From positions 1 through 64,000 of the forward strand of contig CAJKKQ010000008.1 in the NCBI GenBank assembly GCA_905200545.1: 64,000 nt of DNA. The letters run 5' to 3'. This stretch comes from an uncultured Oscillibacter sp. Lineage in GTDB: Bacteria; Bacillota; Clostridia; Oscillospirales; Oscillospiraceae. Shown here one piece after another: positions 1 to 64,000 of the stretch. Both the position numbers and the translations under genes were made by a program. The notes beneath the pieces were generated by a model. That model saw nothing but the letters and a program-made list of their open reading frames with translations, ran no database searches and was not told the DNA's origin. Position 1 is the stretch's first letter. Every line of letters begins with the position of its first letter.

Positions 1-101
1 TCCCCCTGTCCGTGGAGGCCAACCAGCAGCGCCTGATGACCAACGCCTACTATCCCTTCGATCTGGAGAGCGAAGAGGCCATTTACAGAAAGTGCTATTG
101 A
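1..101 (+). CDS. C-terminal end of an unidentified protein (5' truncated)
   Basis: The frame that closes with TGA at 99-101 is open back to the window edge and encodes about 32 residues ending in YRKCY, with NAYYPFDLESEEAIY before it. It is followed directly by a strong rho-independent terminator, which supports it as the real 3' end of a rightward gene. The fragment is too short for me to assign a family. The next gene converges on it from the other strand. Confidence 0.6.
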   Translation, partial: PLSVEANQQRLMTNAYYPFDLESEEAIYRKCY

Positions 102-124
102 TCCCCGCAAAAAGCGAAATCACC

Positions 125-159
125 AGCGCCCCGGGAAATATTTCCCGGGGCGCTTTTTT
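125..159 (+). terminator. Rho-independent terminator
   Basis: AGCGCCCCGGGAAA at 125-138 pairs with TTTCCCGGGGCGCT at 141-154 and is followed by a run of T to 159. It ends the rightward gene that stops at 101. Confidence 0.9.
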
Positions 160-179
160 GCGCTATCCAAAAGCAGCAG

Positions 180-213
180 GCAGCGGCCCTGCAAAAGGGC
201 CGCTGCCGTTTTT
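180..213. terminator. Second hairpin between convergent genes
   Basis: GCAGCGGCCCT (180-190) pairs with AGGGCCGCTGC (196-206), with CGTTTTT following on the plus strand. It lies 15 bases past the stop of the leftward HAD gene, so it probably also ends that transcript, although the T-tract on the minus strand is weaker and further away. Confidence 0.65.
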
Positions 214-220
214 CTCTCTC

Positions 221-997
221 TTATTGTGCCGCAGCTTTGGGCCGCGAAGCCTGTTGGAGATCCTGAAGGATGGTATACACCTCATAAATCTCACGAATGG
301 AATAGGTGGCCCGCACATCCGGCGGAACATCTTTATCCCGGGATTTTGTCAGGAAGGACTGGATATGGAATGTCATACCGAATCCTGCCTGCTGAGGGCC
401 GATCACATCCCGTGAGAACGTATCTCCCACATACGCGCAGTGGGCTGGATCCGCCCGCATCTGATACAATGACACTTTGAAAATATTGAGGTTGGGTTTG
501 CGATAGCCTGTGACGGAGGAGAGAGTCACGTCCTGGAAATACTCCCGGATACCGTACTCCTCCAGAATTTCATAGACCTGATAAAGACTGGCGGTGTTGC
601 TGATGACTCCCAAACGCAGTCCCAGCCCCCGCAGGCCCTCCAACATCTGGGGAACACCCGGGCGCAGCGCCCGGTGGTAATAGGTGACCTCCCACATGTG
701 GGCCAGTTCCTCGGCAAAGGGCTGTACAGTCTCAAAGTCCACGCCGAACTCCGTGAGGATATAGTTTCCCCAGATCTCCTCAGGTTTGAGTTCACGCTGT
801 GTCACGTCCCGGTAAGCGGCATATCGCTTCCAGCCCCGATCCAGCATCTGCTGTGCTTCCTCCCAGTCCACATGCACCGGGATCCCTTTTTCTTTCAGGA
901 TTCGGATCACTTCCAGGGCGGATTCCCTTTTGCTGTCCGCATCCACAAAAATGTCTTCCAGCGTCCCTCCCATATCAAACAATACAGTATCAATCAT
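221..997 (-). CDS. HAD-superfamily hydrolase (phosphatase-like)
   Basis: This 258-residue protein has all four HAD motifs: I, FDMGGT near residue 8 (nucleophile Asp); II, VISNT near residue 133; III, the Lys of YRKPN near 166; and IV, YVGDTFSRD near 192. A helical cap lies between motifs I and II. The usual second Asp of motif I is Gly, a substitution seen in several HAD subgroups, so phosphatase activity is likely but not certain. It is the last gene of the leftward transporter operon, 15 bases after the membrane-protein gene. It may dephosphorylate an imported sugar or polyol phosphate, but the substrate cannot be read from sequence. It is not a phosphonatase by motif I. Confidence 0.85.
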   Translation of the reverse strand: MIDTVLFDMGGTLEDIFVDADSKRESALEVIRILKEKGIPVHVDWEEAQQMLDRGWKRYAAYRDVTQRELKPEEIWGNYILTEFGVDFETVQPFAEELAHMWEVTYYHRALRPGVPQMLEGLRGLGLRLGVISNTASLYQVYEILEEYGIREYFQDVTLSSVTGYRKPNLNIFKVSLYQMRADPAHCAYVGDTFSRDVIGPQQAGFGMTFHIQSFLTKSRDKDVPPDVRATYSIREIYEVYTILQDLQQASRPKAAAQ

Positions 998-1012
998 AGT
1001 CTCACAGCCTTT

Positions 1013-1549
1013 TCAAGCTTCCGTTTTTCCGTTGCCGGCTGTGCGCCGGCGATAGCGCGTATACCAAATCGCAGACAGGGCGCATCCCAATATCACAGGT
1101 GCAGGAACAAACAGCAAAAAGACCTGCAAAAAGAGGACCTGTGCCTGGGTATTCCCCCACAGCAGGATCAGCATGGCAATGAAGCTGGCCACAGCCAGTA
1201 ACGCCAGCCACAAATAAGCTGCCAGCATCATCCGCTTGTCCCGGGAAATGGGCCAGGTGAGACTGCACACCGCAGTGCCCACCAGCGTGGGGACCGCCGC
1301 TTCCACGAAATTCACCAGAGCCACCGGATGTCCCGCCAGCAGCGGATCCAGCCACTCCACAATCAGCGCGTAAGCAGCGCCATACACCGCCAGAAAAACA
1401 AAGCACAGGCAGAAAGAGTACAGCAGCAGCGTGCTTTTGACCTTGCCGTTTTCCGTAAACAAAAAACACGCCCAAAAGCGGTCTGCCCGTTCCTTCTGGG
1501 CCCGCTCACGCTCTTCCTTTTTCAGCCGTTCCAGTTCTCTGACCTGCAT
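1013..1549 (-). CDS. Small integral membrane protein of unknown function
   Basis: A 178-residue protein starting MQVRELERLKKEERERAQKE. The frame is open further upstream to 1615, but the ATG at 1549 has AAGGAGG eight bases before it, while upstream Met codons have no ribosome site. Residues 1-30 are a charged, probably coiled N-terminus. About four hydrophobic segments follow (near residues 40-65, 75-100, 110-135 and 138-162), then a basic tail. It sits between the lipoprotein and HAD genes of the importer operon, preceded by a stem-loop. I do not recognise the family. It could be an accessory membrane component or unrelated to transport. Confidence 0.75.
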   Translation of the reverse strand: MQVRELERLKKEERERAQKERADRFWACFLFTENGKVKSTLLLYSFCLCFVFLAVYGAAYALIVEWLDPLLAGHPVALVNFVEAAVPTLVGTAVCSLTWPISRDKRMMLAAYLWLALLAVASFIAMLILLWGNTQAQVLFLQVFLLFVPAPVILGCALSAIWYTRYRRRTAGNGKTEA

Positions 1550-1579
1550 GGACGTTTCCTCCTTATGCTTTGTGGGGCG

Positions 1580-1611
1580 GGAGCGGATGGAGATCATCCG
1601 CTCCCGCGGTT
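1580..1611 (-). other. Intercistronic stem-loop
   Basis: GGGAGCGGAT and ATCCGCTCCC form a 10-bp stem with a short loop between the lipoprotein gene (ends 1650) and the membrane-protein gene (starts 1549). No U-tract follows on the minus strand, so it more likely protects the 3' end of the lipoprotein message than terminates transcription. Confidence 0.5.
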
Positions 1612-1649
1612 TCATTCCTCACACGGCAGTCCGCAAGGAAACCGCCTGG

Positions 1650-2933
1650 TTACATATTGGGATTCTGATTGAGCCAATACTGCCACATATCCTGGCAATC
1701 CAGGAAGATGTCGTAGATGGCGCCGAAATCGTTCTCAATGGCACCCAGCTCATCCAGCTGAGCGGGGTTCTTGTCGTTGGTCATGTCGTCACGCACAGGC
1801 CAGTTGCCTTCCTTCTGGAAGGGCTCGTAACCGGCGGCAGTGCCGTCCGCGCCGCCCATGACGTAGCGGATGAAGAGGCGGGCGCCAGCGGGGTTGTCGC
1901 AGCCGGCGGCCACAAACAAAGACTCGCAGTTCAGCAGGGCGGTATAGGGCGCCAGGCCAATGCACCAGCCGATGTTGTAGCCGGACTCGTCGCGGTTCTC
2001 GATCTTGCCGGCAGAGGCCAGAGCCAGGGCGGGATCGTCCGCAGTGGAGTTGTCAACAGCCAGGACCAGCTCGTCGCCGTCGGCGATGAAGGTCATCTTC
2101 ATCTGGGTGAACCGCCACAGATACTCCACACCGGCGTTGTTCTCCGGCACTTCGAAGTTGAAGTCAGAGGCGTCGTAGGTATACTCCAGAGGTTCGCCGT
2201 AGCAGTCCTCATAGGCCTTCTCCATCTGATCGGCGTTGATGATGAAGCTGGCAAACAGAGACAGGTACGCCGTCTCCGTGCCGATCTCCTTGGCAAACAG
2301 GCGGTACTTCTGGGTGCCGTCAGGGTTCTTCTCGATGATCTGCCACCAGTTGTCGATGGGCTGGCCATCGGGGAACGCCTCGGTATTATAGTACCAGAAG
2401 GACTGAGAGCTGTACAGGGGCAGGCTGTACTTCAGCAGGTCTTCGTCAATGTGGGAGCAGATATCCGTGGGATAATAAGGCTCAAAGATACCGGTCTGAT
2501 AGTGCTCATAGAACACGGCACCGTTGACGTCCTTGGTCTGGAGCACATCGGCGGTAATGTTGTTGCTCTTGAACTCCTGCTCGGCTCTGGTAAGCACCTC
2601 ATCGGAGTCCAGATCCATAACATCCACTGTCAGGCCGGGATAGTCCTCCATAAAGGGCTCCATAACCTTGAGCATCTTGGAAGAGGTGGCGTAGATCTCA
2701 ATGGTGCCGCCCTCTTCCTTGGCCATCTCGTAGAGTTCCTCGTCGGTCTTGTCGCTCCAGTCATCGTACACCGGGCCAAAGAGTTCCTCACCTGTCGCAG
2801 GATCATACCCCAGAGTCATCTGACTGGCTTCCCCGCCGCCGCCATCTTCGGTGGAGTCTCCTCCTCCGCAGCCCACGAGGCTCAGCCCCATAGCTGCCGC
2901 CAGCAGCAGTGCAAAGACTTTCTTCGTTTTCAT
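1650..2933 (-). CDS. ABC importer substrate-binding lipoprotein, family 1 (Fe3+/AfuA-like)
   Basis: A 427-residue extracellular binding protein. The N-terminus is a lipoprotein signal (MKTKKVFALLLAAAMGLSLVGCGGG) with Cys22 as the predicted lipid-anchored residue. The mature part starts with an acidic/Gly linker, then an SBP family-1 fold like those of Fe3+, 2-aminoethylphosphonate and sugar-phosphate importers (ETAYLSLFASFIINADQ, NIGWCIGLAPYTALLNCESLFVAAGCDNP). AAGGAG lies nine bases before ATG 2933. Its ATPase and fused permease are encoded immediately upstream. Family annotations of ferric binding are often wrong (AfuA binds hexose phosphates), so the ligand is left open. Confidence 0.85.
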   Translation of the reverse strand: MKTKKVFALLLAAAMGLSLVGCGGGDSTEDGGGGEASQMTLGYDPATGEELFGPVYDDWSDKTDEELYEMAKEEGGTIEIYATSSKMLKVMEPFMEDYPGLTVDVMDLDSDEVLTRAEQEFKSNNITADVLQTKDVNGAVFYEHYQTGIFEPYYPTDICSHIDEDLLKYSLPLYSSQSFWYYNTEAFPDGQPIDNWWQIIEKNPDGTQKYRLFAKEIGTETAYLSLFASFIINADQMEKAYEDCYGEPLEYTYDASDFNFEVPENNAGVEYLWRFTQMKMTFIADGDELVLAVDNSTADDPALALASAGKIENRDESGYNIGWCIGLAPYTALLNCESLFVAAGCDNPAGARLFIRYVMGGADGTAAGYEPFQKEGNWPVRDDMTNDKNPAQLDELGAIENDFGAIYDIFLDCQDMWQYWLNQNPNM

Positions 2934-2986
2934 CTGGTTCTTCTCCTTTCATAATGTGGTGTTTCTGGGAACAGAGCAGCCTGCCG

Positions 2987-4108
2987 TCAAACCGCCCGCT
3001 TGATAAGCCGTGTGGTCTCCTTGTTGTAGATGTTGATCTTATCCTGGTCGATGAGGGCATACACCTTCTGATCCAGTTCGTAGTGGGACTGGCCGATCTC
3101 CTTGGCCAGGAACTCATCCCGTCCGGCCACCAGGGTGACGATGGTCTCGGAACCGGCGGGCTGGCTGGCATAGACGGTGACGGGAATGGCGCCGTCCACC
3201 GGCTCCCGGGAGATGACCACCTGCTCGGGCCGGATGGCCAGCACGCAGTCGAACTCGCCGCTCTTGGGGAAGGTCTCGTCGGTGAGATCCTTGGCATCGA
3301 AGGTGTGGCCGCCCAGATCGCTCTTGACCACCAGCTGGCCATTCTTCATCTCCGCCTTACCGTCCAGCAGGTTGATGCGGGGATTGCCGATGAAGTCGGC
3401 AGCCTCCAGGTCGATGGGGTTGTTGTAAAGCTCCATGGGGGTGGCCACCTGATTCAAGGCGCCCTCCTTAAACAGGGCGATCCGGGTGGACATGGTCAGG
3501 GCCTCCACCTGATCGTGGGTGACGTAGATGATGGTGGTACCCAGCTCCCGGTGGAGCCGCTGGAGCTCGGCGCGCATGTCGATGCGCAGCTTGGCGTCCA
3601 GGTTGGAAAGGGGCTCATCCAGCAGCAGCAGCTTGGGACTGGAAGCCACGGCACGGGCAATAGCCACGCGCTGCTGCTGGCCGCCGGAAAGCTCTGTGGG
3701 ATAGCGGTCCTTGTACTGCTCGATGCGCATCATGCGCAGGGAGTCCATGACCCGCTTGTCGATCTCCGCCTTGGACATCTTCTGGATCTTCAGGCCAAAG
3801 GCGATGTTGTCATAGGTGGTCATGTGCGGCCACAGGGCGTAGGACTGGAACACCAGGTTCAGTCCACGCTTGCTGGGCTCGGCATAGTAGGCGTCGTCGG
3901 CGTTGATCATCTCCACACCGTCGATGGTCATGATGCCGTTTTGGGGCTTCTCCAATCCGGAGACCACCCGCAGCGTGGTGGTCTTGCCGCAGCCGGAGGG
4001 ACCCAGCAGCGTCATGAAATCGCCATCCTCGATGGTGAGGTTGATGTCCCGCAGGACATGGTTGTCACCATAGAATTTATCAATATGCTTTAATTCGATC
4101 CGACTCAT
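2987..4108 (-). CDS. ABC importer ATPase (PotA/FbpC-like, with TOBE domain)
   Basis: A 373-residue nucleotide-binding subunit. Visible motifs are Walker [10 protein letters not shown] (~37), Q-loop [11 protein letters not shown], signature [14 protein letters not shown] (~140), Walker [13 protein letters not shown] (~160) and switch His in YVTHDQ. From about residue 240 a C-terminal TOBE-type regulatory region follows ([12 protein letters not shown]), as in polyamine, iron and sugar importers. It would energise the fused permease encoded just upstream and take ligand from the lipoprotein encoded just downstream. AAAGGATAGGA precedes ATG 4108. Confidence 0.92.
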
Positions 4109-4150
4109 AATCGTTCCTATCCTTTCTTACTGATTCCAGCGGTTCCGTTC

Positions 4151-5983
4151 TCAGCCCCAGCTCTTGCCGATATCCGCACCGAACTTGTTGGCGATGATAT
4201 AGCACACCAGGATGAACAGCAGCACCACCACGGAGATGGCGTCCGCCATCTGGTTGTAACCATCCTGGGAATAGGTGAAAGCCAGGTAAGACATGGTACG
4301 GGTGGTGGGGGTCATCAGGATGATGATGAGATCCAGCTCCTTGGCAATGGAAATGAAGGTCAGCATGAAGCCGGAGATAAAGCCGTTTTTCGCCAGGGGG
4401 ATAATGATGGATGCCATGCGCTTCCAGAAGCTGGCACCGGCAATGTCCGCCGCCTCCTCCAGCTCCGTACTGATGGCCAGCATGTTGGCCGTACCGGATT
4501 TACTGGCGAAGGGGAAGTGCTTGACCACGGAGGTCAGAACGATCAGGGTGAAGGTACCGTACAGGGAGGGCAGCAGGCCGCCGAAGTGCGGGACGCTGAA
4601 CATGGAGAAGTACATGGTGGAGAACGCCACACCGCTCATCAGGTAGGGAACGAACACCATCTGCTCGGTGAGGTTGCCGTACCATTTGCCGCGGCCCCGG
4701 GAGCTGATGTAGCCCAGGAACTGGCCGCAGATGGCGGTGATGATGGAGGCGATCAGCGTCAGCCGGATGGTATTCCACAAAGCGTTGAGGAAGTCCTTGT
4801 TGCGGAAAATGCCGTCCATATTGGTGTACTTTTCCGCCTCTTCCACGGTACCGATCCAGTTGTAGAGGGTCAGATTGTCCAGGCCGTAGCCGTTGCCGGT
4901 GGTGATCTGGAAGGTCTCCATCACCAGCACGAACATGGGCATCACCATGGCCAGGAACAGGAAGATGGCCAAAAATCCCATCAGCGGCTTCTTGGCCTTG
5001 CCCAGAGGCATCAGGGTGCTGCGGCCGCCCTTGCCGCCCACGGTGGCGTAGGACTTGCGCACGCCCACGGCTTTCTGGTTGGAGAAGAGGATGATGGCTG
5101 CCAGGCCCACCAGCACCAGGCTCATGGCGTAGCCCACGCCCTGGGGTCCCTGCTCAATGTAGACACGCATCTTGGTGGCCAGGGTGTAGTAGCCGATCCG
5201 GTTGCCCAGGTTGGCCGCCACGCCGTATGTACCGATGGACTTGCTGATGGTCATGATGACGGCGGAGAGGATGGAGGGCAGAATCAGCGGCAGCGTGATG
5301 TAGCGCAGGATCTGCGGCTTGCTGGCGCCCTGGATCTCACCCATCTCCTCCAGCTCGGAGTTGATGGAACGCAGAGAGCCGGACACCATGATATAGGAAA
5401 ACGCGTAGTAATGCATGGACATGCACAGGATAATGGCGATGGGGCCATAAGCCAGCCAGTCCGGGATCGGGAGGCCCAGGCCGGCCAGGAATCCGTTTGC
5501 TCCGCTGGTGGAGTTGCGGAACACCGCCAGCCAGCTGAGTGCCTTGGTCCAGGAGGGGATCATGTAGGGGATGATGACCAGCATGCTGAGGATCTTCTTC
5601 CCCGGGATATCCGTGCGAACCATCAGCCAGGCCAGAACGGAACCCAGGGGGACGGAGATGATGACCACGAACACGCCGATGATCAGGGAGTTCCGCAGAG
5701 GCTCCCACAAAACAGCCTTGGACATGTTGCTGGCCAGCATGTATTGCCAGTAGTACAGGGTGAAATCGCCCACCTGGGCGCCATCGCCGATGCGGCGCAG
5801 CTCCGCCTGCCCCGCGGTAAAGGTCGTGGCGATCATAGTCAGCAGGGGAATGATGATCAGGCAGAACAAAATAATCAGGCTGATCAGGACGATCATATTG
5901 AAGGGGTTCTTTACCACATTCAATATCAGGTTCTTCAGCCGCCGCTTCGTCAGCGGTTTCTTGGGGAGGGCCTTCTTTGACAC
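4151..5983 (-). CDS. ABC importer permease, two fused BPD domains (FbpB/AfuB-like)
   Basis: A 610-residue permease with about 12 membrane segments in two binding-protein-dependent-transport domains (about residues 70-330 and 360-610). Each half carries the EAA-loop pattern that docks the ATPase (ELEEMGEIQGASKPQILRYITLP; ELEEAADIAGASFWKRMASIIIP). The frame extends upstream to 6118, but GTG at 5983 has AAAGAGGTG just before it and upstream ATGs do not, so I place the start there, leaving a leader of about 150 bases after the promoter. It is the first gene of the operon. A single fused permease is typical of Fbp/Afu importers. Confidence 0.9.
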   Translation of the reverse strand: MSKKALPKKPLTKRRLKNLILNVVKNPFNMIVLISLIILFCLIIIPLLTMIATTFTAGQAELRRIGDGAQVGDFTLYYWQYMLASNMSKAVLWEPLRNSLIIGVFVVIISVPLGSVLAWLMVRTDIPGKKILSMLVIIPYMIPSWTKALSWLAVFRNSTSGANGFLAGLGLPIPDWLAYGPIAIILCMSMHYYAFSYIMVSGSLRSINSELEEMGEIQGASKPQILRYITLPLILPSILSAVIMTISKSIGTYGVAANLGNRIGYYTLATKMRVYIEQGPQGVGYAMSLVLVGLAAIILFSNQKAVGVRKSYATVGGKGGRSTLMPLGKAKKPLMGFLAIFLFLAMVMPMFVLVMETFQITTGNGYGLDNLTLYNWIGTVEEAEKYTNMDGIFRNKDFLNALWNTIRLTLIASIITAICGQFLGYISSRGRGKWYGNLTEQMVFVPYLMSGVAFSTMYFSMFSVPHFGGLLPSLYGTFTLIVLTSVVKHFPFASKSGTANMLAISTELEEAADIAGASFWKRMASIIIPLAKNGFISGFMLTFISIAKELDLIIILMTPTTRTMSYLAFTYSQDGYNQMADAISVVVLLFILVCYIIANKFGADIGKSWG

Positions 5984-6114
5984 GATAACACCTCTTTCTG
6001 ATGACTGCCGGGAATCCGCACTTTTACAAAATCTTCTTTTCAATCCCTCACGTTTCTCTTTTTTTGCCAGAATCATTTGCCTTTGCGGCCCTTGGAAACC
6101 TTTCGCCATTTTGT

Positions 6115-6126
6115 GCAAACGTTTGC
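6115..6126. promoter_or_regulatory. Palindromic LacI/CcpA-type operator GCAAACGTTTGC
   Basis: A perfect 12-bp palindrome 13 bases downstream of the -10 box of the importer operon. Read as TGCAAACGTTTGCG it fits the catabolite-response-element pattern TGNAANCGNNNNCA at all but the last position, and it also fits LacI-family operators in general. Its position after the -10 suggests repression. A 10-bp core copy is found at 9789-9798 before the exporter operon. Confidence 0.6.
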
Positions 6127-6139
6127 GTTTTCTGCTTTC

Positions 6140-6169
6140 ATTATACGGAAGATTTTAAGGGTTTGTCAA
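6140..6169 (-). promoter_or_regulatory. Sigma-A promoter of the importer operon
   Basis: On the minus strand TTGACA (6164-6169) and TATAAT (6140-6145) are both perfect consensus, separated by 18 bases. The nearest leftward gene downstream starts at 5983. Confidence 0.85.
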
Positions 6170-6237
6170 TTCGTATGTTCGCCATTTTGCAAAGTTTTTT
6201 TTGGTCATTTTCACAGTAATCATTCAATATGCACAAT

Positions 6238-6283
6238 AAAAGCCGGTTTCCAAAGCAATTTTAACCATCAGAAACCGGCTTTT
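6238..6283 (-). terminator. Terminator of the ABC exporter operon
   Basis: AAAAGCCGGTTTC (6238-6250) pairs with GAAACCGGCTTTT (6271-6283) around a 20-base loop. On the minus strand the stem ends in CTTTTATT. It lies 42 bases past the stop at 6325. The A-rich left arm also gives it some potential in the other direction. Confidence 0.8.
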
Positions 6284-6324
6284 ACAAAGTATAGGCAAGA
6301 ATACGTTTTCGTGAAAATTTTGTT

Positions 6325-8058
6325 TCAATCGAATTGCGCATCGTACAATCGTGCGTACACCCCGCCTGCGTTCAGCAGTTGCTCATGGGTTCCCTGCTCC
6401 GCCACGCGGCCGCCCTGCAAAACCAGAATCTGGTCGGCATTGCGTACAGTGGCCAGCCGGTGGGCAATGATGAAGCAGGTGCGCCCCTGGCGCAGCCGCT
6501 CCATGGCCAGGCTGATCTGTCCCTCCGTCTCTGTATCCACATTGGAGGTTGCCTCGTCCAGGATCACGATATCCGCCTGCGACAAAAAGCACCGGGCGAT
6601 TGCCAACAGCTGCCGCTGCCCCTTGGAAACCCCGGCTCCCTCATCCGTGAGAATCGTGTCATATCCCTTGGGCAATGAGGAGATGAAGCGGTGGATGCAG
6701 GCAGCTTTGGCCGCCTGGATGATCTGCTCCCGGGTGGCGCCGGGTGTGCCGTAGGCAATGTTTTCCGCAATGGTCCCCCCAAAGAGCCAGGTATCCTGGA
6801 GCACCATGGCCAGGCGGCGCCGTAGGCCGTCCCGGCTGTACGCCTCCACTGGGACACCGTCAATGGTGATACAGCCGGACTGGGGATGATAGAACCGCAG
6901 CAGCAGGCTCACCAGGGTGGTCTTCCCCGCCCCCGTGGGTCCCACCACCGCCACCAGGGTTCCGGCCGGGATCCGGGCGCAGAAATCCCGCAGCACCGGC
7001 CGGGCGGGATCATAGCCAAAGGTCACATGGTCAAAGCAGATCTCCCCCCGCAGAGCGGCCGCAGACTTGGCATCGGGGCCGTCCGCCGGCTCCAGCTTCT
7101 CATCCAGCAGATCCAGCACCCGCTCCGCTGCCGCCGCAGAGGCTTGCAGCTCACTGAGCAGGTTGGCCGCCTCCCGGATGGGGCCGGAGAATTTCCGGGA
7201 GTAGAGGACAAAGGAGGAGAGGCTGCCCAGAGAAAGCCTTCCTCCCAGGTACAGCAGTGCACCAAAGACGCTGATGGCCGCCAGGGAGAGATTGTTGATG
7301 AAATTCACCGAGGGGCCTAGGGAGGCACTGGTCCTGTCCGCCTGGTAGTAGGCCTGGGAAGCCGCGTCGTTCTTGCTGCGAAACTGTTCCAGATCCGCTG
7401 CCTCCACGCCGTAGATGCGGATGGCCCGCTGGCGGTCGATGCGCTCCTCCGCAAAGCCGTTGAGTTCTCCCAGCATTCTGGAACGCTGGCGGAACAGGGG
7501 GTGGATGCGCTTCATCTGATACCGGGTCAGCAGCACCGACAGCGGCACCGTCACCATGAACACCCCTGCCAGCAGCGGCGAGAGCACCAGCAGCATCACA
7601 AAGGAGCCCACCACCGTCAGACAGCTGGTGGCAATCTGCAGGAGATCCGTGGAAATGGTGGCATTCACGGTATCCACATCATAGCAGATGCGGCTGATGA
7701 GGTCACCGGCAGGGTGGGTGTCGAAATACTCCACCGGCAGCTCGCTCATGCGGTCAAAGGCCGCCTTGCGCAGGTCGTAGGACACGGCCTGGCCCAGCCG
7801 GATCAACCGGGCGGAAACCAGGTAATTGAGCAAAGACGAGAGCGCGTAGCACACCAGCATAGCCGCGCAGTTGCGCACCACACCCCCGAAATCCACGCCC
7901 CCGGGGACTTTGCCGATGGCGTCCACCGCCCAACCCGAGAGCATGGGCGCCACCAGTGCCAGCAAATTGGAAAGCACCATCAGCCCCACCGTCCAGACAA
8001 GCGCCCAGCCATAGGGCCTCAAAAACCGGACCAGCCGGCGCAGGACACGGTGTTTCAT
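6325..8058 (-). CDS. Heterodimeric ABC exporter, catalytic half
   Basis: A 577-residue half-transporter: six-helix exporter domain (about 15-310), then an ATPase domain. Its Walker A (GPTGAGKTT), Q-loop (VLQDTW), Walker B with catalytic Glu (IVILDEATSNVD) and switch His (IIAHRLAT) are intact, while its signature is the non-canonical VSKGQ. The partner gene upstream overlaps by four bases (ATGA) and has the reverse pattern, so together they form one functional and one degenerate ATP site, as in LmrCD/BmrCD/TM287-288. Exporters of this class move drugs, lipids or peptides. No substrate clue lies nearby. Confidence 0.92.
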   Translation of the reverse strand: MKHRVLRRLVRFLRPYGWALVWTVGLMVLSNLLALVAPMLSGWAVDAIGKVPGGVDFGGVVRNCAAMLVCYALSSLLNYLVSARLIRLGQAVSYDLRKAAFDRMSELPVEYFDTHPAGDLISRICYDVDTVNATISTDLLQIATSCLTVVGSFVMLLVLSPLLAGVFMVTVPLSVLLTRYQMKRIHPLFRQRSRMLGELNGFAEERIDRQRAIRIYGVEAADLEQFRSKNDAASQAYYQADRTSASLGPSVNFINNLSLAAISVFGALLYLGGRLSLGSLSSFVLYSRKFSGPIREAANLLSELQASAAAAERVLDLLDEKLEPADGPDAKSAAALRGEICFDHVTFGYDPARPVLRDFCARIPAGTLVAVVGPTGAGKTTLVSLLLRFYHPQSGCITIDGVPVEAYSRDGLRRRLAMVLQDTWLFGGTIAENIAYGTPGATREQIIQAAKAACIHRFISSLPKGYDTILTDEGAGVSKGQRQLLAIARCFLSQADIVILDEATSNVDTETEGQISLAMERLRQGRTCFIIAHRLATVRNADQILVLQGGRVAEQGTHEQLLNAGGVYARLYDAQFD

Positions 8059-9767
8059 GCCAGGGCCCCTCCTCCCATCTGCAGCTCCGCCATCCGGCGG
8101 TAGCGTCCGCAGGTCTCCAGCAGCGTCTCATGGCTGCCCTGGGCCACGATCCTTCCCTCTTCCAGCACCAGGATCCAGTCAGCCTCCCGCAAGGACGACA
8201 CCCGCTCCGAGATCACCACGGTGGTCATCCCCGGGCAGTCCCGCCGCAGAGCGCTGTGGAGCTGTGCCGCCGTGCGGTAGTCCAGGCCGCTGTCCGCGCT
8301 GTCCAGAATCAAAATGGAGGGCCGCCCCGCCAGGGCCCGGGCGATCAGCAAGCGCTGGCGCTGTCCGCCGGAGAGGTTGGCGCCCCGGATATCCACCTGG
8401 GTGTCCAGCCCCTGGGGCAGCTTTTCAATAAACTCCCAGGCCTGGGCAGTCCGCGCAGCGGCTTCCACCTCCTCCCGGGGAAGCTCCCGCAGGAAGGAGA
8501 TGTTCTCGTAGACGGTTCCCGCCAGCAGCGCCTCGCTCTGGAACACCACCCCAAAGGGCCGGCGCAGCGTGTCGGGAGGCACCGTCTTCACATCCTGTCC
8601 CTGAACCCATACCGCGCCGCTGCCGGCGTCGTAGAGCCGCAGCAGCAGGCTTACCAGGGTGGTCTTGCCGCTTCCGGTGGGGCCCAGGATCCCCAGGGTC
8701 CCTCCTTTTTCAATGATAAAGGAGGCGTCGTCCAGATCCTGCTCCACCCCAAGATAGGAAAAATTCACATGCTCCATACCCAGTTCCCCGGGATGGGGAG
8801 GCTGCTCCGGCTCCACCCGCTGGATCTCCGGAGCGAGGAGTACCTCTTCGATACGGCGGGAGGAGGCGGCTCCCTTGCTGACCTTGACAAACACCTTGGC
8901 AATACCCAGCGTGGCAGTCTGGATCAGGGCAAAATAGCTTAAAAAGACCACAATCTGTCCGGCGGGCATGGCACCGGCGTTGACCCGAAAGGCACCCAGC
9001 AGCACCACCATGGTCAATCCCGTGTTCAGCAGCAAGTCCGTCAGCGGGTTGGCCGCCGCCATGACGCAGCCGGCATCCTCCTCCGCCTTGCGGGAGGCAC
9101 GGTTGGCCCCATCGAACCGGGTGCGCTCGGAACCCTGGCAAGCCAGGGCTTTGATGACCCGGACGCCGGAGGCGTTCTCCCGGATCACCCGCACCACCGT
9201 GTCCACGGCGGCCTGGGATCGTGCATAGTGGGGAATGCCCCGACAGGTCACCAGGTAAATGGTCAGGAAGGTCAGAAGGCTCACCACCAGCTGCACCGCA
9301 GCCAGCGCCGGTTCCAGCAAAAAGGTCAGCACCAGGCCCCCCAGTACCAGCATGGGCGCCCGGATCCCACCCCGCTGCACCTTGTCAAACATCTGATGTA
9401 CATTATAAGTATCGTTGGTCAGGCGGGAGACCAGAGAGGAAATGGAGTACTGATCCGTCTGGGCGCAGGAGAGCCCCTGCACCCGGCTGTAAAGATCCTG
9501 GCGCAGGTTCCGGGTGACCTCCATGGACACCTTGGCTGCCATGCGGTTTGCCGTGATGTTGCACCCTGCCGCTCCAAAAGCCAGCAGGGCCATGGCGCCG
9601 CCGGTGATCCAGATGGCCGTCAGATCCCGAACCGGAACCAGGTCGTCGATGACGTGAGCCAGCAGAAGCGGCAGCACCAGCTCCAAAACTGCTGCGGTAA
9701 ACTTCACAGTGACCCCGCAGACCACCCGCCATTTGTAGGGAAGCAGGTACCGCATGACTGTCCGCAT
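8055..9767 (-). CDS. Heterodimeric ABC exporter, degenerate-site half
   Basis: A 570-residue half-transporter with N-terminal six-helix domain and C-terminal ATPase. It has Walker A GPTGSGKTT and a canonical LSGGQ signature, but Walker B reads ILILDSADSGLD, with Ser in place of the catalytic Glu, and the switch region reads VISERVSS, with Glu in place of His. It therefore supplies the signature to the working site and its own Walker motifs to the dead site. The open frame reaches 9791 from a TTG, but ATG 9767 has GGGAGG eight bases upstream and is the better start. First gene of a two-gene operon. Confidence 0.92.
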   Translation of the reverse strand: MRTVMRYLLPYKWRVVCGVTVKFTAAVLELVLPLLLAHVIDDLVPVRDLTAIWITGGAMALLAFGAAGCNITANRMAAKVSMEVTRNLRQDLYSRVQGLSCAQTDQYSISSLVSRLTNDTYNVHQMFDKVQRGGIRAPMLVLGGLVLTFLLEPALAAVQLVVSLLTFLTIYLVTCRGIPHYARSQAAVDTVVRVIRENASGVRVIKALACQGSERTRFDGANRASRKAEEDAGCVMAAANPLTDLLLNTGLTMVVLLGAFRVNAGAMPAGQIVVFLSYFALIQTATLGIAKVFVKVSKGAASSRRIEEVLLAPEIQRVEPEQPPHPGELGMEHVNFSYLGVEQDLDDASFIIEKGGTLGILGPTGSGKTTLVSLLLRLYDAGSGAVWVQGQDVKTVPPDTLRRPFGVVFQSEALLAGTVYENISFLRELPREEVEAAARTAQAWEFIEKLPQGLDTQVDIRGANLSGGQRQRLLIARALAGRPSILILDSADSGLDYRTAAQLHSALRRDCPGMTTVVISERVSSLREADWILVLEEGRIVAQGSHETLLETCGRYRRMAELQMGGGALA

Positions 9768-9788
9768 CCAGGATCCCTCCCTATTGCT

Positions 9789-9798
9789 CAAACGTTTG
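9789..9798. promoter_or_regulatory. LacI/CcpA-type operator core CAAACGTTTG
   Basis: A 10-bp palindrome between the -10 box and the start codon of the exporter operon, matching the core of the operator at 6115-6126 and in the same position relative to its promoter. The flanking bases fit the catabolite-response consensus less well than at the first site. Confidence 0.5.
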
Positions 9799-9816
9799 CG
9801 CTCTTATCGTAATCTT

Positions 9817-9844
9817 AGCATACCACACCCCTGGCGCAAGTCAA
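9817..9844 (-). promoter_or_regulatory. Sigma-A promoter of the ABC exporter operon
   Basis: On the minus strand TTGACT (9839-9844) and TATGCT (9817-9822) are separated by 16 bases, followed by the operator and then ATG 9767. Confidence 0.75.
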
Positions 9845-9991
9845 TCCCATTTTCCGCGAATCCGGTTTTCCCCCACCTCCCAGATCCATTTTCGTCAACT
9901 TTTCATCTTCTGGGCCCTGTTTTTGTGGAAGTTAACAGTTTATTAATTTTTTTCCTCTGTGATTCTGTGTCTTTTTACCCATTCTTTCCGA

Positions 9992-10020
9992 TTGACTTTG
10001 CTGCTTTCACCCGTTAAAAT
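9992..10020 (+). promoter_or_regulatory. Sigma-A promoter of the liv leader region
   Basis: TTGACT (9992-9997), a 17-base spacer and TAAAAT (10015-10020). The bases between 9845 and 9990 are AT-rich and hold no gene I can support. Confidence 0.7.
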
Positions 10021-10086
10021 AAAACACAACTTCCAGATGCGGAGCCCGCTCCGGGGAAGTGAATTTTCCAAAAGGAGGACACTGTG

Positions 10087-10371
10087 ATGACCCGTTCTGC
10101 CATGTATGCCATGTCTCATATGTCTCACAGTGCGTCTGCCTATCAGGCAGAGGCCTCCTGCTCCTGCGCGCATCACGCCGCTTACAATGGGATCAGCCTG
10201 ATTCTGGACGCCATTATTATGGCGTCCATTATTATTTGCGTCCTGATTTGCGGCATCGGCATTTTGGCCCTGGCCATTACCCTGCTGGTACTGGTATTGG
10301 TATTGGGACTGCTGGTACGTAATCGTTTTGATTTTCATACGCCTGAAATGCGAAGACGCGCGCTGCTGTAA
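10087..10371 (+). CDS. Ile/Leu/Val-rich 94-residue leader peptide or small membrane protein
   Basis: ATG 10087 has AAGGAGG (10072-10078) eight bases upstream; an adjacent GTG at 10084 is less well placed. Residues 1-35 are rich in Ala, Ser, His, Met and Cys (ASCSCAHH). In residues 36-77, 28 of 42 are Ile, Leu or Val, including LLVLVLVLGLLV; residues 78-94 are basic. A rho-independent terminator follows 13 bases after the stop, then the branched-chain amino-acid importer operon. This layout resembles the leader peptides that control ilv operons by attenuation. The alternative is a single-span membrane protein of unknown role. The frame is longer than classical leaders, which is unusual. Confidence 0.65.
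   Translation: MTRSAMYAMSHMSHSASAYQAEASCSCAHHAAYNGISLILDAIIMASIIICVLICGIGILALAITLLVLVLVLGLLVRNRFDFHTPEMRRRALL
10305..10313 (+). promoter_or_regulatory. Candidate antiterminator segment
   Basis: GGGACTGCT lies inside the Gly-Leu-Leu codons at the end of the Ile/Leu/Val run. It can pair over nine bases (one G-U) with AGCGGTCCC at 10387-10395, the left arm of the downstream terminator. Pairing would prevent terminator formation. Confidence 0.4.
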
Positions 10372-10384
10372 TCTTTGATACAGT

Positions 10385-10419
10385 AAAGCGGTCCCGCTGA
10401 AAGGCGGGGCCGCTTTTTT
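10385..10419 (+). terminator. Rho-independent terminator or attenuator before livK
   Basis: AAAGCGGTCCCGC (10385-10397) pairs with GCGGGGCCGCTTT (10404-10416) around TGAAAG, with six T residues at the end. It separates the Ile/Leu/Val-rich frame from livK. A TATAAT at 10421-10426 abuts it, but without a recognisable -35 box at the right spacing, so livK may depend on read-through. Confidence 0.85.
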
Positions 10420-10449
10420 GTATAATCTTTCCCAAAAGGAGAATCCAAG

Positions 10450-11628
10450 ATGAAGAAGAAGTTTTTTGCACTCATGATGGCCATGACCATGGTCCTCTCC
10501 CTGGCTGCCTGCGGCGGAGAGACTGCCGAGACCACCAATGACGACACCACCTCCGAGGACACTGCCTCCGGCACCGCTTTCAAGATCGGTACCATCGGCC
10601 CCCTCACCGGTGACGCTGCCATCTACGGCCAGGCCGTCGCCAACGGCGCCGCCATCGCCGTGGAGGAAATCAACGCCGCCGGCGGCGACATCCAGTTCGA
10701 GCTCAAGAGCGAGGACGATGTCAACGACGGTGAGACCTCCGTCAACGCCTACAACACCCTGATGGACTGGGGCATGCAGCTGCTGGTTGGCCCCACCACC
10801 ACCGGCCCCTCCGTTTCCGTGGCTGCCAAGTGCTATGAGGACCGGACCTTCATGCTGACGCCCTCCGCCTCCTCCACCGATGTCACCTCCGGTAAGGACA
10901 ATGTCTTCCAGGTCTGCTTCACCGACCCCAACCAGGGCACCAGCTCCGCAGACTACATGGCCGAGAATATGGCCGACGCTAAGATCTATATCCTCTATCA
11001 GAACGACGACGCTTATTCTCAGGGCATCCGGGACGCTTTTGTCTCTGAGGCCGAGGCCAAGGGCCTGACCATTGTGGATGAGGGCACCTTCACCAAGGAC
11101 ACCGCCACCGACTTCTCCGTGCAGCTGACCGCCGCTCAGGCCGCCGGTGCCGACACGTTGTTCCTGCCCATGTACTATCAGCCCGCTTCCGTCATCCTCA
11201 ACCAGGCCAACGCCATGGGCTATGCCCCCACCTTCTTCGGCGTGGACGGCATGGACGGCATCCTCACCATGGAGGGCTTTGACGCCTCTCTGGCCGAGGG
11301 CGTCATGCTGCTGACCCCCTTCTCCGCCACTCTGGAGGAAAACCAGTCCTTCGTCCAGGCTTATCAGGATCAGTTCGGCGAGACCCCCAACCAGTTCGCC
11401 GCTGACGCTTATGACGCCGTGTACATCCTCAAGGAGGCCCTGGAGGCTGCCGGCTGCACCGCCGATATGTCCGCTGCCGACATCTGCGAGGCACTGGTCC
11501 CCACCATGACCACCCTCTCCCACGACGGTCTCACCGGCAAGGGCATGACCTGGTCTGCCGACGGCGCCGTGTCCAAGGATCCCACCGCCTTTGTCATCCA
11601 GGACGGCGTGTACGTTCTGCCCCAGTAA
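10450..11628 (+). CDS. livK: Branched-chain amino-acid ABC importer, substrate-binding lipoprotein
   Basis: A 392-residue LivJ/LivK-type binding protein. Lipoprotein signal MKKKFFALMMAMTMVLSLAACGG with Cys21 as the lipid site, then a Thr/Asp linker and a type-I periplasmic-binding fold (FKIGTIGPLTGDAAIYGQAVANGAAIAVEEINAAGG; AKIYILYQNDDAYSQGIRDAF). AAAAGGAG precedes the ATG. It heads the complete livKHMGF set. Leu/Ile/Val is the expected ligand of the family, and the leader upstream supports it, but related proteins bind other amino acids or amides. The message ends in a large stem-loop, consistent with the binding protein being made in excess of the membrane subunits. Confidence 0.9.
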   Translation: MKKKFFALMMAMTMVLSLAACGGETAETTNDDTTSEDTASGTAFKIGTIGPLTGDAAIYGQAVANGAAIAVEEINAAGGDIQFELKSEDDVNDGETSVNAYNTLMDWGMQLLVGPTTTGPSVSVAAKCYEDRTFMLTPSASSTDVTSGKDNVFQVCFTDPNQGTSSADYMAENMADAKIYILYQNDDAYSQGIRDAFVSEAEAKGLTIVDEGTFTKDTATDFSVQLTAAQAAGADTLFLPMYYQPASVILNQANAMGYAPTFFGVDGMDGILTMEGFDASLAEGVMLLTPFSATLEENQSFVQAYQDQFGETPNQFAADAYDAVYILKEALEAAGCTADMSAADICEALVPTMTTLSHDGLTGKGMTWSADGAVSKDPTAFVIQDGVYVLPQ

Positions 11629-11650
11629 TCCCCTTTCCCATTCAATCCAT

Positions 11651-11698
11651 CACGATGCGGCGGCTGCCGGGAGTCTCTCCCGGCAGTCCCGCCGCGTG
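11651..11698 (+). other. Intercistronic stem-loop after livK
   Basis: CTGCCGGGAG (11664-11673) pairs with CTCCCGGCAG (11677-11686); GCGGCGG (11657-11663) and CCGCCGC (11689-11695) extend the stem past a 2-base bulge. No U-tract follows, so read-through into livH is expected and the hairpin probably stabilises the livK 3' end. A weaker long inverted repeat (TTCTATGG 11701-11708 / CCATAGAA 11755-11762) follows. Confidence 0.6.
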
Positions 11699-11789
11699 AT
11701 TTCTATGGTGGAAACAGGGGCGGCAGCCACTGGTGCTGCTGTCCGTATTTCTGCCATAGAACAGTTAAGAGAAAAAGAGGTGCTTCCTG

Positions 11790-12668
11790 ATGGAATTTCT
11801 CTCCTACCTGATCAGCGGCATCAGTCTGGGCAGTGTGTACGCCATCATCGCCCTGGGCTATACCATGGTTTACGGTATTGCGAAAATGCTGAACTTCGCC
11901 CACGGTGATATCATCATGGTGGGCGGCTACATTTCCTTTTGCGCCATGAACTACTTGGGGCTCCCCAGCATCGTATCCGTGCTGCTGGCCATGGTGGTAT
12001 GCACGGTGCTGGGTGTGGTCATTGAGGGTCTTGCTTACAAGCCCCTGCGTGCCGCTCCCTCCCTGGCCGTGCTGATCACCGCTATCGGCGTGAGCTACTT
12101 CCTGCAAAACGCAGCCCAGCTGATCTGGTCTGCCGCTCCCAAGGTCTACTCCCCCGTGGTAGCGGGCTCCCTTTCCCTGATGGGAGGACAGCTCTCCATC
12201 CCCTATGTCTCCATTTTGACGGTGGTCACCTGCCTGGTCATCATGGCTGCCCTCACCACCTTCACCAGCAAGAGCAAGATGGGCAAGGCCATGCGGGCCT
12301 GCTCCGAGGACCGCAGCGCCGCGCAGCTGATGGGCATCAACGTCAACGCCACCATCTCCATTACCTTTGCCATCGGCTCCGCGCTGGCGGCTATCGCCGG
12401 TGTGCTGCTGTGCTCCTCCTACGGCACCCTGATGCCCACCACCGGCTCCATGCCCGGCATCAAGGCCTTCACCGCTGCCGTCTTCGGCGGCATCGGCTCC
12501 ATCCCCGGCGCGTTCCTGGGCGGACTGCTGCTGGGCATTATCGAGTCCATGGCCAAGGCCTACATCTCCACCAACCTGGCCAACACCATCGTCTTTGCCG
12601 TGCTGATCGTGGTGCTGCTGGTGAAGCCGGCAGGCCTGCTGGGCAAGTATGTGCCTGAGAAAGTGTGA
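11790..12668 (+). CDS. livH: Branched-chain amino-acid ABC importer permease LivH
   Basis: A 292-residue permease of the BPD_transp_2 family with about eight hydrophobic segments. It shows the family N-terminus (FLSYLISGISLGSVYAIIALGYTMVYGIAKMLNFAHGDIIM) and the coupling segment MRACSEDRSAAQLMGINVN that contacts the ATPases. AAGAGGTG (11775-11782) lies seven bases before ATG. It pairs with LivM, encoded 10 bases downstream, to form the membrane channel. Confidence 0.95.
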   Translation: MEFLSYLISGISLGSVYAIIALGYTMVYGIAKMLNFAHGDIIMVGGYISFCAMNYLGLPSIVSVLLAMVVCTVLGVVIEGLAYKPLRAAPSLAVLITAIGVSYFLQNAAQLIWSAAPKVYSPVVAGSLSLMGGQLSIPYVSILTVVTCLVIMAALTTFTSKSKMGKAMRACSEDRSAAQLMGINVNATISITFAIGSALAAIAGVLLCSSYGTLMPTTGSMPGIKAFTAAVFGGIGSIPGAFLGGLLLGIIESMAKAYISTNLANTIVFAVLIVVLLVKPAGLLGKYVPEKV

Positions 12669-12678
12669 GGTGCGGGAT

Positions 12679-13741
12679 ATGAAAAAACTGACCATCAAGC
12701 GGACCACCCGCACGGATTTCATCACCTATCTGGGTGTCATCATCGCATTCATTGTCATGACCGTCCTCCGGGATCAGGGCTTTTTGACCCGCTCCCTCAC
12801 GGGACAGCTGGTCCCCATCTGCTGCTATATCTCCATGGCCGTCTCGTTGAACCTGACGGTGGGCATTCTGGGCGAGCTGAGCCTGGGCCATGCGGGCTTT
12901 ATGAGCGTGGGTGCCTTCTCCGGCATCATCGCTGCCATGAGCCTGCAATCCATGATTCCCTCCGCGCCGCTGCGTCTGGCAGTGGCCATGGTGGTGGGCG
13001 CACTCTTCGCCGCCATCGCCGGCTTCATCGTGGGCGTCCCTGTGCTGCGCCTGCGGGGCGACTACCTGGCTATCGTTACCCTGGCCTTCGGCGAGATCAT
13101 CAAGGACCTCATCAACTGCCTGCTGGTGGGCTATGACTCCAACGGCCTGCACATGGCCCTGAACCTCACAGGCAGCAAGTCCATCACCGATCTGAACCTG
13201 GAGTCCGACGGCATCGCCATCATCAAGGGCGCCCAGGGCGCCACCGGCACCACCACCATCTCCTCTTTCACTGCCGGCTTCGTCCTGGTAATGATCACCC
13301 TGGTAATCGTGCTGAACCTGGTGCGCAGCCGCACCGGCCGGGCTGTCATGGCCATCCGGGACAACCGCATTGCCGCCGAGAGCGTTGGCATCAACGTCAC
13401 CAAGTACAAGCTCATCGCCTTCGTCACCTCCGCCGCTCTGGCCGGTGCCGCAGGTGCCCTGTACGGACTGAACTTCTCCTCTCTCCAGGCTACCAAGTTC
13501 AACTTCAACACCTCCATTCTGGTTCTGGTGTTCGTGGTGCTGGGCGGTCTGGGCAACATCTGGGGCTCCGTCATCGCCGCCACTGTCCTCACCATTCTGC
13601 CGGAGGCACTGCGTGGCTTCGACGACTACCGGATGCTCATTTACGCCATCGTGCTGATCCTGGTGATGCTGGCCACCAACAATGCCCAGGCCAAGGCCCT
13701 GCTGGGCCGGATCATTCCCAAGAGAAAGGGGGCGCAGGCAA

Positions 13742-13749
<8 letters not shown>
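12679..13749 (+). CDS. livM: Branched-chain amino-acid ABC importer permease LivM
   Basis: A 356-residue permease of the BPD_transp_2 family with about ten membrane segments. Family landmarks are LTVGILGELSLGHAGFMSVGAFSG, RLRGDYLAIVTLAFGEII and the coupling loop MAIRDNRIAAESVGINVTKYK. I place the start at MKKLTIKRTTR (ATG 12679), which has GAGGTG upstream, rather than at the frame's earlier open codon inside livH. Its stop overlaps the livG start by eight bases, implying translational coupling. Confidence 0.95.
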
Positions 13750-14590
<841 letters not shown>

Positions 14591-14595
14591 GAGAC

Positions 14596-15297
14596 ATGCT
14601 GAAAGTCAACGGGATCAATGTCTACTACGGCTCTATCCACGCCATCAAGGACGTCTCCTTTGAAGTCCATCAGGGGGAGATTGTCACCCTCATCGGCGCC
14701 AACGGCGCCGGGAAATCCACCACGCTGCAGACCATCTCCGGCCTGCTCCACTCCCGGACCGGCTCCATCGAATTCCTGAACGAGAACCTCATGGGCGTTC
14801 CCGCTTTCAAGATCGTCTCCCGGGGCCTGGCCCAGGTGCCGGAGGGCCGCCGCGTCTTTTTGCAGATGACGGTGGAGGAGAACCTGGAGATGGGCGCCTA
14901 TACCCAGCCCAACGCCACCATCGCCCCGGGCCTGGAGCGGGTCTATGACCAGTTCCCCCGTCTGAAGGAGCGCCGCCGTCAGATCGCCGGCACCCTCTCC
15001 GGCGGCGAGCAGCAGATGCTGGCTATGGGCCGGGCCCTGATGTCCAACCCCAAGCTGCTGATGCTGGATGAACCCTCCATGGGCCTGGCGCCCATTCTGG
15101 TGGAGCAGATCTTCGAGATCATCCGCAGCCTCCACAAGGCGGGCACCACCATTTTGCTGGTGGAACAGAACGCCCAGGCGGCGCTGTCCGTGGCGGACCG
15201 GGGCTATGTGCTGGAGACCGGCAAGATCGTCACCACCGGCACCGGCGCGGAGCTGCTGGCAAGCCCCGCCATCAAGAAAGCATATCTGGGCGGCTGA
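14596..15297 (+). CDS. livF: Branched-chain amino-acid ABC importer ATPase LivF
   Basis: A 233-residue ATPase beginning MLKVNGINVYYGSIHAIKDVSF. Walker A GANGAGKST, Q-loop LAQVPEGRRVF, signature LSGGEQQMLAMGRAL, Walker B LLMLDEPSMGLAP and LVEQNAQAAL in place of the usual switch His, which is normal for LivF. AAGGAGGG lies inside the end of livG, about ten bases before ATG. Last gene of the liv operon, followed by a terminator. Confidence 0.96.
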   Translation: MLKVNGINVYYGSIHAIKDVSFEVHQGEIVTLIGANGAGKSTTLQTISGLLHSRTGSIEFLNENLMGVPAFKIVSRGLAQVPEGRRVFLQMTVEENLEMGAYTQPNATIAPGLERVYDQFPRLKERRRQIAGTLSGGEQQMLAMGRALMSNPKLLMLDEPSMGLAPILVEQIFEIIRSLHKAGTTILLVEQNAQAALSVADRGYVLETGKIVTTGTGAELLASPAIKKAYLGG

Positions 15298-15324
15298 CCG
15301 TCTCGTTTCCCCGGAAAACCGCCG

Positions 15325-15356
15325 AAAAAGGAGAGCGCAAAGCGCTCTCCTTTTTA
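15325..15356 (+). terminator. Terminator of the liv operon
   Basis: AAAAAGGAGAGCGC (15325-15338) pairs with GCGCTCTCCTTTTT (15342-15355) around a 3-base loop; the T-run is part of and follows the stem. Confidence 0.92.
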
Positions 15357-15357
15357 T

Positions 15358-15386
15358 TTGCAGCGGAGGATCCGCTGTGGTATACT
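15358..15386 (+). promoter_or_regulatory. Promoter of niaR
   Basis: TTGCAG (15358-15363), 17 bases, then TATACT (15381-15386). The -10 box lies inside the niaR operator-like sequence, so NiaR binding should block its own promoter. Confidence 0.6.
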
Positions 15387-15399
15387 CCTGTCAAGACAG
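15376..15399. promoter_or_regulatory. NiaR operator-like site before niaR
   Basis: The left arm TGTGGTATACTCCTGTC matches the left arm of the perfect site at 15973 at 14 of 17 bases; AA and GACAG follow, so CTGTC-AA-GACAG is conserved but the outer right arm is not. A weaker version would give autoregulation. Confidence 0.6.
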
Positions 15400-15417
15400 A
15401 TTACGGGAGGCGGTATC

Positions 15418-15930
15418 ATGCGCGCAGAAGAGCGGCGGGCAAAAATTCTGGAGATTCTCCACGGGGCTGGCGGGCCCGTCAGCGCGGCCACCCTGGCGGG
15501 GCAGTTTTCCGTCAGCCGCCAGATCATCGTGGGAGACATCGCCCTGCTGCGGGCGTCGGGCGCCAACATCTCTGCCACGCCTCGGGGATATGTGATTCTG
15601 GGAGAGACCCCGGGACTTGTGCGGCGGGTGGCCTGCCAGCACGGCCCCGGCGGGATGGAGGCGGAACTCAACGCCGTGGTGGATCAGGGCTGCACGGTTT
15701 TGGACGTCATCGTGGAGCACCCGGTTTACGGACAGCTCACCGGGTCGCTGCAGCTGTCCAGCCGCTACGATGTGCAGCAGTTTCTCCACCGCTGCGCTGC
15801 CTCCGACGCCCAGCCCCTCTCTCTTTTGACGGAGGGCATCCACCTCCACACCCTCGCCTGTCCGGATCAGGCCGCCTTTGACCGGGTGCAGGCAGCTCTG
15901 CGGGAAATGGGCGTCCTCTTGGAGGGCTAA
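15418..15930 (+). CDS. niaR: Niacin-responsive transcriptional repressor (HTH_11 plus 3H domain)
   Basis: A 170-residue protein with an N-terminal winged HTH (RRAKILEILHGAGGPVSAATLAGQFSVSRQIIVGDIALLRASG) and a C-terminal 3H domain whose conserved metal/ligand His residues appear in CQHGPGG, VEHPVYGQL and GIHLHTL. NiaR (YrxA, TM1602) proteins bind nicotinic acid and repress NAD-precursor uptake or synthesis genes in Firmicutes and Thermotoga. GGGAGG lies seven bases before ATG 15418. Operator-like palindromes precede both this gene and the membrane-protein gene downstream, supporting the assignment. Confidence 0.9.
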   Translation: MRAEERRAKILEILHGAGGPVSAATLAGQFSVSRQIIVGDIALLRASGANISATPRGYVILGETPGLVRRVACQHGPGGMEAELNAVVDQGCTVLDVIVEHPVYGQLTGSLQLSSRYDVQQFLHRCAASDAQPLSLLTEGIHLHTLACPDQAAFDRVQAALREMGVLLEG

Positions 15931-15944
15931 GCTTCATCTGGGCC

Positions 15945-15973
15945 TTGACAGATGGACAAATCGTGAGTATGAT
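15945..15973 (+). promoter_or_regulatory. Sigma-A promoter of the NiaR-controlled transporter
   Basis: TTGACA (15945-15950), 17 bases, TATGAT (15968-15973). The NiaR palindrome begins at the last base of the -10 box. Confidence 0.85.
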
Positions 15974-16008
15974 GTGGTATACAGGTGTCAAGACACCTGT
16001 ATACCACA
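15973..16008. promoter_or_regulatory. NiaR operator, 36-bp perfect inverted repeat
   Basis: The 17-base arms TGTGGTATACAGGTGTC (15973-15989) and GACACCTGTATACCACA (15992-16008) are exact reverse complements around AA. The core ACAGGTGTC-AA-GACACCTGT fits the known Firmicute NiaR site as I recall it. It covers the transcription start region. Confidence 0.85.
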
Positions 16009-16039
16009 TTTATTTTTGAGAGAGAAACAGGTGCTTCCC

Positions 16040-17128
16040 ATGGAAAATTTCAAAGCTTTTCTGAAACGTAAAAATATCGTCATCTCCGGCAAGCGGTATG
16101 GCATCGACGCCCTGGGCGCCATGGCCCAGGGACTTTTTTGCTCGCTGCTCATCGGCACGATTCTGGACACCCTGGGGGATCAGCTGGGGATCGCGTTCCT
16201 CGTAACCGTAGGCGGCTACGCCTCCGCCATGTCCGGCGCGGCCATGGCCGTGGCCATCGGCTACGCCCTCCAGGCGCCGCCCATGGTGCTCTTCTCCCTG
16301 GTAACGGTGGGCTATGCCGCCAACGCCCTGGGCTCCACCACCCTCTCCGGCGGCAGCGGCGCCGGCGGCCCTCTGGCAGTCCTGTTCATTGCCATCATCG
16401 CTGCGGAGCTGGGCAAGGCCGTCAGCAAGGAGACCAAGATCGACATCCTGGTGACGCCCCTGGTGACCATCCTGGTGGGCGTGGCTCTCTCTGCCTGGTG
16501 GGCACCGGCTATCGGTACCGCCGCCAGTGCCGTGGGCGACTTCGTCAAGTGGGCCACGGTGCTCCAGCCTTTCTGGATGGGCATTCTGGTCTCCGTGGTC
16601 ATCGGCATCGCCCTGACGCTGCCCATCTCCTCTGCCGCCATCTGCGCCGCCATCGGCCTGACCGGCCTTGCAGGCGGCGCCGCCGTGGCCGGATGCTGTG
16701 CCAATATGGTGGGCTTTGCCGTGATGAGCTTCCGGGAAAACCGCTGGGGCGGTCTGGTGAGTCAGGGGCTGGGCACCTCCATGCTGCAGATGGGCAACAT
16801 CGTGAAGAACCCCCGGATCTGGCTGCCGGCCATCCTCACCTCCGCCATCACCGGACCTCTTGCTACCTGCGTGTTCCACTTTGAGATGAACGATCCCGCC
16901 TCCGGCGTGGCCAGCGGTATGGGCACCTGCGGCATGGTGGGCCCCATCGGCGTCTACACCGGCTGGGTCAACGATGTGGCCACCGGCGCCAAAGCCGCCA
17001 TCACCGGCATGGACTGGCTGGCCATGGCTCTTTTGTGCTTCATCCTCCCCGCTGTCCTCACCTGGGCCTTTGGCCTGTTCTTCCGGCGCATCGGCTGGAT
17101 CAAGGAGGGAGACCTGAAGCTCTCCTGA
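16040..17128 (+). CDS. EIIC-like membrane transporter under NiaR control (candidate niacin-related transporter)
   Basis: A 362-residue integral membrane protein with about nine or ten hydrophobic segments and Gly-rich loops (STTLSGGSGAGGPLAV; GMGTCGMVGPIGVYTGWVND). It looks like the stand-alone PTS_EIIC_2-type family, in which no EIIA or EIIB partner is found, and none is encoded here. Start: ATG 16040 after AACAGGTG; the frame is open upstream through the operator, which cannot be coding. The consensus promoter and perfect NiaR palindrome imply repression by niacin, so uptake of nicotinate, nicotinamide or a related NAD precursor is inferred. NiaP, NiaX and NiaY are known NiaR-regulon transporters; I cannot say whether this is one of them. 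Confidence 0.8.
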   Translation: MENFKAFLKRKNIVISGKRYGIDALGAMAQGLFCSLLIGTILDTLGDQLGIAFLVTVGGYASAMSGAAMAVAIGYALQAPPMVLFSLVTVGYAANALGSTTLSGGSGAGGPLAVLFIAIIAAELGKAVSKETKIDILVTPLVTILVGVALSAWWAPAIGTAASAVGDFVKWATVLQPFWMGILVSVVIGIALTLPISSAAICAAIGLTGLAGGAAVAGCCANMVGFAVMSFRENRWGGLVSQGLGTSMLQMGNIVKNPRIWLPAILTSAITGPLATCVFHFEMNDPASGVASGMGTCGMVGPIGVYTGWVNDVATGAKAAITGMDWLAMALLCFILPAVLTWAFGLFFRRIGWIKEGDLKLS

Positions 17129-17142
17129 GTGCAGTACATAGC

Positions 17143-17177
17143 AAACAGGCACCCCGTTGGGGGTGCCTGTTTTTTTC
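17143..17177 (+). terminator. Terminator of the NiaR-controlled gene
   Basis: AAACAGGCACCCC (17143-17155) pairs with GGGTGCCTGTTT across GTTG, with seven T residues. Confidence 0.92.
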
Positions 17178-17191
17178 TTATGGTGCGGCTA

Positions 17192-17857
17192 TCAGCGGTT
17201 CAGGGCCAGGAACAACAGCCCGCCGGACAAAAAGAGGGGGCCCAGCCGCAGCAATTCATTGCCCACCGTGGAGAGCGTGGCAAACCACAACCGCAGCGGG
17301 TAGCATCGCGCAAAGGCATCGGGCCACAGGTTCAGAATGCCGGTCATCCACAAGAGATAGTAGCACAGTGCCAGAAGCCCCAGCACCAGCAGCCCCCGCC
17401 GGGCCCGGACGCTGCGCACCCGGATGTCCGCCCACAGCGACGCAAAAGCGGGAATGAGGCAGCCTGCCGCCAGAACTCCCAGGGGCGGCACCACCAGCAG
17501 GTATACCAATCCTGGAAGAACCGTAAAGGTCTCCATGCGCAGGCGGTAGAGATACGGCTCCAGGGTCACCTCCATCACCAGCCAGGCAATCACCACCACG
17601 GCGCAGAGCACCGTGCAGGCCACATACCGCCGCTGGAACCGGGCATAGCCCTCCTCCACCGCTCCGGGGCCGTAGATCAGCTCCCGGACATCGGCCCCCA
17701 GAGCCTCCGCCATGGCGGTGAGGGTCTCCACGTCCGGCTGGTTCTTCCCGGTCTCCCAGGCGGACACCGCCTGCCGGGTGACGTGGAGCCGCTCCGCCAG
17801 ATCATCCTGGGTCAGCCCCGAGCGCTGGCGCAGCCGCTTGAGATTACGTCCCACCAT
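17192..17857 (-). CDS. XRE-family regulator with membrane domain
   Basis: A 221-residue protein. Residues 1-60 are a lambda-repressor-like HTH (LKRLRQRSGLTQDDLAERLHVTRQAVSAWETGKNQPDVETLTAMAEALG). After a linker come about four hydrophobic segments (near 95-115, 122-140, 155-175 and 188-215). It is therefore probably a membrane-bound one-component regulator. The frame is open to 17914, but ATG 17857 has AAGGAGGGG ahead of it. It converges with the NiaR-controlled gene. Its target is unknown; it is not obviously linked to the efflux operon, which ends with its own terminator upstream. Confidence 0.85.
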   Translation of the reverse strand: MVGRNLKRLRQRSGLTQDDLAERLHVTRQAVSAWETGKNQPDVETLTAMAEALGADVRELIYGPGAVEEGYARFQRRYVACTVLCAVVVIAWLVMEVTLEPYLYRLRMETFTVLPGLVYLLVVPPLGVLAAGCLIPAFASLWADIRVRSVRARRGLLVLGLLALCYYLLWMTGILNLWPDAFARCYPLRLWFATLSTVGNELLRLGPLFLSGGLLFLALNR

Positions 17858-17957
17858 AGGTTTCCCCTCCTTCCAGATTGGATCTATGATAGCATACCGG
17901 CAAATCTTTGTCACGCAACGATCCGTTGCCCGTCGGATGCGGCAGGCAAACCTGCGA

Positions 17958-17989
17958 AAAAGAGCCTGCAGATGGCTGCAGGCTCTTTT
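17958..17989 (-). terminator. Terminator of the MacAB/YknXYZ-like operon
   Basis: AAAAGAGCCTGCAG (17958-17971) pairs with CTGCAGGCTCTTTT (17976-17989) around ATGG; on the minus strand it runs into CTCTTTTTC. It lies 24 bases past the stop at 18013. Confidence 0.9.
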
Positions 17990-18012
17990 CTCTCCTTAAG
18001 AGATCGGGATTC

Positions 18013-19260
18013 TTATTCGTAGCGCAGAGCGTCGATGGGATTCAACCGGGCTGCCTTGTTGGCGGGCAGGTACCCGAAGAGGATGCCGATGGCCACGGAC
18101 ACGCCGAAACTCACGGCGATGGACCCCAGGGTGGGGGTGGCCGTGAAAGTGGCGGCAGTACCGCCGGTGGACATGCTGGAAGAGGCCATGAGGCCGTTGA
18201 CCAGGGTGCCCGCCACAGTGGCCAGTACAAGGCCGAAGACGATACCCAGCACACCGCCGATGGCGGAGGTTGTGCCGGCCTCGATAATGAACTGGCCCCG
18301 GATGTCCTTTTGCTTGGCCCCCAGGGATTTGCGGATGCCGATCTCCCGGGTCCGCTCCGTAACGGACACCAGCATGATGTTCATGATGCCGATACCGCCC
18401 ACCACCAGGGAAATGGCGGCGATGGCCACCAGGACGATCATCATGGTGTTCATCATGGTGTTCATCACGTCCATCATTTCGGCAGATGTGATGACCATGT
18501 AATAGTCCGAGGACAGATAGGTGTCATACAGCAGCCGCTCCACGATGCCCTTGGCAGCAGTGGAGGTATCCTTGCTGGTGCTGGTCATCATGTACATGTC
18601 CATCGAGGAACCGGCGCTCAGGAGCCGGGCGTTGGTATAGGGGATATAGACCTGGTCGTCTCCGCTGCCGGAGGTGTTGTCCGCCTGCTTTTCCAGCACG
18701 CCCACGATCCGGTAGGAGACGCCGCCCACGGTGAGGGTCTTGTCCAGGGCGTCGCCCCGGAAGGCCTCCTGGGCGATATAGGAGCCCACCACGCAGACAT
18801 TCTGGTAACGGGAGACATCCACATAGCTGAGGAAGCGCCCCTGGGCCAGGGATCCGCCGCTCATGGTCTGCATCCGCTCGTCGTCAAAAAAGTCCTCGCT
18901 GACGCCGTACACGGAGGTATGGTCAAATTCCAGGGTGCCGGAGCTGACGGAGGTCATAGCCGACACGTAGGGGGAGACGCCGGAAAGATACTGGGGATAA
19001 CGCTCCGCCAGGGCGTAGAGATCCTCCGGCTCCACATTGCGGGTGCTGCCGTCCTCCGGTCTCCACACCTGAACCTGCAAAAGGTTGGATCCCAGCTTCT
19101 CAAACTGCTCGTTCATCATGTTCTGCATGCCGTTGCCCAGAGACAGGATGACGATGACAGCACCCACGCCGATGATGATGCCAAGCATGGTCAAAAGGGC
19201 CCGCATCTTGCTGGTGCGCAGAGACTTCAAGGCCAGCTTGAAAGACTGCGTAAAGCTCAT
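18013..19260 (-). CDS. MacB/YknZ-like ABC permease (FtsX fold)
   Basis: A 415-residue permease: one N-terminal membrane segment (ALLTMLGIIIGVGAVIVILSLG), a large extracytoplasmic domain (about 45-275), then three C-terminal segments (IAAISLVVGGIGIMNIMLVSV, GVLGIVFGLVLATVAG, IAVSFGVSVAIGILFGYLPA). The cytoplasmic loop TERTREIGIRKSLGAKQKDIRGQFIIE is the FtsX/MacB coupling motif. ATG overlaps the ATPase stop by four bases. With its ATPase and adaptor it forms a tripartite mechanotransmission-type pump, as in Bacillus YknXYZ, which exports toxic peptides. Confidence 0.93.
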   Translation of the reverse strand: MSFTQSFKLALKSLRTSKMRALLTMLGIIIGVGAVIVILSLGNGMQNMMNEQFEKLGSNLLQVQVWRPEDGSTRNVEPEDLYALAERYPQYLSGVSPYVSAMTSVSSGTLEFDHTSVYGVSEDFFDDERMQTMSGGSLAQGRFLSYVDVSRYQNVCVVGSYIAQEAFRGDALDKTLTVGGVSYRIVGVLEKQADNTSGSGDDQVYIPYTNARLLSAGSSMDMYMMTSTSKDTSTAAKGIVERLLYDTYLSSDYYMVITSAEMMDVMNTMMNTMMIVLVAIAAISLVVGGIGIMNIMLVSVTERTREIGIRKSLGAKQKDIRGQFIIEAGTTSAIGGVLGIVFGLVLATVAGTLVNGLMASSSMSTGGTAATFTATPTLGSIAVSFGVSVAIGILFGYLPANKAARLNPIDALRYE

Positions 19261-20000
19261 GCCATCACCTCCCCCGCCTCATCGTCCTCGTGGGGCTGAA
19301 CCACTGCCCGGGGATCCGAGGCGTCGCCGTCGTAAATAATGTGGCCGTCCTGGAGGCGCACAATGCGCCGGGCTTTCACGGCAATGGAGTTGTCGTGGGT
19401 GATGAGGACCACCGTGTCCCCCTCCCGGTTGAGCTGCTGCAGAAAGTTCAGCACTTCCCGGCCGGTGCGGGAATCCAGGGCGCCGGTGGGCTCATCCGCC
19501 AGAATCACCGAGGGCTTGCCCGCCAAAGCCCGGGCAATGGACACCCGCTGCTGCTGGCCGCCGGAGAGCTGGCTGGGCAGGTTCCGGCGCTTATCCGCCA
19601 GGCCCACCCGCTCCAGAGACTGGATGGCCCGCTTCCGGCGCTCATCGGCTCCCACCCCCGCATACAGCAGGGGGAGCTCCACATTCTCCTGCACCGTCAG
19701 CTTGGGGATCAGGTTATACTGCTGGAAGATGAAGCCCAGCATCTTGTTGCGGATCTCCGCCTGCTGGTCATCGTCCATGGTGGAAACGTCGATGCCCCCC
19801 AGGTGGTAGCTTCCGGAGGTGGGCACATCCAGGCAGCCGATGATGTTCATGGCGGTGGATTTGCCGGAGCCGGAGGAGCCCACGATGGCCACGAACTCCC
19901 CCTGATCCACTGTCAGGCTGACGCCGTCCAGGGCATGGACCGTCTCGTCACCCATCTGGTAGATCTTATAGACGTCTTTCAACTCGATGAGATGGCCCAT
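19257..20000 (-). CDS. MacB/YknY-like ABC ATPase
   Basis: A 247-residue ATPase of the LolD/MacB type. Walker A GSSGSGKST (~41), Q-loop FIFQQYNLIPKLT, signature [15 protein letters not shown], Walker B VILADEPTGALD and switch His ITHDNSIAVKA. A roughly 20-residue acidic tail (ASDPRAVVQPHEDDEAGEVMA) follows the fold. GGAGG lies eight bases before ATG 20000, and only four bases separate it from the adaptor gene, so the three pump genes are translationally tight. Confidence 0.95.
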   Translation of the reverse strand: MGHLIELKDVYKIYQMGDETVHALDGVSLTVDQGEFVAIVGSSGSGKSTAMNIIGCLDVPTSGSYHLGGIDVSTMDDDQQAEIRNKMLGFIFQQYNLIPKLTVQENVELPLLYAGVGADERRKRAIQSLERVGLADKRRNLPSQLSGGQQQRVSIARALAGKPSVILADEPTGALDSRTGREVLNFLQQLNREGDTVVLITHDNSIAVKARRIVRLQDGHIIYDGDASDPRAVVQPHEDDEAGEVMA

Positions 20001-20004
20001 GGGA

Positions 20005-21645
20005 TCAGCCTCCCATCATGGTCTGCATCAGAGTCGACGCCTGATTCAAGATCAGGATGGTATCCCCCTCGGACAGGCCGTCGGTGACTTCGATGTACTG
20101 GTCATCATTGCGGCCCACTGTGACCTCCCGCTTTTCGATCTTGCTGGGGTCCGCCACCGTGGTGCCGTCCTCGCTCATGGCACCGGGGCCGGGCACCAGC
20201 ACGGTGCCGTCCCGATCCACTGCCTCCACAGGCACCGTCAGCACGTCGGGCACCTCCTCACCGATGATCTGGGCGGAGACGTTCATGCCCGGCAGCAGAT
20301 CGCCGTAGTCCTCAATGACAATGGTGACGGGGTAGTTGGTAGCGCCGTTGGCAGTGGTGCCGTTGATGCTGATCTTATCCACCACGCCGATGTACTCCTC
20401 GCCCTCCCGGGCGTTGGAGGTGATGCGGACCTTCTGGCCCACCTCCACCTTGCCGATATCCAGCTCGTGGACGTTCATCTCCAGCTTCAGATAGGACAAA
20501 TCGTAGATGACAGCCAGGTTGCCGGAGCTGACGCCCTCCACCTTATCTCCGGCCTTGAAATTCTTTTCGATGACCTCACCGGAGATGGGGGATTTGATGT
20601 TGTAATCGTCTACCGTATCCGCGGCAGTCTGGGAGGACAGCTGCGCCGTCTCCAGGTTCAGCTTGGCGTTTTGGATCTGATCCCGAATGGACTCGGAATC
20701 CACCGTGCAGAGCGCCTCGCCCTTGGTGACGTTGCTGCCTGCCAGCTTTTCAAATCCGGTGACCGTACCGGAGCCGGTGGCGTACACCGTCTCCACGCCG
20801 CTCATATGGACACTGGCATTTCCGTAGCTGGCATAGCCGCCGATGGAGGCAGAGGCGGTGAAAGAATCGGAGACCACGCCGGGATTCGTCAGCTTCACCC
20901 GGACGGAGGATGCCTGCATACCGTTGCTGGTGACCACCTGCGTGTCCGAAATGGATACCACCGTCCCGGCCACAGAGCCCTCGAAATCCCCCACAAAGAC
21001 GGAGGCGGGCTGCCCAATGTAAAAGGTATCGGCGGCAGTATAGGGGAACATGAAATCAATGGTCAGTTCCGTACTGGACACCACTTTAGCCAGGGCCGTG
21101 CCGGAGCTGACGGTATCGCCGTTGTGGACGTAAACTTCACTGATTACGCCGGAGATGGGCACCGTGGGGCTGCGCATCTCCAGAGCCTGCTGATAGTTCA
21201 GCTGAGCCTGCTCCACGGAGATATTGGCCCGGTCCATGGAGTTCTGGGCGTCGCTGTTGTCCAGGGTGTAAAGCAGGGTGTCCTTTTCCACATGATCGCC
21301 CTCCTCAAAAGGAGCGCTGAGAATCTCCCCGGAAACCAGGGTGGTGACGTTATAGGAGTCCGCCGGCTCCAGGGTAGCTGTACCGGAGACAGCCACCGTC
21401 AGGTCCCGCCTCTGGACGGTGTCCACCAGATAGCTGCTTCCCAGCTGGGAGTTGACGCTCTTGCGGGTCTGTGCCACGCAGCCTGCCACCACAGCGGCCA
21501 CCACTACCAAAACCACCAGGATCTTCATCCACTTGCGGCCCTTTTTGCCCTTGGGCAGGTGAAAGCGCTTCTTCCGGGGTGCTTCCTCCTGCTCCGTAAC
21601 CGCCGGATCTTCCGTCTTCGTCTCCTGCATCAGTACTTCGCTCAT
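20005..21645 (-). CDS. MacA/YknX-like membrane-fusion (adaptor) protein
   Basis: A 546-residue HlyD/RND-type adaptor. After a basic cytoplasmic stretch (RKKRFHLPKGKKGRKWMK) there is a single membrane anchor near residues 38-55 (ILVVLVVVAAVVAGCVA). Lipoyl/barrel-sandwich hybrid halves flank a short helical segment (SYNVTTLVSGEILSAPFEEGDHVEKD; SPISGEVIEKNFKAGDKVEG), followed by beta-barrel domains and a membrane-proximal region. The protein is longer than typical 380-residue MacA because the middle part appears duplicated, with two hybrid-motif regions. GGGAGG precedes ATG 21645. It is encoded between tetR and the transporter ATPase. Confidence 0.9.
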   Translation of the reverse strand: MSEVLMQETKTEDPAVTEQEEAPRKKRFHLPKGKKGRKWMKILVVLVVVAAVVAGCVAQTRKSVNSQLGSSYLVDTVQRRDLTVAVSGTATLEPADSYNVTTLVSGEILSAPFEEGDHVEKDTLLYTLDNSDAQNSMDRANISVEQAQLNYQQALEMRSPTVPISGVISEVYVHNGDTVSSGTALAKVVSSTELTIDFMFPYTAADTFYIGQPASVFVGDFEGSVAGTVVSISDTQVVTSNGMQASSVRVKLTNPGVVSDSFTASASIGGYASYGNASVHMSGVETVYATGSGTVTGFEKLAGSNVTKGEALCTVDSESIRDQIQNAKLNLETAQLSSQTAADTVDDYNIKSPISGEVIEKNFKAGDKVEGVSSGNLAVIYDLSYLKLEMNVHELDIGKVEVGQKVRITSNAREGEEYIGVVDKISINGTTANGATNYPVTIVIEDYGDLLPGMNVSAQIIGEEVPDVLTVPVEAVDRDGTVLVPGPGAMSEDGTTVADPSKIEKREVTVGRNDDQYIEVTDGLSEGDTILILNQASTLMQTMMGG

Positions 21646-21689
21646 AAATTACCTCCCACACGCATCTGCGTAATATACCATGTTCTTCC

Positions 21690-22337
21690 TTATGCTTCTG
21701 CCGACTTCCCCAGGGAGCCTTCCGCCCCTTTGTCCCGGGCCATGCCCCGCCGGAAAATATCCAGCAGATTCTCCAGATGTGCCCGGATCTCCGGAGCGTT
21801 GTTGTTTTGCAGCGCCGAGTAAATCAGCGGGCCCGTCATCACCAGCAAGGCTGACAACATGTCCCGCAGATCCCGGTCCCGCCGCAGATCCAGCAGCTCC
21901 GGATCCACCAGGCCGCTGAGCCGGGACAAAACAGTCTCCGGATCCAGAAGCCCCATCACCGAGGTCTTCTGCAGGCCGTGGTTGCATCCGATAATGGCCG
22001 CCATGGCACCCATCTCTCCCAGCTGGCACTGGGATCCCCGCAGCTGGATGTAATCAAAGAGATCCAACAGCGCCCGGAAGATATCCCCTTTCGCCCGCAT
22101 CAGGCACTCCTCAATGACCAGCATCAGCTGATCCAGATATCCGGACATCAGATAGCGGAACAGATCTTCCTTATCCTGAAAGTACATGTAGAAACTGCCG
22201 CGGGGGATCCCCGCATCCTTGATGATCTGATTGATGGACGCCTCGTTGTACGGCCGGCTGGAAAACTCCCGGGTAGCCGCCTCCAGCAGCTTTTCCTGCT
22301 TTTCCTGCGCAAGATTGAGAAAAGTCGCACTGGGCAT
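21690..22337 (-). CDS. TetR-family repressor of the efflux operon
   Basis: A 215-residue regulator with N-terminal TetR HTH (KQEKLLEAATREFSSRPYNEASINQIIKDAGIPRGSFYMYFQDKEDLFRYL) and a variable C-terminal ligand/dimer domain. The frame is open to 22469, but ATG 22337 (MPSATFLNLAQEKQ) follows GGGAGGGTGAGG and matches the usual TetR start. It is the first gene of a leftward four-gene set with the tripartite pump, 44 bases ahead of the adaptor. Two palindromic sites at 22455-22489 are probable operators, so it likely represses its own operon until an exported compound binds. Confidence 0.93.
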   Translation of the reverse strand: MPSATFLNLAQEKQEKLLEAATREFSSRPYNEASINQIIKDAGIPRGSFYMYFQDKEDLFRYLMSGYLDQLMLVIEECLMRAKGDIFRALLDLFDYIQLRGSQCQLGEMGAMAAIIGCNHGLQKTSVMGLLDPETVLSRLSGLVDPELLDLRRDRDLRDMLSALLVMTGPLIYSALQNNNAPEIRAHLENLLDIFRRGMARDKGAEGSLGKSAEA

Positions 22338-22392
22338 CTGCCTCACCCTCCCTATACGAAATTGCGGCCGCAGTTTCCTCATTGCCAGCTGG

Positions 22393-22423
22393 ATTCTACA
22401 CCTTCCAGCCGGTAGAAAGTCAA
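22393..22423 (-). promoter_or_regulatory. Possible promoter of the tetR-efflux operon
   Basis: On the minus strand TTGACT (22418-22423) and TAGAAT (22393-22398), but the 19-base spacer is longer than optimal. Confidence 0.35.
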
Positions 22424-22452
22424 GGAAAAAACGCCGCGGCGCGCATCTTGAT

Positions 22453-22491
22453 ATGACAACCTGTCGCATATCATAAACGACAAGTTGTCAT
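22453..22491. promoter_or_regulatory. Tandem TetR-type operators
   Basis: Two 11-bp palindromes, GACAACCTGTC (22455-22465) and GACAAGTTGTC (22479-22489), each GACA-N3-TGTC, lie 24 bp centre to centre; together they also form a larger inverted repeat with 14-base arms (13 of 14 paired). They sit about 120 bases upstream of tetR. The rest of 22338-22663 is AT-rich spacer. Confidence 0.65.
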
Positions 22492-22663
22492 GTTGCAAGT
22501 GCCGCAGTTTAATATTCACAGAATTTTAACACATGCACTTGGATGTATCTGGCAGCATGTTCATAATTTATTCATGATTTTTCTTTGGCTTTCAGGTATG
22601 GTACAGGTATGAAAGAATACGCTTTCATAGATTCACAGTCGTGTTGTATGGAGGAACCTGCTT

Positions 22664-25615
22664 ATGAAAAGGAAAAATTTCTTCAGGAAACGGTTACCGG
22701 CCTTTGTCATGACCCTGCTTCTGCTGGGCAGCACGGTGCCAGCCGCAGCGGCCGCGGACTCACAAGCCGGTGAGGACGCCCGCACCATGAGCGCTGTGCA
22801 GACCTTCCAGGCCTCCGGTACCACCATTACCTATGAAGTGGATCCCGGCGACGAGGTCTATTTTGACTGGGAAGATTTTGACCAGTTCTTTTCCAGTAGT
22901 ACCTATGTTCAATATGTAGAATTCGATGTCTCCAGCAGGGACTACAATGATGTGGACGGTTATCTCTGCATCGACTCTGATACCGTCAACGATGTAGATG
23001 ACATCAATGATGCGCAGTTCTATTCCGACAAGGTCGACGATGAGGATGATTACGATTATCCCATCGACGATCTGAGTTTCGAAGCTTGGGATGATTTTAC
23101 CGATACGTTCGAGATCGAATTCCGGGCCTACGGTGAGGACAAGAACGACTATGTGGACGGCACGGTGGTCATCGAATCCACCGAAACCCACTCCTCCTCT
23201 TCTTCCCGGGGCAAAATCGTCTATGAGGTGGATGCCGGTGACGAGGTGGCCTTTGACCGCTCTGATTTCAACGACGTCTTCCAGGAGGAATACGACGATT
23301 ACACCCTCCGCTATGTGGTCTTTGAACCCGACAGCGATTATTCCTCTGCGGACGGCTCCATCTACTATGATTATGGGTTCTCTGATGAGATCTCCTTCTC
23401 CCGCAGCAAGCTGGGCAATTATGAGTTCTATTACTCTGACAGCGACTACGGCGACTATCCCCTTCGGGATCTGAGCTTCGTGGCCGGGAACGATTTCGAC
23501 GAGGAGCTCTCCATCGACTTCCGGGCCTATTACTCCAACAGCCGCTATGTGGACGGCACCCTGGTCATCAAGCCCTCCGGCAGAAGTTCCAGTTCCAGCC
23601 GGGGCGACATTACCTATGAAGTGGATGCCGGCGATGAAGTCTATTTTGACAGCGATGATTTCAACGACTTCTTCCAGGAGGAATACGGCAACTACGAACT
23701 CCGCTATGTGGTCTTCGATCCCGACAGTGACTACTCCTCTGCCGACGGCGCCATTTACTATGACTATGACGGGCGCAACGAGACCTCTTTCTCCCGCAGC
23801 CGGTTGGGCAACTATGAGTTCTATTATTCCGACAGTGATTACGGCGACTACGATCTGGATGATCTGAGCTTCGTGGCCGGGGATGACTTCGACGAAGATC
23901 TCTCCATCGATTTCCGGGCCTATTACTCCAGCAGCCGCTATGTGGACGGCACCCTGGTCATCAAGGCCTCCGGCTCCAGTTCCAGTTCCGGCAAAGCCGA
24001 CATCACCTATCAGGTGGATCCCAACGATGAGGTCTATTTCGACCGCTCCGACTTCAACGATTTCTTCCAGGAGGAATATGATGACTATTCCATCCGCTAT
24101 GTGGTCTTTGAAGCCGACAGCAACTACACCTCTGCCGACGGCACGCTGTATTATGACTATGGTTACTCCGGCGAGACCTCTTTCTCCCGCAGCAAGCTGA
24201 GCAACTATAAGTTCTATTACTCCGACAGCGACTACGGCGACTATGCCCTCCGGGATCTGAGCTTCGTGGCCGGACGGAATTTTGACGAGGCTGTTACCCT
24301 GTCCTTCCGGGCCTACTACTCCAATACCCGCTATGTGGACGGCACGGTGCGGATCGAACCCACCGGATCCAGCTCCAGCACCAGCTCCCTGAAGGCCAAT
24401 ATCCTCTACACCACCACCACCGGCAAGGCCGTGCAGATCAACGCCAACGACATTGCCCGGTTCTACTCTGCCGCCTATCCCAACTATCAGCTCCAGTATG
24501 TGAAGCTGGACGGCGTTCCCTCCCTGGGCAGCCTGTACTACAATTACTACTCCGCCAGCAAGTACGGCACCACCCAGCTCAGGCTCACCGCTTCCAACTG
24601 CGGCAGCCAGCTTCTGTACTTCAGCCCCACTTCCACCAGCCAGTATTCCCTCTCGGAGCTGACCTACATCCCCGGCGGCACCAACTACTGTGTCACCGTT
24701 CCCTTCACCGCTTACGGCAGCGGCTCCACCTCTGTGAAGGGCACCATTCTCATCAGCGTGACTCCCACCCTGATCTCTGAGGTCTACGGCGTAACACCCA
24801 AGGGCAATTCCGTGAACTTCCCCAGCAGCTCCATCTATGCCTCCGTCGTGGTCTCCACCGGATCCTCCATGGCCAGCATCCAGCTGCTGTCTCTGCCTGC
24901 TTCCAATGTCGGCACGGTATATGCCAGCGGCACCTCTCTCACCAGAGCTGATACTTCCACGCTGTACACCTATACCTCCGGCACCAGCAGCATTTCTCAG
25001 CTGCGCTTTGTCCCTGCTACCGGCTATACCGGCTCCGTGGAGATCCCCTACGTGGCATACTCCAGCAACGGAACCGCCATCGGCGCAGGCAAGTTCTGCC
25101 TGGGCGTCGTCAGCAGCATCCGGCAGTTTACGGACATGACCTCTTCCACCTGGTGCTACAAATATGTAACGGAGCTCTCTGACGCCAAGGTCATCGACGG
25201 CTATACCGACGGCACCTTCCGTCCCGACAATACCGTTACCTACGGCCAGGCCCTCAAGCTCATCATGCTGGCCGCCGGCTATCCCGCCCAGGCCCAGACC
25301 GGCAGCCATCCCTTCAGCGGCTATCTGTCCCGGGCGCAGAAGGACGGCCTGGTGTCCGGCTCCATCAACCTGGACACTCCCATCACCCGTCTTGCCGTGG
25401 CGCAGATCGCCGCCAAGGCCATGAAGCTGAGCACCAGCGGGCTCTCCAGCGTCAAACCCTTCACGGACACTTCCGATCCCTATGTCCAGGCGCTCAATGC
25501 CGCTGGCATCGTGGAGGGATACTTCTCCAACGGCACCAGCACCTACAAGCCCTACAACACCCTGACCCGCGGTCAGATCTCCGCCATCGTCTGGCGGATG
25601 GAGCGGGCTCTCTGA
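22664..25615 (+). CDS. Secreted Asp/Tyr-rich repeat protein with C-terminal SLH domains
   Basis: A 983-residue exported protein. Signal peptide: basic start MKRKNFFRKR, hydrophobic core, AAAAA cleavage region near residue 30. Four tandem modules of about 120 residues follow (near 50-185, 185-310, 313-440 and 442-570), each with ITYEVD-DEVYFD at the start, RYVVFE, a SSADG-YYDY turn, YSDSDYGDY, LSFVAG--FDE and DFRAYYS-RYVDGT at the end, separated by Ser-rich linkers. Two diverged modules (about 575-705 and 710-815) precede two SLH repeats (FTDMTSSTWCYKYVTELSDAKVIDGY; FTDTSDPYVQALNAAGIVEGY). SLH domains bind wall polymer, so this is a surface-anchored protein. It stands alone between a regulatory gap and a terminator. 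The function is unknown; adhesion or Ca2+-binding from the acidic turns is possible. Confidence 0.88.
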   Translation: MKRKNFFRKRLPAFVMTLLLLGSTVPAAAAADSQAGEDARTMSAVQTFQASGTTITYEVDPGDEVYFDWEDFDQFFSSSTYVQYVEFDVSSRDYNDVDGYLCIDSDTVNDVDDINDAQFYSDKVDDEDDYDYPIDDLSFEAWDDFTDTFEIEFRAYGEDKNDYVDGTVVIESTETHSSSSSRGKIVYEVDAGDEVAFDRSDFNDVFQEEYDDYTLRYVVFEPDSDYSSADGSIYYDYGFSDEISFSRSKLGNYEFYYSDSDYGDYPLRDLSFVAGNDFDEELSIDFRAYYSNSRYVDGTLVIKPSGRSSSSSRGDITYEVDAGDEVYFDSDDFNDFFQEEYGNYELRYVVFDPDSDYSSADGAIYYDYDGRNETSFSRSRLGNYEFYYSDSDYGDYDLDDLSFVAGDDFDEDLSIDFRAYYSSSRYVDGTLVIKASGSSSSSGKADITYQVDPNDEVYFDRSDFNDFFQEEYDDYSIRYVVFEADSNYTSADGTLYYDYGYSGETSFSRSKLSNYKFYYSDSDYGDYALRDLSFVAGRNFDEAVTLSFRAYYSNTRYVDGTVRIEPTGSSSSTSSLKANILYTTTTGKAVQINANDIARFYSAAYPNYQLQYVKLDGVPSLGSLYYNYYSASKYGTTQLRLTASNCGSQLLYFSPTSTSQYSLSELTYIPGGTNYCVTVPFTAYGSGSTSVKGTILISVTPTLISEVYGVTPKGNSVNFPSSSIYASVVVSTGSSMASIQLLSLPASNVGTVYASGTSLTRADTSTLYTYTSGTSSISQLRFVPATGYTGSVEIPYVAYSSNGTAIGAGKFCLGVVSSIRQFTDMTSSTWCYKYVTELSDAKVIDGYTDGTFRPDNTVTYGQALKLIMLAAGYPAQAQTGSHPFSGYLSRAQKDGLVSGSINLDTPITRLAVAQIAAKAMKLSTSGLSSVKPFTDTSDPYVQALNAAGIVEGYFSNGTSTYKPYNTLTRGQISAIVWRMERAL

Positions 25616-25632
25616 TCCCATTTCCCCTAAGC

Positions 25633-25668
25633 AAAAAAGACGCGGCCAGATCTGGCCGCGTCTTTTTT
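25633..25668 (+). terminator. Terminator of the SLH protein gene
   Basis: Perfect 36-bp palindrome, AAAAAAGACGCGGCCAGA followed by its reverse complement, ending in six T residues. It is symmetrical and can act in both directions. Confidence 0.93.
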
Positions 25669-25786
25669 ACGTAGGTACCTCTTCCTGCCCAGGGCCGGAT
25701 CCGAAGCCTTGTCCCGCGGATTTGCACCTTCTCTCCCAATGCCGAAGCTGCTCCCATCAGAGCGATCACCCGGAGAAAACCAGAAT

Positions 25787-25828
25787 AAAAAGCGCATCGA
25801 AGAGGGTCATCTCTCCGGTGCGCTTTTT
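25787..25828. terminator. Bidirectional terminator near the MATE gene
   Basis: AAAAAGCGCA (25787-25796) pairs with TGCGCTTTTT (25819-25828); CGAAGAG and CTCTCCG extend the stem with one mismatch. It probably ends the leftward MATE transcript, 62 bases past its stop. Confidence 0.8.
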
Positions 25829-25889
25829 GCAGTCCCGGTCATGCCTCTCCGGGACGGTGCCGGTCAGGGAGGAAAGGCGCTGCACGCCC

Positions 25890-27272
25890 TCACGCACGTT
25901 TGGGGGCATCTCCCATAACAGGGCGGTACTTCCAGTACACATAAAACGACAAAAGCACCGTCAGCGTGTCCGCCGTCACCTGAGACCAGACGATTCCGAA
26001 CATCCCAAATACGGCATTCAGGAAAAGCAGCATGGGGATATTGAACACCAGCCACCGGGTCACACCCAGGAACAGGGAGATCCGGCCCTTTCCGAAAGCC
26101 TGGAACATATAGACGGTGAAGAAGCTCAAAAACATCAGCGGCGTGGCCAGCACCCGGATGCGCAAAAACTGGGATGCCAGTTCCACCGTCTGGGGATTCT
26201 CAATGAACAGATGCGCGAACTGAACGGCAAACAGCTCATACAGGACAATGCTGATACCTGCAATGGTCAGCCCCAGCCGCCGGGCCAGACGGATGGTATC
26301 CTCCATCCGCTGTTTGTTTCCGGCGGAGTAATTGTAGGCGATCAGGGGCATCATGCCCTGGCAGATTCCAATGCCCACATTCAGGGGAAAGCGCTCCACT
26401 TTCAGCACGATGCCCACAGCGGCCAGAGCCAGATCGTCATAGGAGACCATCAGCTTGTCGATGATCACATAGTCCAGGTCAAAGAGGAAGGTGGCAATGG
26501 CGGAGGGAATCCCCACCCCAAAGACCGCCAGAACGCTGTCCCGCCGGGGCAGGCCCCCCTTGGGGGAAAACGTGACCACGGAGCCCCGGCCCATCCGCAT
26601 CAACACCACTACGAAAAAGAGAAGGGCCGTGCAGTTGGAAAGACAAGTGGCAAGCCCGGCTCCCAGCACCTCATGGCCGTCCGGCAGGAGGACAAACATA
26701 AACAACGGATCCAGGGCAATGTTCAAAAGACCTCCCAGGATAATGCCGGCACTGGCCTCCTTAGAACGGCCGACGCTGCGGATCAGGTTGGCCAGCACGT
26801 TGGAGAGCACCGTGGGAATCCCTCCGGTGACGATGACGCACAAAGCGTACTGCCTTGCGTATTCATAGGTATTTTCCCCGGCGCCAAGAATCCCCAGGAC
26901 AGGCTCCATGAAAATTCCGATGCCCGCCGCAAACAGGGCTGCAATGGTGAGCCCCAGGTACAGCGAGAAGGCACTGACCCGCCGGGCCTCCGCCTCCTCC
27001 CCCTGGCCCAGCAGGCGGGATATCAGAGAGCCACCGCCGATCCCCGCCAGTCCGGCCAGACAGAGGGTGATGTTGAATACCGGCAGGATCAAAGAAGTAC
27101 CCGCTACCATATAGGGGTTGTCGGTCTGCCCCACGAAAAAGGTATCCGCCATGTTGTAGATCAGGACAATCAGCTGGCTGGAGATCGCCGGAACGATCAT
27201 TTTCCGCAGGGCAGTGGGGATGGGAAGCTTTGCAAACACATCCTCCCGGGTGGAACTCACATTTGCTTGCAT
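25890..27272 (-). CDS. MATE-family multidrug/toxin exporter
   Basis: A 460-residue integral membrane protein with 12 predicted segments in two homologous six-helix halves, the MATE layout. Landmarks: IVPAISSQLIVLIYNMADTFFVGQTDNPYMVAGTSL in the first half and the corresponding MVSYDDLALAAVGIVLKVERFPLNVGIGICQGMMPLIAYNYSAGNKQRM in the second. The start at ATG 27272 has AGGTG eight bases upstream. It belongs to the DinF/NorM-like branch that uses a Na+ or H+ gradient. It is transcribed alone; the 200 bases before it hold a possible TATGAT but no clear promoter. Confidence 0.92.
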   Translation of the reverse strand: MQANVSSTREDVFAKLPIPTALRKMIVPAISSQLIVLIYNMADTFFVGQTDNPYMVAGTSLILPVFNITLCLAGLAGIGGGSLISRLLGQGEEAEARRVSAFSLYLGLTIAALFAAGIGIFMEPVLGILGAGENTYEYARQYALCVIVTGGIPTVLSNVLANLIRSVGRSKEASAGIILGGLLNIALDPLFMFVLLPDGHEVLGAGLATCLSNCTALLFFVVVLMRMGRGSVVTFSPKGGLPRRDSVLAVFGVGIPSAIATFLFDLDYVIIDKLMVSYDDLALAAVGIVLKVERFPLNVGIGICQGMMPLIAYNYSAGNKQRMEDTIRLARRLGLTIAGISIVLYELFAVQFAHLFIENPQTVELASQFLRIRVLATPLMFLSFFTVYMFQAFGKGRISLFLGVTRWLVFNIPMLLFLNAVFGMFGIVWSQVTADTLTVLLSFYVYWKYRPVMGDAPKRA

Positions 27273-27471
27273 TGTACGACACCTGAGCTTTCTTGTGATC
27301 GTGCTGTTCCTTGAGAGATCCAGAGCGGCACCGTATTTCTTTTCTTGCAGTTTTCTATCATATCACACAAACAGGAGTTTCACCATCCCACGGCGAAATA
27401 TTTGCGTGCTGAGGGAAGCCGTACCGCAGCCGCCGTGTCCGTTGTGGCCCCGCCCGGCATTCTGGGCAGTT

Positions 27472-28962
27472 CTACTCTCCGCAATGGTGATCAATGATAG
27501 CCTGTACCACTCCGCGGGCGGAGATCTCCCCGGCCGTCAGGAATGGTTTGTCAGACCGCTTCCGCAGGGCCCGGGCCGTCACTTCACCGATACAAACACA
27601 GGTCGTCCCTTGGGGAAGACTGCCGTGAGCCTGAAAATACAGTTCCACGCCGCTGGCACTGGAAAAAGTCAAATAGTCTGCCGTGTCCAGCAGCATCCCA
27701 GCCGATTCTTCCGTTTCCCTATGAGATCGGAGCGTATAGAGGGGAATATCCCGCACATGACGATACTCCTGCAACGCCTCCGGCAGCACCGCAGAGCCCA
27801 AACGGGACCGGAAGAGATATATCGGCTCCTCCCTCCCCACGTTCTCCCGCAACACCTGGGCCAGGCCCTGGCTGGTATACCGGGCAGGACAAAGATCCGC
27901 ATAAATACCGAAGGTCTTCAGGAAATCCTCCGTAGATTTCCCAATCACCGCAAAGCGGCAGGCGTGGAGCTGCCGCAGATCCACCCCTTGTCGGCTGAGA
28001 TTGTCGAAAAACAGCCGTACACCATTTCTGCTGGTAAACACGATCCAGCAGGGTGCTCCACAACATATGGCCCGCAGATCTTCCTTCAGGGGAAGTTCCT
28101 CTACCACGGAGCGCTGAGCGGCAAACACCCGGGCTCCCTGATCCCGCAGAGCGGGGCCCAGGCGGTCCTGAATCGATTGCGTACCCGTTAAGCCGATCAC
28201 CACCCCGTGCAAAGGCTTCTCCCGAACGGAGGAACAATCCAAAGCAGCCGCCCGGCCCACTACAATGACAGCCGGCGAGTGCACTGCCGCCTTCCGCGCC
28301 CGGCAGGCGATGTCTTCCAGTGTTCCACGCACGGTGACCGGGCTGGGCGCATTCCCTCCGGAGACCACTGCCGCAGGGGTGTCCGGCGATAAGCCCGCTT
28401 CTGTCAGGCGGCGTGTGATCCGCTCCAGACGAGAAAGTCCCATAAGAAAGACCAGGGTTCCCGGCAGGGCAGCCAGGCGGTCAAAATAGGCCGGCAGCCC
28501 ATCCGGCGTATCCGCGGTATGGGCGGTAACGATGTGTACACTTTGGCTGACTCCTCTGCACGTAACAGGGATGCCGGCCCAGGCCGGGATTGCAATAGCG
28601 GAGGAAATCCCCGGCACCACCTGGCAGGGCACGCCAGCCTGCTGCAATGCCAGTGCCTCCTCTCCGCCCCGTCCAAAGATAAAGGGGTCTCCCCCCTTGA
28701 GCCGCACAACACTCTTACCCTCCTTTGCCAGGCGGATCAGCACTGCGCAAATCTCCTCCTGTGCTGCAGAGTGGTGTCCGCTCCGCTTCCCCATATAAAT
28801 TTTCTCCGCTTGCGGTGGCACCGCATCCAATAGTTCTTTGGAGATCAGATCGTCATAGACCACCACGTCACAGTTCCGCAGCAATGCCATACCCCGCAGT
28901 GTGATCAGATCCGCCTCCCCGCAGCCGGCTCCCACCAGATATACCCACCCCGTCTTTTCCAT
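27472..28962 (-). CDS. cobA-hemD: Uroporphyrinogen-III C-methyltransferase fused to uroporphyrinogen-III synthase
   Basis: A 496-residue bifunctional enzyme. Residues 1-245 are the SAM-dependent methyltransferase (VYLVGAGCGEADLITLRG; VVRLKGGDPFIFGRGGEE; VVPGISSAIAIPAWAGIPVT), which makes precorrin-2. Residues about 250-496 are HemD (GVVIGLTGTQ start; PIYLFRSRLGSAVLPEALQEY; YLTFSSASGVELYF), which closes the tetrapyrrole ring. Such fusions are common in Clostridia. ATG 28962 follows GGGGAGGAG and overlaps the sirC stop by one base. The product feeds siroheme for the sulfite reductase encoded upstream in the same run. No hemA-D-type early genes are present here. Confidence 0.95.
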   Translation of the reverse strand: MEKTGWVYLVGAGCGEADLITLRGMALLRNCDVVVYDDLISKELLDAVPPQAEKIYMGKRSGHHSAAQEEICAVLIRLAKEGKSVVRLKGGDPFIFGRGGEEALALQQAGVPCQVVPGISSAIAIPAWAGIPVTCRGVSQSVHIVTAHTADTPDGLPAYFDRLAALPGTLVFLMGLSRLERITRRLTEAGLSPDTPAAVVSGGNAPSPVTVRGTLEDIACRARKAAVHSPAVIVVGRAAALDCSSVREKPLHGVVIGLTGTQSIQDRLGPALRDQGARVFAAQRSVVEELPLKEDLRAICCGAPCWIVFTSRNGVRLFFDNLSRQGVDLRQLHACRFAVIGKSTEDFLKTFGIYADLCPARYTSQGLAQVLRENVGREEPIYLFRSRLGSAVLPEALQEYRHVRDIPLYTLRSHRETEESAGMLLDTADYLTFSSASGVELYFQAHGSLPQGTTCVCIGEVTARALRKRSDKPFLTAGEISARGVVQAIIDHHCGE

Positions 28963-29591
28963 TAGCTCTCCTCCCCTTCTTGCAAAAACATCTGCAAAGC
29001 CCGGTGGGCGGCCTCCATCGTTACCGGGATTTGATTTCCTACCCATTGCCGGAGCAGCCGGGCAAAAAACTCCGCCCGCAGCTGCTCATCCGAAATAGAG
29101 GCCCGGACAACAGGCCGCAGGGCGCGGAGCAGTTCCAAAATCGTTTCGAAGCGCTCCGGCACCAGGTCGTCCACCTGCCCCCGGATATACGCTGCGGCAC
29201 AGGGGCTGGCTCCGCCTGTAGAAATGCCCACCGACAGCGGCCCCCGTTTTACCAGTGCCGGGAAGAAAAATGTACACGCTGCCGGATCATCTACCACATT
29301 AACAGGGATGCCTTGCTCTCTGCACAAGGTGGACACTTCATGGTTCACTCCTGTATCTCCGGCAGCGGCGATGACCAGAGCGGCTCCGGACAGCAAATCC
29401 GGGAAAAAACTGCGGCGCACCAGCGTCACGCCCTGCAGGTTCTCCAATTCCGGTCGGATCTCTGGAGCAACCACCACCACCTCCGGTTCATAGGGCAGGA
29501 GCTTCTCCACCTTCCGCAGAGCGACCCGGCCTCCTCCCACCACCAGTACCCGCCGTCCGGCCAGTTCCACAAACAGGGGAAAATATGCCAT
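28962..29591 (-). CDS. Precorrin-2 dehydrogenase / sirohydrochlorin ferrochelatase-type protein
   Basis: A 209-residue protein with the N-terminal NAD-binding fold of CysG/Met8/SirC (RRVLVVGGGRVALRKVEKLL) and the GISTGGASPCAAAYIRGQVDDLVP segment of the family dimerisation/active region. It oxidises precorrin-2 to sirohydrochlorin and, in some members (Met8, CysG), inserts iron. A separate chelatase is not present in the window, so bifunctionality is plausible. It is translated immediately before cobA-hemD (TAATG junction) and 15 bases after the ABC ATPase gene. Confidence 0.92.
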   Translation of the reverse strand: MAYFPLFVELAGRRVLVVGGGRVALRKVEKLLPYEPEVVVVAPEIRPELENLQGVTLVRRSFFPDLLSGAALVIAAAGDTGVNHEVSTLCREQGIPVNVVDDPAACTFFFPALVKRGPLSVGISTGGASPCAAAYIRGQVDDLVPERFETILELLRALRPVVRASISDEQLRAEFFARLLRQWVGNQIPVTMEAAHRALQMFLQEGEES

Positions 29592-29606
29592 TGTGTCCCT
29601 CCTCTT

Positions 29607-30365
29607 TCATGTTTCCACGTAATAGCGCCGTCCCGCCGGTGTCTCCACCTGTCCCACCGTCACGTCAAAGACTTCCTGTAAAACACCGGCGGCGCACAGC
29701 TCCTCCGGAGAGCCCTGCCGACGGACCCGGCCGCCGGCAAGCACCACCACCTGGTCCGCAGTTCGCAGAGCCAGGCACAGATCATGCAGTACCAGCACCA
29801 CCGCCCGGCCCTCTCGTGCCAAGCGGCGGGAGATCTCCATGACCTCCAACTGGTGCGCCACATCCAAATAGGTCGTGGGCTCGTCCATCAGAATGGACTC
29901 CGTGTCCTGCGCCAGAGCCATGGCCAGGTATACCTTCTGCCGCTGTCCGCCGCTCAATTCCGGGAGAAAACTGTCCGCAAGATCCTCCGCAGATGCCTGA
30001 CACAGAGCCCTTCGGGCCGCTTCCAGGTCCTCCTTCCGATAATGCCGCGGGTAGGACAGATAGGGAAAGCGGCCGTGAAGGACCAGCCGCAGCGCGGTGA
30101 TATTGGGAACACTGCGGGATTGCGCCAGATAAGCGGCCCGGCGGGCTACCTGCCGGGGGGAGAGCTCCTCCAGCGGTGTTCCATCCACAAGGATCTGGCC
30201 ACTCGTTCGTGGATGCAGTCCCAGAATGGTACGTAGCAGCGTACTCTTTCCGCATCCGTTAGGCCCCAGGAGCGCAGTGACCTGTCCCGGAGTGAAAGAG
30301 AGCGAGACATCCCGCAAAACATCTCGGCCCTGATACCCTGCGCACAGTCCAATCGTTTCAATCAC
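29607..30365 (-). CDS. FecE/BtuD-type ABC importer ATPase
   Basis: A 252-residue ATPase of the iron-siderophore/cobalamin/heme importer class. Walker A GPNGCGKST (~35), Q-loop YLAQSRSVPNIT, signature LSGGQRQKVYLAMAL, Walker B SILMDEPTTYLD and switch His VLHDLCLALRTADQ. ATGA overlap with the permease gene. Encoded between a FecCD permease and the siroheme genes, it presumably energises import of a metal complex or tetrapyrrole. Confidence 0.95.
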   Translation of the reverse strand: MIETIGLCAGYQGRDVLRDVSLSFTPGQVTALLGPNGCGKSTLLRTILGLHPRTSGQILVDGTPLEELSPRQVARRAAYLAQSRSVPNITALRLVLHGRFPYLSYPRHYRKEDLEAARRALCQASAEDLADSFLPELSGGQRQKVYLAMALAQDTESILMDEPTTYLDVAHQLEVMEISRRLAREGRAVVLVLHDLCLALRTADQVVVLAGGRVRRQGSPEELCAAGVLQEVFDVTVGQVETPAGRRYYVET

Positions 30366-31384
30366 GGAAGGCGCCCCCCTCTCTGCCGCAGCAGCAGCAC
30401 AATAAAGAACGGCCCGCCTGCCAGGGAAAGAATGATGCCCACCGGAAGTTCATAGGGCGCAAAAAGCAGCCGCGCCAACAAGTCGCTGGCTGTCAAAAAC
30501 GCCGCTCCGCCCAGTGCAGAGGCCGCCAGCAGCAGACGGCTCTCCTGTCCAGTCACGCTGCGTATGATATGGGGTACAATCAGCCCCACAAAGCCCAGCA
30601 GGCCGGAAAAGCTCACCGCCGCCCCCGCCAATGCCGCCGCCAACGCCAGCAGGATGAGCCTCGTCCGTTTTGCCGCCAGGCCAAGGCTCCGGGCCGTGTC
30701 CACTCCCAGGGCCAGGATATCCAAATCCCCCGCCAGGGAAAACACCGCCGCCAGTGCCGCCGCGATCACCCAGAAAGCAGGAATGATTCGGCTCATGGGT
30801 ACATTGGCCAGGCCGCCGATCCGGAAATCGGAATAGCCGATCAAGGCATCCGGTGCCAGAGTGACGATGGCATCAATTCCGGCCCCCAGCACGTTGGAAA
30901 TGGCCACGCCGGCCAGCACCAGTGTCATGCGGGATGCCCCAGTTCTCTCCGCAATCATAAGTACCAGCAGCACACTGCCCAACGCCCCCAAAAAAGCCGC
31001 CGCCGGAACAAGCGCCACAGCGGTAGGCGCTGCCGCGCAGAACAAAGCCACTGCCAGGCCGGCCCCGGCATTGACGCCGATAATGTTGGGGGCTGCCAGA
31101 GGATTGTCCAGTACACTCTGGATGACCGCCCCCGAAACTGCCAGTGCACTGCCAGCCAAAAGGCTGCCGCAGGTACGGGGCAGGCGCGCATACAGGATGA
31201 TACTGTAGGCAGAGGTTCCCTCCTCCCCTCCCAGCAGCGCCTGAAGCGTCTGCGCAGGAGAAACATAAACAGCCCCCAGGCACAGACTAGCTGCCGCCGA
31301 CACCAGAACAGCCAGGATCAAAAACGTAAAAAAGCGTATTTTATCCCGCTTGTTCTGTATATAGAATCTCCGCGAGTTTTTCAT
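30362..31384 (-). CDS. FecCD-family ABC importer permease
   Basis: A 340-residue permease with about ten membrane segments, as in BtuC. Landmarks: RLPRTCGSLLAGSALAVSGAVIQSVLDNPLAAPNIIGVNAGAGLAVALF and FSGLLGFVGLIVPHIIRSVTGQESRLLLAASALGGAAFLTASDLLAR, the coupling region. Start taken at MKNSRRFYIQ (31384), after a G-rich ribosome site; an earlier Met at 31405 is possible. Either start lies inside the end of the lipoprotein gene, so the genes overlap by 44 bases and are translationally coupled. Confidence 0.93.
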   Translation of the reverse strand: MKNSRRFYIQNKRDKIRFFTFLILAVLVSAAASLCLGAVYVSPAQTLQALLGGEEGTSAYSIILYARLPRTCGSLLAGSALAVSGAVIQSVLDNPLAAPNIIGVNAGAGLAVALFCAAAPTAVALVPAAAFLGALGSVLLVLMIAERTGASRMTLVLAGVAISNVLGAGIDAIVTLAPDALIGYSDFRIGGLANVPMSRIIPAFWVIAAALAAVFSLAGDLDILALGVDTARSLGLAAKRTRLILLALAAALAGAAVSFSGLLGFVGLIVPHIIRSVTGQESRLLLAASALGGAAFLTASDLLARLLFAPYELPVGIILSLAGGPFFIVLLLRQRGGRLP

Positions 31385-32303
31385 AGGCCTCCCCCCAGCG
31401 GGCATTGGGTTTCAGATTGTAAAGCGTGGGATCCAGCGTGTAGAACCTGCCCTCTTTTACCGCCCGCAGTTCGCTCCAGGCCGGATTATCCAGCAATGTT
31501 GCCTCCAGCATTTGCTGCGCGTCTGTTGGGTCCGAACCCTGCAGAACAGCAAAGATGTAGTCCGGGTCTGCCGCAATGATCGCCTCCAGGCTGAGATTTT
31601 CCAACAAGGAACTTCCGTCCGCCACATTCACACAGCCCAAATCCGCCAGCATCTCTCCCAGCAAGTAATCCGTGCTGCCCTTGACCTTACAGCTGGATCC
31701 GGTGGCCCGAAGGCACAAGACCCTGGGGGCGCTGCCATCCTGGAGAGCCGTAGCGGCCTCCACCTGTTTCCCAACCTCCAGGCCATATGTTTCATAGCGA
31801 TCCGGATAACCGGTCAGCTCCGTGCAGATTTCCAGCATCCGCAGGTAATCGTCGAAGCATTGCACGTCAAAATACGCCACCGGGATTTCCAACTGCTCAA
31901 AGGTCTCCATCAGTTCTATATTGGCGGTGGTGTTGCAGCTGGCCAGAATGAAATCCGGCTGAGCGGACAGCAAAATCTCCAGATTGGGTTCCTGAATGGT
32001 TCCCAAATCGGCCACGTTCTCATCCAGTCCCAAATCAAAAGAAGTCCAGGCATCATGGGCAGTGGCAGCCAGGCTGTCCCGCCCTCCGGCCAGGCACCAA
32101 ACATCGGCAAAGCTGCCGATCAGGGCTACTGTCCGCTCCGGCGGAACGGTGGTAATCTCCCGTCCCAAATCGTCGGTGAATGTCACGGTATTCTGCGTCT
32201 CCGCCTCGTCGGTCTGGGAGGCCGGTGTCCCGGAGGCACAGCCAGACAGCAATGCCGCGGTTATCCATACCCACGCCAGCATCCGCGCATAAGGTTTTCC
32301 CAT
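31341..32303 (-). CDS. FecB/BtuF-type substrate-binding lipoprotein
   Basis: A 320-residue lipoprotein: signal MGKPYARMLAWVWITAALLSGCASG with Cys22 as lipid site, then a type-III (helical-hinge) binding fold (VTFTDDLGREITTVPPERTVALIGSFADVWCLAGG; NLEILLSAQPDFILASCN; ADPDYIFAVLQGSDPTDAQQ). AAGGAGGGG precedes ATG. Ligands of this class are siderophores, heme, cobalamin, free metal chelates or molybdate. The siroheme context favours an iron or tetrapyrrole-related cargo, but this is inference. Confidence 0.92.
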   Translation of the reverse strand: MGKPYARMLAWVWITAALLSGCASGTPASQTDEAETQNTVTFTDDLGREITTVPPERTVALIGSFADVWCLAGGRDSLAATAHDAWTSFDLGLDENVADLGTIQEPNLEILLSAQPDFILASCNTTANIELMETFEQLEIPVAYFDVQCFDDYLRMLEICTELTGYPDRYETYGLEVGKQVEAATALQDGSAPRVLCLRATGSSCKVKGSTDYLLGEMLADLGCVNVADGSSLLENLSLEAIIAADPDYIFAVLQGSDPTDAQQMLEATLLDNPAWSELRAVKEGRFYTLDPTLYNLKPNARWGEAYEKLAEILYTEQAG

Positions 32304-32324
32304 CTTGTCCCCTCCTTCTACAAA

Positions 32325-32364
32325 GGCGGCCAGGAACTCCTCTTCTTCCGAGTCCCTGGCCGCC
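32325..32364 (-). other. Intercistronic stem-loop before the binding-lipoprotein gene
   Basis: GGCGGCCAGG (32325-32334) pairs with CCTGGCCGCC (32355-32364), with inner ACT/AGT pairing. On the minus strand only TTTG follows, so it is at most a partial terminator between the sulfite reductase and importer genes. Confidence 0.55.
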
Positions 32365-32382
32365 GGGGTTTATGAACCGAAG

Positions 32383-33330
32383 TCAGCAGGTAGCGCCGCC
32401 CTCCAGGTGGAGTGGGGCTTCCAGAATGGCCTGCTTGCGCTCCATCACGTCACCGGCTTTCAGCTGGCTGATGAAATTGTCCGCGCCAATGCGCTCAATG
32501 AACATACCGAAGCGCTCGCCCGTCTTTCCCTGTTCCCGGTACAGCAGCAGCGCCCGCTCTACCATTTCAAAGACTTCTTCCCTGGTGTAGATTTCATCAA
32601 TCACCGTGGCCAGCCGCTGGCGCTTGCCCCAGATGCCGCCCACCATGATCTTGTAGCCTGCTTTTTTCTCCGTTACGCAGTCGAAGTTGCATGCGCCCAC
32701 GCATTTACCGCAGTTGTTGCACGCCGTCCGGTCAATCTGCATGATGCCGTCTTCATCCAGATGGGCCGCCTTTACCGGGCACTTATCCACCACTGCACAC
32801 TTCTTGCAGCCGCTGCAGTCATCCGGATCATACTCCGGCACTACCTGCCCCATGATGCCGAAGTCGTTGAGACCCGGCTTGATGCAGTTGTTGGGGCAGC
32901 CGCCGATACCGATCTTGAACTTGTGAGGCAGCTTGACGTCGTACCAGCCTTTGTAGAATGTCTCATGCAGATCCCGAGCCAGCGCCTGAGTGTCAATCAG
33001 GCCATGAACACAAACAGATCCCTTGCAGGCTACAATGGGACGGACTCGGGAACCCGTACCGCCGGTATAGAGTCCGGCCTCGGCAATGAAGTCGTTGAAA
33101 GGCTCAATATTCTCGTAGGTCAGGCCCTGAACCTCCACTGTCAGGCGGGACGTCATGGCAGTCTGGCCGTTTCCGAATTTCCGGGACGCCTCAGCGATTT
33201 TGTCCAGCTCCTTATCCGTCAGCAGGCCGTCCACGGTAATGACACGGGCCACAAAGTGTTCCCCATCCCGCGTCATGATGTACCCGCGCCCTTTCAGCGC
33301 TTTTTTCTCTGCATCTGTAATCTTCAGCAT
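32383..33330 (-). CDS. Siroheme/4Fe-4S sulfite reductase-like protein with ferredoxin domain (AsrC-like)
   Basis: A 315-residue protein. Residues 1-65 are the nitrite/sulfite reductase ferredoxin-like half-domain (SRLTVEVQGLTYENIEPF). The siroheme-4Fe4S ligand motif follows: CKGSVC (Cys-x4-Cys, ~100-105) and GGCPNNC (Cys-x3-Cys, ~141-145). Two 4Fe-4S ferredoxin motifs (CSGCKKCAVVDKC; CNNCGKCVGACNFDC) are inserted, as in AsrC and the small sulfite reductases. The expected reaction is six-electron reduction of sulfite to sulfide. No AsrA or AsrB partner is encoded nearby, so the electron donor is unknown. AAGAGGAG precedes ATG. Siroheme genes follow in the same run, which strongly supports the cofactor assignment. 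Confidence 0.88.
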   Translation of the reverse strand: MLKITDAEKKALKGRGYIMTRDGEHFVARVITVDGLLTDKELDKIAEASRKFGNGQTAMTSRLTVEVQGLTYENIEPFNDFIAEAGLYTGGTGSRVRPIVACKGSVCVHGLIDTQALARDLHETFYKGWYDVKLPHKFKIGIGGCPNNCIKPGLNDFGIMGQVVPEYDPDDCSGCKKCAVVDKCPVKAAHLDEDGIMQIDRTACNNCGKCVGACNFDCVTEKKAGYKIMVGGIWGKRQRLATVIDEIYTREEVFEMVERALLLYREQGKTGERFGMFIERIGADNFISQLKAGDVMERKQAILEAPLHLEGGATC

Positions 33331-33371
33331 GGTCTTCTCTCCTCTTCCCGATGTTTTTCTTTTCTATCTCT

Positions 33372-35012
33372 TTAGTTCTGCTCCAAAATCCCGGTATTGA
33401 ACAGCGTGCCGCCCTCCAACACCCGGGTGCCGGTGTAGCCAAACGCCTTCAGCCGGTTCTGCACCAGGTAGGCCCGTTTTCCCTTGGAGCATACCAGCAG
33501 CAGTTTCTCCTCCGGTCCGAAGCCCTCTACCGGCCCACGCAGCTTTGTCAGATCCAGATAGGGTGCGCCGGGGATGGATGGCAGGATGGAGCAGTCCACC
33601 AGCCGGTAATCCGCCGCAGCGCCCGCGGCATACTCTGCCGGCGTAAACGTCTCAAAGGAGCCCTCCAGCTTGTTCAGCAATACATTCACCGTAACTGCAA
33701 AGGGGTGAATGGCAGTGGAATACGGCGGAGTGTAGGCAAAATCGCAATACTGCAGATCCTCCAGCCGTGCGCCCAGCGAGATGGCCGTCACCGCAATGTC
33801 CGCCATCTTGTCCACCGCTCCGGGGCCCAAAACCTGCAGGCCCAGCAGCCGGTGGCTGCTCCGCTCGCACACCATCTTGGTCAGGAAGGAACCGGCGCCG
33901 GGGTAATAATGGGCCTTGTCATCCGTCACCGTCACCACCGTTTCCACGTCAAAGCCCGCCGTTTTGGCCGCCGCTTCCGTCAGGCCTGTCCGGGCCATAT
34001 TCACCCCAGGCAGACGGGCGATTCCCGTTCCCAGGGCACCGGGGTAATCGGCCTCACTGGCCTCGCCCGCAATCCTCCGGGCAGCCAGACGGCCGGTAAT
34101 GTTGGCCGTGGAACCCATGGCGGACCACAGCCGATCCCCGGTGATCCGGCTGGTGACCAAAGCGCAGTCTCCCGCCGCATAGATATCCGGGTCATTGGTC
34201 TGCATGTCCCTGTTCACCAGCAGGGTCCCCTTAAACATCTCCAGTCCGCTCTCAGCCAGGAAGCCTGTGTTTGGCCGGAAGCCCATGGCCAACACCACCG
34301 CATCGGCTTTCATGGGGCGGCGGCTGGTGAGAACCTTCTCCACCTTTCCTGTACCGGAAATGCCTTCCAGGGCCACGTTGGTAAAGGGCACGATTCCCGC
34401 GGAGGCCATGGCGTTCTCCACATATTCCGCCACTTCCGCATCCAGCATTTCCGAAAGAATGTGAGGTGCATAGTCGATAACGGTGGTCTTTACGCCGCGA
34501 TCTGCCAGATTTTCCGCAGTTTCCAATCCAATCAGGCCGCCGCCCACCACCACCGCACGGCGAATGGCACCCTCGTCCACTTTTTTGCGCAGGGCATCGG
34601 CGTCATCCGGTGTACGCATATAGAATACATTTTCCAGTTCCAGCCCATCACAGGCCGGCACCACGGGGCTGGCGCCCACGGCAATCACCAGTTTGTCATA
34701 AGGGTAGACTCGGCTCTCCCCGGTGGACAGTTCCACTGCCGTCACCTGCTTGGCAGTCCGATCCAGAGCTGTTGCCTCAACACCTGTGCGTACCTCCGCA
34801 CCCGTCAGAGCTATAAATGCCTCCGGAGTGTTTACCACCAGCTCCTCCCGCTGCTGAATGACCCCGCCCACATAGTAGGGCAGCCCGCACCCCGCATAGG
34901 AAATATCCTTTCCCTTATTCAGGATCAGAACCTCCGCCTCCGGCTGCTCTCGTTTGATCTTTGCGGCAATTTTCGTTCCGGCCGCCACACCGCCGATGAT
35001 TAATACTTTCAT
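33372..35012 (-). CDS. FAD-dependent CoA-disulfide reductase/rhodanese fusion
   Basis: A 546-residue flavoprotein. FAD site at the N-terminus (VLIIGGVAAGTKIAAKIKRE), the single redox Cys of the CoA-disulfide-reductase class in SYAGCGLPYYVGG (~43), NAD site VVVGGGLIGLETAENLADRG (~150) and FAD-ribityl motif DIYAAGDCAL (~275). A C-terminal rhodanese domain has the loop VCSKGKRAY with the expected active Cys (~509). Relatives (CoADR-RHD, NADH-dependent persulfide or polysulfide reductase) handle persulfides. The frame is open to 35177, but ATG 35012 follows GGAGG. Gene order with the sulfite reductase indicates sulfane-sulfur or sulfite metabolism. Confidence 0.92.
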   Translation of the reverse strand: MKVLIIGGVAAGTKIAAKIKREQPEAEVLILNKGKDISYAGCGLPYYVGGVIQQREELVVNTPEAFIALTGAEVRTGVEATALDRTAKQVTAVELSTGESRVYPYDKLVIAVGASPVVPACDGLELENVFYMRTPDDADALRKKVDEGAIRRAVVVGGGLIGLETAENLADRGVKTTVIDYAPHILSEMLDAEVAEYVENAMASAGIVPFTNVALEGISGTGKVEKVLTSRRPMKADAVVLAMGFRPNTGFLAESGLEMFKGTLLVNRDMQTNDPDIYAAGDCALVTSRITGDRLWSAMGSTANITGRLAARRIAGEASEADYPGALGTGIARLPGVNMARTGLTEAAAKTAGFDVETVVTVTDDKAHYYPGAGSFLTKMVCERSSHRLLGLQVLGPGAVDKMADIAVTAISLGARLEDLQYCDFAYTPPYSTAIHPFAVTVNVLLNKLEGSFETFTPAEYAAGAAADYRLVDCSILPSIPGAPYLDLTKLRGPVEGFGPEEKLLLVCSKGKRAYLVQNRLKAFGYTGTRVLEGGTLFNTGILEQN

Positions 35013-35059
35013 TGTATCCTCCACGCATAGCGGCGTATGGGCCGCATGTCCTACAGGGA

Positions 35060-35431
35060 TCAGGTTGCCGCCTTGATATGGAATGCAAACCCCCCGATCT
35101 CTTCTAATAGATACACATTTTTTATCCTGCCGTCCGGCAGATATTTGGCTGAGGTCATATCCGCCGCTATATTCCATTCACCAAGCCGCTTCAGGAATGC
35201 CTCCACCGATCGGACAGACAAGCAAATATGCCCGTGTGTACCGCGTCCGCCAGAGGGCACAACCTCAAAGATCTCACCAGCCCATGTGGAATTCTGACCA
35301 GCCCGTTCAGGCAGGCCGAATACAGCGCACAGCTGCTCAGCGATGCAGGTCGCCTCCTTGGCTCCACCCGCATTGATTCCCACATGATCCAGGTGCAGGT
35401 CCCAATCGGCAGGCACTGTGGAAAAAAGCAT
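35060..35431 (-). CDS. VOC (glyoxalase/bleomycin-resistance fold) protein
   Basis: A 123-residue protein starting MLFSTVPADWDLHLDHVGINAG. His in LDHVGI and the later HGHICLSV and GFAFHI segments are the metal-binding positions typical of the VOC superfamily (lactoylglutathione lyases, epimerases, dioxygenases). ATG 35431 has GGGAGG about eight bases upstream. It lies between the TRAP permease and the flavoprotein, with 47 bases to the latter and no terminator between. A role as an epimerase or lyase in the acid catabolic pathway is possible; no specific reaction can be given. Confidence 0.8.
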   Translation of the reverse strand: MLFSTVPADWDLHLDHVGINAGGAKEATCIAEQLCAVFGLPERAGQNSTWAGEIFEVVPSGGRGTHGHICLSVRSVEAFLKRLGEWNIAADMTSAKYLPDGRIKNVYLLEEIGGFAFHIKAAT

Positions 35432-35465
35432 GTCATGACACCTCCCCATCTACCTGGGATCGTCC

Positions 35466-37406
35466 TCAGGCGATCTGAGGCGTGTCCTTTTTCTCAGAGG
35501 CACGCCAGCGGATGATATGCAGCACTACCAGCACAATGCCCATGGCAATACCGATGGGATCAGAATGCTCAATAGGCAGGCAGGTAATAAAGCCGCTGGC
35601 CACGAACAAAATCCGCTCTACCCGCTTCATAGGAGTCTTTAGATATCCTGCCACACCGATATCCAGGAAGATCGTTCCAACCATTAGAATTGCGGTAGCG
35701 GAAACAATATCCATGATCGACCCCTGTAGCAGAAGTCCAGTCTTTACAACGAACATAAACGGGGCCAGGAACGCCACAATGGAATAGGAGAACGCCGTCC
35801 AGCCGGTCTTCCAGCTGTCTGCGCCTGCGATACCTGCAGCCGTGTAGGATGCCACGCACACCGGCGGCGTAATCTGAGCAAACACGCCGAAGTACAGGAT
35901 GAACATGTTGGCAGCCAGATTGTCGATGCCCAGGGCCCGCAGGGTGGGCACAAACAATACGAAAGCAGTCAGATACGCAGCCACTGTAGGCAGGGCCATG
36001 CCCAACAGCATAACGCCCACCATGGTAATCAGGCATCCCAGCAGGATATTGACGGAACCCACCTCAAAGATCAGATTGGAGATCCGGGTTGCGAGTCCGG
36101 TAATCGACACCACAGCAATGATAATACCGCATCCGCTGACCGGGATGGCCACTGTACCCGTACGCCGGGTGGCATTCAGGAACTCCGCTACGACCTTCTT
36201 CGGGGAATGACGCATCTTCGGGCTGATGACATTCAGCACCAACACCGTGCCGATCGCATAGATGGCGGCCCGCTGAATCGTGAATCCCATGCCCAAAACT
36301 GCCACCATGACTACTACCGGGGCCAGCAGATAAAGCCGGGGAAGAATTTTCTCCTTAATCGGCGGCATCTCTACGCGCTGTCCATTTCGCACGCTCTTTT
36401 TTGCCATCAGCGTTACCAAAATGAACACGGAAATGTAATAAACTGCGGCAGGAATAATGGCAGAAGTCGCAATTTTCCCGTAAGAAATTCCCAGCATCTC
36501 CGCCATAATGAACGCAGAGGTTCCCATAATAGGCGGCATGATCTGACCGCCCGTGGAAGCTACAGACTCAATGGCGCCTGCACTCTCCGGCGTATAGCCC
36601 GCCTTTTTCATCATGGGAATCGTAATGGTGCCGGTACCGGACACATTGGCTGCCGCACTGCCGCTGATCATGCCCATCAGTCCGCTGGCAACTACAGCTG
36701 CTTTTGCGGGACCCGAGTTATCATTGGAACGGGCACCGGCTTTAATGCCAATGTCAATCAGCACATCTCCGCCGCCGGTAGTGGCAAACAGCGTACCAAA
36801 GATCATAACCCAGAACACAAAGGTGGAGGACGCACTGGTGGCGGAACCGAAAATACCATTTGTGCCCATAATGATCAGATCTGTAAACTTATCCAGACTC
36901 ATCCCGTCATAGTGCAGGACCCCCGGCAAATAGGGTGCTACCCACACATAGGCGATAAAAATCATAATAAAGATAGCCAGGACCTTACCAATCGTTCTCC
37001 AGATAATTCCAAGAATCAGAACCACCAAGAGAATGCAGGCAATATGGTCAATCAGCTGAACGGGATCAAGATAGGAAATACGGGAATTCAAACGGCTATA
37101 CTGCGTAACGGCATACCAGAGGAGGAACGGCGTGGAGAGAATTGAAAGCCATTCCAATCCCGTATTAATGATCTTCTTTAAAAGGGAGCTCTCCTTATCC
37201 ACCGGAACACTCAAATAGCAAAGCAAGCACATCAGTGTCACGTGAATAGGACGCAGGATCAATGGGGGAAGCGGATTGAGGAAGGTTCTATATAGCTGGA
37301 AACACAGATAAGCCAGCGTGACCCAGACAGCTGCCGTTTCGCGGACGGTGTCTCGAATCAGAAGCTCTTTCACTGCGGAAACAAATGAGTGCGCAAGTTT
37401 CCCCAT
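35466..37406 (-). CDS. TRAP transporter fused permease (4TM/12TM, TAXI type)
   Basis: A 646-residue permease with about 17-18 membrane segments, fusing the small DctQ-like and large DctM-like subunits. Landmarks include GAIESVASTGGQIMPPIMGTSAFIMAEM and ADSWKTGWTAFSYSIVAFLAPFMFVV, typical of the 4TM/12TM TRAP family. Start at ATG 37406 (MGKLAHSFVSAVKE), with AAGGAG eight bases upstream; the earlier frame crosses a stem-loop. It partners with the TAXI binding protein encoded immediately upstream. TAXI-TRAP systems import organic acids with Na+ or H+; the adjacent catabolic genes suggest a hydroxy or keto acid. Confidence 0.95.
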   Translation of the reverse strand: MGKLAHSFVSAVKELLIRDTVRETAAVWVTLAYLCFQLYRTFLNPLPPLILRPIHVTLMCLLCYLSVPVDKESSLLKKIINTGLEWLSILSTPFLLWYAVTQYSRLNSRISYLDPVQLIDHIACILLVVLILGIIWRTIGKVLAIFIMIFIAYVWVAPYLPGVLHYDGMSLDKFTDLIIMGTNGIFGSATSASSTFVFWVMIFGTLFATTGGGDVLIDIGIKAGARSNDNSGPAKAAVVASGLMGMISGSAAANVSGTGTITIPMMKKAGYTPESAGAIESVASTGGQIMPPIMGTSAFIMAEMLGISYGKIATSAIIPAAVYYISVFILVTLMAKKSVRNGQRVEMPPIKEKILPRLYLLAPVVVMVAVLGMGFTIQRAAIYAIGTVLVLNVISPKMRHSPKKVVAEFLNATRRTGTVAIPVSGCGIIIAVVSITGLATRISNLIFEVGSVNILLGCLITMVGVMLLGMALPTVAAYLTAFVLFVPTLRALGIDNLAANMFILYFGVFAQITPPVCVASYTAAGIAGADSWKTGWTAFSYSIVAFLAPFMFVVKTGLLLQGSIMDIVSATAILMVGTIFLDIGVAGYLKTPMKRVERILFVASGFITCLPIEHSDPIGIAMGIVLVVLHIIRWRASEKKDTPQIA

Positions 37407-37432
37407 AAAAATTCTCCTTTCCTGACGGGAGT

Positions 37433-37484
37433 GGCTATACGATGCGGGATCCGTGCCGCAACATAGACCCCGCATCGTATGGCT
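37433..37484 (-). other. Strong stem-loop between TAXI protein and TRAP permease genes
   Basis: ATACGATGCGGG (37437-37448) and CCCGCATCGTAT (37469-37480) are exact complements around a 20-base loop. No U-tract follows, so it probably marks the stable 3' end of the binding-protein message, giving more binding protein than permease. Confidence 0.6.
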
Positions 37485-37507
37485 AGTCCTAACGGGAAGC
37501 GTTTCTA

Positions 37508-38593
37508 TCAGCCCCCGGTATAATTACCCTCGGCATCCATTGCGCCGACCTCCTGGAAATACTGAATGGCGCCCGGATGATACGGAACAACGCACAAAGT
37601 GCTATCGCACAGCACGTCATAACCCAGATTGCTAAAGGTGGTATTGTCTGCGCTCAGATCCTCCTCGGCGTGTTCGCTGATGATCTTGGTCAGCTGGTAG
37701 GCCACTTCGTCAGACATATCCGCGCTGACGATCAGAGAACTGCCCATGGCCACGGAGCGGGTATCCTCGTCAAAGAAGCCGAAAGTGCCCGCAGGAATCA
37801 CCGTCTCGCCAAAGCCCTTGGTCAGGAAGAAATCCAGGATATCATCGTCAAGTCCATAGATCTCCACATCCGTGCTCAGCGTCAGCTCGGAGACAGAAGA
37901 AGAGGTAACAGAGGTATGGGGAATCATCAAATCGGCCTGACCGTCCTGCAGCATCTCCACTTCCGTGCTGCTGCCGGTATAGGTGACACTTCCGCCCCAG
38001 CTCTCGATATCTTCCACGCTGCTGCCCAGGCACTCCAGAAGGTAGTCCAGCACTACATAGTCAGAGGAACCAACTTCCTCACACACAATACGCACGGGGT
38101 ACTGGTTTTCGATGCACTCTCGCAAGGAGGTGTAACCAGTATCCTTTACAAAGCTTTCCGTGAAAATCTGGCAAATCAGGTTCTCGGTGTACAGGCCGCA
38201 CAATGCCCGCACATTGGAGTACGGGTCACGTCCGTCCACACCCACCGTGGCCGCCACGGCATTTTGACCGCGGGCAATATCACAGGCACCTGCTTCAATC
38301 AGGTAACCGGTGGTAGAGTTACCGGTAGCGATGGTCTCCTGGGTAATCTTGGAACCCGCAGGCAGATAGCTTTCCAACAAATTGCACAGCAGGGCGCCGA
38401 TGGTATAGTCCACGCTTCCTGTGGAAGCGGTGGCAAAACGCAGTTGAACCACCTGATCCCCAACAGTCTCTTTGGCGGAATCGCTATCACCGCCGCCCTG
38501 TTCATCAGTGGTACTGTCGCCGCAAGCGGTAAGCATACTCATGCAGAAACACAATGTTAAAATCAGCGCTAAAATTCGATGGCTCTTTTTCAC
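37508..38593 (-). CDS. TAXI-family TRAP transporter substrate-binding lipoprotein
   Basis: A 361-residue protein beginning VKKSHRILALILTLCFCMSMLTACGDS: a lipoprotein signal with lipobox LTAC. GTG 38593 follows GGGGGGT by about seven bases; the frame's earlier TTG has no ribosome site. The mature domain has the TAXI pattern (RFATASTGSVDYTIGALLCNLLESYLPAGSKITQETIATGNSTTGYLIEAGACDIARGQNAVA). It delivers substrate to the fused permease. TAXI proteins are known for glutamate and 2-oxoglutarate, but few have been characterised; here the substrate is inferred from neighbours to be an acid feeding the catabolic enzymes. Confidence 0.93.
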   Translation of the reverse strand: MKKSHRILALILTLCFCMSMLTACGDSTTDEQGGGDSDSAKETVGDQVVQLRFATASTGSVDYTIGALLCNLLESYLPAGSKITQETIATGNSTTGYLIEAGACDIARGQNAVAATVGVDGRDPYSNVRALCGLYTENLICQIFTESFVKDTGYTSLRECIENQYPVRIVCEEVGSSDYVVLDYLLECLGSSVEDIESWGGSVTYTGSSTEVEMLQDGQADLMIPHTSVTSSSVSELTLSTDVEIYGLDDDILDFFLTKGFGETVIPAGTFGFFDEDTRSVAMGSSLIVSADMSDEVAYQLTKIISEHAEEDLSADNTTFSNLGYDVLCDSTLCVVPYHPGAIQYFQEVGAMDAEGNYTGG

Positions 38594-38662
38594 AAAAATA
38601 CCCCCCAAATTTTATAATTCGTGCTGTGTATTCTCCTGACCTAAGCTCAAGACGGCCGGCCT

Positions 38663-39580
38663 TTATCCGTCCTTTCTCTTTTTCGCCGATACGATGGTGG
38701 TGGTGATGGAGCCGATGCCGTCGATCTCACAGCGGACGGTATCACCCGCATACAGGAACTTCGGAACCATATAGCCCAGCTCTCCCTCACCGGGGCTGCC
38801 GGTGGAAATCACGGTGCCGGCCCGAAGCGTCATGACCTTGGTCAGGTCGGCAATCAGATAATCCGGCAGGAAGGTGACCCGCTCCGTGGTGCTTCCCTGA
38901 CGCAGATCTCCGTTTACCCGGGCGCGGATTCCCAAGCGGGGCGTGGGATTATGGTCAAACTCGTCCTTAGTAACGATCCAGGGCCCCATGGGCATGTAGC
39001 CGTCAGGGCTCTTGGACATAAAGGGGCCGTGATGACGAGGGCCCAATTCCCGGGCGGTCAGGTCATTGATGATCGTATAGCCAAAGACATACTCCATTGC
39101 CTTTTCTACCGGTACATTTTTGGCCTCCTTCCCCATGATGACGCCCAGCTCCACGCCGTAACCGATAGTCTGGTTGATATTGCTGAAATCGGACGCCGTG
39201 CCGATGGGTGCCGTGGTGTCATACATGCGCTTAACAAAGTAAACAGGCGTGGTTCGCTTGCCGGTCCAGACCTCGCCCTTTTTGATGCGGGCGGCCTCTT
39301 CACCGTGGCTGACGTAGTTGAGGCCCAGGCAAATCACATCGTGCTTGGGGTGCGGAATGGGCGAGCACAGCTCTGTATCCTCCAGTTTCAGGGCGGCAGC
39401 GCAGGGCTCCTGAATGGCGGCCCGCAGGGCTTCCATCTGCTGGTCTGTAATACGCTCGATCAGGTCGTTCATATCCTTAAAGTCATAGCCCAGCGCGGCC
39501 AGCGGGTAAATCTCCTTTTCATTAGCCGCCAGCACACCCAGCGCGTCAGCCTTCCCGGATTTATATGTGAGAAGCTTCAT
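38663..39580 (-). CDS. Fumarylacetoacetate-hydrolase family protein (copy 1)
   Basis: A 305-residue FAH-fold enzyme. The C-terminal catalytic domain shows DVICLGLNYVSHGEEA, the metal-binding acidic residues in YGVELGVIMGKE, VFGYTIINDLTARELG and MGPWIVTKDEF, and the GTVISTGSPGEGELGYMVPKFLYAGDTVRCEIDGIGSI end. Members cleave or tautomerise 2,4-diketo or acylpyruvate acids with Mg2+. It is adjacent to a second paralogue (22 bases), and both probably act on one pathway's beta-diketo intermediates. GGGGAGG precedes ATG 39580. Confidence 0.9.
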   Translation of the reverse strand: MKLLTYKSGKADALGVLAANEKEIYPLAALGYDFKDMNDLIERITDQQMEALRAAIQEPCAAALKLEDTELCSPIPHPKHDVICLGLNYVSHGEEAARIKKGEVWTGKRTTPVYFVKRMYDTTAPIGTASDFSNINQTIGYGVELGVIMGKEAKNVPVEKAMEYVFGYTIINDLTARELGPRHHGPFMSKSPDGYMPMGPWIVTKDEFDHNPTPRLGIRARVNGDLRQGSTTERVTFLPDYLIADLTKVMTLRAGTVISTGSPGEGELGYMVPKFLYAGDTVRCEIDGIGSITTTIVSAKKRKDG

Positions 39581-39601
39581 CTTTTCCGTCCTCCCCTGTT
39601 G

Positions 39602-40495
39602 TCATTTACCGATGGTGTTGGTCAGAACACCGATTCCCTCAATGCCGCATTCAATTACGTCGCCCTCTTTGAGATAGCGATACGGCTCATGGCCCACAGC
39701 CGTTCCGCCGGGAGTGCCGGTGGAAATAATGGTTCCCGCCTTGAGGGTCATGCTCAGAGACAGCGTATGTACGATCTGGGCAATGTCGGCACTCATCAGC
39801 CAGGTGGAGCCCTCCTGCACCCGCTCGCCGTTGATCTTTGTCCACAGGCAGGTCACAGGGGTGAACTTGTCAAACTCATCCTTGGTCACCAGTACCGGCC
39901 CCATGGGGCAGAAGCCGTCAAAACTGCGGCCGTAATAGGGCTGCTTGCGCTCCTTCAGGTAGTGCCGCATTCCCAGATTGTTCAGGATCGTATAACCGAA
40001 AACGGCATCTTCCACCTTATCCACCGGAATGTCCCGCACATCTTTGCGCAGCACAACTGCCAGCTCCACACCATAGTCCAGGGTGTCACTCAGGTCAAAG
40101 CGGCCGGAGATCACATCCCCATCACCCGCGGCCGGGTCTGCCCGCTTATGATAAAACCAGCTGTCCTCCCGTTTCCCGCGGAAAGCCTCGCCCCGCCAGC
40201 GCATCACTTCACACTGATTATCGGTGTAGTTCTCGTCGCAGACGATCACATGTTCACTGGGATGGGGAATGGGAGCCAGACGCTTAACACTGTCATACTT
40301 CAGCGCTCCCTTGCACTCCCCTGCGGCAACTTTTTCCGCCAACTCGGTCAGCTGCTTGTCCGTAATCGTGGCGACCAAGTTTTCCATGTTGGAGAAATGG
40401 AAGCCCAATTCCTCCAGAGGATAGACCTTCTTGCCGTCCGCAGACAGCACCCCCAGGCACTCCTGGTCATTTTTCGCATAGGTCAGAAGCTTCAT
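39602..40495 (-). CDS. Fumarylacetoacetate-hydrolase family protein (copy 2)
   Basis: A 297-residue FAH-fold enzyme, clearly a paralogue of its neighbour (MKLLTYAKNDQECLGVLSADGKKVYPLEELGF against MKLLTYKSGKADALGVLAANEKEIYPLAALGY). Metal-site motifs are YGVELAVVLRKD, VFGYTILNNLGMRH and CPMGPVLVTKDEFD; the end GTIISTGTPGGTAVGHEPYRYLKEGDVIECGIEGIGVL is typical. The DLTARE segment of copy 1 is replaced by NNLGMRHYLKE, so the two may have different substrates. Family reactions are as for copy 1. Confidence 0.9.
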   Translation of the reverse strand: MKLLTYAKNDQECLGVLSADGKKVYPLEELGFHFSNMENLVATITDKQLTELAEKVAAGECKGALKYDSVKRLAPIPHPSEHVIVCDENYTDNQCEVMRWRGEAFRGKREDSWFYHKRADPAAGDGDVISGRFDLSDTLDYGVELAVVLRKDVRDIPVDKVEDAVFGYTILNNLGMRHYLKERKQPYYGRSFDGFCPMGPVLVTKDEFDKFTPVTCLWTKINGERVQEGSTWLMSADIAQIVHTLSLSMTLKAGTIISTGTPGGTAVGHEPYRYLKEGDVIECGIEGIGVLTNTIGK

Positions 40496-40531
40496 GATGT
40501 TTTCTCCTTTATTGGTAAATTTGGATCGTTA

Positions 40532-41446
40532 TCAGCAATAGGACGCCAGATTGTCCCGAATCTCAATAGCCCGCTGGATCAATTCATCGGCATAGCGGAG
40601 ATGATATTCGTCCAGAACCACCTGCTCCCGGGAGACATCGGTCTTGAAAATCCCCACCTTCTTAAAGTAGTGCTTGTGGAACCAGCGGTTCAGCTCCTGG
40701 GACTGGCGGGTGAACTCAATGATGGGCAGGGTATCAAAGAACAGCCGCTTGGCTCCCTCCCGATTCCCGCTCTTATGGAGCCGGTAAATGTTGACAAACA
40801 GCTCAAACAAGCCGGAGGGCATAATGGCATGAACGCCCCGATCCATCAGTTCCAGCATCTGGTCATTTCCCCAGCCGCTGGAAACGATCATCTTGTTGTC
40901 GGTAGCCCGGATCAGCTGGGTGAACTTGGGACCGTTGTACTTGACCTCCACTTTGCAGCCCACCACAGATTCAAAGGACTCGAACGCCTTTACCATCCAT
41001 TCCACCGGAATACCGGGACCGTTGAAATCGGCATCCTGAATCAGCAGGAAGGGGGGATGCGCCCGATCCACCTCCTCAATGCAGCGGAGGAACTCCTCCT
41101 CCGTCTCATGGGGAACCTGCATGTTCACTCCGTCCACGCCATACTCCAGATACTCATTCATACGGCGGATCCGCTCTTCACCCGTATCAGCTGTGATGGA
41201 AGTAATCAGCTTGGCACGGCCAGCGGCAGCTTTGGCGGTGGTCTCCACCATTTTCCGCTTTTCCTCGTTGGTCAGCAGAGGCATTTCGCTGGCTAAGCAG
41301 GGTACCAGGAATCCCGCCACGCCGGCGTCGCAGGCGGCGTTGATCTCATTTTCCAGGCACTCCAGATCCAGCAGCTTCTCCCCTTCCGTAAAGGGAGAGA
41401 TGACGGTGGAAATGATCCCGGTAAGCGGATATCTCTCGGTTTTCAT
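40532..41446 (-). CDS. Divergent DHDPS/N-acetylneuraminate-lyase family protein
   Basis: A 304-residue TIM-barrel protein of the class-I aldolase/dihydrodipicolinate-synthase family. The Schiff-base Lys is likely in VVGCKVEV (~163). The usual Tyr of the YNxP motif is missing, the position reading FLLIQDADFNGPG, and the GTTGE motif is changed to CLASEMP. Start at ATG 41446 with AAGGAGG seven bases ahead; an adjacent GTG is less well placed. It is 13 bases downstream of the canonical paralogue. The altered active site suggests a different substrate or a non-aldolase role. Confidence 0.82.
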   Translation of the reverse strand: MKTERYPLTGIISTVISPFTEGEKLLDLECLENEINAACDAGVAGFLVPCLASEMPLLTNEEKRKMVETTAKAAAGRAKLITSITADTGEERIRRMNEYLEYGVDGVNMQVPHETEEEFLRCIEEVDRAHPPFLLIQDADFNGPGIPVEWMVKAFESFESVVGCKVEVKYNGPKFTQLIRATDNKMIVSSGWGNDQMLELMDRGVHAIMPSGLFELFVNIYRLHKSGNREGAKRLFFDTLPIIEFTRQSQELNRWFHKHYFKKVGIFKTDVSREQVVLDEYHLRYADELIQRAIEIRDNLASYC

Positions 41447-41459
41447 CACAGATCCTCCT

Positions 41460-42356
41460 TTATTTCAGCCCGCGGACATGATCGGCTTCCACAGTCTCCC
41501 GGATGGCTTCTACCGCCTTGTCGCTGAGGCTGCAGAAGGGACGGCGGCAGGGGCCAACAGGATAGCCTGCCAGACGGGTTGCCGTCTTGGTAACGGTGTT
41601 GGGATTTCCGAACTTGAAGCAGTTGCGGATGGGGCGGATGCTGTCCTGCGCCTTCTTGGCCGCCTCCAGATCTCCCTGGACAAAGTAACGATAGATGGAC
41701 ACCATGGTCTCAGGGTAAATATTGGCCACCGCCGTAATGCCTCCGGCGCCGCCCGCCAGCAGGTTCCAGAGGATCAGAGCATCGTTGCCGGAGAGCACCC
41801 GGAAGTTCTCCGGATCCGTCAGCTCAATGTACTGCTTCATATTGTCGAAATTGCCGCTGCTGTCCTTCACGCCGATGATATTGTCGATCTTGCTCAGCCG
41901 GGCAACCGTATCGGGTGCAATGTTGTTGCCGGTGCGGGCGGGCATATTGTACATAACAATCGGCATATCCACAGCGCCGGCCAGCTCTGCGTAGTGATTG
42001 TAAATCTCCTCCTGGGAGATGGCTGCAAAGTAGGGACTGATCACCGACAGTACGTCAGCACCCAGTTCTTTCGCCTTCCGGGAAAGCCGGATCGTATCCG
42101 CTGTACCGGGCATCCCGGTACCGGCATACACCGGAACCCGTCCATCGGCGGCTTTGACCACCGCTTCAATGATGCGGAGTTTCTCCTCTTCGGAGAGGAT
42201 GTAGGCCTCGCCGTTGGTACCCAGGCAGAATACACCGTTTACACCCGCGGCGATCTGTCGGTCTACCTGCCGCTGGATCTCCTCCATGTTGAGGCTTTCA
42301 TCCTCATTCATGGAGGTTACCATTGCTGCTATAATACCCTTTGCCAGTTCCTTCAT
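41460..42356 (-). CDS. DHDPS/N-acetylneuraminate-lyase family aldolase (canonical)
   Basis: A 298-residue TIM-barrel aldolase with the full family active site: GTNGEAYILS (pyruvate-carboxylate binding), MYNMPARTGNN with the catalytic Tyr, GVKDSSGNFDNM with the Schiff-base Lys and GGAGGITAVANIYPE. It could be a 2-keto-3-deoxy-acid aldolase/dehydratase or a true DapA; the catabolic context makes the first more likely. Start at ATG 42356 (MKELAKGIIAAMVT); a GTG five codons earlier has no better ribosome site. Confidence 0.88.
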   Translation of the reverse strand: MKELAKGIIAAMVTSMNEDESLNMEEIQRQVDRQIAAGVNGVFCLGTNGEAYILSEEEKLRIIEAVVKAADGRVPVYAGTGMPGTADTIRLSRKAKELGADVLSVISPYFAAISQEEIYNHYAELAGAVDMPIVMYNMPARTGNNIAPDTVARLSKIDNIIGVKDSSGNFDNMKQYIELTDPENFRVLSGNDALILWNLLAGGAGGITAVANIYPETMVSIYRYFVQGDLEAAKKAQDSIRPIRNCFKFGNPNTVTKTATRLAGYPVGPCRRPFCSLSDKAVEAIRETVEADHVRGLK

Positions 42357-42386
42357 GATTTTCTCACTCACTTTCTACCGTTTATT

Positions 42387-43541
42387 TCACAGCAATTTTT
42401 GATAAATCTTTCGGGCATCATCCGCCGTCACAGGCCGGCAGTTGTTGACCAGCAACCGCTGCACCTCCATGCCGGATCTGACCAGATCCTCCAGATCCTC
42501 CGGAGACACGCCGTAGGGCTTCAGATCCGTCGGGATCTTCAGATCCGCCACAATCTCCTGGAGCTTGGCGATGATTCGATCCGCTTTTTCCTCCGTGCCG
42601 GCGATGATCTCTCCGGGATACACCGCATCGTAAATCTGCGCCAGGCGATCCGTACAGAAAGGCTTGTTGAATGCCATGCCTTCCGCCAACAGCATGGCGT
42701 TGGACACGCCGTGGGCGATGTGGTACTTCCCGCCCAGGGGATAAGCCAGCGCGTGAACGATGGTGGTACCGGAGTTGGCGATGGCTACACCACCGTAAAA
42801 GGCCGCCAGCAGCATGGCGCTTTTTTCCTCCTGCGCATCAGGATCAGCACAGGCCTTGACAATATTGCGAAAAATCAGCTTGCAGGCCTGCAGGGCAAAC
42901 AGATCACTGAACGGTGTGGCTTTGTTGGAGGTGTAGCATTCCATGGCATGAGCAAGTGCGTCAATACCCGTGGCAGCTGCAATGGAAAACGGCAGTCTCC
43001 GAATCATCTGCGGATCCAGGACCACATAATCGGAAATCATATCGGTATTGACGATTCCCACTTTCAGTTCCTTCTCCGGAACGCAGACTATACTGTTGGG
43101 CGTGGCCTCACTGCCGGTACCGGCAGTGGTGGGGATCATCAGGGTCCGGACGCTCTTGCGGGCAATCCCCGGATGATCCAGCAGGTCGAAGATCGTATAG
43201 GGGCTATGCACCAGGATGGAACACAGCTTGGCAATATCCATCACACTGCCGCCGCCCACTGCAATGATGAAGTCGGCCCCGCAACTCATGAAACGCTGGA
43301 TCACGGCATCCGCCTCATAAACCGTGGGTTCTGTAGCCAGATCGTCAAACAGGATCATGTCCGCTCCGGCCTCTCGGATCGCAGCCTCTACCGGTTCCGT
43401 CAGCCCCAGGGCCGTAATGCTCTTGTCTGTAAAGAGGGCAATCTTTTTTGCGCCCTCCTTCTGCAGGATCTCTGTCACTTTTTCCATTGCGCCGCTGCCT
43501 GCGTGGACAGACTTCGGCATAACCAGGGAATACCGTTCCAT
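42387..43541 (-). CDS. Iron-containing alcohol dehydrogenase
   Basis: A 384-residue group-III alcohol dehydrogenase. NAD-binding GGGSVMDIAK (~100), family signature TAGTGSEATPNSIV, and metal ligands in HALAHAMECYTS, HALAYPLGGKYHIAHGVSNAMLL. The AAGGAG site is too close to the first ATG (43553), so I place the start at ATG 43541 (MERYSLVMPKS) or the GTG just before it. It probably reduces or oxidises a hydroxy/aldehyde acid intermediate of this pathway (relatives include lactaldehyde and maleylacetate reductases). Confidence 0.9.
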   Translation of the reverse strand: MERYSLVMPKSVHAGSGAMEKVTEILQKEGAKKIALFTDKSITALGLTEPVEAAIREAGADMILFDDLATEPTVYEADAVIQRFMSCGADFIIAVGGGSVMDIAKLCSILVHSPYTIFDLLDHPGIARKSVRTLMIPTTAGTGSEATPNSIVCVPEKELKVGIVNTDMISDYVVLDPQMIRRLPFSIAAATGIDALAHAMECYTSNKATPFSDLFALQACKLIFRNIVKACADPDAQEEKSAMLLAAFYGGVAIANSGTTIVHALAYPLGGKYHIAHGVSNAMLLAEGMAFNKPFCTDRLAQIYDAVYPGEIIAGTEEKADRIIAKLQEIVADLKIPTDLKPYGVSPEDLEDLVRSGMEVQRLLVNNCRPVTADDARKIYQKLL

Positions 43542-43562
43542 CACGGTGTTCATCTCCTTCTC

Positions 43563-44603
43563 TCAGATTTTCCGGTGTTTGGCAAGTTCAATGGCATATT
43601 CAATGGCATTTCCCATACTGGTGGCGTTGGCCGTGCCTTTCCCCGCCTTGCCGAAGGCCGTTCCGTGATCCACAGAACTGCGGATAATGGGCAGGCCCAG
43701 CGTGATGTTAACACCGCTGATATCCGTCCAGCGTCCCTGGGCCTCGTCCCAGACAAAACCGGCCACCTTCAGGGGAATGTGCCCCTGGTCGTGATACATG
43801 GCCACCACGATATCGTACCATCCTCCCCGCGCCTTGGAGAACACACTGTCGGCAGGAACAGGGCCGTCCACTTGAATTCCCATGGCCGCCGCTTCCTGGA
43901 TCGCCGGGGTGATCTCTTCGATTTCCTCACAACCGAACATGCCATTCTCACCGGCATGGGGATTCAGTCCCGCAACAGCTACCCGCGGATTGGCAATTCC
44001 CAGATCCCGGCACGCCTGATCCGCCAAGCGGATTACTTCCAATACCCGATCCTTCTTCACTCGCCGGCAAGCCTCCAGCAATGACACATGGGTGGACACA
44101 TGTACGACCCGCAAATTTCCTGCGGTGAGCATCATGGTATAGTTACGGGTTCCTGTGTAATCCGCGTAAATCTCCGTGTGACCAGAGTAGTGATGGCCGG
44201 CCAGATTCAGGGCCTCCTTATTCAGCGGCCCCGTCACCGTAGCATCCGCCCGCCCATGCATGGCCAGATCAATGGCTGTGACCACGGCCTGAAACGCAGC
44301 CTCACCGCACATTGCCTGCACCGTCCCATACCGGAGTTTTGTGAGGTCAACACCTCCGATGTCCATTACATCCATCGTCCCAGGCTCAAATACTGCCTCC
44401 TCCGGGCCCTGAACCCGGCGCACCCGCAGCGAGCTGCCCACGATTCGAATTGCATCTTCCATGCATACTGCCGGCCCAATGACAAGAGGCCTGCACTTCC
44501 CATAGAGGGAAGCATCCGCCAGGCACTTTACCAATATTTCCGGTCCGATTCCCGCCGGATCTCCGGCCGTGATTGCCAGCAGTGGTCGATATTCCTGCGT
44601 CAA
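43563..44603 (-). CDS. PdxA-like 4-phospho-acid dehydrogenase
   Basis: A 346-residue NAD-dependent dehydrogenase of the PdxA family (LLAITAGDPAGIGPEIL; GHHYSGHTEIYADYTG; HVSLLEACRRVKKDRVLEVI; MYHDQGHIPLKVAGF), with the metal-binding His residues visible. Start: TTG 44603 with AGGAGG nine bases upstream, directly after the kinase stop; no ATG in this position. Next to a DUF1537 kinase, PdxA homologues (PdxA2) are known to oxidise D-threonate/erythronate 4-phosphate to dihydroxyacetone phosphate and CO2 rather than work in vitamin B6 synthesis, and that reading fits here. Confidence 0.88.
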   Translation of the reverse strand: MTQEYRPLLAITAGDPAGIGPEILVKCLADASLYGKCRPLVIGPAVCMEDAIRIVGSSLRVRRVQGPEEAVFEPGTMDVMDIGGVDLTKLRYGTVQAMCGEAAFQAVVTAIDLAMHGRADATVTGPLNKEALNLAGHHYSGHTEIYADYTGTRNYTMMLTAGNLRVVHVSTHVSLLEACRRVKKDRVLEVIRLADQACRDLGIANPRVAVAGLNPHAGENGMFGCEEIEEITPAIQEAAAMGIQVDGPVPADSVFSKARGGWYDIVVAMYHDQGHIPLKVAGFVWDEAQGRWTDISGVNITLGLPIIRSSVDHGTAFGKAGKGTANATSMGNAIEYAIELAKHRKI

Positions 44604-44604
44604 G

Positions 44605-45876
44605 TCAAATCGCCTCCTGTTTTGATCCTGCTTTTGACAAAAGTTCATAAATCTGCTCAAAGGTCTCTGTCTCTCCAAAACTGCCGGACTTGGTTACAAC
44701 CAATAGTTCTCCGCCGCTTTCCGGACGGATCCGTGCCAGCGGGATGCCCGGGAGGAGTTCACAGAGCAACTCCATGCCATCTGCTCCACAGCTTTGAAGA
44801 ATCTCATAGGCGGTGTCTCCGCCAGAGAGCACTACCGCACCGAAGCGGTGCCGGGGAAGCAGGCGCCGGATCACACCTCCCAGCGTCCTGGTAATCTCCT
44901 TGTTGGAAATCTCCCCATTCCCTCCAGCATCTCCAAATTCTTCACGTTTTCCGGTTTTCAGGGAATCCGTGGCCAGCACCAGTGCGCTGACGCCCGCTTG
45001 AAGGAATTCCTCGCACTGCTTATACGCAGCCTCCACTTCCTGGGAATCATGCTCCCGCAAACAGTTTTCTGCACTGATCCACACTGCCGCTGTCCCGGGC
45101 AGTTCCAGGAAGCGGGCACATTGCGTGCTGGTCACCGTATGGCAGCTTCCCAGCACAAAAATCAGCGGAGGTACACAGGTGGGAGTCGGTTCCTCCCTTG
45201 GAAGAATCCGCGCACGGGTCTGCCGGAGGGCTGCCGCAAAGCCGGACGTCCCCGCCAGCACCACATCATCACCCAGAGCCCGGACAGCCTTGGCCGTAAT
45301 CTCCAAGTCCTCCTGAGTCTCTCCGTCCACCAACAGCCTGCTGCAGCCCTGCTGGCATAGGCCACGCAGATAACCTGCTAAAAACAGTTCGCCCCGGCGG
45401 ACTTCCTCCACGCTGACATTTTGGAAGGCACTGCCACCACCCGCGTCCAACACAGGCAGTAAGTCCATTTCCCCTCCGTTGAGAGCGGAAGCCAACAGCC
45501 GTCCGCCAAGGATCCTGCGTCCCTGAGATGGGGTCGCAGGGGCCAGCAGCACCAGCGGTGTTTTCCATGCCGCAGCAGCCGCTTCCAGTTCTGCCGTCAC
45601 ATTTCCACGGAAGAGTGAGTCAATTTTTTTATAGAGACTGACTCCTTGCCGCTGCTGCTCTCGTAGCTTTGCCACCAGTTGATACACCGCGTCATACGCA
45701 GCCGAAGCCGTCAAAGGTCTGGAGTTGGTGTTAAGCGCCCAGATTCCTGCCTCATCGCCAACATGGCTCCGGGGGAGTCCCTGCAGGCAGACATATGCGT
45801 GTTCGTCCATGGGTTTCATGGAGATTGCAGTATCGCAGGCACCCGTCAGATCATCGGCTACGATTACGGTTCTCAT
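44605..45876 (-). CDS. DUF1537 four-carbon acid-sugar kinase (OtnK/DtnK type)
   Basis: A 423-residue kinase. The N-terminal domain has the acid-sugar site VIVADDLTGACDTAIS and KKIDSLFRGNVTAELEA; the C-terminal nucleotide domain has VVLSGGDTAYEILQSCG and PESGGELLVVTKSGSFGETETFEQI. Enzymes of this family phosphorylate D-threonate, D- or L-erythronate, or 3-oxo-tetronates at O-4. First gene of the 17-gene leftward run. The frame is open to 45909; ATG 45876 follows a GGGGGAGG site. Its product is expected to be the substrate of the PdxA-like enzyme that follows. Confidence 0.9.
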   Translation of the reverse strand: MRTVIVADDLTGACDTAISMKPMDEHAYVCLQGLPRSHVGDEAGIWALNTNSRPLTASAAYDAVYQLVAKLREQQRQGVSLYKKIDSLFRGNVTAELEAAAAAWKTPLVLLAPATPSQGRRILGGRLLASALNGGEMDLLPVLDAGGGSAFQNVSVEEVRRGELFLAGYLRGLCQQGCSRLLVDGETQEDLEITAKAVRALGDDVVLAGTSGFAAALRQTRARILPREEPTPTCVPPLIFVLGSCHTVTSTQCARFLELPGTAAVWISAENCLREHDSQEVEAAYKQCEEFLQAGVSALVLATDSLKTGKREEFGDAGGNGEISNKEITRTLGGVIRRLLPRHRFGAVVLSGGDTAYEILQSCGADGMELLCELLPGIPLARIRPESGGELLVVTKSGSFGETETFEQIYELLSKAGSKQEAI

Positions 45877-45910
45877 CCCCCTCCCCCTTTCTCTCATGGT
45901 GTGTCTCAAA

Positions 45911-45941
45911 ATAGAACGTTTTTCTTTTTGGATTGTTCTAT
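45911..45941. promoter_or_regulatory. Inverted repeat ATAGAAC-N17-GTTCTAT
   Basis: Arms at 45911-45917 and 45935-45941, at the probable transcription start of the catabolic run. A candidate operator, possibly for the divergent regulator. Confidence 0.35.
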
Positions 45942-45945
45942 AATG

Positions 45946-45974
45946 AGTATATAATATAAAAAATTGTTTGTAAA
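45946..45974 (-). promoter_or_regulatory. Promoter of the acid-catabolism gene run
   Basis: On the minus strand TTTACA (45969-45974), 17 bases, TATACT (45946-45951). The region 45920-46210 is the most AT-rich stretch of the window. No -24/-12 (sigma-54) element is visible. Confidence 0.7.
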
Positions 45975-46000
45975 TACTTGTTTAATCGTTAATTAGCACA

Positions 46001-46014
46001 ACGTTTTTAAACGT
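46001..46014. promoter_or_regulatory. Palindrome ACGTTTTTAAACGT
   Basis: Six-base arms ACGTTT/AAACGT around TT, about 40 bases upstream of the catabolic promoter's -10 and between the two divergent promoters. Suits an activator or repressor site; no protein can be assigned. Confidence 0.35.
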
Positions 46015-46138
46015 AAATTCTTGCGTGATTTATTTTGAAACAATTCGTGCTGCTGAATCCTGCGGCCATTTATGCGTTCTCCCCAGATGTTTTCTATGCT
46101 GTCTTATTTATATTCTCTGTATTTCGAGGATATTCCCC

Positions 46139-46167
46139 TTGTTTTCTCATCCATATTTTGCTATAAT
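46139..46167 (+). promoter_or_regulatory. Promoter of the PrpR-N regulator gene
   Basis: TTGTTT (46139-46144), 17 bases, TATAAT (46162-46167), giving a leader of about 40 bases before ATG 46214. Confidence 0.6.
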
Positions 46168-46213
46168 AGGCCTTGGAAGCAGAAATGTATTATTTTTAAA
46201 CAGTGGTGGTTAT

Positions 46214-48007
46214 ATGGATACTTCAAAGATTTCTCTTCTTTTAATTGCACCTTATCAATCCATGGCAGACAGCGTCATCGAGGCATGTCGGGATTATCCC
46301 AACATCTCTTTGGAAACGTTCATCGGCAATTTGGAAGATGGCATCAACTATTGTCTGGAATCCATGTCCATCCGGCATTATGACCTGATACTCTCCCGGG
46401 GCGGTACAGCCACGGCATTGCGGAAAACCGCATCCATTCCGGTGGTAGACGTGGATGTATCCGCCTATGACATGCTGCGGGCAATTCTGGCCGCCAAACA
46501 GTACGGCCGGGATTTCGTGGTGATCGGCTTTTCCAACATCACTATGCATGCACACCTGTTGGCTGAAACCACCGGCTGGGATTTGAAAATTTTCGAGATC
46601 AACAACAGCGACGATGCCCGGGAAATCGTCACCGCTCTTTACAACACAGACCCCCGTACTCTGATTGTCGGAGACGTAATCTCCAGCAACACCGCTGAGA
46701 GCCTGGGAATGAACAATATCCTCATTACCAGTGGAAAGGAAAGCATCTGCAAAGCTCTCAGTGAAGTGGAGACGCTTTTTGGCAATGCATCTATCGACCG
46801 GGAAAAGGCTCTGTTTTACAGAACGGTCCTGGATTATGCCGCAGAATCCGCGGTGGTCTATGACGAAGACGGGCAGTTGCTCTATACCAACCTTACCCGG
46901 ACCGGGCAGGGGGCGCTGAGCTTGCTGGATTCGTTACCCGACTTACTCCAGCAGCTGCGGCAGGAAGGCGCGCTGCTGACCCAGCTGCAGACAGAGGATG
47001 TCTGCGTATCCATTCGGGGGGTGCGCACTGGAGGTGTCCCTCCAATGTACATTTTCTGGCTCTCTCCCATGGACGCCTCTTTGGCTACCCTGACAGATGC
47101 GGTGACCATCAGCACGGATGGGATCCGCACACAATCGTCCCTGACAGACAGCAGTGAGTATCTTCTGCCTCTGTCTGAGCAAATGGCGGAGGTCTCCCCT
47201 CTTCTCCCTGGGGATTGCGTTTATATAGACAGCCCCTCTCTGGAGGCCAGTGCCTCCGCTGCAGCCTACATCCACACCCATTGCAAAGCGGAGGCTCACT
47301 CCATGATCACCGTCCGCTGCGGGCTCTTAACCCCGGAGGTCTGGCAAACATTCGTTGACAAGATCGCTTCTCCCAGCAGCACCGCTCCGCATACGATATA
47401 TCTTGAGGCTCTGGATCTGCTGCCTTCCGGATTACAAGGCGCTGTTGCTTTCACCATTGGAAAGCTGGAGTCCCGCTATGTGCTTCTCTCTTCTTCTTCC
47501 CAGAACTTATCCGGGTTGGTACACACGGGACAATTTAGCAAATCTCTCTATCTTCGGCTGTGTTCCCGCCGCATCCATATTCCTTCTCTTGCAGAACGCA
47601 GGAACGATATCCCGGTTTTTGCTCATTTTTTGATTCAGCAATATAACAAAAAGTATTTTAAGCAAATCATCGGCCTCCAGGAGGATACCTTGGCCCAGCT
47701 TCAGGCCTATGACTGGCCTATGGATGTCGATCAATTCGAACAGGTCATGCAGCAGCTGTTGCAGTCATCCAACGGGCACTATGTCTCCTCGGACAATCTT
47801 AGTCAGCTGCTGACAGCCTCAGAAGTGAACATGCCCGCATCCCCTGATGGAGAAATTGCCATCAGCGGTACATTGGAGGAGATGGAGCTTCAAATCATCC
47901 GCCAAGTAGTCAGGCAAGAACGTATGAATTACACCCACGCTGCCAAACGGCTGGGTATCAGCCGGAGTACCCTTTGGCGCAAGCTCTCGGAAAATCGCAG
48001 TGAATAA
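46214..48007 (+). CDS. PrpR-N/Fis-family regulator with degenerate AAA+ core
   Basis: A 597-residue regulator. Residues 1-195 are a PrpR_N sensor domain (DLILSRGGTATALRKTASIPVVDVDVSAYDMLRAI). A PAS-like part follows (FYRTVLDYAAESAVVYDEDGQLLYTN). Residues about 330-530 align with sigma-54 activator AAA+ domains (RIHIPSLAERRNDIPVFAHFLI; YDWPMDVDQFEQVMQQLL), but Walker A is replaced by YIDSPSLEASASAAAY, Walker B lacks its Asp-Glu and no GAFTGA loop is present. A Fis-type HTH (YTHAAKRLGISRSTLWRKLSE) ends the protein. It should not hydrolyse ATP or remodel sigma-54 RNA polymerase and probably controls the divergent catabolic genes as an ordinary DNA-binding regulator. Start ATG 46214; weak ribosome site GTGGTGG. 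Confidence 0.85.
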   Translation: MDTSKISLLLIAPYQSMADSVIEACRDYPNISLETFIGNLEDGINYCLESMSIRHYDLILSRGGTATALRKTASIPVVDVDVSAYDMLRAILAAKQYGRDFVVIGFSNITMHAHLLAETTGWDLKIFEINNSDDAREIVTALYNTDPRTLIVGDVISSNTAESLGMNNILITSGKESICKALSEVETLFGNASIDREKALFYRTVLDYAAESAVVYDEDGQLLYTNLTRTGQGALSLLDSLPDLLQQLRQEGALLTQLQTEDVCVSIRGVRTGGVPPMYIFWLSPMDASLATLTDAVTISTDGIRTQSSLTDSSEYLLPLSEQMAEVSPLLPGDCVYIDSPSLEASASAAAYIHTHCKAEAHSMITVRCGLLTPEVWQTFVDKIASPSSTAPHTIYLEALDLLPSGLQGAVAFTIGKLESRYVLLSSSSQNLSGLVHTGQFSKSLYLRLCSRRIHIPSLAERRNDIPVFAHFLIQQYNKKYFKQIIGLQEDTLAQLQAYDWPMDVDQFEQVMQQLLQSSNGHYVSSDNLSQLLTASEVNMPASPDGEIAISGTLEEMELQIIRQVVRQERMNYTHAAKRLGISRSTLWRKLSENRSE

Positions 48008-48052
48008 GTCCCAGCAGGAAAGCCCTTTCTATAAAATCGTGAAACAGCGGAT

Positions 48053-48093
48053 AAAACGCCCCCTGTACAGGCCCGCAGGCTTGTACAGGGGGC
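48053..48093 (-). terminator. Terminator of the blaI-blaR1-like operon
   Basis: GCCCCCTGTACA (48058-48069) pairs with TGTACAGGGGGC (48082-48093); on the minus strand it is followed by GTTTTAT. Little T-tract exists on the plus strand, so it serves the leftward operon. Between 48094 and 48395 I see no gene or other structure. Confidence 0.7.
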
Positions 48094-48395
48094 ATCATTG
48101 TAAACCGCCTCCATATGAGCAGAGAAGGGGAATGGAAACTTCTCCAGCGTATCATTTTCAAACGCATGGCCGGGAAAACCCACAAGCCCTCAGCACCGGG
48201 AACGTGCTCAAAGCATCTGGCGACTCAACTGAGCCCAGGCTCTCCCACACGCAGCCACACTTGCTTCCATGGCTGTCCCATGACACAGATGCCCAGCAGG
48301 CCCGGAACGGGAGGCTTTCTCCCCTTCCGGGCCCACTGGGCAATTTTTCCGGGATCCCATGGGCGCGGAAGCGGCCGCACCTGCTCCTGATCCCG

Positions 48396-51176
48396 TTACT
48401 CCTCCCCCATGCTCTGATGAGAGACAACGTGATACGTTTTGCCGCCCACCTTCCGCAGCGTCAGCACATCCGTGCCGGAAGGGGACTCCTCGTTATAGAG
48501 CCACAGCAGATCGCCCTCCCGGTATCCCCAGGTACAGTTAAATATCCCGGGGCCGAAATCCGAGGTGTAATTGTAGTAGGCATCATACTCCGGCAGATAG
48601 GCCACGGCGGAGGTATCCAGATCCTCTGTGGTGATTCCGGCATACTCCTTCAGGATCAAATCCACCTGCCGACGGGGGTACTTATGGACGGGTACCGGCA
48701 TGTCATCCAGGGATTCCACCTCCGAAAAGGGCCAGTTCTCCTCCTTCCTGAGGGCCTGGAACTCCGTCTCGCCGGTCTTGCTGCCGTCCCCCGGGAAGTA
48801 GCGCATGAATTCCTCGAAATCCAGCTGTGTCACGTCATCATAGTAGGAGGTCAAAAAGCAGCTGACGGGATTGACCCCGATGGGGTTTTCCTGTTCGTCC
48901 AGTACAATGGGTTCCAGGTATTCGTTGAACCAGGCCACCTCCTGGTCGCTCAGCAGCTCCGCGCCGTTCCGGATCGCCTGAGCTCTGTGGATAAAGGCCC
49001 GCACGTTCTCCCGGCGGATGTCGATACGATCCTCCTCTGTAGTCAGGTAGATGTACATGGGCTCCTCCTTCGGACCGGCGCCGCCGATGCTGAGGGAGAA
49101 GGTCTCGTCAATGGGATAGATCCGGATATAGAGCCCGGAACCGGTCTCGATGCAGTCATAGGCTTCAAAGTCCGCCCAGGACAGCTCCTCCCCTTTTCTC
49201 CCAGCCAGATCCTGTACGTCCTCCAGAGTCAGCCGGGGCTTGACATCCGCACCGATACGGTCGTCCAGAGCGAAGCTCTCCGCCATCAGTTCCAGCGTCC
49301 GGGGCTCCATGGCAATGTAGGGGTAATCTGTGATGCGTCCGGAGTCATAGTCGGTGGTCACCCGCAGGCAGCCGTCGTCAGTCTCGTAGAGCCGGACGCG
49401 GATGTTCCCGTCGGGATACCTCCACGTCAGTTTTGTACCGTCTTCCGCAACGAAGCCCTGGTTCTCCAGAGCGGACTGCTGATCGGTCAGAGCCGTGTCC
49501 AACCGCTCCACCATCAGCGTGGAACCGGTTCCGTAACCGGAAACCCACTGCCACTGGTTTTCCGGATCCTCTGTCACGGCGCGTCCCCAGGCCGACACGG
49601 GAATATAGAGGTACCAGCCGTCCCCGTCAAAACGGTGGACCGGGAAATTCCCCAGGCTCCCTCCCTCCGGAACCTCCACCCGGTCGATCCAGTCCTCCAC
49701 GTAGAGGGGCAGATCCAGGCCATATTCCGTCACATACCAGTCGTAGAGGGCCTCCTCACAGCTGTTGTGGTAGCCGTAGAAGTCCGTGTGTTCCGGGGCG
49801 GTTTTCTTCCAGAGGATTTCGTAGCGGCCGTTGTCGCTGCGGCAGAGCACCACCAGCAGATCAGTCTGGTCGAAGTTACAGAATCCGTCCTCCGTCACGC
49901 CTCCGCCGCCGGCGATAAAGATTTCATGATTTTGGGCATTGGTGGGCTTGACCTCCCAGGAAAATTCCCACGCCTCCAGCCTGCCCTCCGGTGCCATACC
50001 TTCCAGCGACCCCAGAAACGTCACCTTCCCCCGGGCATCCTCCACCGTGTCCGTGACGGTCTGGCGGGTGTATGCACCGTCCTCACCGGCAATGGCATAG
50101 GTGATGCTGTTGCCATCCAGAATCTCCTGGACGCGGGCCTGGGCATAGTCCTCCATGCTGGCGTACTGCCCAGTCCGGTCATTGTCCGGATGGCCTGTGG
50201 GGTTCATGGCGCAGGCGGCGATGACTGCCGCGCAGGCTGCCCCGCCCGCCAGCACCGCCCACAACCGGGGCCGCCGCCAGGCCAGCACGTTTTTTACCCG
50301 GTCCCGGGGATCCCCCTCGCCGAAGGCCAGGGGCGCCCCGGCAATGATCCGCCTCCCAGTGGAAAGGCTCAGAAGGGACGCGGAGTAGTCTGCCCGGACA
50401 TCCTCCCCCAGCTTCTTCATCACCGCCTCGTCACAGCTCATCTCCATATCCTTGCCCAGCAGCGTAAAGGCCAGCCACACCAGAGGATTGAACCAGTGGA
50501 TGCAAAGGGCCAGAAATGCCACCAGCTTCACCACATGATCCATCCGCCGGATGTGATGGCGCTCATGGAGCAGGATGTACCCCCGCTCCCGTTCCGGCAA
50601 GGCGGAGGGCAGATAGATTTTGGCCCGCACCAGTCCCAGCACAAAGGGGGTATCGATATGGTCAGCCAGATACACCTGCTTCTCCAAAGGCACCGCTCCT
50701 ACCAGACGGCGGCGCAGCCGGATCAGGGACACCACGCCGTAACCTGCCAGCGCAGCCACACCCATTAACCAAACGATCGTGGCAATGGCCATAGGGGCCT
50801 CCAGGGGGTCAGCCACCGTCTGCTTCTCTCCCTGGGGCAGGGCACCGGTGATGGCCTCGCCCACCCCGGGAAGCGGCAGTTCCACCGCGGGTGTGGGATT
50901 GTGAACCACGTCCCGGGGCACGTAAGACACCGCGCTGGTGTGGTCGGTGACGGCTTCCAGGGGCGGATCTACCACCTGCAGCAGGGAGAATTCTGCCGTC
51001 AGCGACACCGGACACAGCAGCCGGAACAGCACCACCAACCACAGCGCATAGGAGAGGATTTTCGGTGCCTTCCGCAAAAGCAGGCGCATCAGCAGCACGA
51101 AGAGGATCACGACACCGGCGGTGAGGCTCATGTTCAGGATGACAGGCAGACATTCATAGGAAATGAAATTTCCCAT
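48396..51176 (-). CDS. BlaR1/MecR1-like M56 metallopeptidase with large extracytoplasmic domain
   Basis: A 926-residue membrane protein. Residues 1-300 are an M56 peptidase: three hydrophobic segments, zinc motif HERHH (~207-211) in ILLHERHHIRRMDHVVKL, LCIHWFNPLVWLA and MEMSCDEAVMKKLG with the third ligand region. A fourth segment (~305-325) precedes about 600 outside residues rich in Tyr/Asp/Trp. These do not show the SxxK penicillin-binding motifs I would expect in true BlaR1, so another envelope signal is likely. It is 3 bases downstream of a BlaI-type repressor, its presumed target. GGGAGGGG precedes ATG 51176. Confidence 0.88.
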   Translation of the reverse strand: MGNFISYECLPVILNMSLTAGVVILFVLLMRLLLRKAPKILSYALWLVVLFRLLCPVSLTAEFSLLQVVDPPLEAVTDHTSAVSYVPRDVVHNPTPAVELPLPGVGEAITGALPQGEKQTVADPLEAPMAIATIVWLMGVAALAGYGVVSLIRLRRRLVGAVPLEKQVYLADHIDTPFVLGLVRAKIYLPSALPERERGYILLHERHHIRRMDHVVKLVAFLALCIHWFNPLVWLAFTLLGKDMEMSCDEAVMKKLGEDVRADYSASLLSLSTGRRIIAGAPLAFGEGDPRDRVKNVLAWRRPRLWAVLAGGAACAAVIAACAMNPTGHPDNDRTGQYASMEDYAQARVQEILDGNSITYAIAGEDGAYTRQTVTDTVEDARGKVTFLGSLEGMAPEGRLEAWEFSWEVKPTNAQNHEIFIAGGGGVTEDGFCNFDQTDLLVVLCRSDNGRYEILWKKTAPEHTDFYGYHNSCEEALYDWYVTEYGLDLPLYVEDWIDRVEVPEGGSLGNFPVHRFDGDGWYLYIPVSAWGRAVTEDPENQWQWVSGYGTGSTLMVERLDTALTDQQSALENQGFVAEDGTKLTWRYPDGNIRVRLYETDDGCLRVTTDYDSGRITDYPYIAMEPRTLELMAESFALDDRIGADVKPRLTLEDVQDLAGRKGEELSWADFEAYDCIETGSGLYIRIYPIDETFSLSIGGAGPKEEPMYIYLTTEEDRIDIRRENVRAFIHRAQAIRNGAELLSDQEVAWFNEYLEPIVLDEQENPIGVNPVSCFLTSYYDDVTQLDFEEFMRYFPGDGSKTGETEFQALRKEENWPFSEVESLDDMPVPVHKYPRRQVDLILKEYAGITTEDLDTSAVAYLPEYDAYYNYTSDFGPGIFNCTWGYREGDLLWLYNEESPSGTDVLTLRKVGGKTYHVVSHQSMGEE

Positions 51177-51179
51177 AGC

Positions 51180-51542
51180 TCACCCCTCCCTGCTCTCATC
51201 GATCAGCTTCTGCAGCTGGCGGATCTCCTCCCGGGTCAGTTTTTTCCGGCTGGTGAAGGCCGCTAGAAACGCTGGCAGAGAGCCGTCAAAGGTCTCCTCC
51301 ACAAAGCGCTCACTCTGCCTGGCGTGGAATTCCTCCCGGGAAACCGCAGCAGTGACGGTGCCGCCGTCATTGCGGAACAGTCCCCGGTCACAGAGCTTTT
51401 TCAGCACGGTGTATGTGGTGGATTTTTTCCACGTCAGCTCCTCCTGACACAGCTTCACCAGCTCTCCGGAGGTCAGGGGCTCGTGCGCCCAGATCAGATC
51501 CGCGAACCGGCTTTCGATAACACCCAGCTTCGTATCGTCCAT
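51180..51542 (-). CDS. BlaI/MecI-family repressor
   Basis: A 120-residue winged-helix repressor: KLGVIESRFADLIWAHEPLTSGELVKLCQEELTWKKSTTYTVLKKLCDRGLFRND, the PenR/BlaI DNA-binding domain, with a C-terminal dimerisation helix (LTREEIRQLQKLIDES). AAGGAGG precedes ATG 51542. It is followed by the M56 sensor gene; in the BlaI-BlaR1 paradigm the sensor triggers its cleavage. Two operator-like repeats lie 15-66 bases upstream, so it probably represses its own operon. Confidence 0.94.
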   Translation of the reverse strand: MDDTKLGVIESRFADLIWAHEPLTSGELVKLCQEELTWKKSTTYTVLKKLCDRGLFRNDGGTVTAAVSREEFHARQSERFVEETFDGSLPAFLAAFTSRKKLTREEIRQLQKLIDESREG

Positions 51543-51556
51543 AGGGGCCTCCTTTT

Positions 51557-51575
51557 GGTCTATTTATTATAGACC
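51557..51575. promoter_or_regulatory. BlaI-type operator O1
   Basis: GGTCTATTTATTATAGACC, arms GGTCTA/TAGACC, between promoter and start codon of the repressor gene. Confidence 0.6.
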
Positions 51576-51589
51576 CTCTTTCTGTTTTC

Positions 51590-51619
51590 AGTCTATCATA
51601 AATAAACCAAGCCTGTCAA
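51590..51619 (-). promoter_or_regulatory. Promoter with overlapping operator O2
   Basis: On the minus strand TTGACA (51614-51619), 18 bases, TAGACT (51590-51595). AGTCTATCATAAATAAACC (51590-51608) is an imperfect copy of O1, so repressor bound there would cover the -10 and spacer. Confidence 0.6.
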
Positions 51620-51673
51620 GCGCAGCGGAAGCTGCGGTGGGATCTATGGGGATGAGAGGGGCAAAACAAGGGG

Positions 51674-51712
51674 GCGCACCGGGCGGAAGGCTGCACCTCC
51701 CTGCCGGTGCGC
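51674..51712 (-). terminator. Possible terminator downstream of the glycosyltransferase gene
   Basis: GCGCACCGG (51674-51682) pairs with CCGGTGCGC (51704-51712) with a 21-base loop; on the minus strand a CCCTTGTTTT tail follows. It lies about 240 bases beyond the stop at 51955. The stretch 51713-51954 shows no gene. Confidence 0.35.
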
Positions 51713-51954
51713 TGTGATCGTTCCTATCTGCCAGGGTCCAAGAATTGCCTTCCCCCGCTCCTGCCGCAGCCCATCCACACAGGGGAGCGCAGCACCCAGG
51801 CGCGCAACGCCGGGATCAGCCCCGGCTCCGCTTCCCCCTGCGTTTTCCCTGTCTGACGCCGCATGAGCCATTTGGTCAAAGGGCTCCCGTTATCCCGGGA
51901 CACAAGCAGCAGGACAGCGGCACAGGAGATCCTACTGCTCCGCTCTTTCCCAGA

Positions 51955-53244
51955 TCACGCCCACCCCGTCAGCAGGGGCATCAGCTGGTTTCGGCAGATC
52001 CATGTTCCGTTATACCGGGTACGCGTCCGGGTCTTGGCCCACAGGCTACGATCTTCCCGCATCAGGTTCACGATAGCCTCTCCGTGTTCTTCATAGTAAG
52101 CCTGTTCCGACGGGACATACTTCTCATGTGTATCATAGCCGAAATTCCGCCCGTCCCACCGCATGAAATAAGCGCCCAACCGGTCTCCCAGTTCCTTCAG
52201 AGCAGGGACCGCCTCATTGAGCACCAGAAAATTTCCCCGGCTGGCAGCCTCCAGCACCGTCAATCCAAAGGACTCGGAGTAAGAGGGGCACAAAAACAGG
52301 TTGGAAAGTCCGAACAAATCAAACACGCCCTGCCGGGGGAACCCCTGCTCATACCCCAGATCGGAGGTAAACACCAGATCCCCCTCCTCCAGTCCGAACT
52401 TGCGTCCTTCCATTCGAATGGTCCTCTTGTAGATATTGCTGGGTATATCCGCACAGGGGAAGTCGCAGAATACGACTTTGGTGCACTGCTCCGTTTTATG
52501 CTCAATGGCTCCCGCCAACGCGGCCACCTTGTCAAACCGCTTGCCGGGGGTAAGCCGTCCGGGATAGACCACCAGGAGATCCGCGCTCAGCAGATCCACA
52601 CTCTCTGCCACCCGCTGTACGTCCTGACTCAGAGTTTCCAGCAGCGGCAAGCTGTTATACACCACCGCGCAGTTGCCCTGGGGCACGTCATACTGCCGGG
52701 CCAGAGCCTCGATCCCCGAGTAGGTGGGATAGACAAAACGCGTGTTGGGCATGGGCGTAAACCGGGCGGAGAAGGGCTCTTCCAGCTTCTGCGGACGGTT
52801 TGCCGGCAGAGAGTGGGTAAAGGCCAGGAACCGCACTTGGGGCAAGGACTTCTGCGCCTTGCGAATGGCCACATTGTGAACCAGATGCCAACCCTGATAG
52901 AGAATGTCGTGCATGATACACACATCTACATCCTGAAGATGCCGAACATAATCCCCGGCGATCTGCTCTGCTTCCTCATAAAACCCCGCATGCACAGTCC
53001 CAGCAGGGGCAGAGTAGTCATGCCACACAATCGGCATTCCGTTGCAGGTATTGGTGATCTTCACCCACTCCAGTCGCGGATCCAGGAAAACGCCCCAGCG
53101 CTCCTCATCCGGGCAAGTCTCACACACCAGGATTTTCAGCTCCACCTGGGCTTCCAGCAGCATCCTGATCTGATCCGCCACCACATTCACCAAGGAATAC
53201 GTGGTAGACAGGCCGGAAAACATCGTCAAAATGGCAACCTTCAT
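51955..53244 (-). CDS. GT4-family glycosyltransferase
   Basis: A 429-residue cytosolic glycosyltransferase of the GT-B fold. The N-terminal acceptor domain begins MKVAILTMFSGLSTTYSLVNVVADQI; the C-terminal donor domain has VVYPGRLTPGKRFDKVAALAGAI and the E-x7-E motif region SESFGLTVLEAASRGNFLVLNE. No membrane segment or signal. GAGGGGG precedes ATG 53244. It follows, across a hairpin, the gene for a Thr/Ser-repeat surface-type protein, so O-glycosylation of that linker is an attractive guess. Synthesis of another surface glycan is the alternative. Confidence 0.88.
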   Translation of the reverse strand: MKVAILTMFSGLSTTYSLVNVVADQIRMLLEAQVELKILVCETCPDEERWGVFLDPRLEWVKITNTCNGMPIVWHDYSAPAGTVHAGFYEEAEQIAGDYVRHLQDVDVCIMHDILYQGWHLVHNVAIRKAQKSLPQVRFLAFTHSLPANRPQKLEEPFSARFTPMPNTRFVYPTYSGIEALARQYDVPQGNCAVVYNSLPLLETLSQDVQRVAESVDLLSADLLVVYPGRLTPGKRFDKVAALAGAIEHKTEQCTKVVFCDFPCADIPSNIYKRTIRMEGRKFGLEEGDLVFTSDLGYEQGFPRQGVFDLFGLSNLFLCPSYSESFGLTVLEAASRGNFLVLNEAVPALKELGDRLGAYFMRWDGRNFGYDTHEKYVPSEQAYYEEHGEAIVNLMREDRSLWAKTRTRTRYNGTWICRNQLMPLLTGWA

Positions 53245-53279
53245 ATCAGTTCCCCCTCACTTTCCTGATCTTCAAGCAG

Positions 53280-53307
53280 GGAGCGCGGCGGGATCCCGCC
53301 GCGCTCC
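53280..53307. other. Perfect GC-rich palindrome between surface-protein and glycosyltransferase genes
   Basis: GGAGCGCGGCGGGA and its exact complement, 28 bp without loop. No T-run on either strand. It lies just after the stop at 53315 and probably forms a 3'-end hairpin with partial read-through into the glycosyltransferase gene. Confidence 0.55.
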
Positions 53308-53314
53308 TCCCGTC

Positions 53315-54586
53315 TTATGGTTCTTGCTCGTCGCAAATGCACGCCTTAAAGAGCGCAATCTTATCGGCGAGGATCATTTCCAGGTTGGAAACGGTGTTGA
53401 CCATGGACTCCACAGACCGGTTGGTTTGCAGGATGGTCTCCACAGGCAGTCGGTCAAAGGAGAGGATCTTCTGAACCTTTTCCCCCTCGGCATTGAGAAT
53501 GTGCGAGAGAGCTGCCTGCTGCAGAGCAACAGAGGTGAGCAGATCCGTAATGGCCTGGCTGCGGGGCACCGGGGCCTGGGTGGTGGTGGTAGAAGTCGTC
53601 GTGGTGGATGTGGTGGGGGTCGTTGTTGTGGTCGTCGTAGTGGTCGTGGTGGTGCTGGTGGTCGTTGTCGTAGTGCTGGTGGTCGTCGTAGTGCTGGTGG
53701 TGGTACTGGTGGTCGATGTGGTGGATGTGGTAGTGCTGGTAGTGCTGGTGGTCGATGTGGTCAGCAGACAGCCCATGGCCTCCGGCAGCTCTCCAATGAA
53801 CAGCTCATTGTGGCTTTCGGCATTGCCCGTATAACTGTCAAAGATGATATTGCCGTTGATCTGGCTGAATGTGGTGTTGGCCGCAGCAAAGGGAGCCAAC
53901 ACGGAACCGTAAATGGCGGTGGTGCTGTTTGACCAGGTCAGAGCCTGGGGGAAATTCCACAGGATCCGCCGTGCATTTTCCCGGGTAGCACCCGTTCCGT
54001 TGCGGAAGATCTGATAACTGCCGTACGCAATGGCAGAGCCCTCCACGTTGATGAGGATGGTAGCCCCCAGCGGCGCAATGATATTGATGCCGTTGAGCTG
54101 TGCCAGGGAGATGCCGGTACCATAGAGGTTACCGCTGTCCATGGTAAAGACATTCAGGATCTCATCGGTACCAGTCAGATTCAGCTGTCCATAGATCACT
54201 TCACCAGTGCCGTTGGGCACCAGCGTGCTCCAGAAAGCGGAGGCACATTTCAGATACTGCTCCGCCGCCGCAAAGCCAATGGGAGATCCCACGATAAACT
54301 GGCCGTTGGGGTTTCCCATGGTATAGTTGATCACATTGCTGGCGGGATTTACCACCGTATTGCCGCAGGCGTTGGAACCTGCGGTGACGTTGACGTCTCC
54401 GCCTACCACAAAGGACGGATCGGTATTGACCGGAGGCAGCGGGATGATACCGGCGCCGACGCCGTAGTTGCTCAGGGTGGCATTGCCCCCCACGGCCACT
54501 CGGCCCTCCGCATCGGTATTGCCCATGGTCAGATTCCCGAAAACAAATACATTATAATCATTGGCAAGGCCCAAATTGATTGCCAT
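53315..54586 (-). CDS. Choice-of-anchor-A-like protein with Thr/Ser repeat linker and C-terminal module
   Basis: A 423-residue protein with three parts. Residues 1-270 look like a choice-of-anchor-A/collagen-binding-like beta domain (NLGLANDYNVFVFGNLTMGNTDAEGRVAVGGNATLSNYGVG; INVEGSAIAYGSYQIF; AIYGSVLAPFAAANTTFSQINGNIIF). Residues about 277-335 are almost only Thr and Ser (STTSTTTS units). Residues about 340-423 match the neighbouring 96-residue protein. No signal peptide or sorting motif is seen, as in spore-coat or exosporium proteins. Start ATG 54586 with AGGAGG seven bases before it; the longer frame crosses a terminator. The linker DNA is low-complexity and may vary in length. Confidence 0.8.
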   Translation of the reverse strand: MAINLGLANDYNVFVFGNLTMGNTDAEGRVAVGGNATLSNYGVGAGIIPLPPVNTDPSFVVGGDVNVTAGSNACGNTVVNPASNVINYTMGNPNGQFIVGSPIGFAAAEQYLKCASAFWSTLVPNGTGEVIYGQLNLTGTDEILNVFTMDSGNLYGTGISLAQLNGINIIAPLGATILINVEGSAIAYGSYQIFRNGTGATRENARRILWNFPQALTWSNSTTAIYGSVLAPFAAANTTFSQINGNIIFDSYTGNAESHNELFIGELPEAMGCLLTTSTTSTTSTTTSTTSTTSTTTSTTTTTSTTTTTTSTTTTTTTTTTTTPTTSTTTTSTTTTQAPVPRSQAITDLLTSVALQQAALSHILNAEGEKVQKILSFDRLPVETILQTNRSVESMVNTVSNLEMILADKIALFKACICDEQEP

Positions 54587-54692
54587 AGTCAATCCTCCTG
54601 TAGGAATTACACCAGCCTGGACGGATTGTTTCCAGGGGGGAGCCAGTCGAAACTGCTCCGAACTCATATTATGCGGCATTGACGAAGCCGTG

Positions 54693-54727
54693 AAAAAGGG
54701 CGGGGTCTCCTGTGGGAGACCCCGCCC
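54693..54727 (-). terminator. Terminator of the small module gene
   Basis: GGGCGGGGTCTCC (54698-54710) pairs with GGAGACCCCGCCC (54715-54727); on the minus strand TTTTTCA follows. It ends the gene that stops at 54737. Confidence 0.85.
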
Positions 54728-54736
54728 GGTCGTTCA

Positions 54737-55027
54737 TTATCCCTGGGGGGAAGCAGGCTGACACAGGCAGCCGTCAAAATTGGACAGTTTGGACTGGAGA
54801 ATCATTTCCAGCCGGGACACCGCATTGACCATAGACTCCACAGATTTATTGGTAGCCAGCAGCACTTCCGGCGTCACGTCGGGAAGCGCCACCATCTTCT
54901 GGATTTTTTCACCCTCTGCATTGAGGATGTGAGACAGGGCGGTCTCCTCCAAAGCCACCGACTGAATGAGATCAGTGATCGCCTGGTCTCTGGTCGTGGA
55001 ACTGGCGGTAATCACAGGCATACCCAT
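54737..55027 (-). CDS. Small protein identical in fold to the C-terminal module of its neighbour
   Basis: A 96-residue protein: short Ser/Thr N-terminus (MGMPVITASSTTR), then QAITDLIQSVALEETALSHILNAEGEKIQK and SVESMVNAVSRLEMILQSKLSNFDGCLC. By eye about 46 of 75 aligned residues equal the end of the neighbouring Thr/Ser-linker protein, including both Cys of the C-x-C end. The SVALEETALSHILNAEGEKIQ type of helix is, as I recall, found in Firmicute surface/spore-coat proteins, but I cannot name the family. AAGGAG lies about 11 bases before ATG 55027. It may form the assembly partner of the larger protein. Confidence 0.75.
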   Translation of the reverse strand: MGMPVITASSTTRDQAITDLIQSVALEETALSHILNAEGEKIQKMVALPDVTPEVLLATNKSVESMVNAVSRLEMILQSKLSNFDGCLCQPASPQG

Positions 55028-55075
55028 AGTAAGTTGTTCTCCTTTTTGCTGTATTGAGCCTTGGCTCTTGCCATC

Positions 55076-55352
55076 CTATGCAGCTTTGGATCCGATGATA
55101 CCGGAATATTTCCGGAGCAGCACGTCCAGCTCCACCTCGTCTTCACAAATGCCGCGCACCAGGATATACGCGGGCAGCTGTCCCGGAAGCCGTATTCCGC
55201 GCCTCCCCAGACGCGGCCTCTCCGGAATGACAGCGGAGCCTGCCCCCGGGCCGCCGGGGATAACAGAATCGGTCTGCTGCAGATGCGCTTTGGAGGGAGA
55301 ATCCGCCCTCGACGCATCCGCGGGGGCAGAACGGAAGCCGTCCCTTTCTCTC
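55076..55352 (-). pseudogene. Possible small gene or gene remnant, start unresolved
   Basis: An open frame ending TAG 55076 reads, at its end, LPAYILVRGICEDEVELDVLLRKYS, which looks like genuine protein, but no ATG, GTG or TTG with a ribosome site opens it outside the kinase gene, and the upstream part is low-complexity Arg/Pro/Gly. It could be the C-terminus of a frameshifted gene or a small gene with an unusual start. If neither, the 325 bases between 55028 and 55352 hold no gene. Confidence 0.3.
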
Positions 55353-56624
55353 CTAGACCGGGATACAGACCAGCAGTTCAAACCGCCCGGAAGCAGCGTC
55401 CGCTTCCAAGGTACCGCCATAGCGGAAAGCCACCTCCCGCATGCCGGGAAGCCCCAGGCCATGGGCGGTCTTGTCCGCCTTGGTGGTGCTCAGATCCGCT
55501 GGTACGGATCCGGCCAGGGCATTTTCCACCCGCAGCATGAAAAGACCCTTCTGGATCCTGCACCGGACAGTGACAGTCTTGTCTTCCGCCTGCACTGCCG
55601 CCTCCATGGCATTATCCAGCGCGTTGCCCAGCAGTGCGCACAGATCCGTGTCCGAGAGCGGCAGGGTTTCCGGCAGGGATACGGCAAAGTCCGGGGTGAG
55701 GCCCGCCTGGCGCATGGCCTCCGCCTTAGCGGTCAGGACGGCATTGGCAGTGTCGTTGCCGCAGATCCGCCGGACACCCTGCAGGGCCTGGGAGCCGGTG
55801 AGCGCCTCCAGATAAGAGAGGGCCCCGGCCGTGTCCCCCTGCTCCAATCTTCCCTGTACTACCGTCAGATGATTGCGCAGATCATGACGCAGCGTCTGAA
55901 CCTGCTGCTCCTGCTGCCGCAATCCCTGATAGTAGACTTCCCGCAAGGACGCCAGGCGGCTGGACTGCTCCAACCTCTCATGATCCGAGAGCACCAGCAC
56001 CGCCCGCAGCAGCATGACGGAGGTCAGCAGCACAAAGGGCAGCACCACCAGCCCCAGGTTCATGGCCTGGGCATACGCCGCCGGGGAATCATATTTCGTG
56101 TATGTCAGCAGTACCACTGCCGCCAAAGCGCAAAAGGGCATGACGGAAAGGCCCAGCATCAGCCTCCAAAGCCGGGGTGAAAGGTTCACCGGCTCCGGCG
56201 GCAGACGGCGGCGCAGAAGGAGGTACAGTCCCCCAAACACGATGGGCCGGGCCAGCCGGGTCAGGACGTCATAGTTGTCCAGATTTCCCAGGTAGGTATC
56301 CAGCAGGGCGCACACCGACATCACCAGGCAGAAAACAATCAGGCACATGGTGAGCCTGCCCACCCGGTCGCCCCGGGTGCACAGGAAGAACACCGCCAGG
56401 AAGACCGGCAGGGTATAGAGCAGATTGGGATCCCCCACCCAGATCACCATGCCGCTGCTGCCTGCTAACAGAAGCAGCAGAAGGGCCCGCCACCACCATT
56501 TCTTTCTCACGAAAAGGAAGGGCGCCGACAACCGGTAGAGGACATATCCGTTGAACAGGGTCAAAACATACCAGAGCCCGCCCCGCAGCAGATACTGCAG
56601 AAATTCCAGGAACCGCTCCCCCAT
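55353..56624 (-). CDS. GHKL-family sensor histidine kinase (AgrC-like)
   Basis: A 423-residue kinase with six N-terminal hydrophobic segments (about 1-195), a dimerisation helix with phospho-acceptor His in TLRHDLRNHLTVVQGRLEQGD (~243) and a GHKL ATPase (LLGNALDNAMEAAV N-box; TAHGLGLPGMREVAFRYGG G-box). It is encoded 3 bases after its LytTR response regulator. Six membrane segments and no large outside domain are typical of kinases sensing peptides. No autoinducer peptide gene or AgrB is seen next to it. Confidence 0.92.
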   Translation of the reverse strand: MGERFLEFLQYLLRGGLWYVLTLFNGYVLYRLSAPFLFVRKKWWWRALLLLLLAGSSGMVIWVGDPNLLYTLPVFLAVFFLCTRGDRVGRLTMCLIVFCLVMSVCALLDTYLGNLDNYDVLTRLARPIVFGGLYLLLRRRLPPEPVNLSPRLWRLMLGLSVMPFCALAAVVLLTYTKYDSPAAYAQAMNLGLVVLPFVLLTSVMLLRAVLVLSDHERLEQSSRLASLREVYYQGLRQQEQQVQTLRHDLRNHLTVVQGRLEQGDTAGALSYLEALTGSQALQGVRRICGNDTANAVLTAKAEAMRQAGLTPDFAVSLPETLPLSDTDLCALLGNALDNAMEAAVQAEDKTVTVRCRIQKGLFMLRVENALAGSVPADLSTTKADKTAHGLGLPGMREVAFRYGGTLEADAASGRFELLVCIPV

Positions 56625-56627
56625 GGC

Positions 56628-57341
56628 CTATCCCTCCAACTCCGCCCGGGTCAGGGCCAGCAGGGCGGCGGAGAGGCAGGAGCGGCTGATGGGCAGCCGG
56701 GTACCGTCGGCCAGCACTGCCTCGCTGCCCTCCACCCGTTCCACTGCCGCCGCCCGGACCAGATACCGCTGGTGGAGGCGGACAAAGCCGCCGCCCACCT
56801 CCTCCGCCACAGCGTCCAGCTTGCCATAGAAGGTATACTCCCGCCCGGGGGTGACACACTTCACCTGCCGCCGGTCGGAGACGAAGTACCGGATGTTGCT
56901 GATGGGGATACGGTAATAGGTGTCGCCGCTGCGGCAGATATAGGCGCGGTCCAGATCACGGTACAAGGCCGCCTGGGCCCGCTCCAGGATCTCCTCCAGC
57001 TGCTCCCCCTTGGGCGGCTTGAGAAGATACCCCAACGCGCCCACACTGTATCCGTCAAAGACCCGGTCTGCGTATCCGGTGACAAACACCAGCTGGAGCC
57101 CCGGATCGGCGGAACGCAGCCGCCGGGCAGTCTCCAAGCCGTCCAGTTCTCCCATCTCCATATCCAGAAACACCAGATCCAGTTCCCCGGCGTGGTGCTC
57201 CAGCCATTTGAGGAGCCCCTCGCCGGAGGAGAATTCAAAAAACGCCCCCGCACTTCGCCGGTGCTCCAACGCCCGTTCCAGGGCGGATCGGAGCACCAGC
57301 CTGGCGTCGTATATATCGTCACAGATGCCGATGCGCAGCAT
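56628..57341 (-). CDS. LytTR-type response regulator (AgrA-like)
   Basis: A 237-residue regulator. Receiver domain residues 1-125 with acidic pocket IGICDD (~5-8), phospho-acceptor Asp in DLVFLDMEMG (~57) and Lys in YLLKPPK. LytTR DNA-binding domain from about 135 (YYRIPISNIRYFVSDRRQVKCVTPGREYTFYGKLDAV; FVRLHQRYLVRAAAVERV). GGAGG precedes ATG 57341. Followed by the GHKL kinase gene. LytTR sites would be paired 9-bp repeats, which I could not identify confidently in the window. Confidence 0.94.
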   Translation of the reverse strand: MLRIGICDDIYDARLVLRSALERALEHRRSAGAFFEFSSGEGLLKWLEHHAGELDLVFLDMEMGELDGLETARRLRSADPGLQLVFVTGYADRVFDGYSVGALGYLLKPPKGEQLEEILERAQAALYRDLDRAYICRSGDTYYRIPISNIRYFVSDRRQVKCVTPGREYTFYGKLDAVAEEVGGGFVRLHQRYLVRAAAVERVEGSEAVLADGTRLPISRSCLSAALLALTRAELEG

Positions 57342-57356
57342 CCTCTTTCCTCCGTT

Positions 57357-57406
57357 TCCGCAGTCCCGCCCAAAGGCGGGACTTTTTTGCGGGAGGATCC
57401 TCCCGC
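57357..57406 (-). other. Two hairpins in the leader of the LytTR regulator gene
   Basis: AGTCCCGCC (57362-57370)/GGCGGGACT (57375-57383) and the perfect palindrome GCGGGAGGATCCTCCCGC (57389-57406) lie between promoter and start codon. The first is followed by a T-run on the plus strand, so in that direction it would be a terminator; for the leftward leader it may be a structured 5' UTR. Confidence 0.5.
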
Positions 57407-57416
57407 TGTTGGGGCT

Positions 57417-57445
57417 ATTCTACCACGGACACCCGGTTTCTCCAA
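57417..57445 (-). promoter_or_regulatory. Promoter of the LytTR/GHKL operon
   Basis: On the minus strand TTGGAG (57440-57445), 17 bases, TAGAAT (57417-57422). Confidence 0.55.
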
Positions 57446-57590
57446 ACCAAACTTGACATCAAAGCCGTCGTTTATGACATCCGGGCAGTACGTTTTTCCA
57501 AATTTGTCAGCCCGGCCGCCGGAAGTGACACCTCCGTTTGCGGCACCCATTCTGCCGCGGTACCCTGGTATCAACAAGGAGGGTAACAAC

Positions 57591-58364
57591 ATGACCAACA
57601 CCATCACCAGTCCCCGCTCCAGGATATGGAGCGTTCTTACCACCCCACCGTTGCTCCCCCAGGAGGGCCCCCGGCTGAAAACCAATCTGGACACCAATCT
57701 TTTGAAGCTGATCGCCATCGTCTCCATGCTCATCGACCACATCGGCGGCGCTTTCTTTCCGGAAACCGCGGTTTTTCGCTGGGTGGGGCGACTGGCCTTC
57801 CCCATCTTCTGCTACTGCCTGACGGTAGGGCTGCTGTACACCCGGGATATGAAAAAGTACCTGCTGCGGCTGGGGATCTTTGCCCTGGTGAGCCAGCCTT
57901 TCTACATTCTGGCCTTCCACCCGGTTTCGGAATTTTGGGAAAACCTCACCAACTGGAACATCTTCTTCACCCTGTTTCTCAGCCTCCTGGCCATGGCAGG
58001 GCTGAAGGAGCGGAAGTGGTGGCTGTTTGCTCTGGCCTTCTTCACCGTCAGCTGGTGGAACTTCGACTACTCCGGCTCCGGCATCCTGCTGATGCTGATT
58101 TTCTACCTCTGCCGCAATCATCCCAAGGCCGGGGCCGCCCTTTACTGCCTGAACTACCTCCCGGCCCTGTGGACCGGCCGGGCGGAAGATCCCCTGTGCC
58201 TGACGATGGGAGGCCTGTCCGTGGACTGGTCCTTCTTCGCCATCCTGGCGGCACCGCTCATCTTCCTGCCCCTGGGCTCCCGGCTGAAGATCAACAAGTG
58301 GTTCTTCTACATCTTCTATCCCGCCCATCTGGCCCTTATCGCCCTGGTGCGGAATCTCATGTGA
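57591..58364 (+). CDS. TraX-family membrane protein
   Basis: A 257-residue integral membrane protein with about seven hydrophobic segments. The TraX landmarks are LDTNLLKLIAIVSMLIDHIGGAFFPE, FRWVGRLAFPIFCYCLTVGLLYTRDMKKYLLRLGIFALVSQPFY and the end KINKWFFYIFYPAHLALIALVRNLM. F-plasmid TraX acetylates pilin, but chromosomal Firmicute homologues are common and uncharacterised; they resemble acyltransferase-3 membrane proteins. AAGGAGGG lies about eight bases before ATG 57591. It is followed closely by an ABC transporter, with 21 bases between, so it may be co-transcribed with it. Confidence 0.85.
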   Translation: MTNTITSPRSRIWSVLTTPPLLPQEGPRLKTNLDTNLLKLIAIVSMLIDHIGGAFFPETAVFRWVGRLAFPIFCYCLTVGLLYTRDMKKYLLRLGIFALVSQPFYILAFHPVSEFWENLTNWNIFFTLFLSLLAMAGLKERKWWLFALAFFTVSWWNFDYSGSGILLMLIFYLCRNHPKAGAALYCLNYLPALWTGRAEDPLCLTMGGLSVDWSFFAILAAPLIFLPLGSRLKINKWFFYIFYPAHLALIALVRNLM

Positions 58365-58385
58365 ATCCAGAAAGGAATGACAACT

Positions 58386-59129
<744 letters not shown>

Positions 59130-59133
59130 GACC

Positions 59134-61257
59134 ATGAAGACATTTACGCAAGTGTATGCCGCCCTGCGGCGAAAAAACAAGGGGCAGTACGCCCTGCTCA
59201 CCGGCTGCTGCTTTTTCTCCGTGCTGCTGATCACCGCCTATGTGTGCATGATGCGCTCCCCCACCATTCTCTCAGTGCTGCCGGAGGGTGGAGACAGCCG
59301 CAAGCAGGTGATGATGATTTTTGTTCTAGCCGTCATCGGATGCGCCGTGTTCACCACCTACGCCGCCGGTCTCTTTTTCCGGCAGAAATCCCGGGAAACC
59401 GGCGTGTTCCTGGCTCTGGGGGCTTCCCGAAAGCAGCTGAAACGAGAACTGCGCCGGGATCTGGCCATCATCTCCCTGGGCGCCTGCGCCGCTGGGGCTA
59501 TTCTGGGCGGCCCTCTGGCCTGGGGGCTGTGGCAGGTGTTCCGGGCACTGGTGGTGGACATGGAGGAGATGTCCCTTACCTTTGACCCGGCAGCCTACAC
59601 CTACGCCCTGGCCTTTTCCGCTTATGTGACTGCCATGCTCTTTTTCCTGGGGGGCCGGTCTATCCGCAAGACCAACATCATGGACGTAGTTCAGGAGTCC
59701 CACAAATCCGAACCCATCCGTGAGGTGAAGCACTGGTACGGCTGGGTAGGGATGATTCTGCTGGCTGTGGGCGGTTTCTGCGGCTACATCGCCCCCACCG
59801 TGTTTGTCCGGGGCCTTCACTGGTACCCTCCGGAGGGGCTCACCGCTGTTTTCTACCTGCCCGCCCTGGTAGGACTGTATATGATTCTGCTCCACACCGT
59901 AGCCAACGGCTGGGGCGGCAAGCGGCGTAAGTATCAGGATATGATCTCTGTGTCCCAGATGCGTTTTCAGGGCCAGCAGACCGTGCGGAATATGCTGGTG
60001 ATGACGGTACTCATCGCCGGGGCTTACTTCGCCACCTTTTACGCCCCCATGCTGGGCACCGGCGCCATGATGGGCTACGACGCCCGGCCGGTGGACTATG
60101 CCTATCACTTCCGCGCCGACCAGGACATCCCCCAGGAGGGTGAAGTACGCGCTCTGGCGGAGGAATATAACGTTTCCATTACCTCCTGGGCCCAGGCCCC
60201 CATGGCCCGGCTGGCAGTGGACGGAACCAGGCAAGTGGAGACCGAGGGATCTCTGGGCACCACCTGGGAGAGCGTCTACTATGAGCAGGCCAAATCCGAC
60301 CTTTTCCTCTCCGAGTCCGCCTACAACGCCCTTACCGGAGAAGATCTGAACCTGCAGCCCGGGGAGATCGCCGGAATTATGGACGCCACCGGCGACGGCC
60401 AGGGTGTTTTCGGCGGAGAAGTCTCCCTGGTCACCAACCCCATCACCGGGGAGCGGTGGCCGGTGACCATGGTGGAAGATCTACGCAATGACCTTCTCTT
60501 TGGCCGTTATGTGGTGGACGACGCCGACTACAAGAAGATGACCGCCAGTCTTCCCGACGACTGGCGGGAGGAAATGGTATTCTTCAACGTGGAGAATGAC
60601 CAAGAGACCTACGATTTTGCCAAGGCTCTCTTTTATGAGATCGTGGACCGCTCCGGTCCGGAAGTTGCACTGTACGACAGTTTCGATCCCATTGCGCGGG
60701 AGATCGAACTTGCCGAAACAGGGGAGTACTTTCTGGATCCGGAGACCTGCGAGAAGTACGGCTTTCCCTCCATCGACTACGGCCAACGGGACAGTTCCAA
60801 CTTCCGCCTCTACTGGCAGTACATGCCCCATTTCCGGGTGCTGGATAAGGCGGACTTCGTCAAGACCACAGCGGTATTCCTGATGCTCTTCCTCTTTATC
60901 GCCATTGTCTGCTTTTCCGCTGTGATTGTCATCGCCTTCACTCGCTGCCTCACCATTGCCATTACAAACCGGCGAGTCTATGACGACCTGCGCCGCCTGG
61001 GTTCCCCAAGGGAATATCTGTTCCATTCCGCCCGCAGCCAGGTACGCCGTGTGTTCCTGGTTCCCATGGTGACCGGCACCACCCTGATCTACGCCTTCTA
61101 TACCATGATCATGTACTTCAACGACAATCGCCTGACTACGGGCGAGGTGGCCGGGCTTGGCATCTGTCTGCTGCTGATCGCCGCCGTGTCCGCGGTGCTC
61201 TATGGGGTCTATCGGCTCACCCGCCGCAGCGTGTGCCGCAAACTGGGCATCGGATAA
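59134..61257 (+). CDS. BceB-like FtsX permease
   Basis: A 707-residue permease with ten predicted membrane segments: one near residue 25-45, three in 60-190, two in 205-245, one near 285, then a large outside loop (about 310-575), and three C-terminal segments (FVKTTAVFLMLFLFIAIVCFSAVIVIAF; VPMVTGTTLIYAFYTMIMYF; GLGICLLLIAAVSAVLYGVY). The single large loop between segments 7 and 8 is the BceB hallmark used to recognise peptide antibiotics. No kinase/regulator lies directly next to it; the nearest is bceRS about 0.9 kb downstream. Confidence 0.9.
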   Translation: MKTFTQVYAALRRKNKGQYALLTGCCFFSVLLITAYVCMMRSPTILSVLPEGGDSRKQVMMIFVLAVIGCAVFTTYAAGLFFRQKSRETGVFLALGASRKQLKRELRRDLAIISLGACAAGAILGGPLAWGLWQVFRALVVDMEEMSLTFDPAAYTYALAFSAYVTAMLFFLGGRSIRKTNIMDVVQESHKSEPIREVKHWYGWVGMILLAVGGFCGYIAPTVFVRGLHWYPPEGLTAVFYLPALVGLYMILLHTVANGWGGKRRKYQDMISVSQMRFQGQQTVRNMLVMTVLIAGAYFATFYAPMLGTGAMMGYDARPVDYAYHFRADQDIPQEGEVRALAEEYNVSITSWAQAPMARLAVDGTRQVETEGSLGTTWESVYYEQAKSDLFLSESAYNALTGEDLNLQPGEIAGIMDATGDGQGVFGGEVSLVTNPITGERWPVTMVEDLRNDLLFGRYVVDDADYKKMTASLPDDWREEMVFFNVENDQETYDFAKALFYEIVDRSGPEVALYDSFDPIAREIELAETGEYFLDPETCEKYGFPSIDYGQRDSSNFRLYWQYMPHFRVLDKADFVKTTAVFLMLFLFIAIVCFSAVIVIAFTRCLTIAITNRRVYDDLRRLGSPREYLFHSARSQVRRVFLVPMVTGTTLIYAFYTMIMYFNDNRLTTGEVAGLGICLLLIAAVSAVLYGVYRLTRRSVCRKLGIG

Positions 61258-61280
61258 AAACCGGCGCTGCTGCCGGAACA

Positions 61281-61320
61281 GCGGGAATGGCCTCCGTGAA
61301 AACACGGAGGCCATTCCCGC
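61281..61320. other. Perfect 18-bp hairpin after the BceB-like gene
   Basis: GCGGGAATGGCCTCCGTG, loop AAAA, then the exact complement. No T-run on the plus strand. Just before it (61260-61276) CCGGC-GCTGCT-GCCGG with an A-run reads as a terminator on the minus strand, though no leftward gene lies to the right. Confidence 0.6.
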
Positions 61321-61447
61321 TATAGCCGTCATTCGGGAGATCTATGCTGCAAAAAATCCTTCTATTGCGCTGTGCAACCCAAAGTTGACAAATAGTTGAT
61401 GGCACATATTCGGGATTTTCTTTATAATTGGGGCAGAGGTGATGCAA

Positions 61448-62074
61448 ATGAGCATAGGGGCCAGGATCGCTGAACTGCGAAAAGAACATCGTGTTTCCCA
61501 AGAGTATCTTGCGGAAAAGCTGGGTGTCAGCCGGCAAGCCGTATCAAAATGGGAACAGGACTTGACCCATCCCGACACAGGAAACCTAATCAAGCTGGCC
61601 GAGCTGTTCCATGTTTCTGTTGAATATCTTGCAACCGGGAAAACGGAAGATCCCGCTCCCACTGAAAGGCCCGCGAAGCGCCGCTTCAAATGGAAGAAAG
61701 AGCATGTTGCCAGCATCATCGTTTCCGCCGCATTTTGTCTTGTGATAGCCGGAATCATTCGGATCGCCACTTTACCTGTGGACTGGGATGCGGGTGCCTG
61801 CGCAGGGGGCTATGCCACGCATATTTTCAATATTTATGGCGATGAATTGGTTCAGAATTATCTGAACGCCTCTTCAAAAAAAGACGACATCCTCTCTATT
61901 TCCGCTGTACCTGGAACACAGGAGGCAGAATGGGAGGGAAGGACGATCTTTCTCCATTTTGATATTCAATATGAGGATCGTTTTGAAGGAACAACCACCG
62001 AGCATCTAACTTTTATCGGAAACCGGTACTGGTTCGACACGTTCAAGTGGCGGGGCGCTATCATAGCAGGGTGA
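61448..62074 (+). CDS. XRE-family regulator with one membrane span and outside domain
   Basis: A 208-residue protein. Residues 1-65: HTH (IGARIAELRKEHRVSQEYLAEKLGVSRQAVSKWEQDLTHPDTGNLIKLAELFHVSVEYLATG). A basic linker leads to a membrane span near 82-104 (VASIIVSAAFCLVIAGIIRIATL), then about 100 residues outside with no family I can name. Start at ATG 61448, six bases after AGAGGTG; earlier GTG and ATG codons are closer to or inside that site. TATAAT at 61423-61428 is a likely -10. The 190 bases before it hold only hairpins. The Bce modules on both sides suggest a link to envelope stress, by context only. Confidence 0.85.
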   Translation: MSIGARIAELRKEHRVSQEYLAEKLGVSRQAVSKWEQDLTHPDTGNLIKLAELFHVSVEYLATGKTEDPAPTERPAKRRFKWKKEHVASIIVSAAFCLVIAGIIRIATLPVDWDAGACAGGYATHIFNIYGDELVQNYLNASSKKDDILSISAVPGTQEAEWEGRTIFLHFDIQYEDRFEGTTTEHLTFIGNRYWFDTFKWRGAIIAG

Positions 62075-62168
62075 TGTCCTTGTGTCTGCAGCACACCCGG
62101 CACCCCCCACCGTCATTGACAATCCCATCACAGGATGGTAGGCTTTTTCCTATCAAGGAGGTAGGGCC

Positions 62169-62843
62169 ATGTATCGTATTTTTGTGGTGGAAGATGACGA
62201 GGTCATCGCAGGGGCTGTGGCCCGGCACCTGGAGGGGTGGGGCTATACCGTCCGCTGCGCCCGGGAATTTGACCGGGTGCTCCAGGAATTCGCCGCCTTT
62301 GACCCCCAGCTGGTCCTGCTGGATATCTCCCTGCCCTTTTTCAATGGCTACCACTGGTGCCAGGAAATCCGTAAGGTCTCCAAGGTGCCCATTTTATTTT
62401 TGACCTCCGCAGGAGACAGCATCCATACCGTCATGGCCATGCAGCTGGGCGGGGACGACCTGCTCTCCAAGCCCTTTGACCTGCAGGTCCTCTCCGCCAA
62501 GATCCAGGCTATGCTGCGCCGGGCCTATGACTTCGGCCCGCCGGCGCAGCTGCTCCAGTGCGGAGGGGCAGTGCTGAACGTGTCCGACGGGACGCTGACT
62601 GTGGCCGGGCAGCGGGTGGAACTGACGCGCAACGAATTCCGCATTTTACAGATGCTGCTGGAGCGCAAGGGCCAGACCGTCAGCCGGGAGGCATTGATGA
62701 CCAGGCTGTGGGAGTCCGACAGTTTCGTGGATGAAAACACCCTCACCGTCAACGTGGGCCGTCTGCGGCGGAAGCTGGAGGCGGCGGGGCTGCCGGACTT
62801 GATCCACACCCGCAAGGGTACGGGCTATCTGGTGGAGGAGTGA
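62169..62843 (+). CDS. bceR: OmpR-family response regulator (BceR-like)
   Basis: A 224-residue regulator. Receiver: acidic pocket VVEDDE (~6-10), phospho-Asp in LVLLDISLP (~52), Thr/Ser in FLTSAGD and Lys in LSKPFD (~102). Winged-helix domain from about 128 (LTRNEFRILQMLLERKGQTVSREALMTRLWESDSFVDENTLTVNVGRLRRKL). AAGGAGG precedes ATG. The following kinase is of the short intramembrane-sensing type and a BceA-like gene comes next, which together give the BceRS-AB layout. The DNA motif at 63834 fits its expected site. Confidence 0.9.
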   Translation: MYRIFVVEDDEVIAGAVARHLEGWGYTVRCAREFDRVLQEFAAFDPQLVLLDISLPFFNGYHWCQEIRKVSKVPILFLTSAGDSIHTVMAMQLGGDDLLSKPFDLQVLSAKIQAMLRRAYDFGPPAQLLQCGGAVLNVSDGTLTVAGQRVELTRNEFRILQMLLERKGQTVSREALMTRLWESDSFVDENTLTVNVGRLRRKLEAAGLPDLIHTRKGTGYLVEE

Positions 62844-62846
62844 TCC

Positions 62847-63830
62847 ATGGTGCTTTGGGCATATCTGAAGCGGCAGTGGAAGCTGCTGCTGTTGCTGGTG
62901 GGGATCGCCGCAGTGTTCGCGGCTGTGTTCTCCCTGTACGACCTGCCGGTGGAGGCGGTGGGGTATGGGGCGGCGCTGTGCGTGGTGCTGGGGATTATCC
63001 TGTTCCTGCTGGGCTTCCGGCGGTTTTACACCCGGCACCGGGAGCTGCAGCGGTTGCTGGACCGGGCGGAGGAGCCGGTGCTGCCCCTCCCCCCTGCCGG
63101 GGATCTGCTGGAAGCAGACTACCAGGCGCTGCTGACGGCGGTGGCCTCCCACCGGACGAAGCTCTTGGCCCGGGAGCGGGACAAGCTGGAGGACATGACC
63201 GACTACTACTCCCTCTGGGCCCACCAGATCAAAACCCCCATGGCCGCGGCCAGCCTTCTGCTGCAGGAGGACCCCCCGCCCCGGGAGCCGCTGGAGGCGG
63301 AACTCCTGAAAATCGGGCAGTATGTAGACATGGTTCTCGGCTACCTGCGGCTGGACAGCGACTCCACCGACTATGTCTTTCAGGACACGGAACTGGACAT
63401 TCTGATCCGTCAGGCGGTGCGGAAATTCGCCCGGCTGTTCATTCTCAAACACATCACGTTGGACTTCCGGGAAACCGGCCGCAAAGTGGTAACCGACGGC
63501 AAGTGGCTGAGCTTCGTGGTGGAGCAGCTTTTATCCAACGCCCTGAAATACACGCCAGCCGGAGGCACCGTCCGCATTTACGGAGACGGGGAGACATTGG
63601 TGATCGCCGACACCGGCATCGGCATCCGGGAGGAGGATCTGCCCCGGGTCTTTGAGAAGGGCTTCACCGGCTACAACGGACGCACCGGGCAAAAGTCCAC
63701 CGGAATCGGGCTGTACCTGTGCCGCCGGGTGACGGAGAAGCTGGGTCACGGCCTGACCATTGTCTCCCGGCCGGGACAGGGCACCATCGTCCGGCTGGAT
63801 CTGAGCCGGAAACAGCGGACCATGGAGTGA
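62847..63830 (+). CDS. bceS: Intramembrane-sensing histidine kinase (BceS-like)
   Basis: A 327-residue kinase with two adjacent N-terminal membrane segments (LLLLLVGIAAVFAAVFSLY; GYGAALCVVLGIILFLLGF) and almost no outside loop, the hallmark of BceS-type kinases that depend on a transporter for sensing. Phospho-acceptor His in SLWAHQIKTPMAAASLLL (~128), N-box FVVEQLLSNALKYTP, G1 DTGIGIREEDLPRVFEKG and G2 STGIGLYLCRRVTEKLGH. Starts three bases after bceR. GGAGGAGTG precedes ATG. Confidence 0.93.
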   Translation: MVLWAYLKRQWKLLLLLVGIAAVFAAVFSLYDLPVEAVGYGAALCVVLGIILFLLGFRRFYTRHRELQRLLDRAEEPVLPLPPAGDLLEADYQALLTAVASHRTKLLARERDKLEDMTDYYSLWAHQIKTPMAAASLLLQEDPPPREPLEAELLKIGQYVDMVLGYLRLDSDSTDYVFQDTELDILIRQAVRKFARLFILKHITLDFRETGRKVVTDGKWLSFVVEQLLSNALKYTPAGGTVRIYGDGETLVIADTGIGIREEDLPRVFEKGFTGYNGRTGQKSTGIGLYLCRRVTEKLGHGLTIVSRPGQGTIVRLDLSRKQRTME

Positions 63831-63833
63831 TCC

Positions 63834-63849
63834 CTTACAAAACTGTAAG
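63834..63849. promoter_or_regulatory. BceR-type binding site CTTACAAAACTGTAAG
   Basis: Perfect inverted repeat CTTACA-N4-TGTAAG, matching TNACA-N4-TGTAA described for BceR-like regulators. A second half-site ACTGTAAG at 63862-63869 repeats the right half exactly 20 bases on. It lies about 55 bases upstream of TATACT (63903-63908), the probable -10 of the next operon. Confidence 0.7.
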
Positions 63850-63938
63850 ATACGGAGCCGGACTGTAAGCCAAAACCATGGTGGGCAGCCCGGCTCCCTT
63901 GCTATACTGGGGCCATCCCAAGCAAGGAGGCATGTTTT

Positions 63939-64000
63939 ATGGCACTGCTGGAAGTACAGCATCTGCAGAAAATCTACACCACCCGCTTCGGCGGCAACCA
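63939..64000 (+). CDS. bceA: ABC ATPase N-terminus, BceA-like (3' truncated by window end)
   Basis: ATG 63939 follows AAGGAGG (63924-63930) by eight bases. The visible 20 residues, MALLEVQHLQKIYTTRFGGN, match the first strand of BceA-type ATPases (EVxxLxKIYxTRFGG). It is downstream of bceRS and of the BceR-type site, so the genes probably form a BceRSAB resistance and detection module. Confidence 0.8.
   Translation, partial: MALLEVQHLQKIYTTRFGGN

What the first reader, a model, noticed from the sequence alone, without database searches (positions are those of the whole stretch)
9992..10450. Candidate branched-chain amino-acid attenuator ahead of the liv importer
A promoter (9992-10020) leads into a 94-codon frame with a strong ribosome site in which 28 of residues 36-77 are Ile, Leu or Val, ending LLVLVLVLGLLV. 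A rho-independent terminator follows 13 bases after its stop, then livKHMGF. GGGACTGCT within the last Leu codons can pair over nine bases with the left arm of that terminator (AGCGGTCCC). If ribosomes stall on Ile/Leu/Val codons upstream, the pairing could form and let transcription into liv; efficient translation would cover it and allow termination. Leader-peptide control is well known for ilv biosynthesis operons. For a transport operon, with a leader this long, it would be unusual. The hydrophobic run could instead be a membrane segment.
Basis: partly seen in the sequence, partly recalled or inferred. Interest (0 to 1): 0.75.

Follow-up and report, generated by a model that had tools for sequence, protein, structure and literature searches.

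The report
Leader-peptide attenuator for amino-acid import
A long leader peptide, first almost free of and then packed with isoleucine, leucine and valine codons, sits before the importer genes for these amino acids in a group of gut bacteria and probably works as a switch that lets the genes be read when these amino acids run short.

Summary
In detail: promoter, strong ribosome site, 94-codon frame with 28 of residues 36-77 I/L/V, terminator 13 nt past the stop, then livKHMGF. (1) The 5' part is conserved and nearly excludes I/L/V (23 of 2176 residues; 25.8% in window proteins) but not Met or Phe; the block behind it is 66% I/L/V. (2) A terminator-like hairpin (10205-10228), found in all 71 with compensatory changes, lies at the first I/L/V codons. 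(4) Downstream genes: 59 livK-like, 8 LctP-like permeases (6 followed by a hydroxyacid-dehydrogenase-like gene), 1 isoleucine-2-epimerase homologue, 3 cut off. Related genomes carry T-boxes before BCAA synthesis and tRNA-ligase genes. No regulation was shown. Against: tail pairing is not more stable than synonymous shuffles; I/L/V are not preferentially exchanged with each other. New variant of a known kind.

The parts
9992..10020 (+). sigma-70-like promoter TTGACT-17-TAAAAT of the leader transcript
   Evidence: promoter-like site upstream of 69 of 71 leaders, 9.6 expected
10071..10078 (+). ribosome binding site of the leader peptide
   Evidence: sequence; strong site before 59 of 71 leaders
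10087..10371 (+). leader peptide, 94 codons (GTG at 10084 possible)
   Evidence: homologues
10087..10191 (+). run-up, codons 1-35, no Ile, Leu or Val codon
   Evidence: sequence; family block before H2: 23 I/L/V of 2176 residues, 54 of 71 leaders with none
10192..10317 (+). control-codon region, codons 36-77, 28 I/L/V
   Evidence: sequence; family block after H2: 1318 I/L/V of 1998 residues
10205..10228 (+). hairpin H2 (stem core GGACGCC/GGCGTCC) inside the frame, at the first I/L/V codons; proposed pause or early-termination hairpin
   Evidence: 99.5% of 612 cells paired, 13 double changes, 0 of 500 shuffles as high
10228..10237 (+). U-rich stretch after H2 (AUUAUUAUUU)
   Evidence: 6 or more U in the 9 nt after the stem core in 69 of 71
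10350..10397 (+). proposed antiterminator hairpin: pairs 10350-10352/10395-10397, 10355-10357/10391-10393, 10359-10361/10388-10390, 10364-10370/10379-10385; spans the stop codon and uses most of the terminator's left arm
   Evidence: swap tests
10385..10416 (+). intrinsic terminator, followed by U-run
   Evidence: after 70 of 71 leaders (69 by score; L023 by eye)
10450..11628 (+). livK-like substrate-binding lipoprotein
   Evidence: Pfam PF13458 E 3e-52; best NCBIfam hit a BCAA binding protein, 111.7 bits, below its cut-off of 477
11790..12668 (+). livH permease
   Evidence: PF02653
12649..13749 (+). livM permease
   Evidence: PF02653
13682..14590 (+). livG ATPase (open frame as listed; true start probably later)
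   Evidence: PF00005 and PF12399
14473..15297 (+). livF ATPase (open frame as listed; true start probably later)
   Evidence: PF00005

Best explanation
It is a ribosome-mediated transcription attenuator that senses charged Ile, Leu and Val tRNA and controls BCAA import. RNA polymerase starts at 9992-10020 and a ribosome starts on the leader. The first 35 codons lack I/L/V, so the ribosome reaches hairpin H2 whatever the BCAA supply; H2 with its U-rich tail is a pause (or weak early terminator) that the ribosome melts, which couples the two machines. If BCAA are scarce, the ribosome then stalls among about 25 I/L/V codons; the stretch around the stop codon stays free and pairs with the left arm of the terminator (10350-10397), so the terminator cannot form and livKHMGF are transcribed. 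If BCAA are plentiful, the ribosome runs to the stop codon, covers that stretch, the terminator forms and transcription ends. Shown by sequence comparison: conserved parts, codon composition, H2 covariation, co-evolution of the hairpin strands at the stop codon. Inferred: stalling, pausing, the direction of control, and which amino acid counts most.
For: Unit kept upstream of a livK-like gene in 59 of 71 leaders (58 by motif, L046 by eye). Run-up 23 I/L/V of 2176 residues while Met is 10.1% and Phe 4.7%; block after H2 66% I/L/V with Phe 3.0% and Met 0.7%; 12 window proteins 25.8% I/L/V. LivH/LivM hydrophobic windows are 41.7% I/L/V. Leaders use GTA for 213 of 356 Val and ATT for 329 of 365 Ile after H2, against 6 of 118 and 22 of 120 in the window's liv genes. 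H2 covariation. First I/L/V codon (sought within the eight codons before H2 or later) starts 5-17 nt before the H2 stem in 68 of 71. Strand around stop codon vs terminator arm: native -11.36, swapped -9.49 kcal/mol, permutation p 5e-5 (n 36); p 0.012 (n 13); p 0.066 (n 5); a window 30 nt upstream p 0.42-0.57. Fraction of the terminator core's left arm paired with the stop region: 0.321 native vs 0.210 in synonymous shuffles, p 4.5e-5, n 69. The other target genes also fit BCAA: isoleucine-2-epimerase homologue, LctP-like permease with a dehydrogenase whose second-best solved relative is L-2-hydroxyisocaproate dehydrogenase.
Against: Overall stability of tail plus terminator arm is not above synonymous shuffles (mean z +0.18, p 0.12, n 69). 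On the 37-row alignment the antiterminator pairs are 88.2% formed, but covariation does not exceed sliding controls (score 0.085; +1 slide 0.092, +3 slide 0.150; 2 pairs with double changes against up to 5). With the strands split, tail x terminator core alone gives no co-evolution (p 0.73, 0.59, 0.37; the core is nearly invariant); the signal lies in the neighbouring parts: post-stop strand x the 10 nt before the core p 0.15, 0.0025, 0.0002, tail x those 10 nt p 0.034, 0.010, 0.12 for n 13, 36, 55. I/L/V are not exchanged preferentially among themselves (31 in class vs 34 to F/M/A, 29 of these Ala). The run-up is also poor in K, E, D, G, P. No expression data were available.
Confidence: 0.8

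Rival explanations
1. The frame encodes a real small membrane protein that assists the Liv importer; the terminator only lowers expression of the genes behind it, and codon make-up reflects a membrane helix.
For: One hydrophobic stretch long enough for a helix, followed by an Arg/Lys-rich end; N-terminal motif conserved; I/L/V exchange with Ala about as often as with each other.
Against: I/L/V 66% with few Phe/Met, above Liv membrane windows at 41.7%; run-up excludes I/L/V but not Met/Phe; nearly the same first 50 residues occur with unrelated hydrophobic ends (P0020, P0022, possibly assembly artefacts); length 58-98 codons; also found before LctP-like permeases and an epimerase homologue, not only Liv.
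Confidence: 0.08
2. Attenuator with the opposite sign: full translation to the stop codon favours expression (the ribosome at the stop loosens the terminator base), so that the importer is induced when BCAA are available for fermentation.
For: Terminator core starts a median 15 nt after the stop, about where a terminating ribosome ends (footprint recalled); LctP and epimerase targets could be catabolic.
Against: The co-evolving hairpin at the stop codon pairs with the terminator arm and would be blocked by that ribosome, favouring termination; the ilv attenuators of S. aureus and Listeria work by read-through on starvation (PMC5794164, PMC5864092, passages read).
Confidence: 0.07
3. H2 is the main switch: untranslated RNA terminates or pauses at H2, and the element mainly reports translation (ribosome arrival) rather than BCAA supply.
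For: The same stem, mostly followed by TTT, recurs in the genus: 143 places (leaders included, self-complementary sites counted on both strands) in 63 of 86 genomes vs 12 for the reversed pattern (my sum, checked); H2 is the best-conserved part.
Against: U-tract is interrupted (AUUAUUAUU), so a full terminator is doubtful; does not explain the I/L/V block or the second terminator.
Confidence: 0.05

Closest known systems
ilv/leu leader-peptide attenuators of enterobacteria (E. coli ilvGMEDA, ilvBN, leuABCD)
   Same: BCAA-rich leader peptide, terminator before the structural genes; passages of PMC6123439 give a peptide with 15 BCAA, a 32-aa peptide with 11 BCAA (ilvBN) and a 28-aa peptide with 4 Leu (leuABCD)
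   Different: Here 58-98 codons, an I/L/V-poor run-up, a conserved in-frame hairpin ahead of the main control-codon block, antiterminator at the stop codon, and an uptake operon
Rli60 of Listeria monocytogenes (ilv-leu operon)
   Same: Ribosome-mediated BCAA attenuator in a Firmicute, 13-aa leader, antiterminator/terminator pair (PMC5864092, passages)
   Different: Controls biosynthesis; short leader; no such in-frame hairpin in the passages read
Leucine-rich attenuator peptide of the Staphylococcus aureus ilv-leu operon
   Same: Leu-rich leader and alternative hairpins (PMC5794164, passages)
   Different: Biosynthesis operon; its predicted antiterminator leaves the terminator stem intact and pairs with the U-tract
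ilvB-II and ilvB-OMG motifs
   Same: uORFs rich in BCAA codons, proposed attenuation (PMC10272879, passages)
   Different: Usually 15-17 aa in ilvB-II; biosynthesis genes; the window matches no Rfam family at gathering level
Attenuated transport genes in Firmicutes: candidate His attenuators and B. subtilis bmrCD
   Same: [quoted passage not shown] PMC4191407 (title and start of abstract only) reports one for a multidrug exporter
   Different: Histidine or drug signal; short His-codon runs; not a BCAA importer
T-box riboswitch (RF00230)
   Same: Also reads tRNA charging in Firmicutes; in five related genomes T-boxes precede ilvB, ilvC, leuA, leuS, ileS and valS genes
   Different: No T-box in this window; this element works through a translated peptide

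Membership tests
Ribosome-mediated amino-acid attenuator | Leader ORF with ribosome site downstream of its own promoter | tested here: met
   69 of 71 with promoter-like site, 59 of 71 with strong ribosome site
Ribosome-mediated amino-acid attenuator | Cluster of codons for the regulated amino acids | tested here: met
   1318 of 1998 residues I/L/V after H2, 23 of 2176 before
Ribosome-mediated amino-acid attenuator | Intrinsic terminator between leader and structural genes | tested here: met
   70 of 71; 97.5% of 518 cells paired on 37 of 69 rows
Ribosome-mediated amino-acid attenuator | Alternative antiterminator that shares the terminator arm and is masked by a ribosome at the leader's end | tested here: inconclusive
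   Positive: location test in 71. Negative: tail x core test in 71
Ribosome-mediated amino-acid attenuator | Pause hairpin that includes or abuts control codons | tested here: inconclusive
   hairpin and position met; pausing itself not testable here
Ribosome-mediated amino-acid attenuator | Regulated genes act on the sensed amino acid | tested here: met
   liv-type importer by family, isoleucine-epimerase homologue; LctP/dehydrogenase only probable; no substrate was measured
Ribosome-mediated amino-acid attenuator | Read-through rises on starvation for the amino acid | not testable with these tools
   needs RNA data
T-box riboswitch | Match to RF00230 | tested here: not met
   no Rfam match at gathering in the window; at E<=10 in 9950-10450 only three other families, all below gathering
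Conserved small membrane protein | Full-length sequence conservation with a membrane segment | tested here: not met
   ends vary in sequence and length; hydrophobicity itself is present
Conserved small membrane protein | Known family | tested here: not met
   no Pfam match

The most novel reading that the evidence does not exclude
A two-checkpoint attenuator regulon: H2, built on a stem that is common in the genus's hairpins, holds polymerase until a ribosome has crossed an I/L/V-free run-up, and the stop-codon hairpin then reads BCAA supply over about 25 codons. The same element steers the scavenging side of BCAA metabolism (import, branched-chain hydroxyacid uptake and oxidation, epimerisation), while T-boxes steer synthesis.
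Probability: 0.35. Interest if true: 0.68.

Novelty: new variant of a known kind. Interest (0 to 1): 0.55.

Why it matters
Leader-peptide control is textbook for amino-acid synthesis; here it would govern BCAA uptake, in a Firmicutes lineage whose relatives carry T-boxes before synthesis genes. The anatomy gives testable roles to each part: a run-up without control codons, a hairpin at the gate, a long codon array, and a switch at the stop codon. It also suggests what two poorly named operons do: an LctP-like permease plus dehydrogenase as branched-chain hydroxyacid salvage, and a BCAA-racemase operon. That bears on BCAA turnover by gut bacteria.

Tried and rejected
Pairing of the conserved AEAS codons with the terminator arm: seen in several leaders, not consistent, not pursued. 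A hairpin H1 in the Ala/Ser codons (10135-10151): longest stem 4.89 vs 4.69 in synonymous shuffles, p 0.19, not claimed. Synonymous shuffle of tail stability: no excess. Substitution-class test: does not favour I/L/V over other hydrophobics. Rfam at E<=10: Brucella BSnc120 on the other strand, Ref55 and UPD-PKc, all below gathering scores. A plain lactate reading of the LctP loci: set aside because the next gene lacks the QKPG loop of the two lactate dehydrogenases aligned and scores below the LDH cut-off (278 and 274 vs 303.6); but its best solved relative is a lactate dehydrogenase, and the two permeases tested score below the LctP cut-off (246 and 261 vs 341). Substrates are unproven.

Mended after checking: read livF in a wrong frame for the background counts; one search gives the right ones used here (25.8%, 6 of 118, 22 of 120). 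The hairpin test held artefact energies where no pair was possible; the capped values replace it.

How blocks were cut: before H2 = residue 2 to seven codons before the stem; after H2 = up to the last 12 residues. Rows dropped: hits L008, L027 and L080 (no leader anatomy), antisense hits in G608 and G790 (not fetched), and repeats of places already held (L030, L031, L033, L035, L045, L081, L082, L083). Terminator-based tests used 69 of 71 (L023, L044 fell below the score cut; L023 has a terminator by eye, L044 a hairpin without U-run near a contig end). Searches used 37 of these 69, the rest aligning poorly in the tail. The H2 finder looks for a 3' arm of a set form, so '71 of 71' is partly by construction; one search is the test. 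One search repeated the genus. My ORF picker hid genes behind antisense frames; one search looked again by motif and found the dehydrogenase in 6 of 8 LctP loci (9 records, L081 and L028 being one place and short; none in L088). Most LctP and livK calls beyond those scanned rest on sequence motifs or eye.

Print: eight searches listed no BCAA-import attenuator of this kind; lists are capped, most papers were seen as listings only, and the library lacks most subscription papers. Older work on attenuation and rho in E. coli leucine transport is recalled, not seen.

Full report
WHAT IS THERE. The window carries, in order, a promoter (9992-10020), a ribosome site (10071-10078), a frame of 94 codons (10087-10371), a terminator (core stem 10385-10416) and livKHMGF from 10450. 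The leader RNA is more structured than shuffles (z -6.0).

RELATIVES. The peptide has 56 database homologues at E<=1e-3. In whole genomes a profile matched 5 of 394 sampled genomes of the order, 22 of 400 sampled of the family and 50 of 86 of one genus (the order hit L008 and the family hit L027 are false). One database homologue is named Oscillibacter valericigenes, so the window is probably from an Oscillospiraceae gut bacterium; that is inference, as no genome is held for it. I worked with 71 distinct leaders, the window included. Downstream gene: livK-like in 59 (58 by motif, one by eye), LctP-like permease in 8, a class-III-aminotransferase-like protein in 1, cut off in 3. The last is closest to isoleucine 2-epimerase among solved structures (top three hits, E about 2e-93; a broad amino-acid racemase is fourth). 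In 6 of 8 LctP loci the next gene resembles L-lactate dehydrogenase. Two of these proteins miss the curated LDH cut-off; in both searches made the best solved relative is a lactate dehydrogenase and the second L-2-hydroxyisocaproate dehydrogenase; the LDH-type QKPG loop is replaced by GK-I-D/E-LL. I read this operon as probable branched-chain hydroxyacid salvage; this is inference.

CODONS. Across the 71 leaders the block before H2 has 23 I/L/V in 2176 residues and 54 of 71 have none, while Met (10.1%, start Met left out) and Phe (4.7%) are freely used; K, E, D, G and P are also low. The block after H2 is 66% I/L/V (L 29.9, I 18.3, V 17.8) with Phe 3.0% and Met 0.7%. Twelve window proteins average 25.8% I/L/V, Phe 3.1, Met 3.3; hydrophobic windows of LivH/LivM are 41.7% I/L/V. 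A membrane helix explains hydrophobicity but not the exclusion of only some hydrophobic residues from the run-up. Related leaders share ancestry, so these counts are not independent. Against this, in 22 close pairs I/L/V changed to each other 31 times and to F/M/A 34 times, mostly Ala; that test gives no support for class-specific selection.

H2. The stem GGACGCC/GGCGTCC is kept with changes on both sides (GGACACC/GGTGTCC, GGACGCT/AGCGTCC) and G-U forms: 99.5% of 612 cells pair, 13 cells have double changes, none of 500 shuffles reaches this, and sliding by one column drops pairing to 25-35%. Its loop varies from 5 to 14 nt in steps of codons, which argues for RNA rather than a DNA operator. 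It is followed by 6 or more U in 9 nt in 69 of 71. The first I/L/V codon near it starts 5-17 nt before the stem in 68 of 71, at 14 nt in 48 (sought within eight codons before H2). In the same genus this stem recurs outside leaders, mostly followed by TTT: 143 places in all, leaders included, in 63 of 86 genomes, 12 for the reversed pattern; their surroundings were not examined. I infer a pause or weak early terminator that a ribosome melts.

ANTITERMINATOR. Folding from H2 to the terminator's left arm, before the right arm exists, pairs that arm at a median of 8 nt before the leader's stop codon, with wide scatter. In the window this hairpin is 10350-10397, sixteen pairs, using most of the left arm. 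Different lineages build it from different bases, for example CTG/CAG, CCTG/CAGG, TCTGA/TCAGA (by eye). Synonymous shuffles lower the pairing of the core arm with the stop region from 0.321 to 0.210 (p 4.5e-5). Three results weigh against: no excess overall stability, no covariation beyond sliding controls on the 37-row alignment, and no signal for tail x core alone, where the core is almost invariant; the signal is in the parts beside the core. So a conserved hairpin at the stop codon is well supported, and its extension into the terminator core is probable, not proven.

MECHANISM. As stated in Best explanation. The terminator core begins a median 15 nt after the stop, about the reach of a terminating ribosome (footprint recalled), and control codons end a median 12 codons before the stop, so a ribosome stalled among them would leave the stop region free. 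Direction of control is inferred from this layout and from studied ilv attenuators (PMC5794164, PMC5864092; passages).

KNOWN OR NEW. The kind is known: BCAA leader-peptide attenuators for synthesis operons. The passages read in PMC6123439 describe them for biosynthesis and describe BCAA transporter genes of B. subtilis under CodY. Transport genes under attenuators have precedent elsewhere (his transporter candidates, PMC9413887; bmrCD, PMC4191407, listing). Five related genomes hold 16-20 T-box matches each; among the 30 of these whose next gene I looked at, ilvB, ilvC, leuA, leuS, ileS and valS occur, some as partial frames. A BCAA-importer attenuator with this long, zoned leader is therefore a new variant of a known kind, as far as the searches listed show.

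Noticed in passing
window 10205-10228 and genus-wide: The GGACGCC...GGCGTCC stem recurs across this genus, mostly as GGACGCC-loop-GGCGTCCTTT and often readable on both strands, like a common terminator stem; surroundings not examined.
   Followed up: partly
loci of leaders L071, L072, L074, L076, L078, L024 (wide loci L085, L086, L087, L089, L090): LctP-like permease followed by a dehydrogenase with a GKIDLL-type loop instead of the lactate-dehydrogenase QKPG loop: candidate branched-chain 2-hydroxyacid salvage operon.
   Followed up: partly
L084 4555-8161 (leader L079): Isoleucine-2-epimerase homologue, then a second PLP-enzyme-like gene and a transporter-like membrane protein (both by eye) behind the same kind of leader.
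   Followed up: partly
window 10421-10426: A TATAAT follows the terminator's U-run (TTTTTTGTATAAT), and TGTAT there can pair with ATACA before the stem; the two seem to change together in L017 and L019 (by eye).
   Followed up: no
P0020 and P0022: Peptides with nearly the window's first 50 residues joined to unrelated I/L/V-rich ends: recombination between leaders or assembly artefacts.
   Followed up: no
window 15358-15930: HTH_11 plus 3H-domain regulator (NiaR type by recall) directly after livF.
   Followed up: no
L122-L151: T-box loci in five related genomes (16-20 matches each); some stand before asparagine-synthase-like and ABC-transporter-like genes (by eye).
   Followed up: partly
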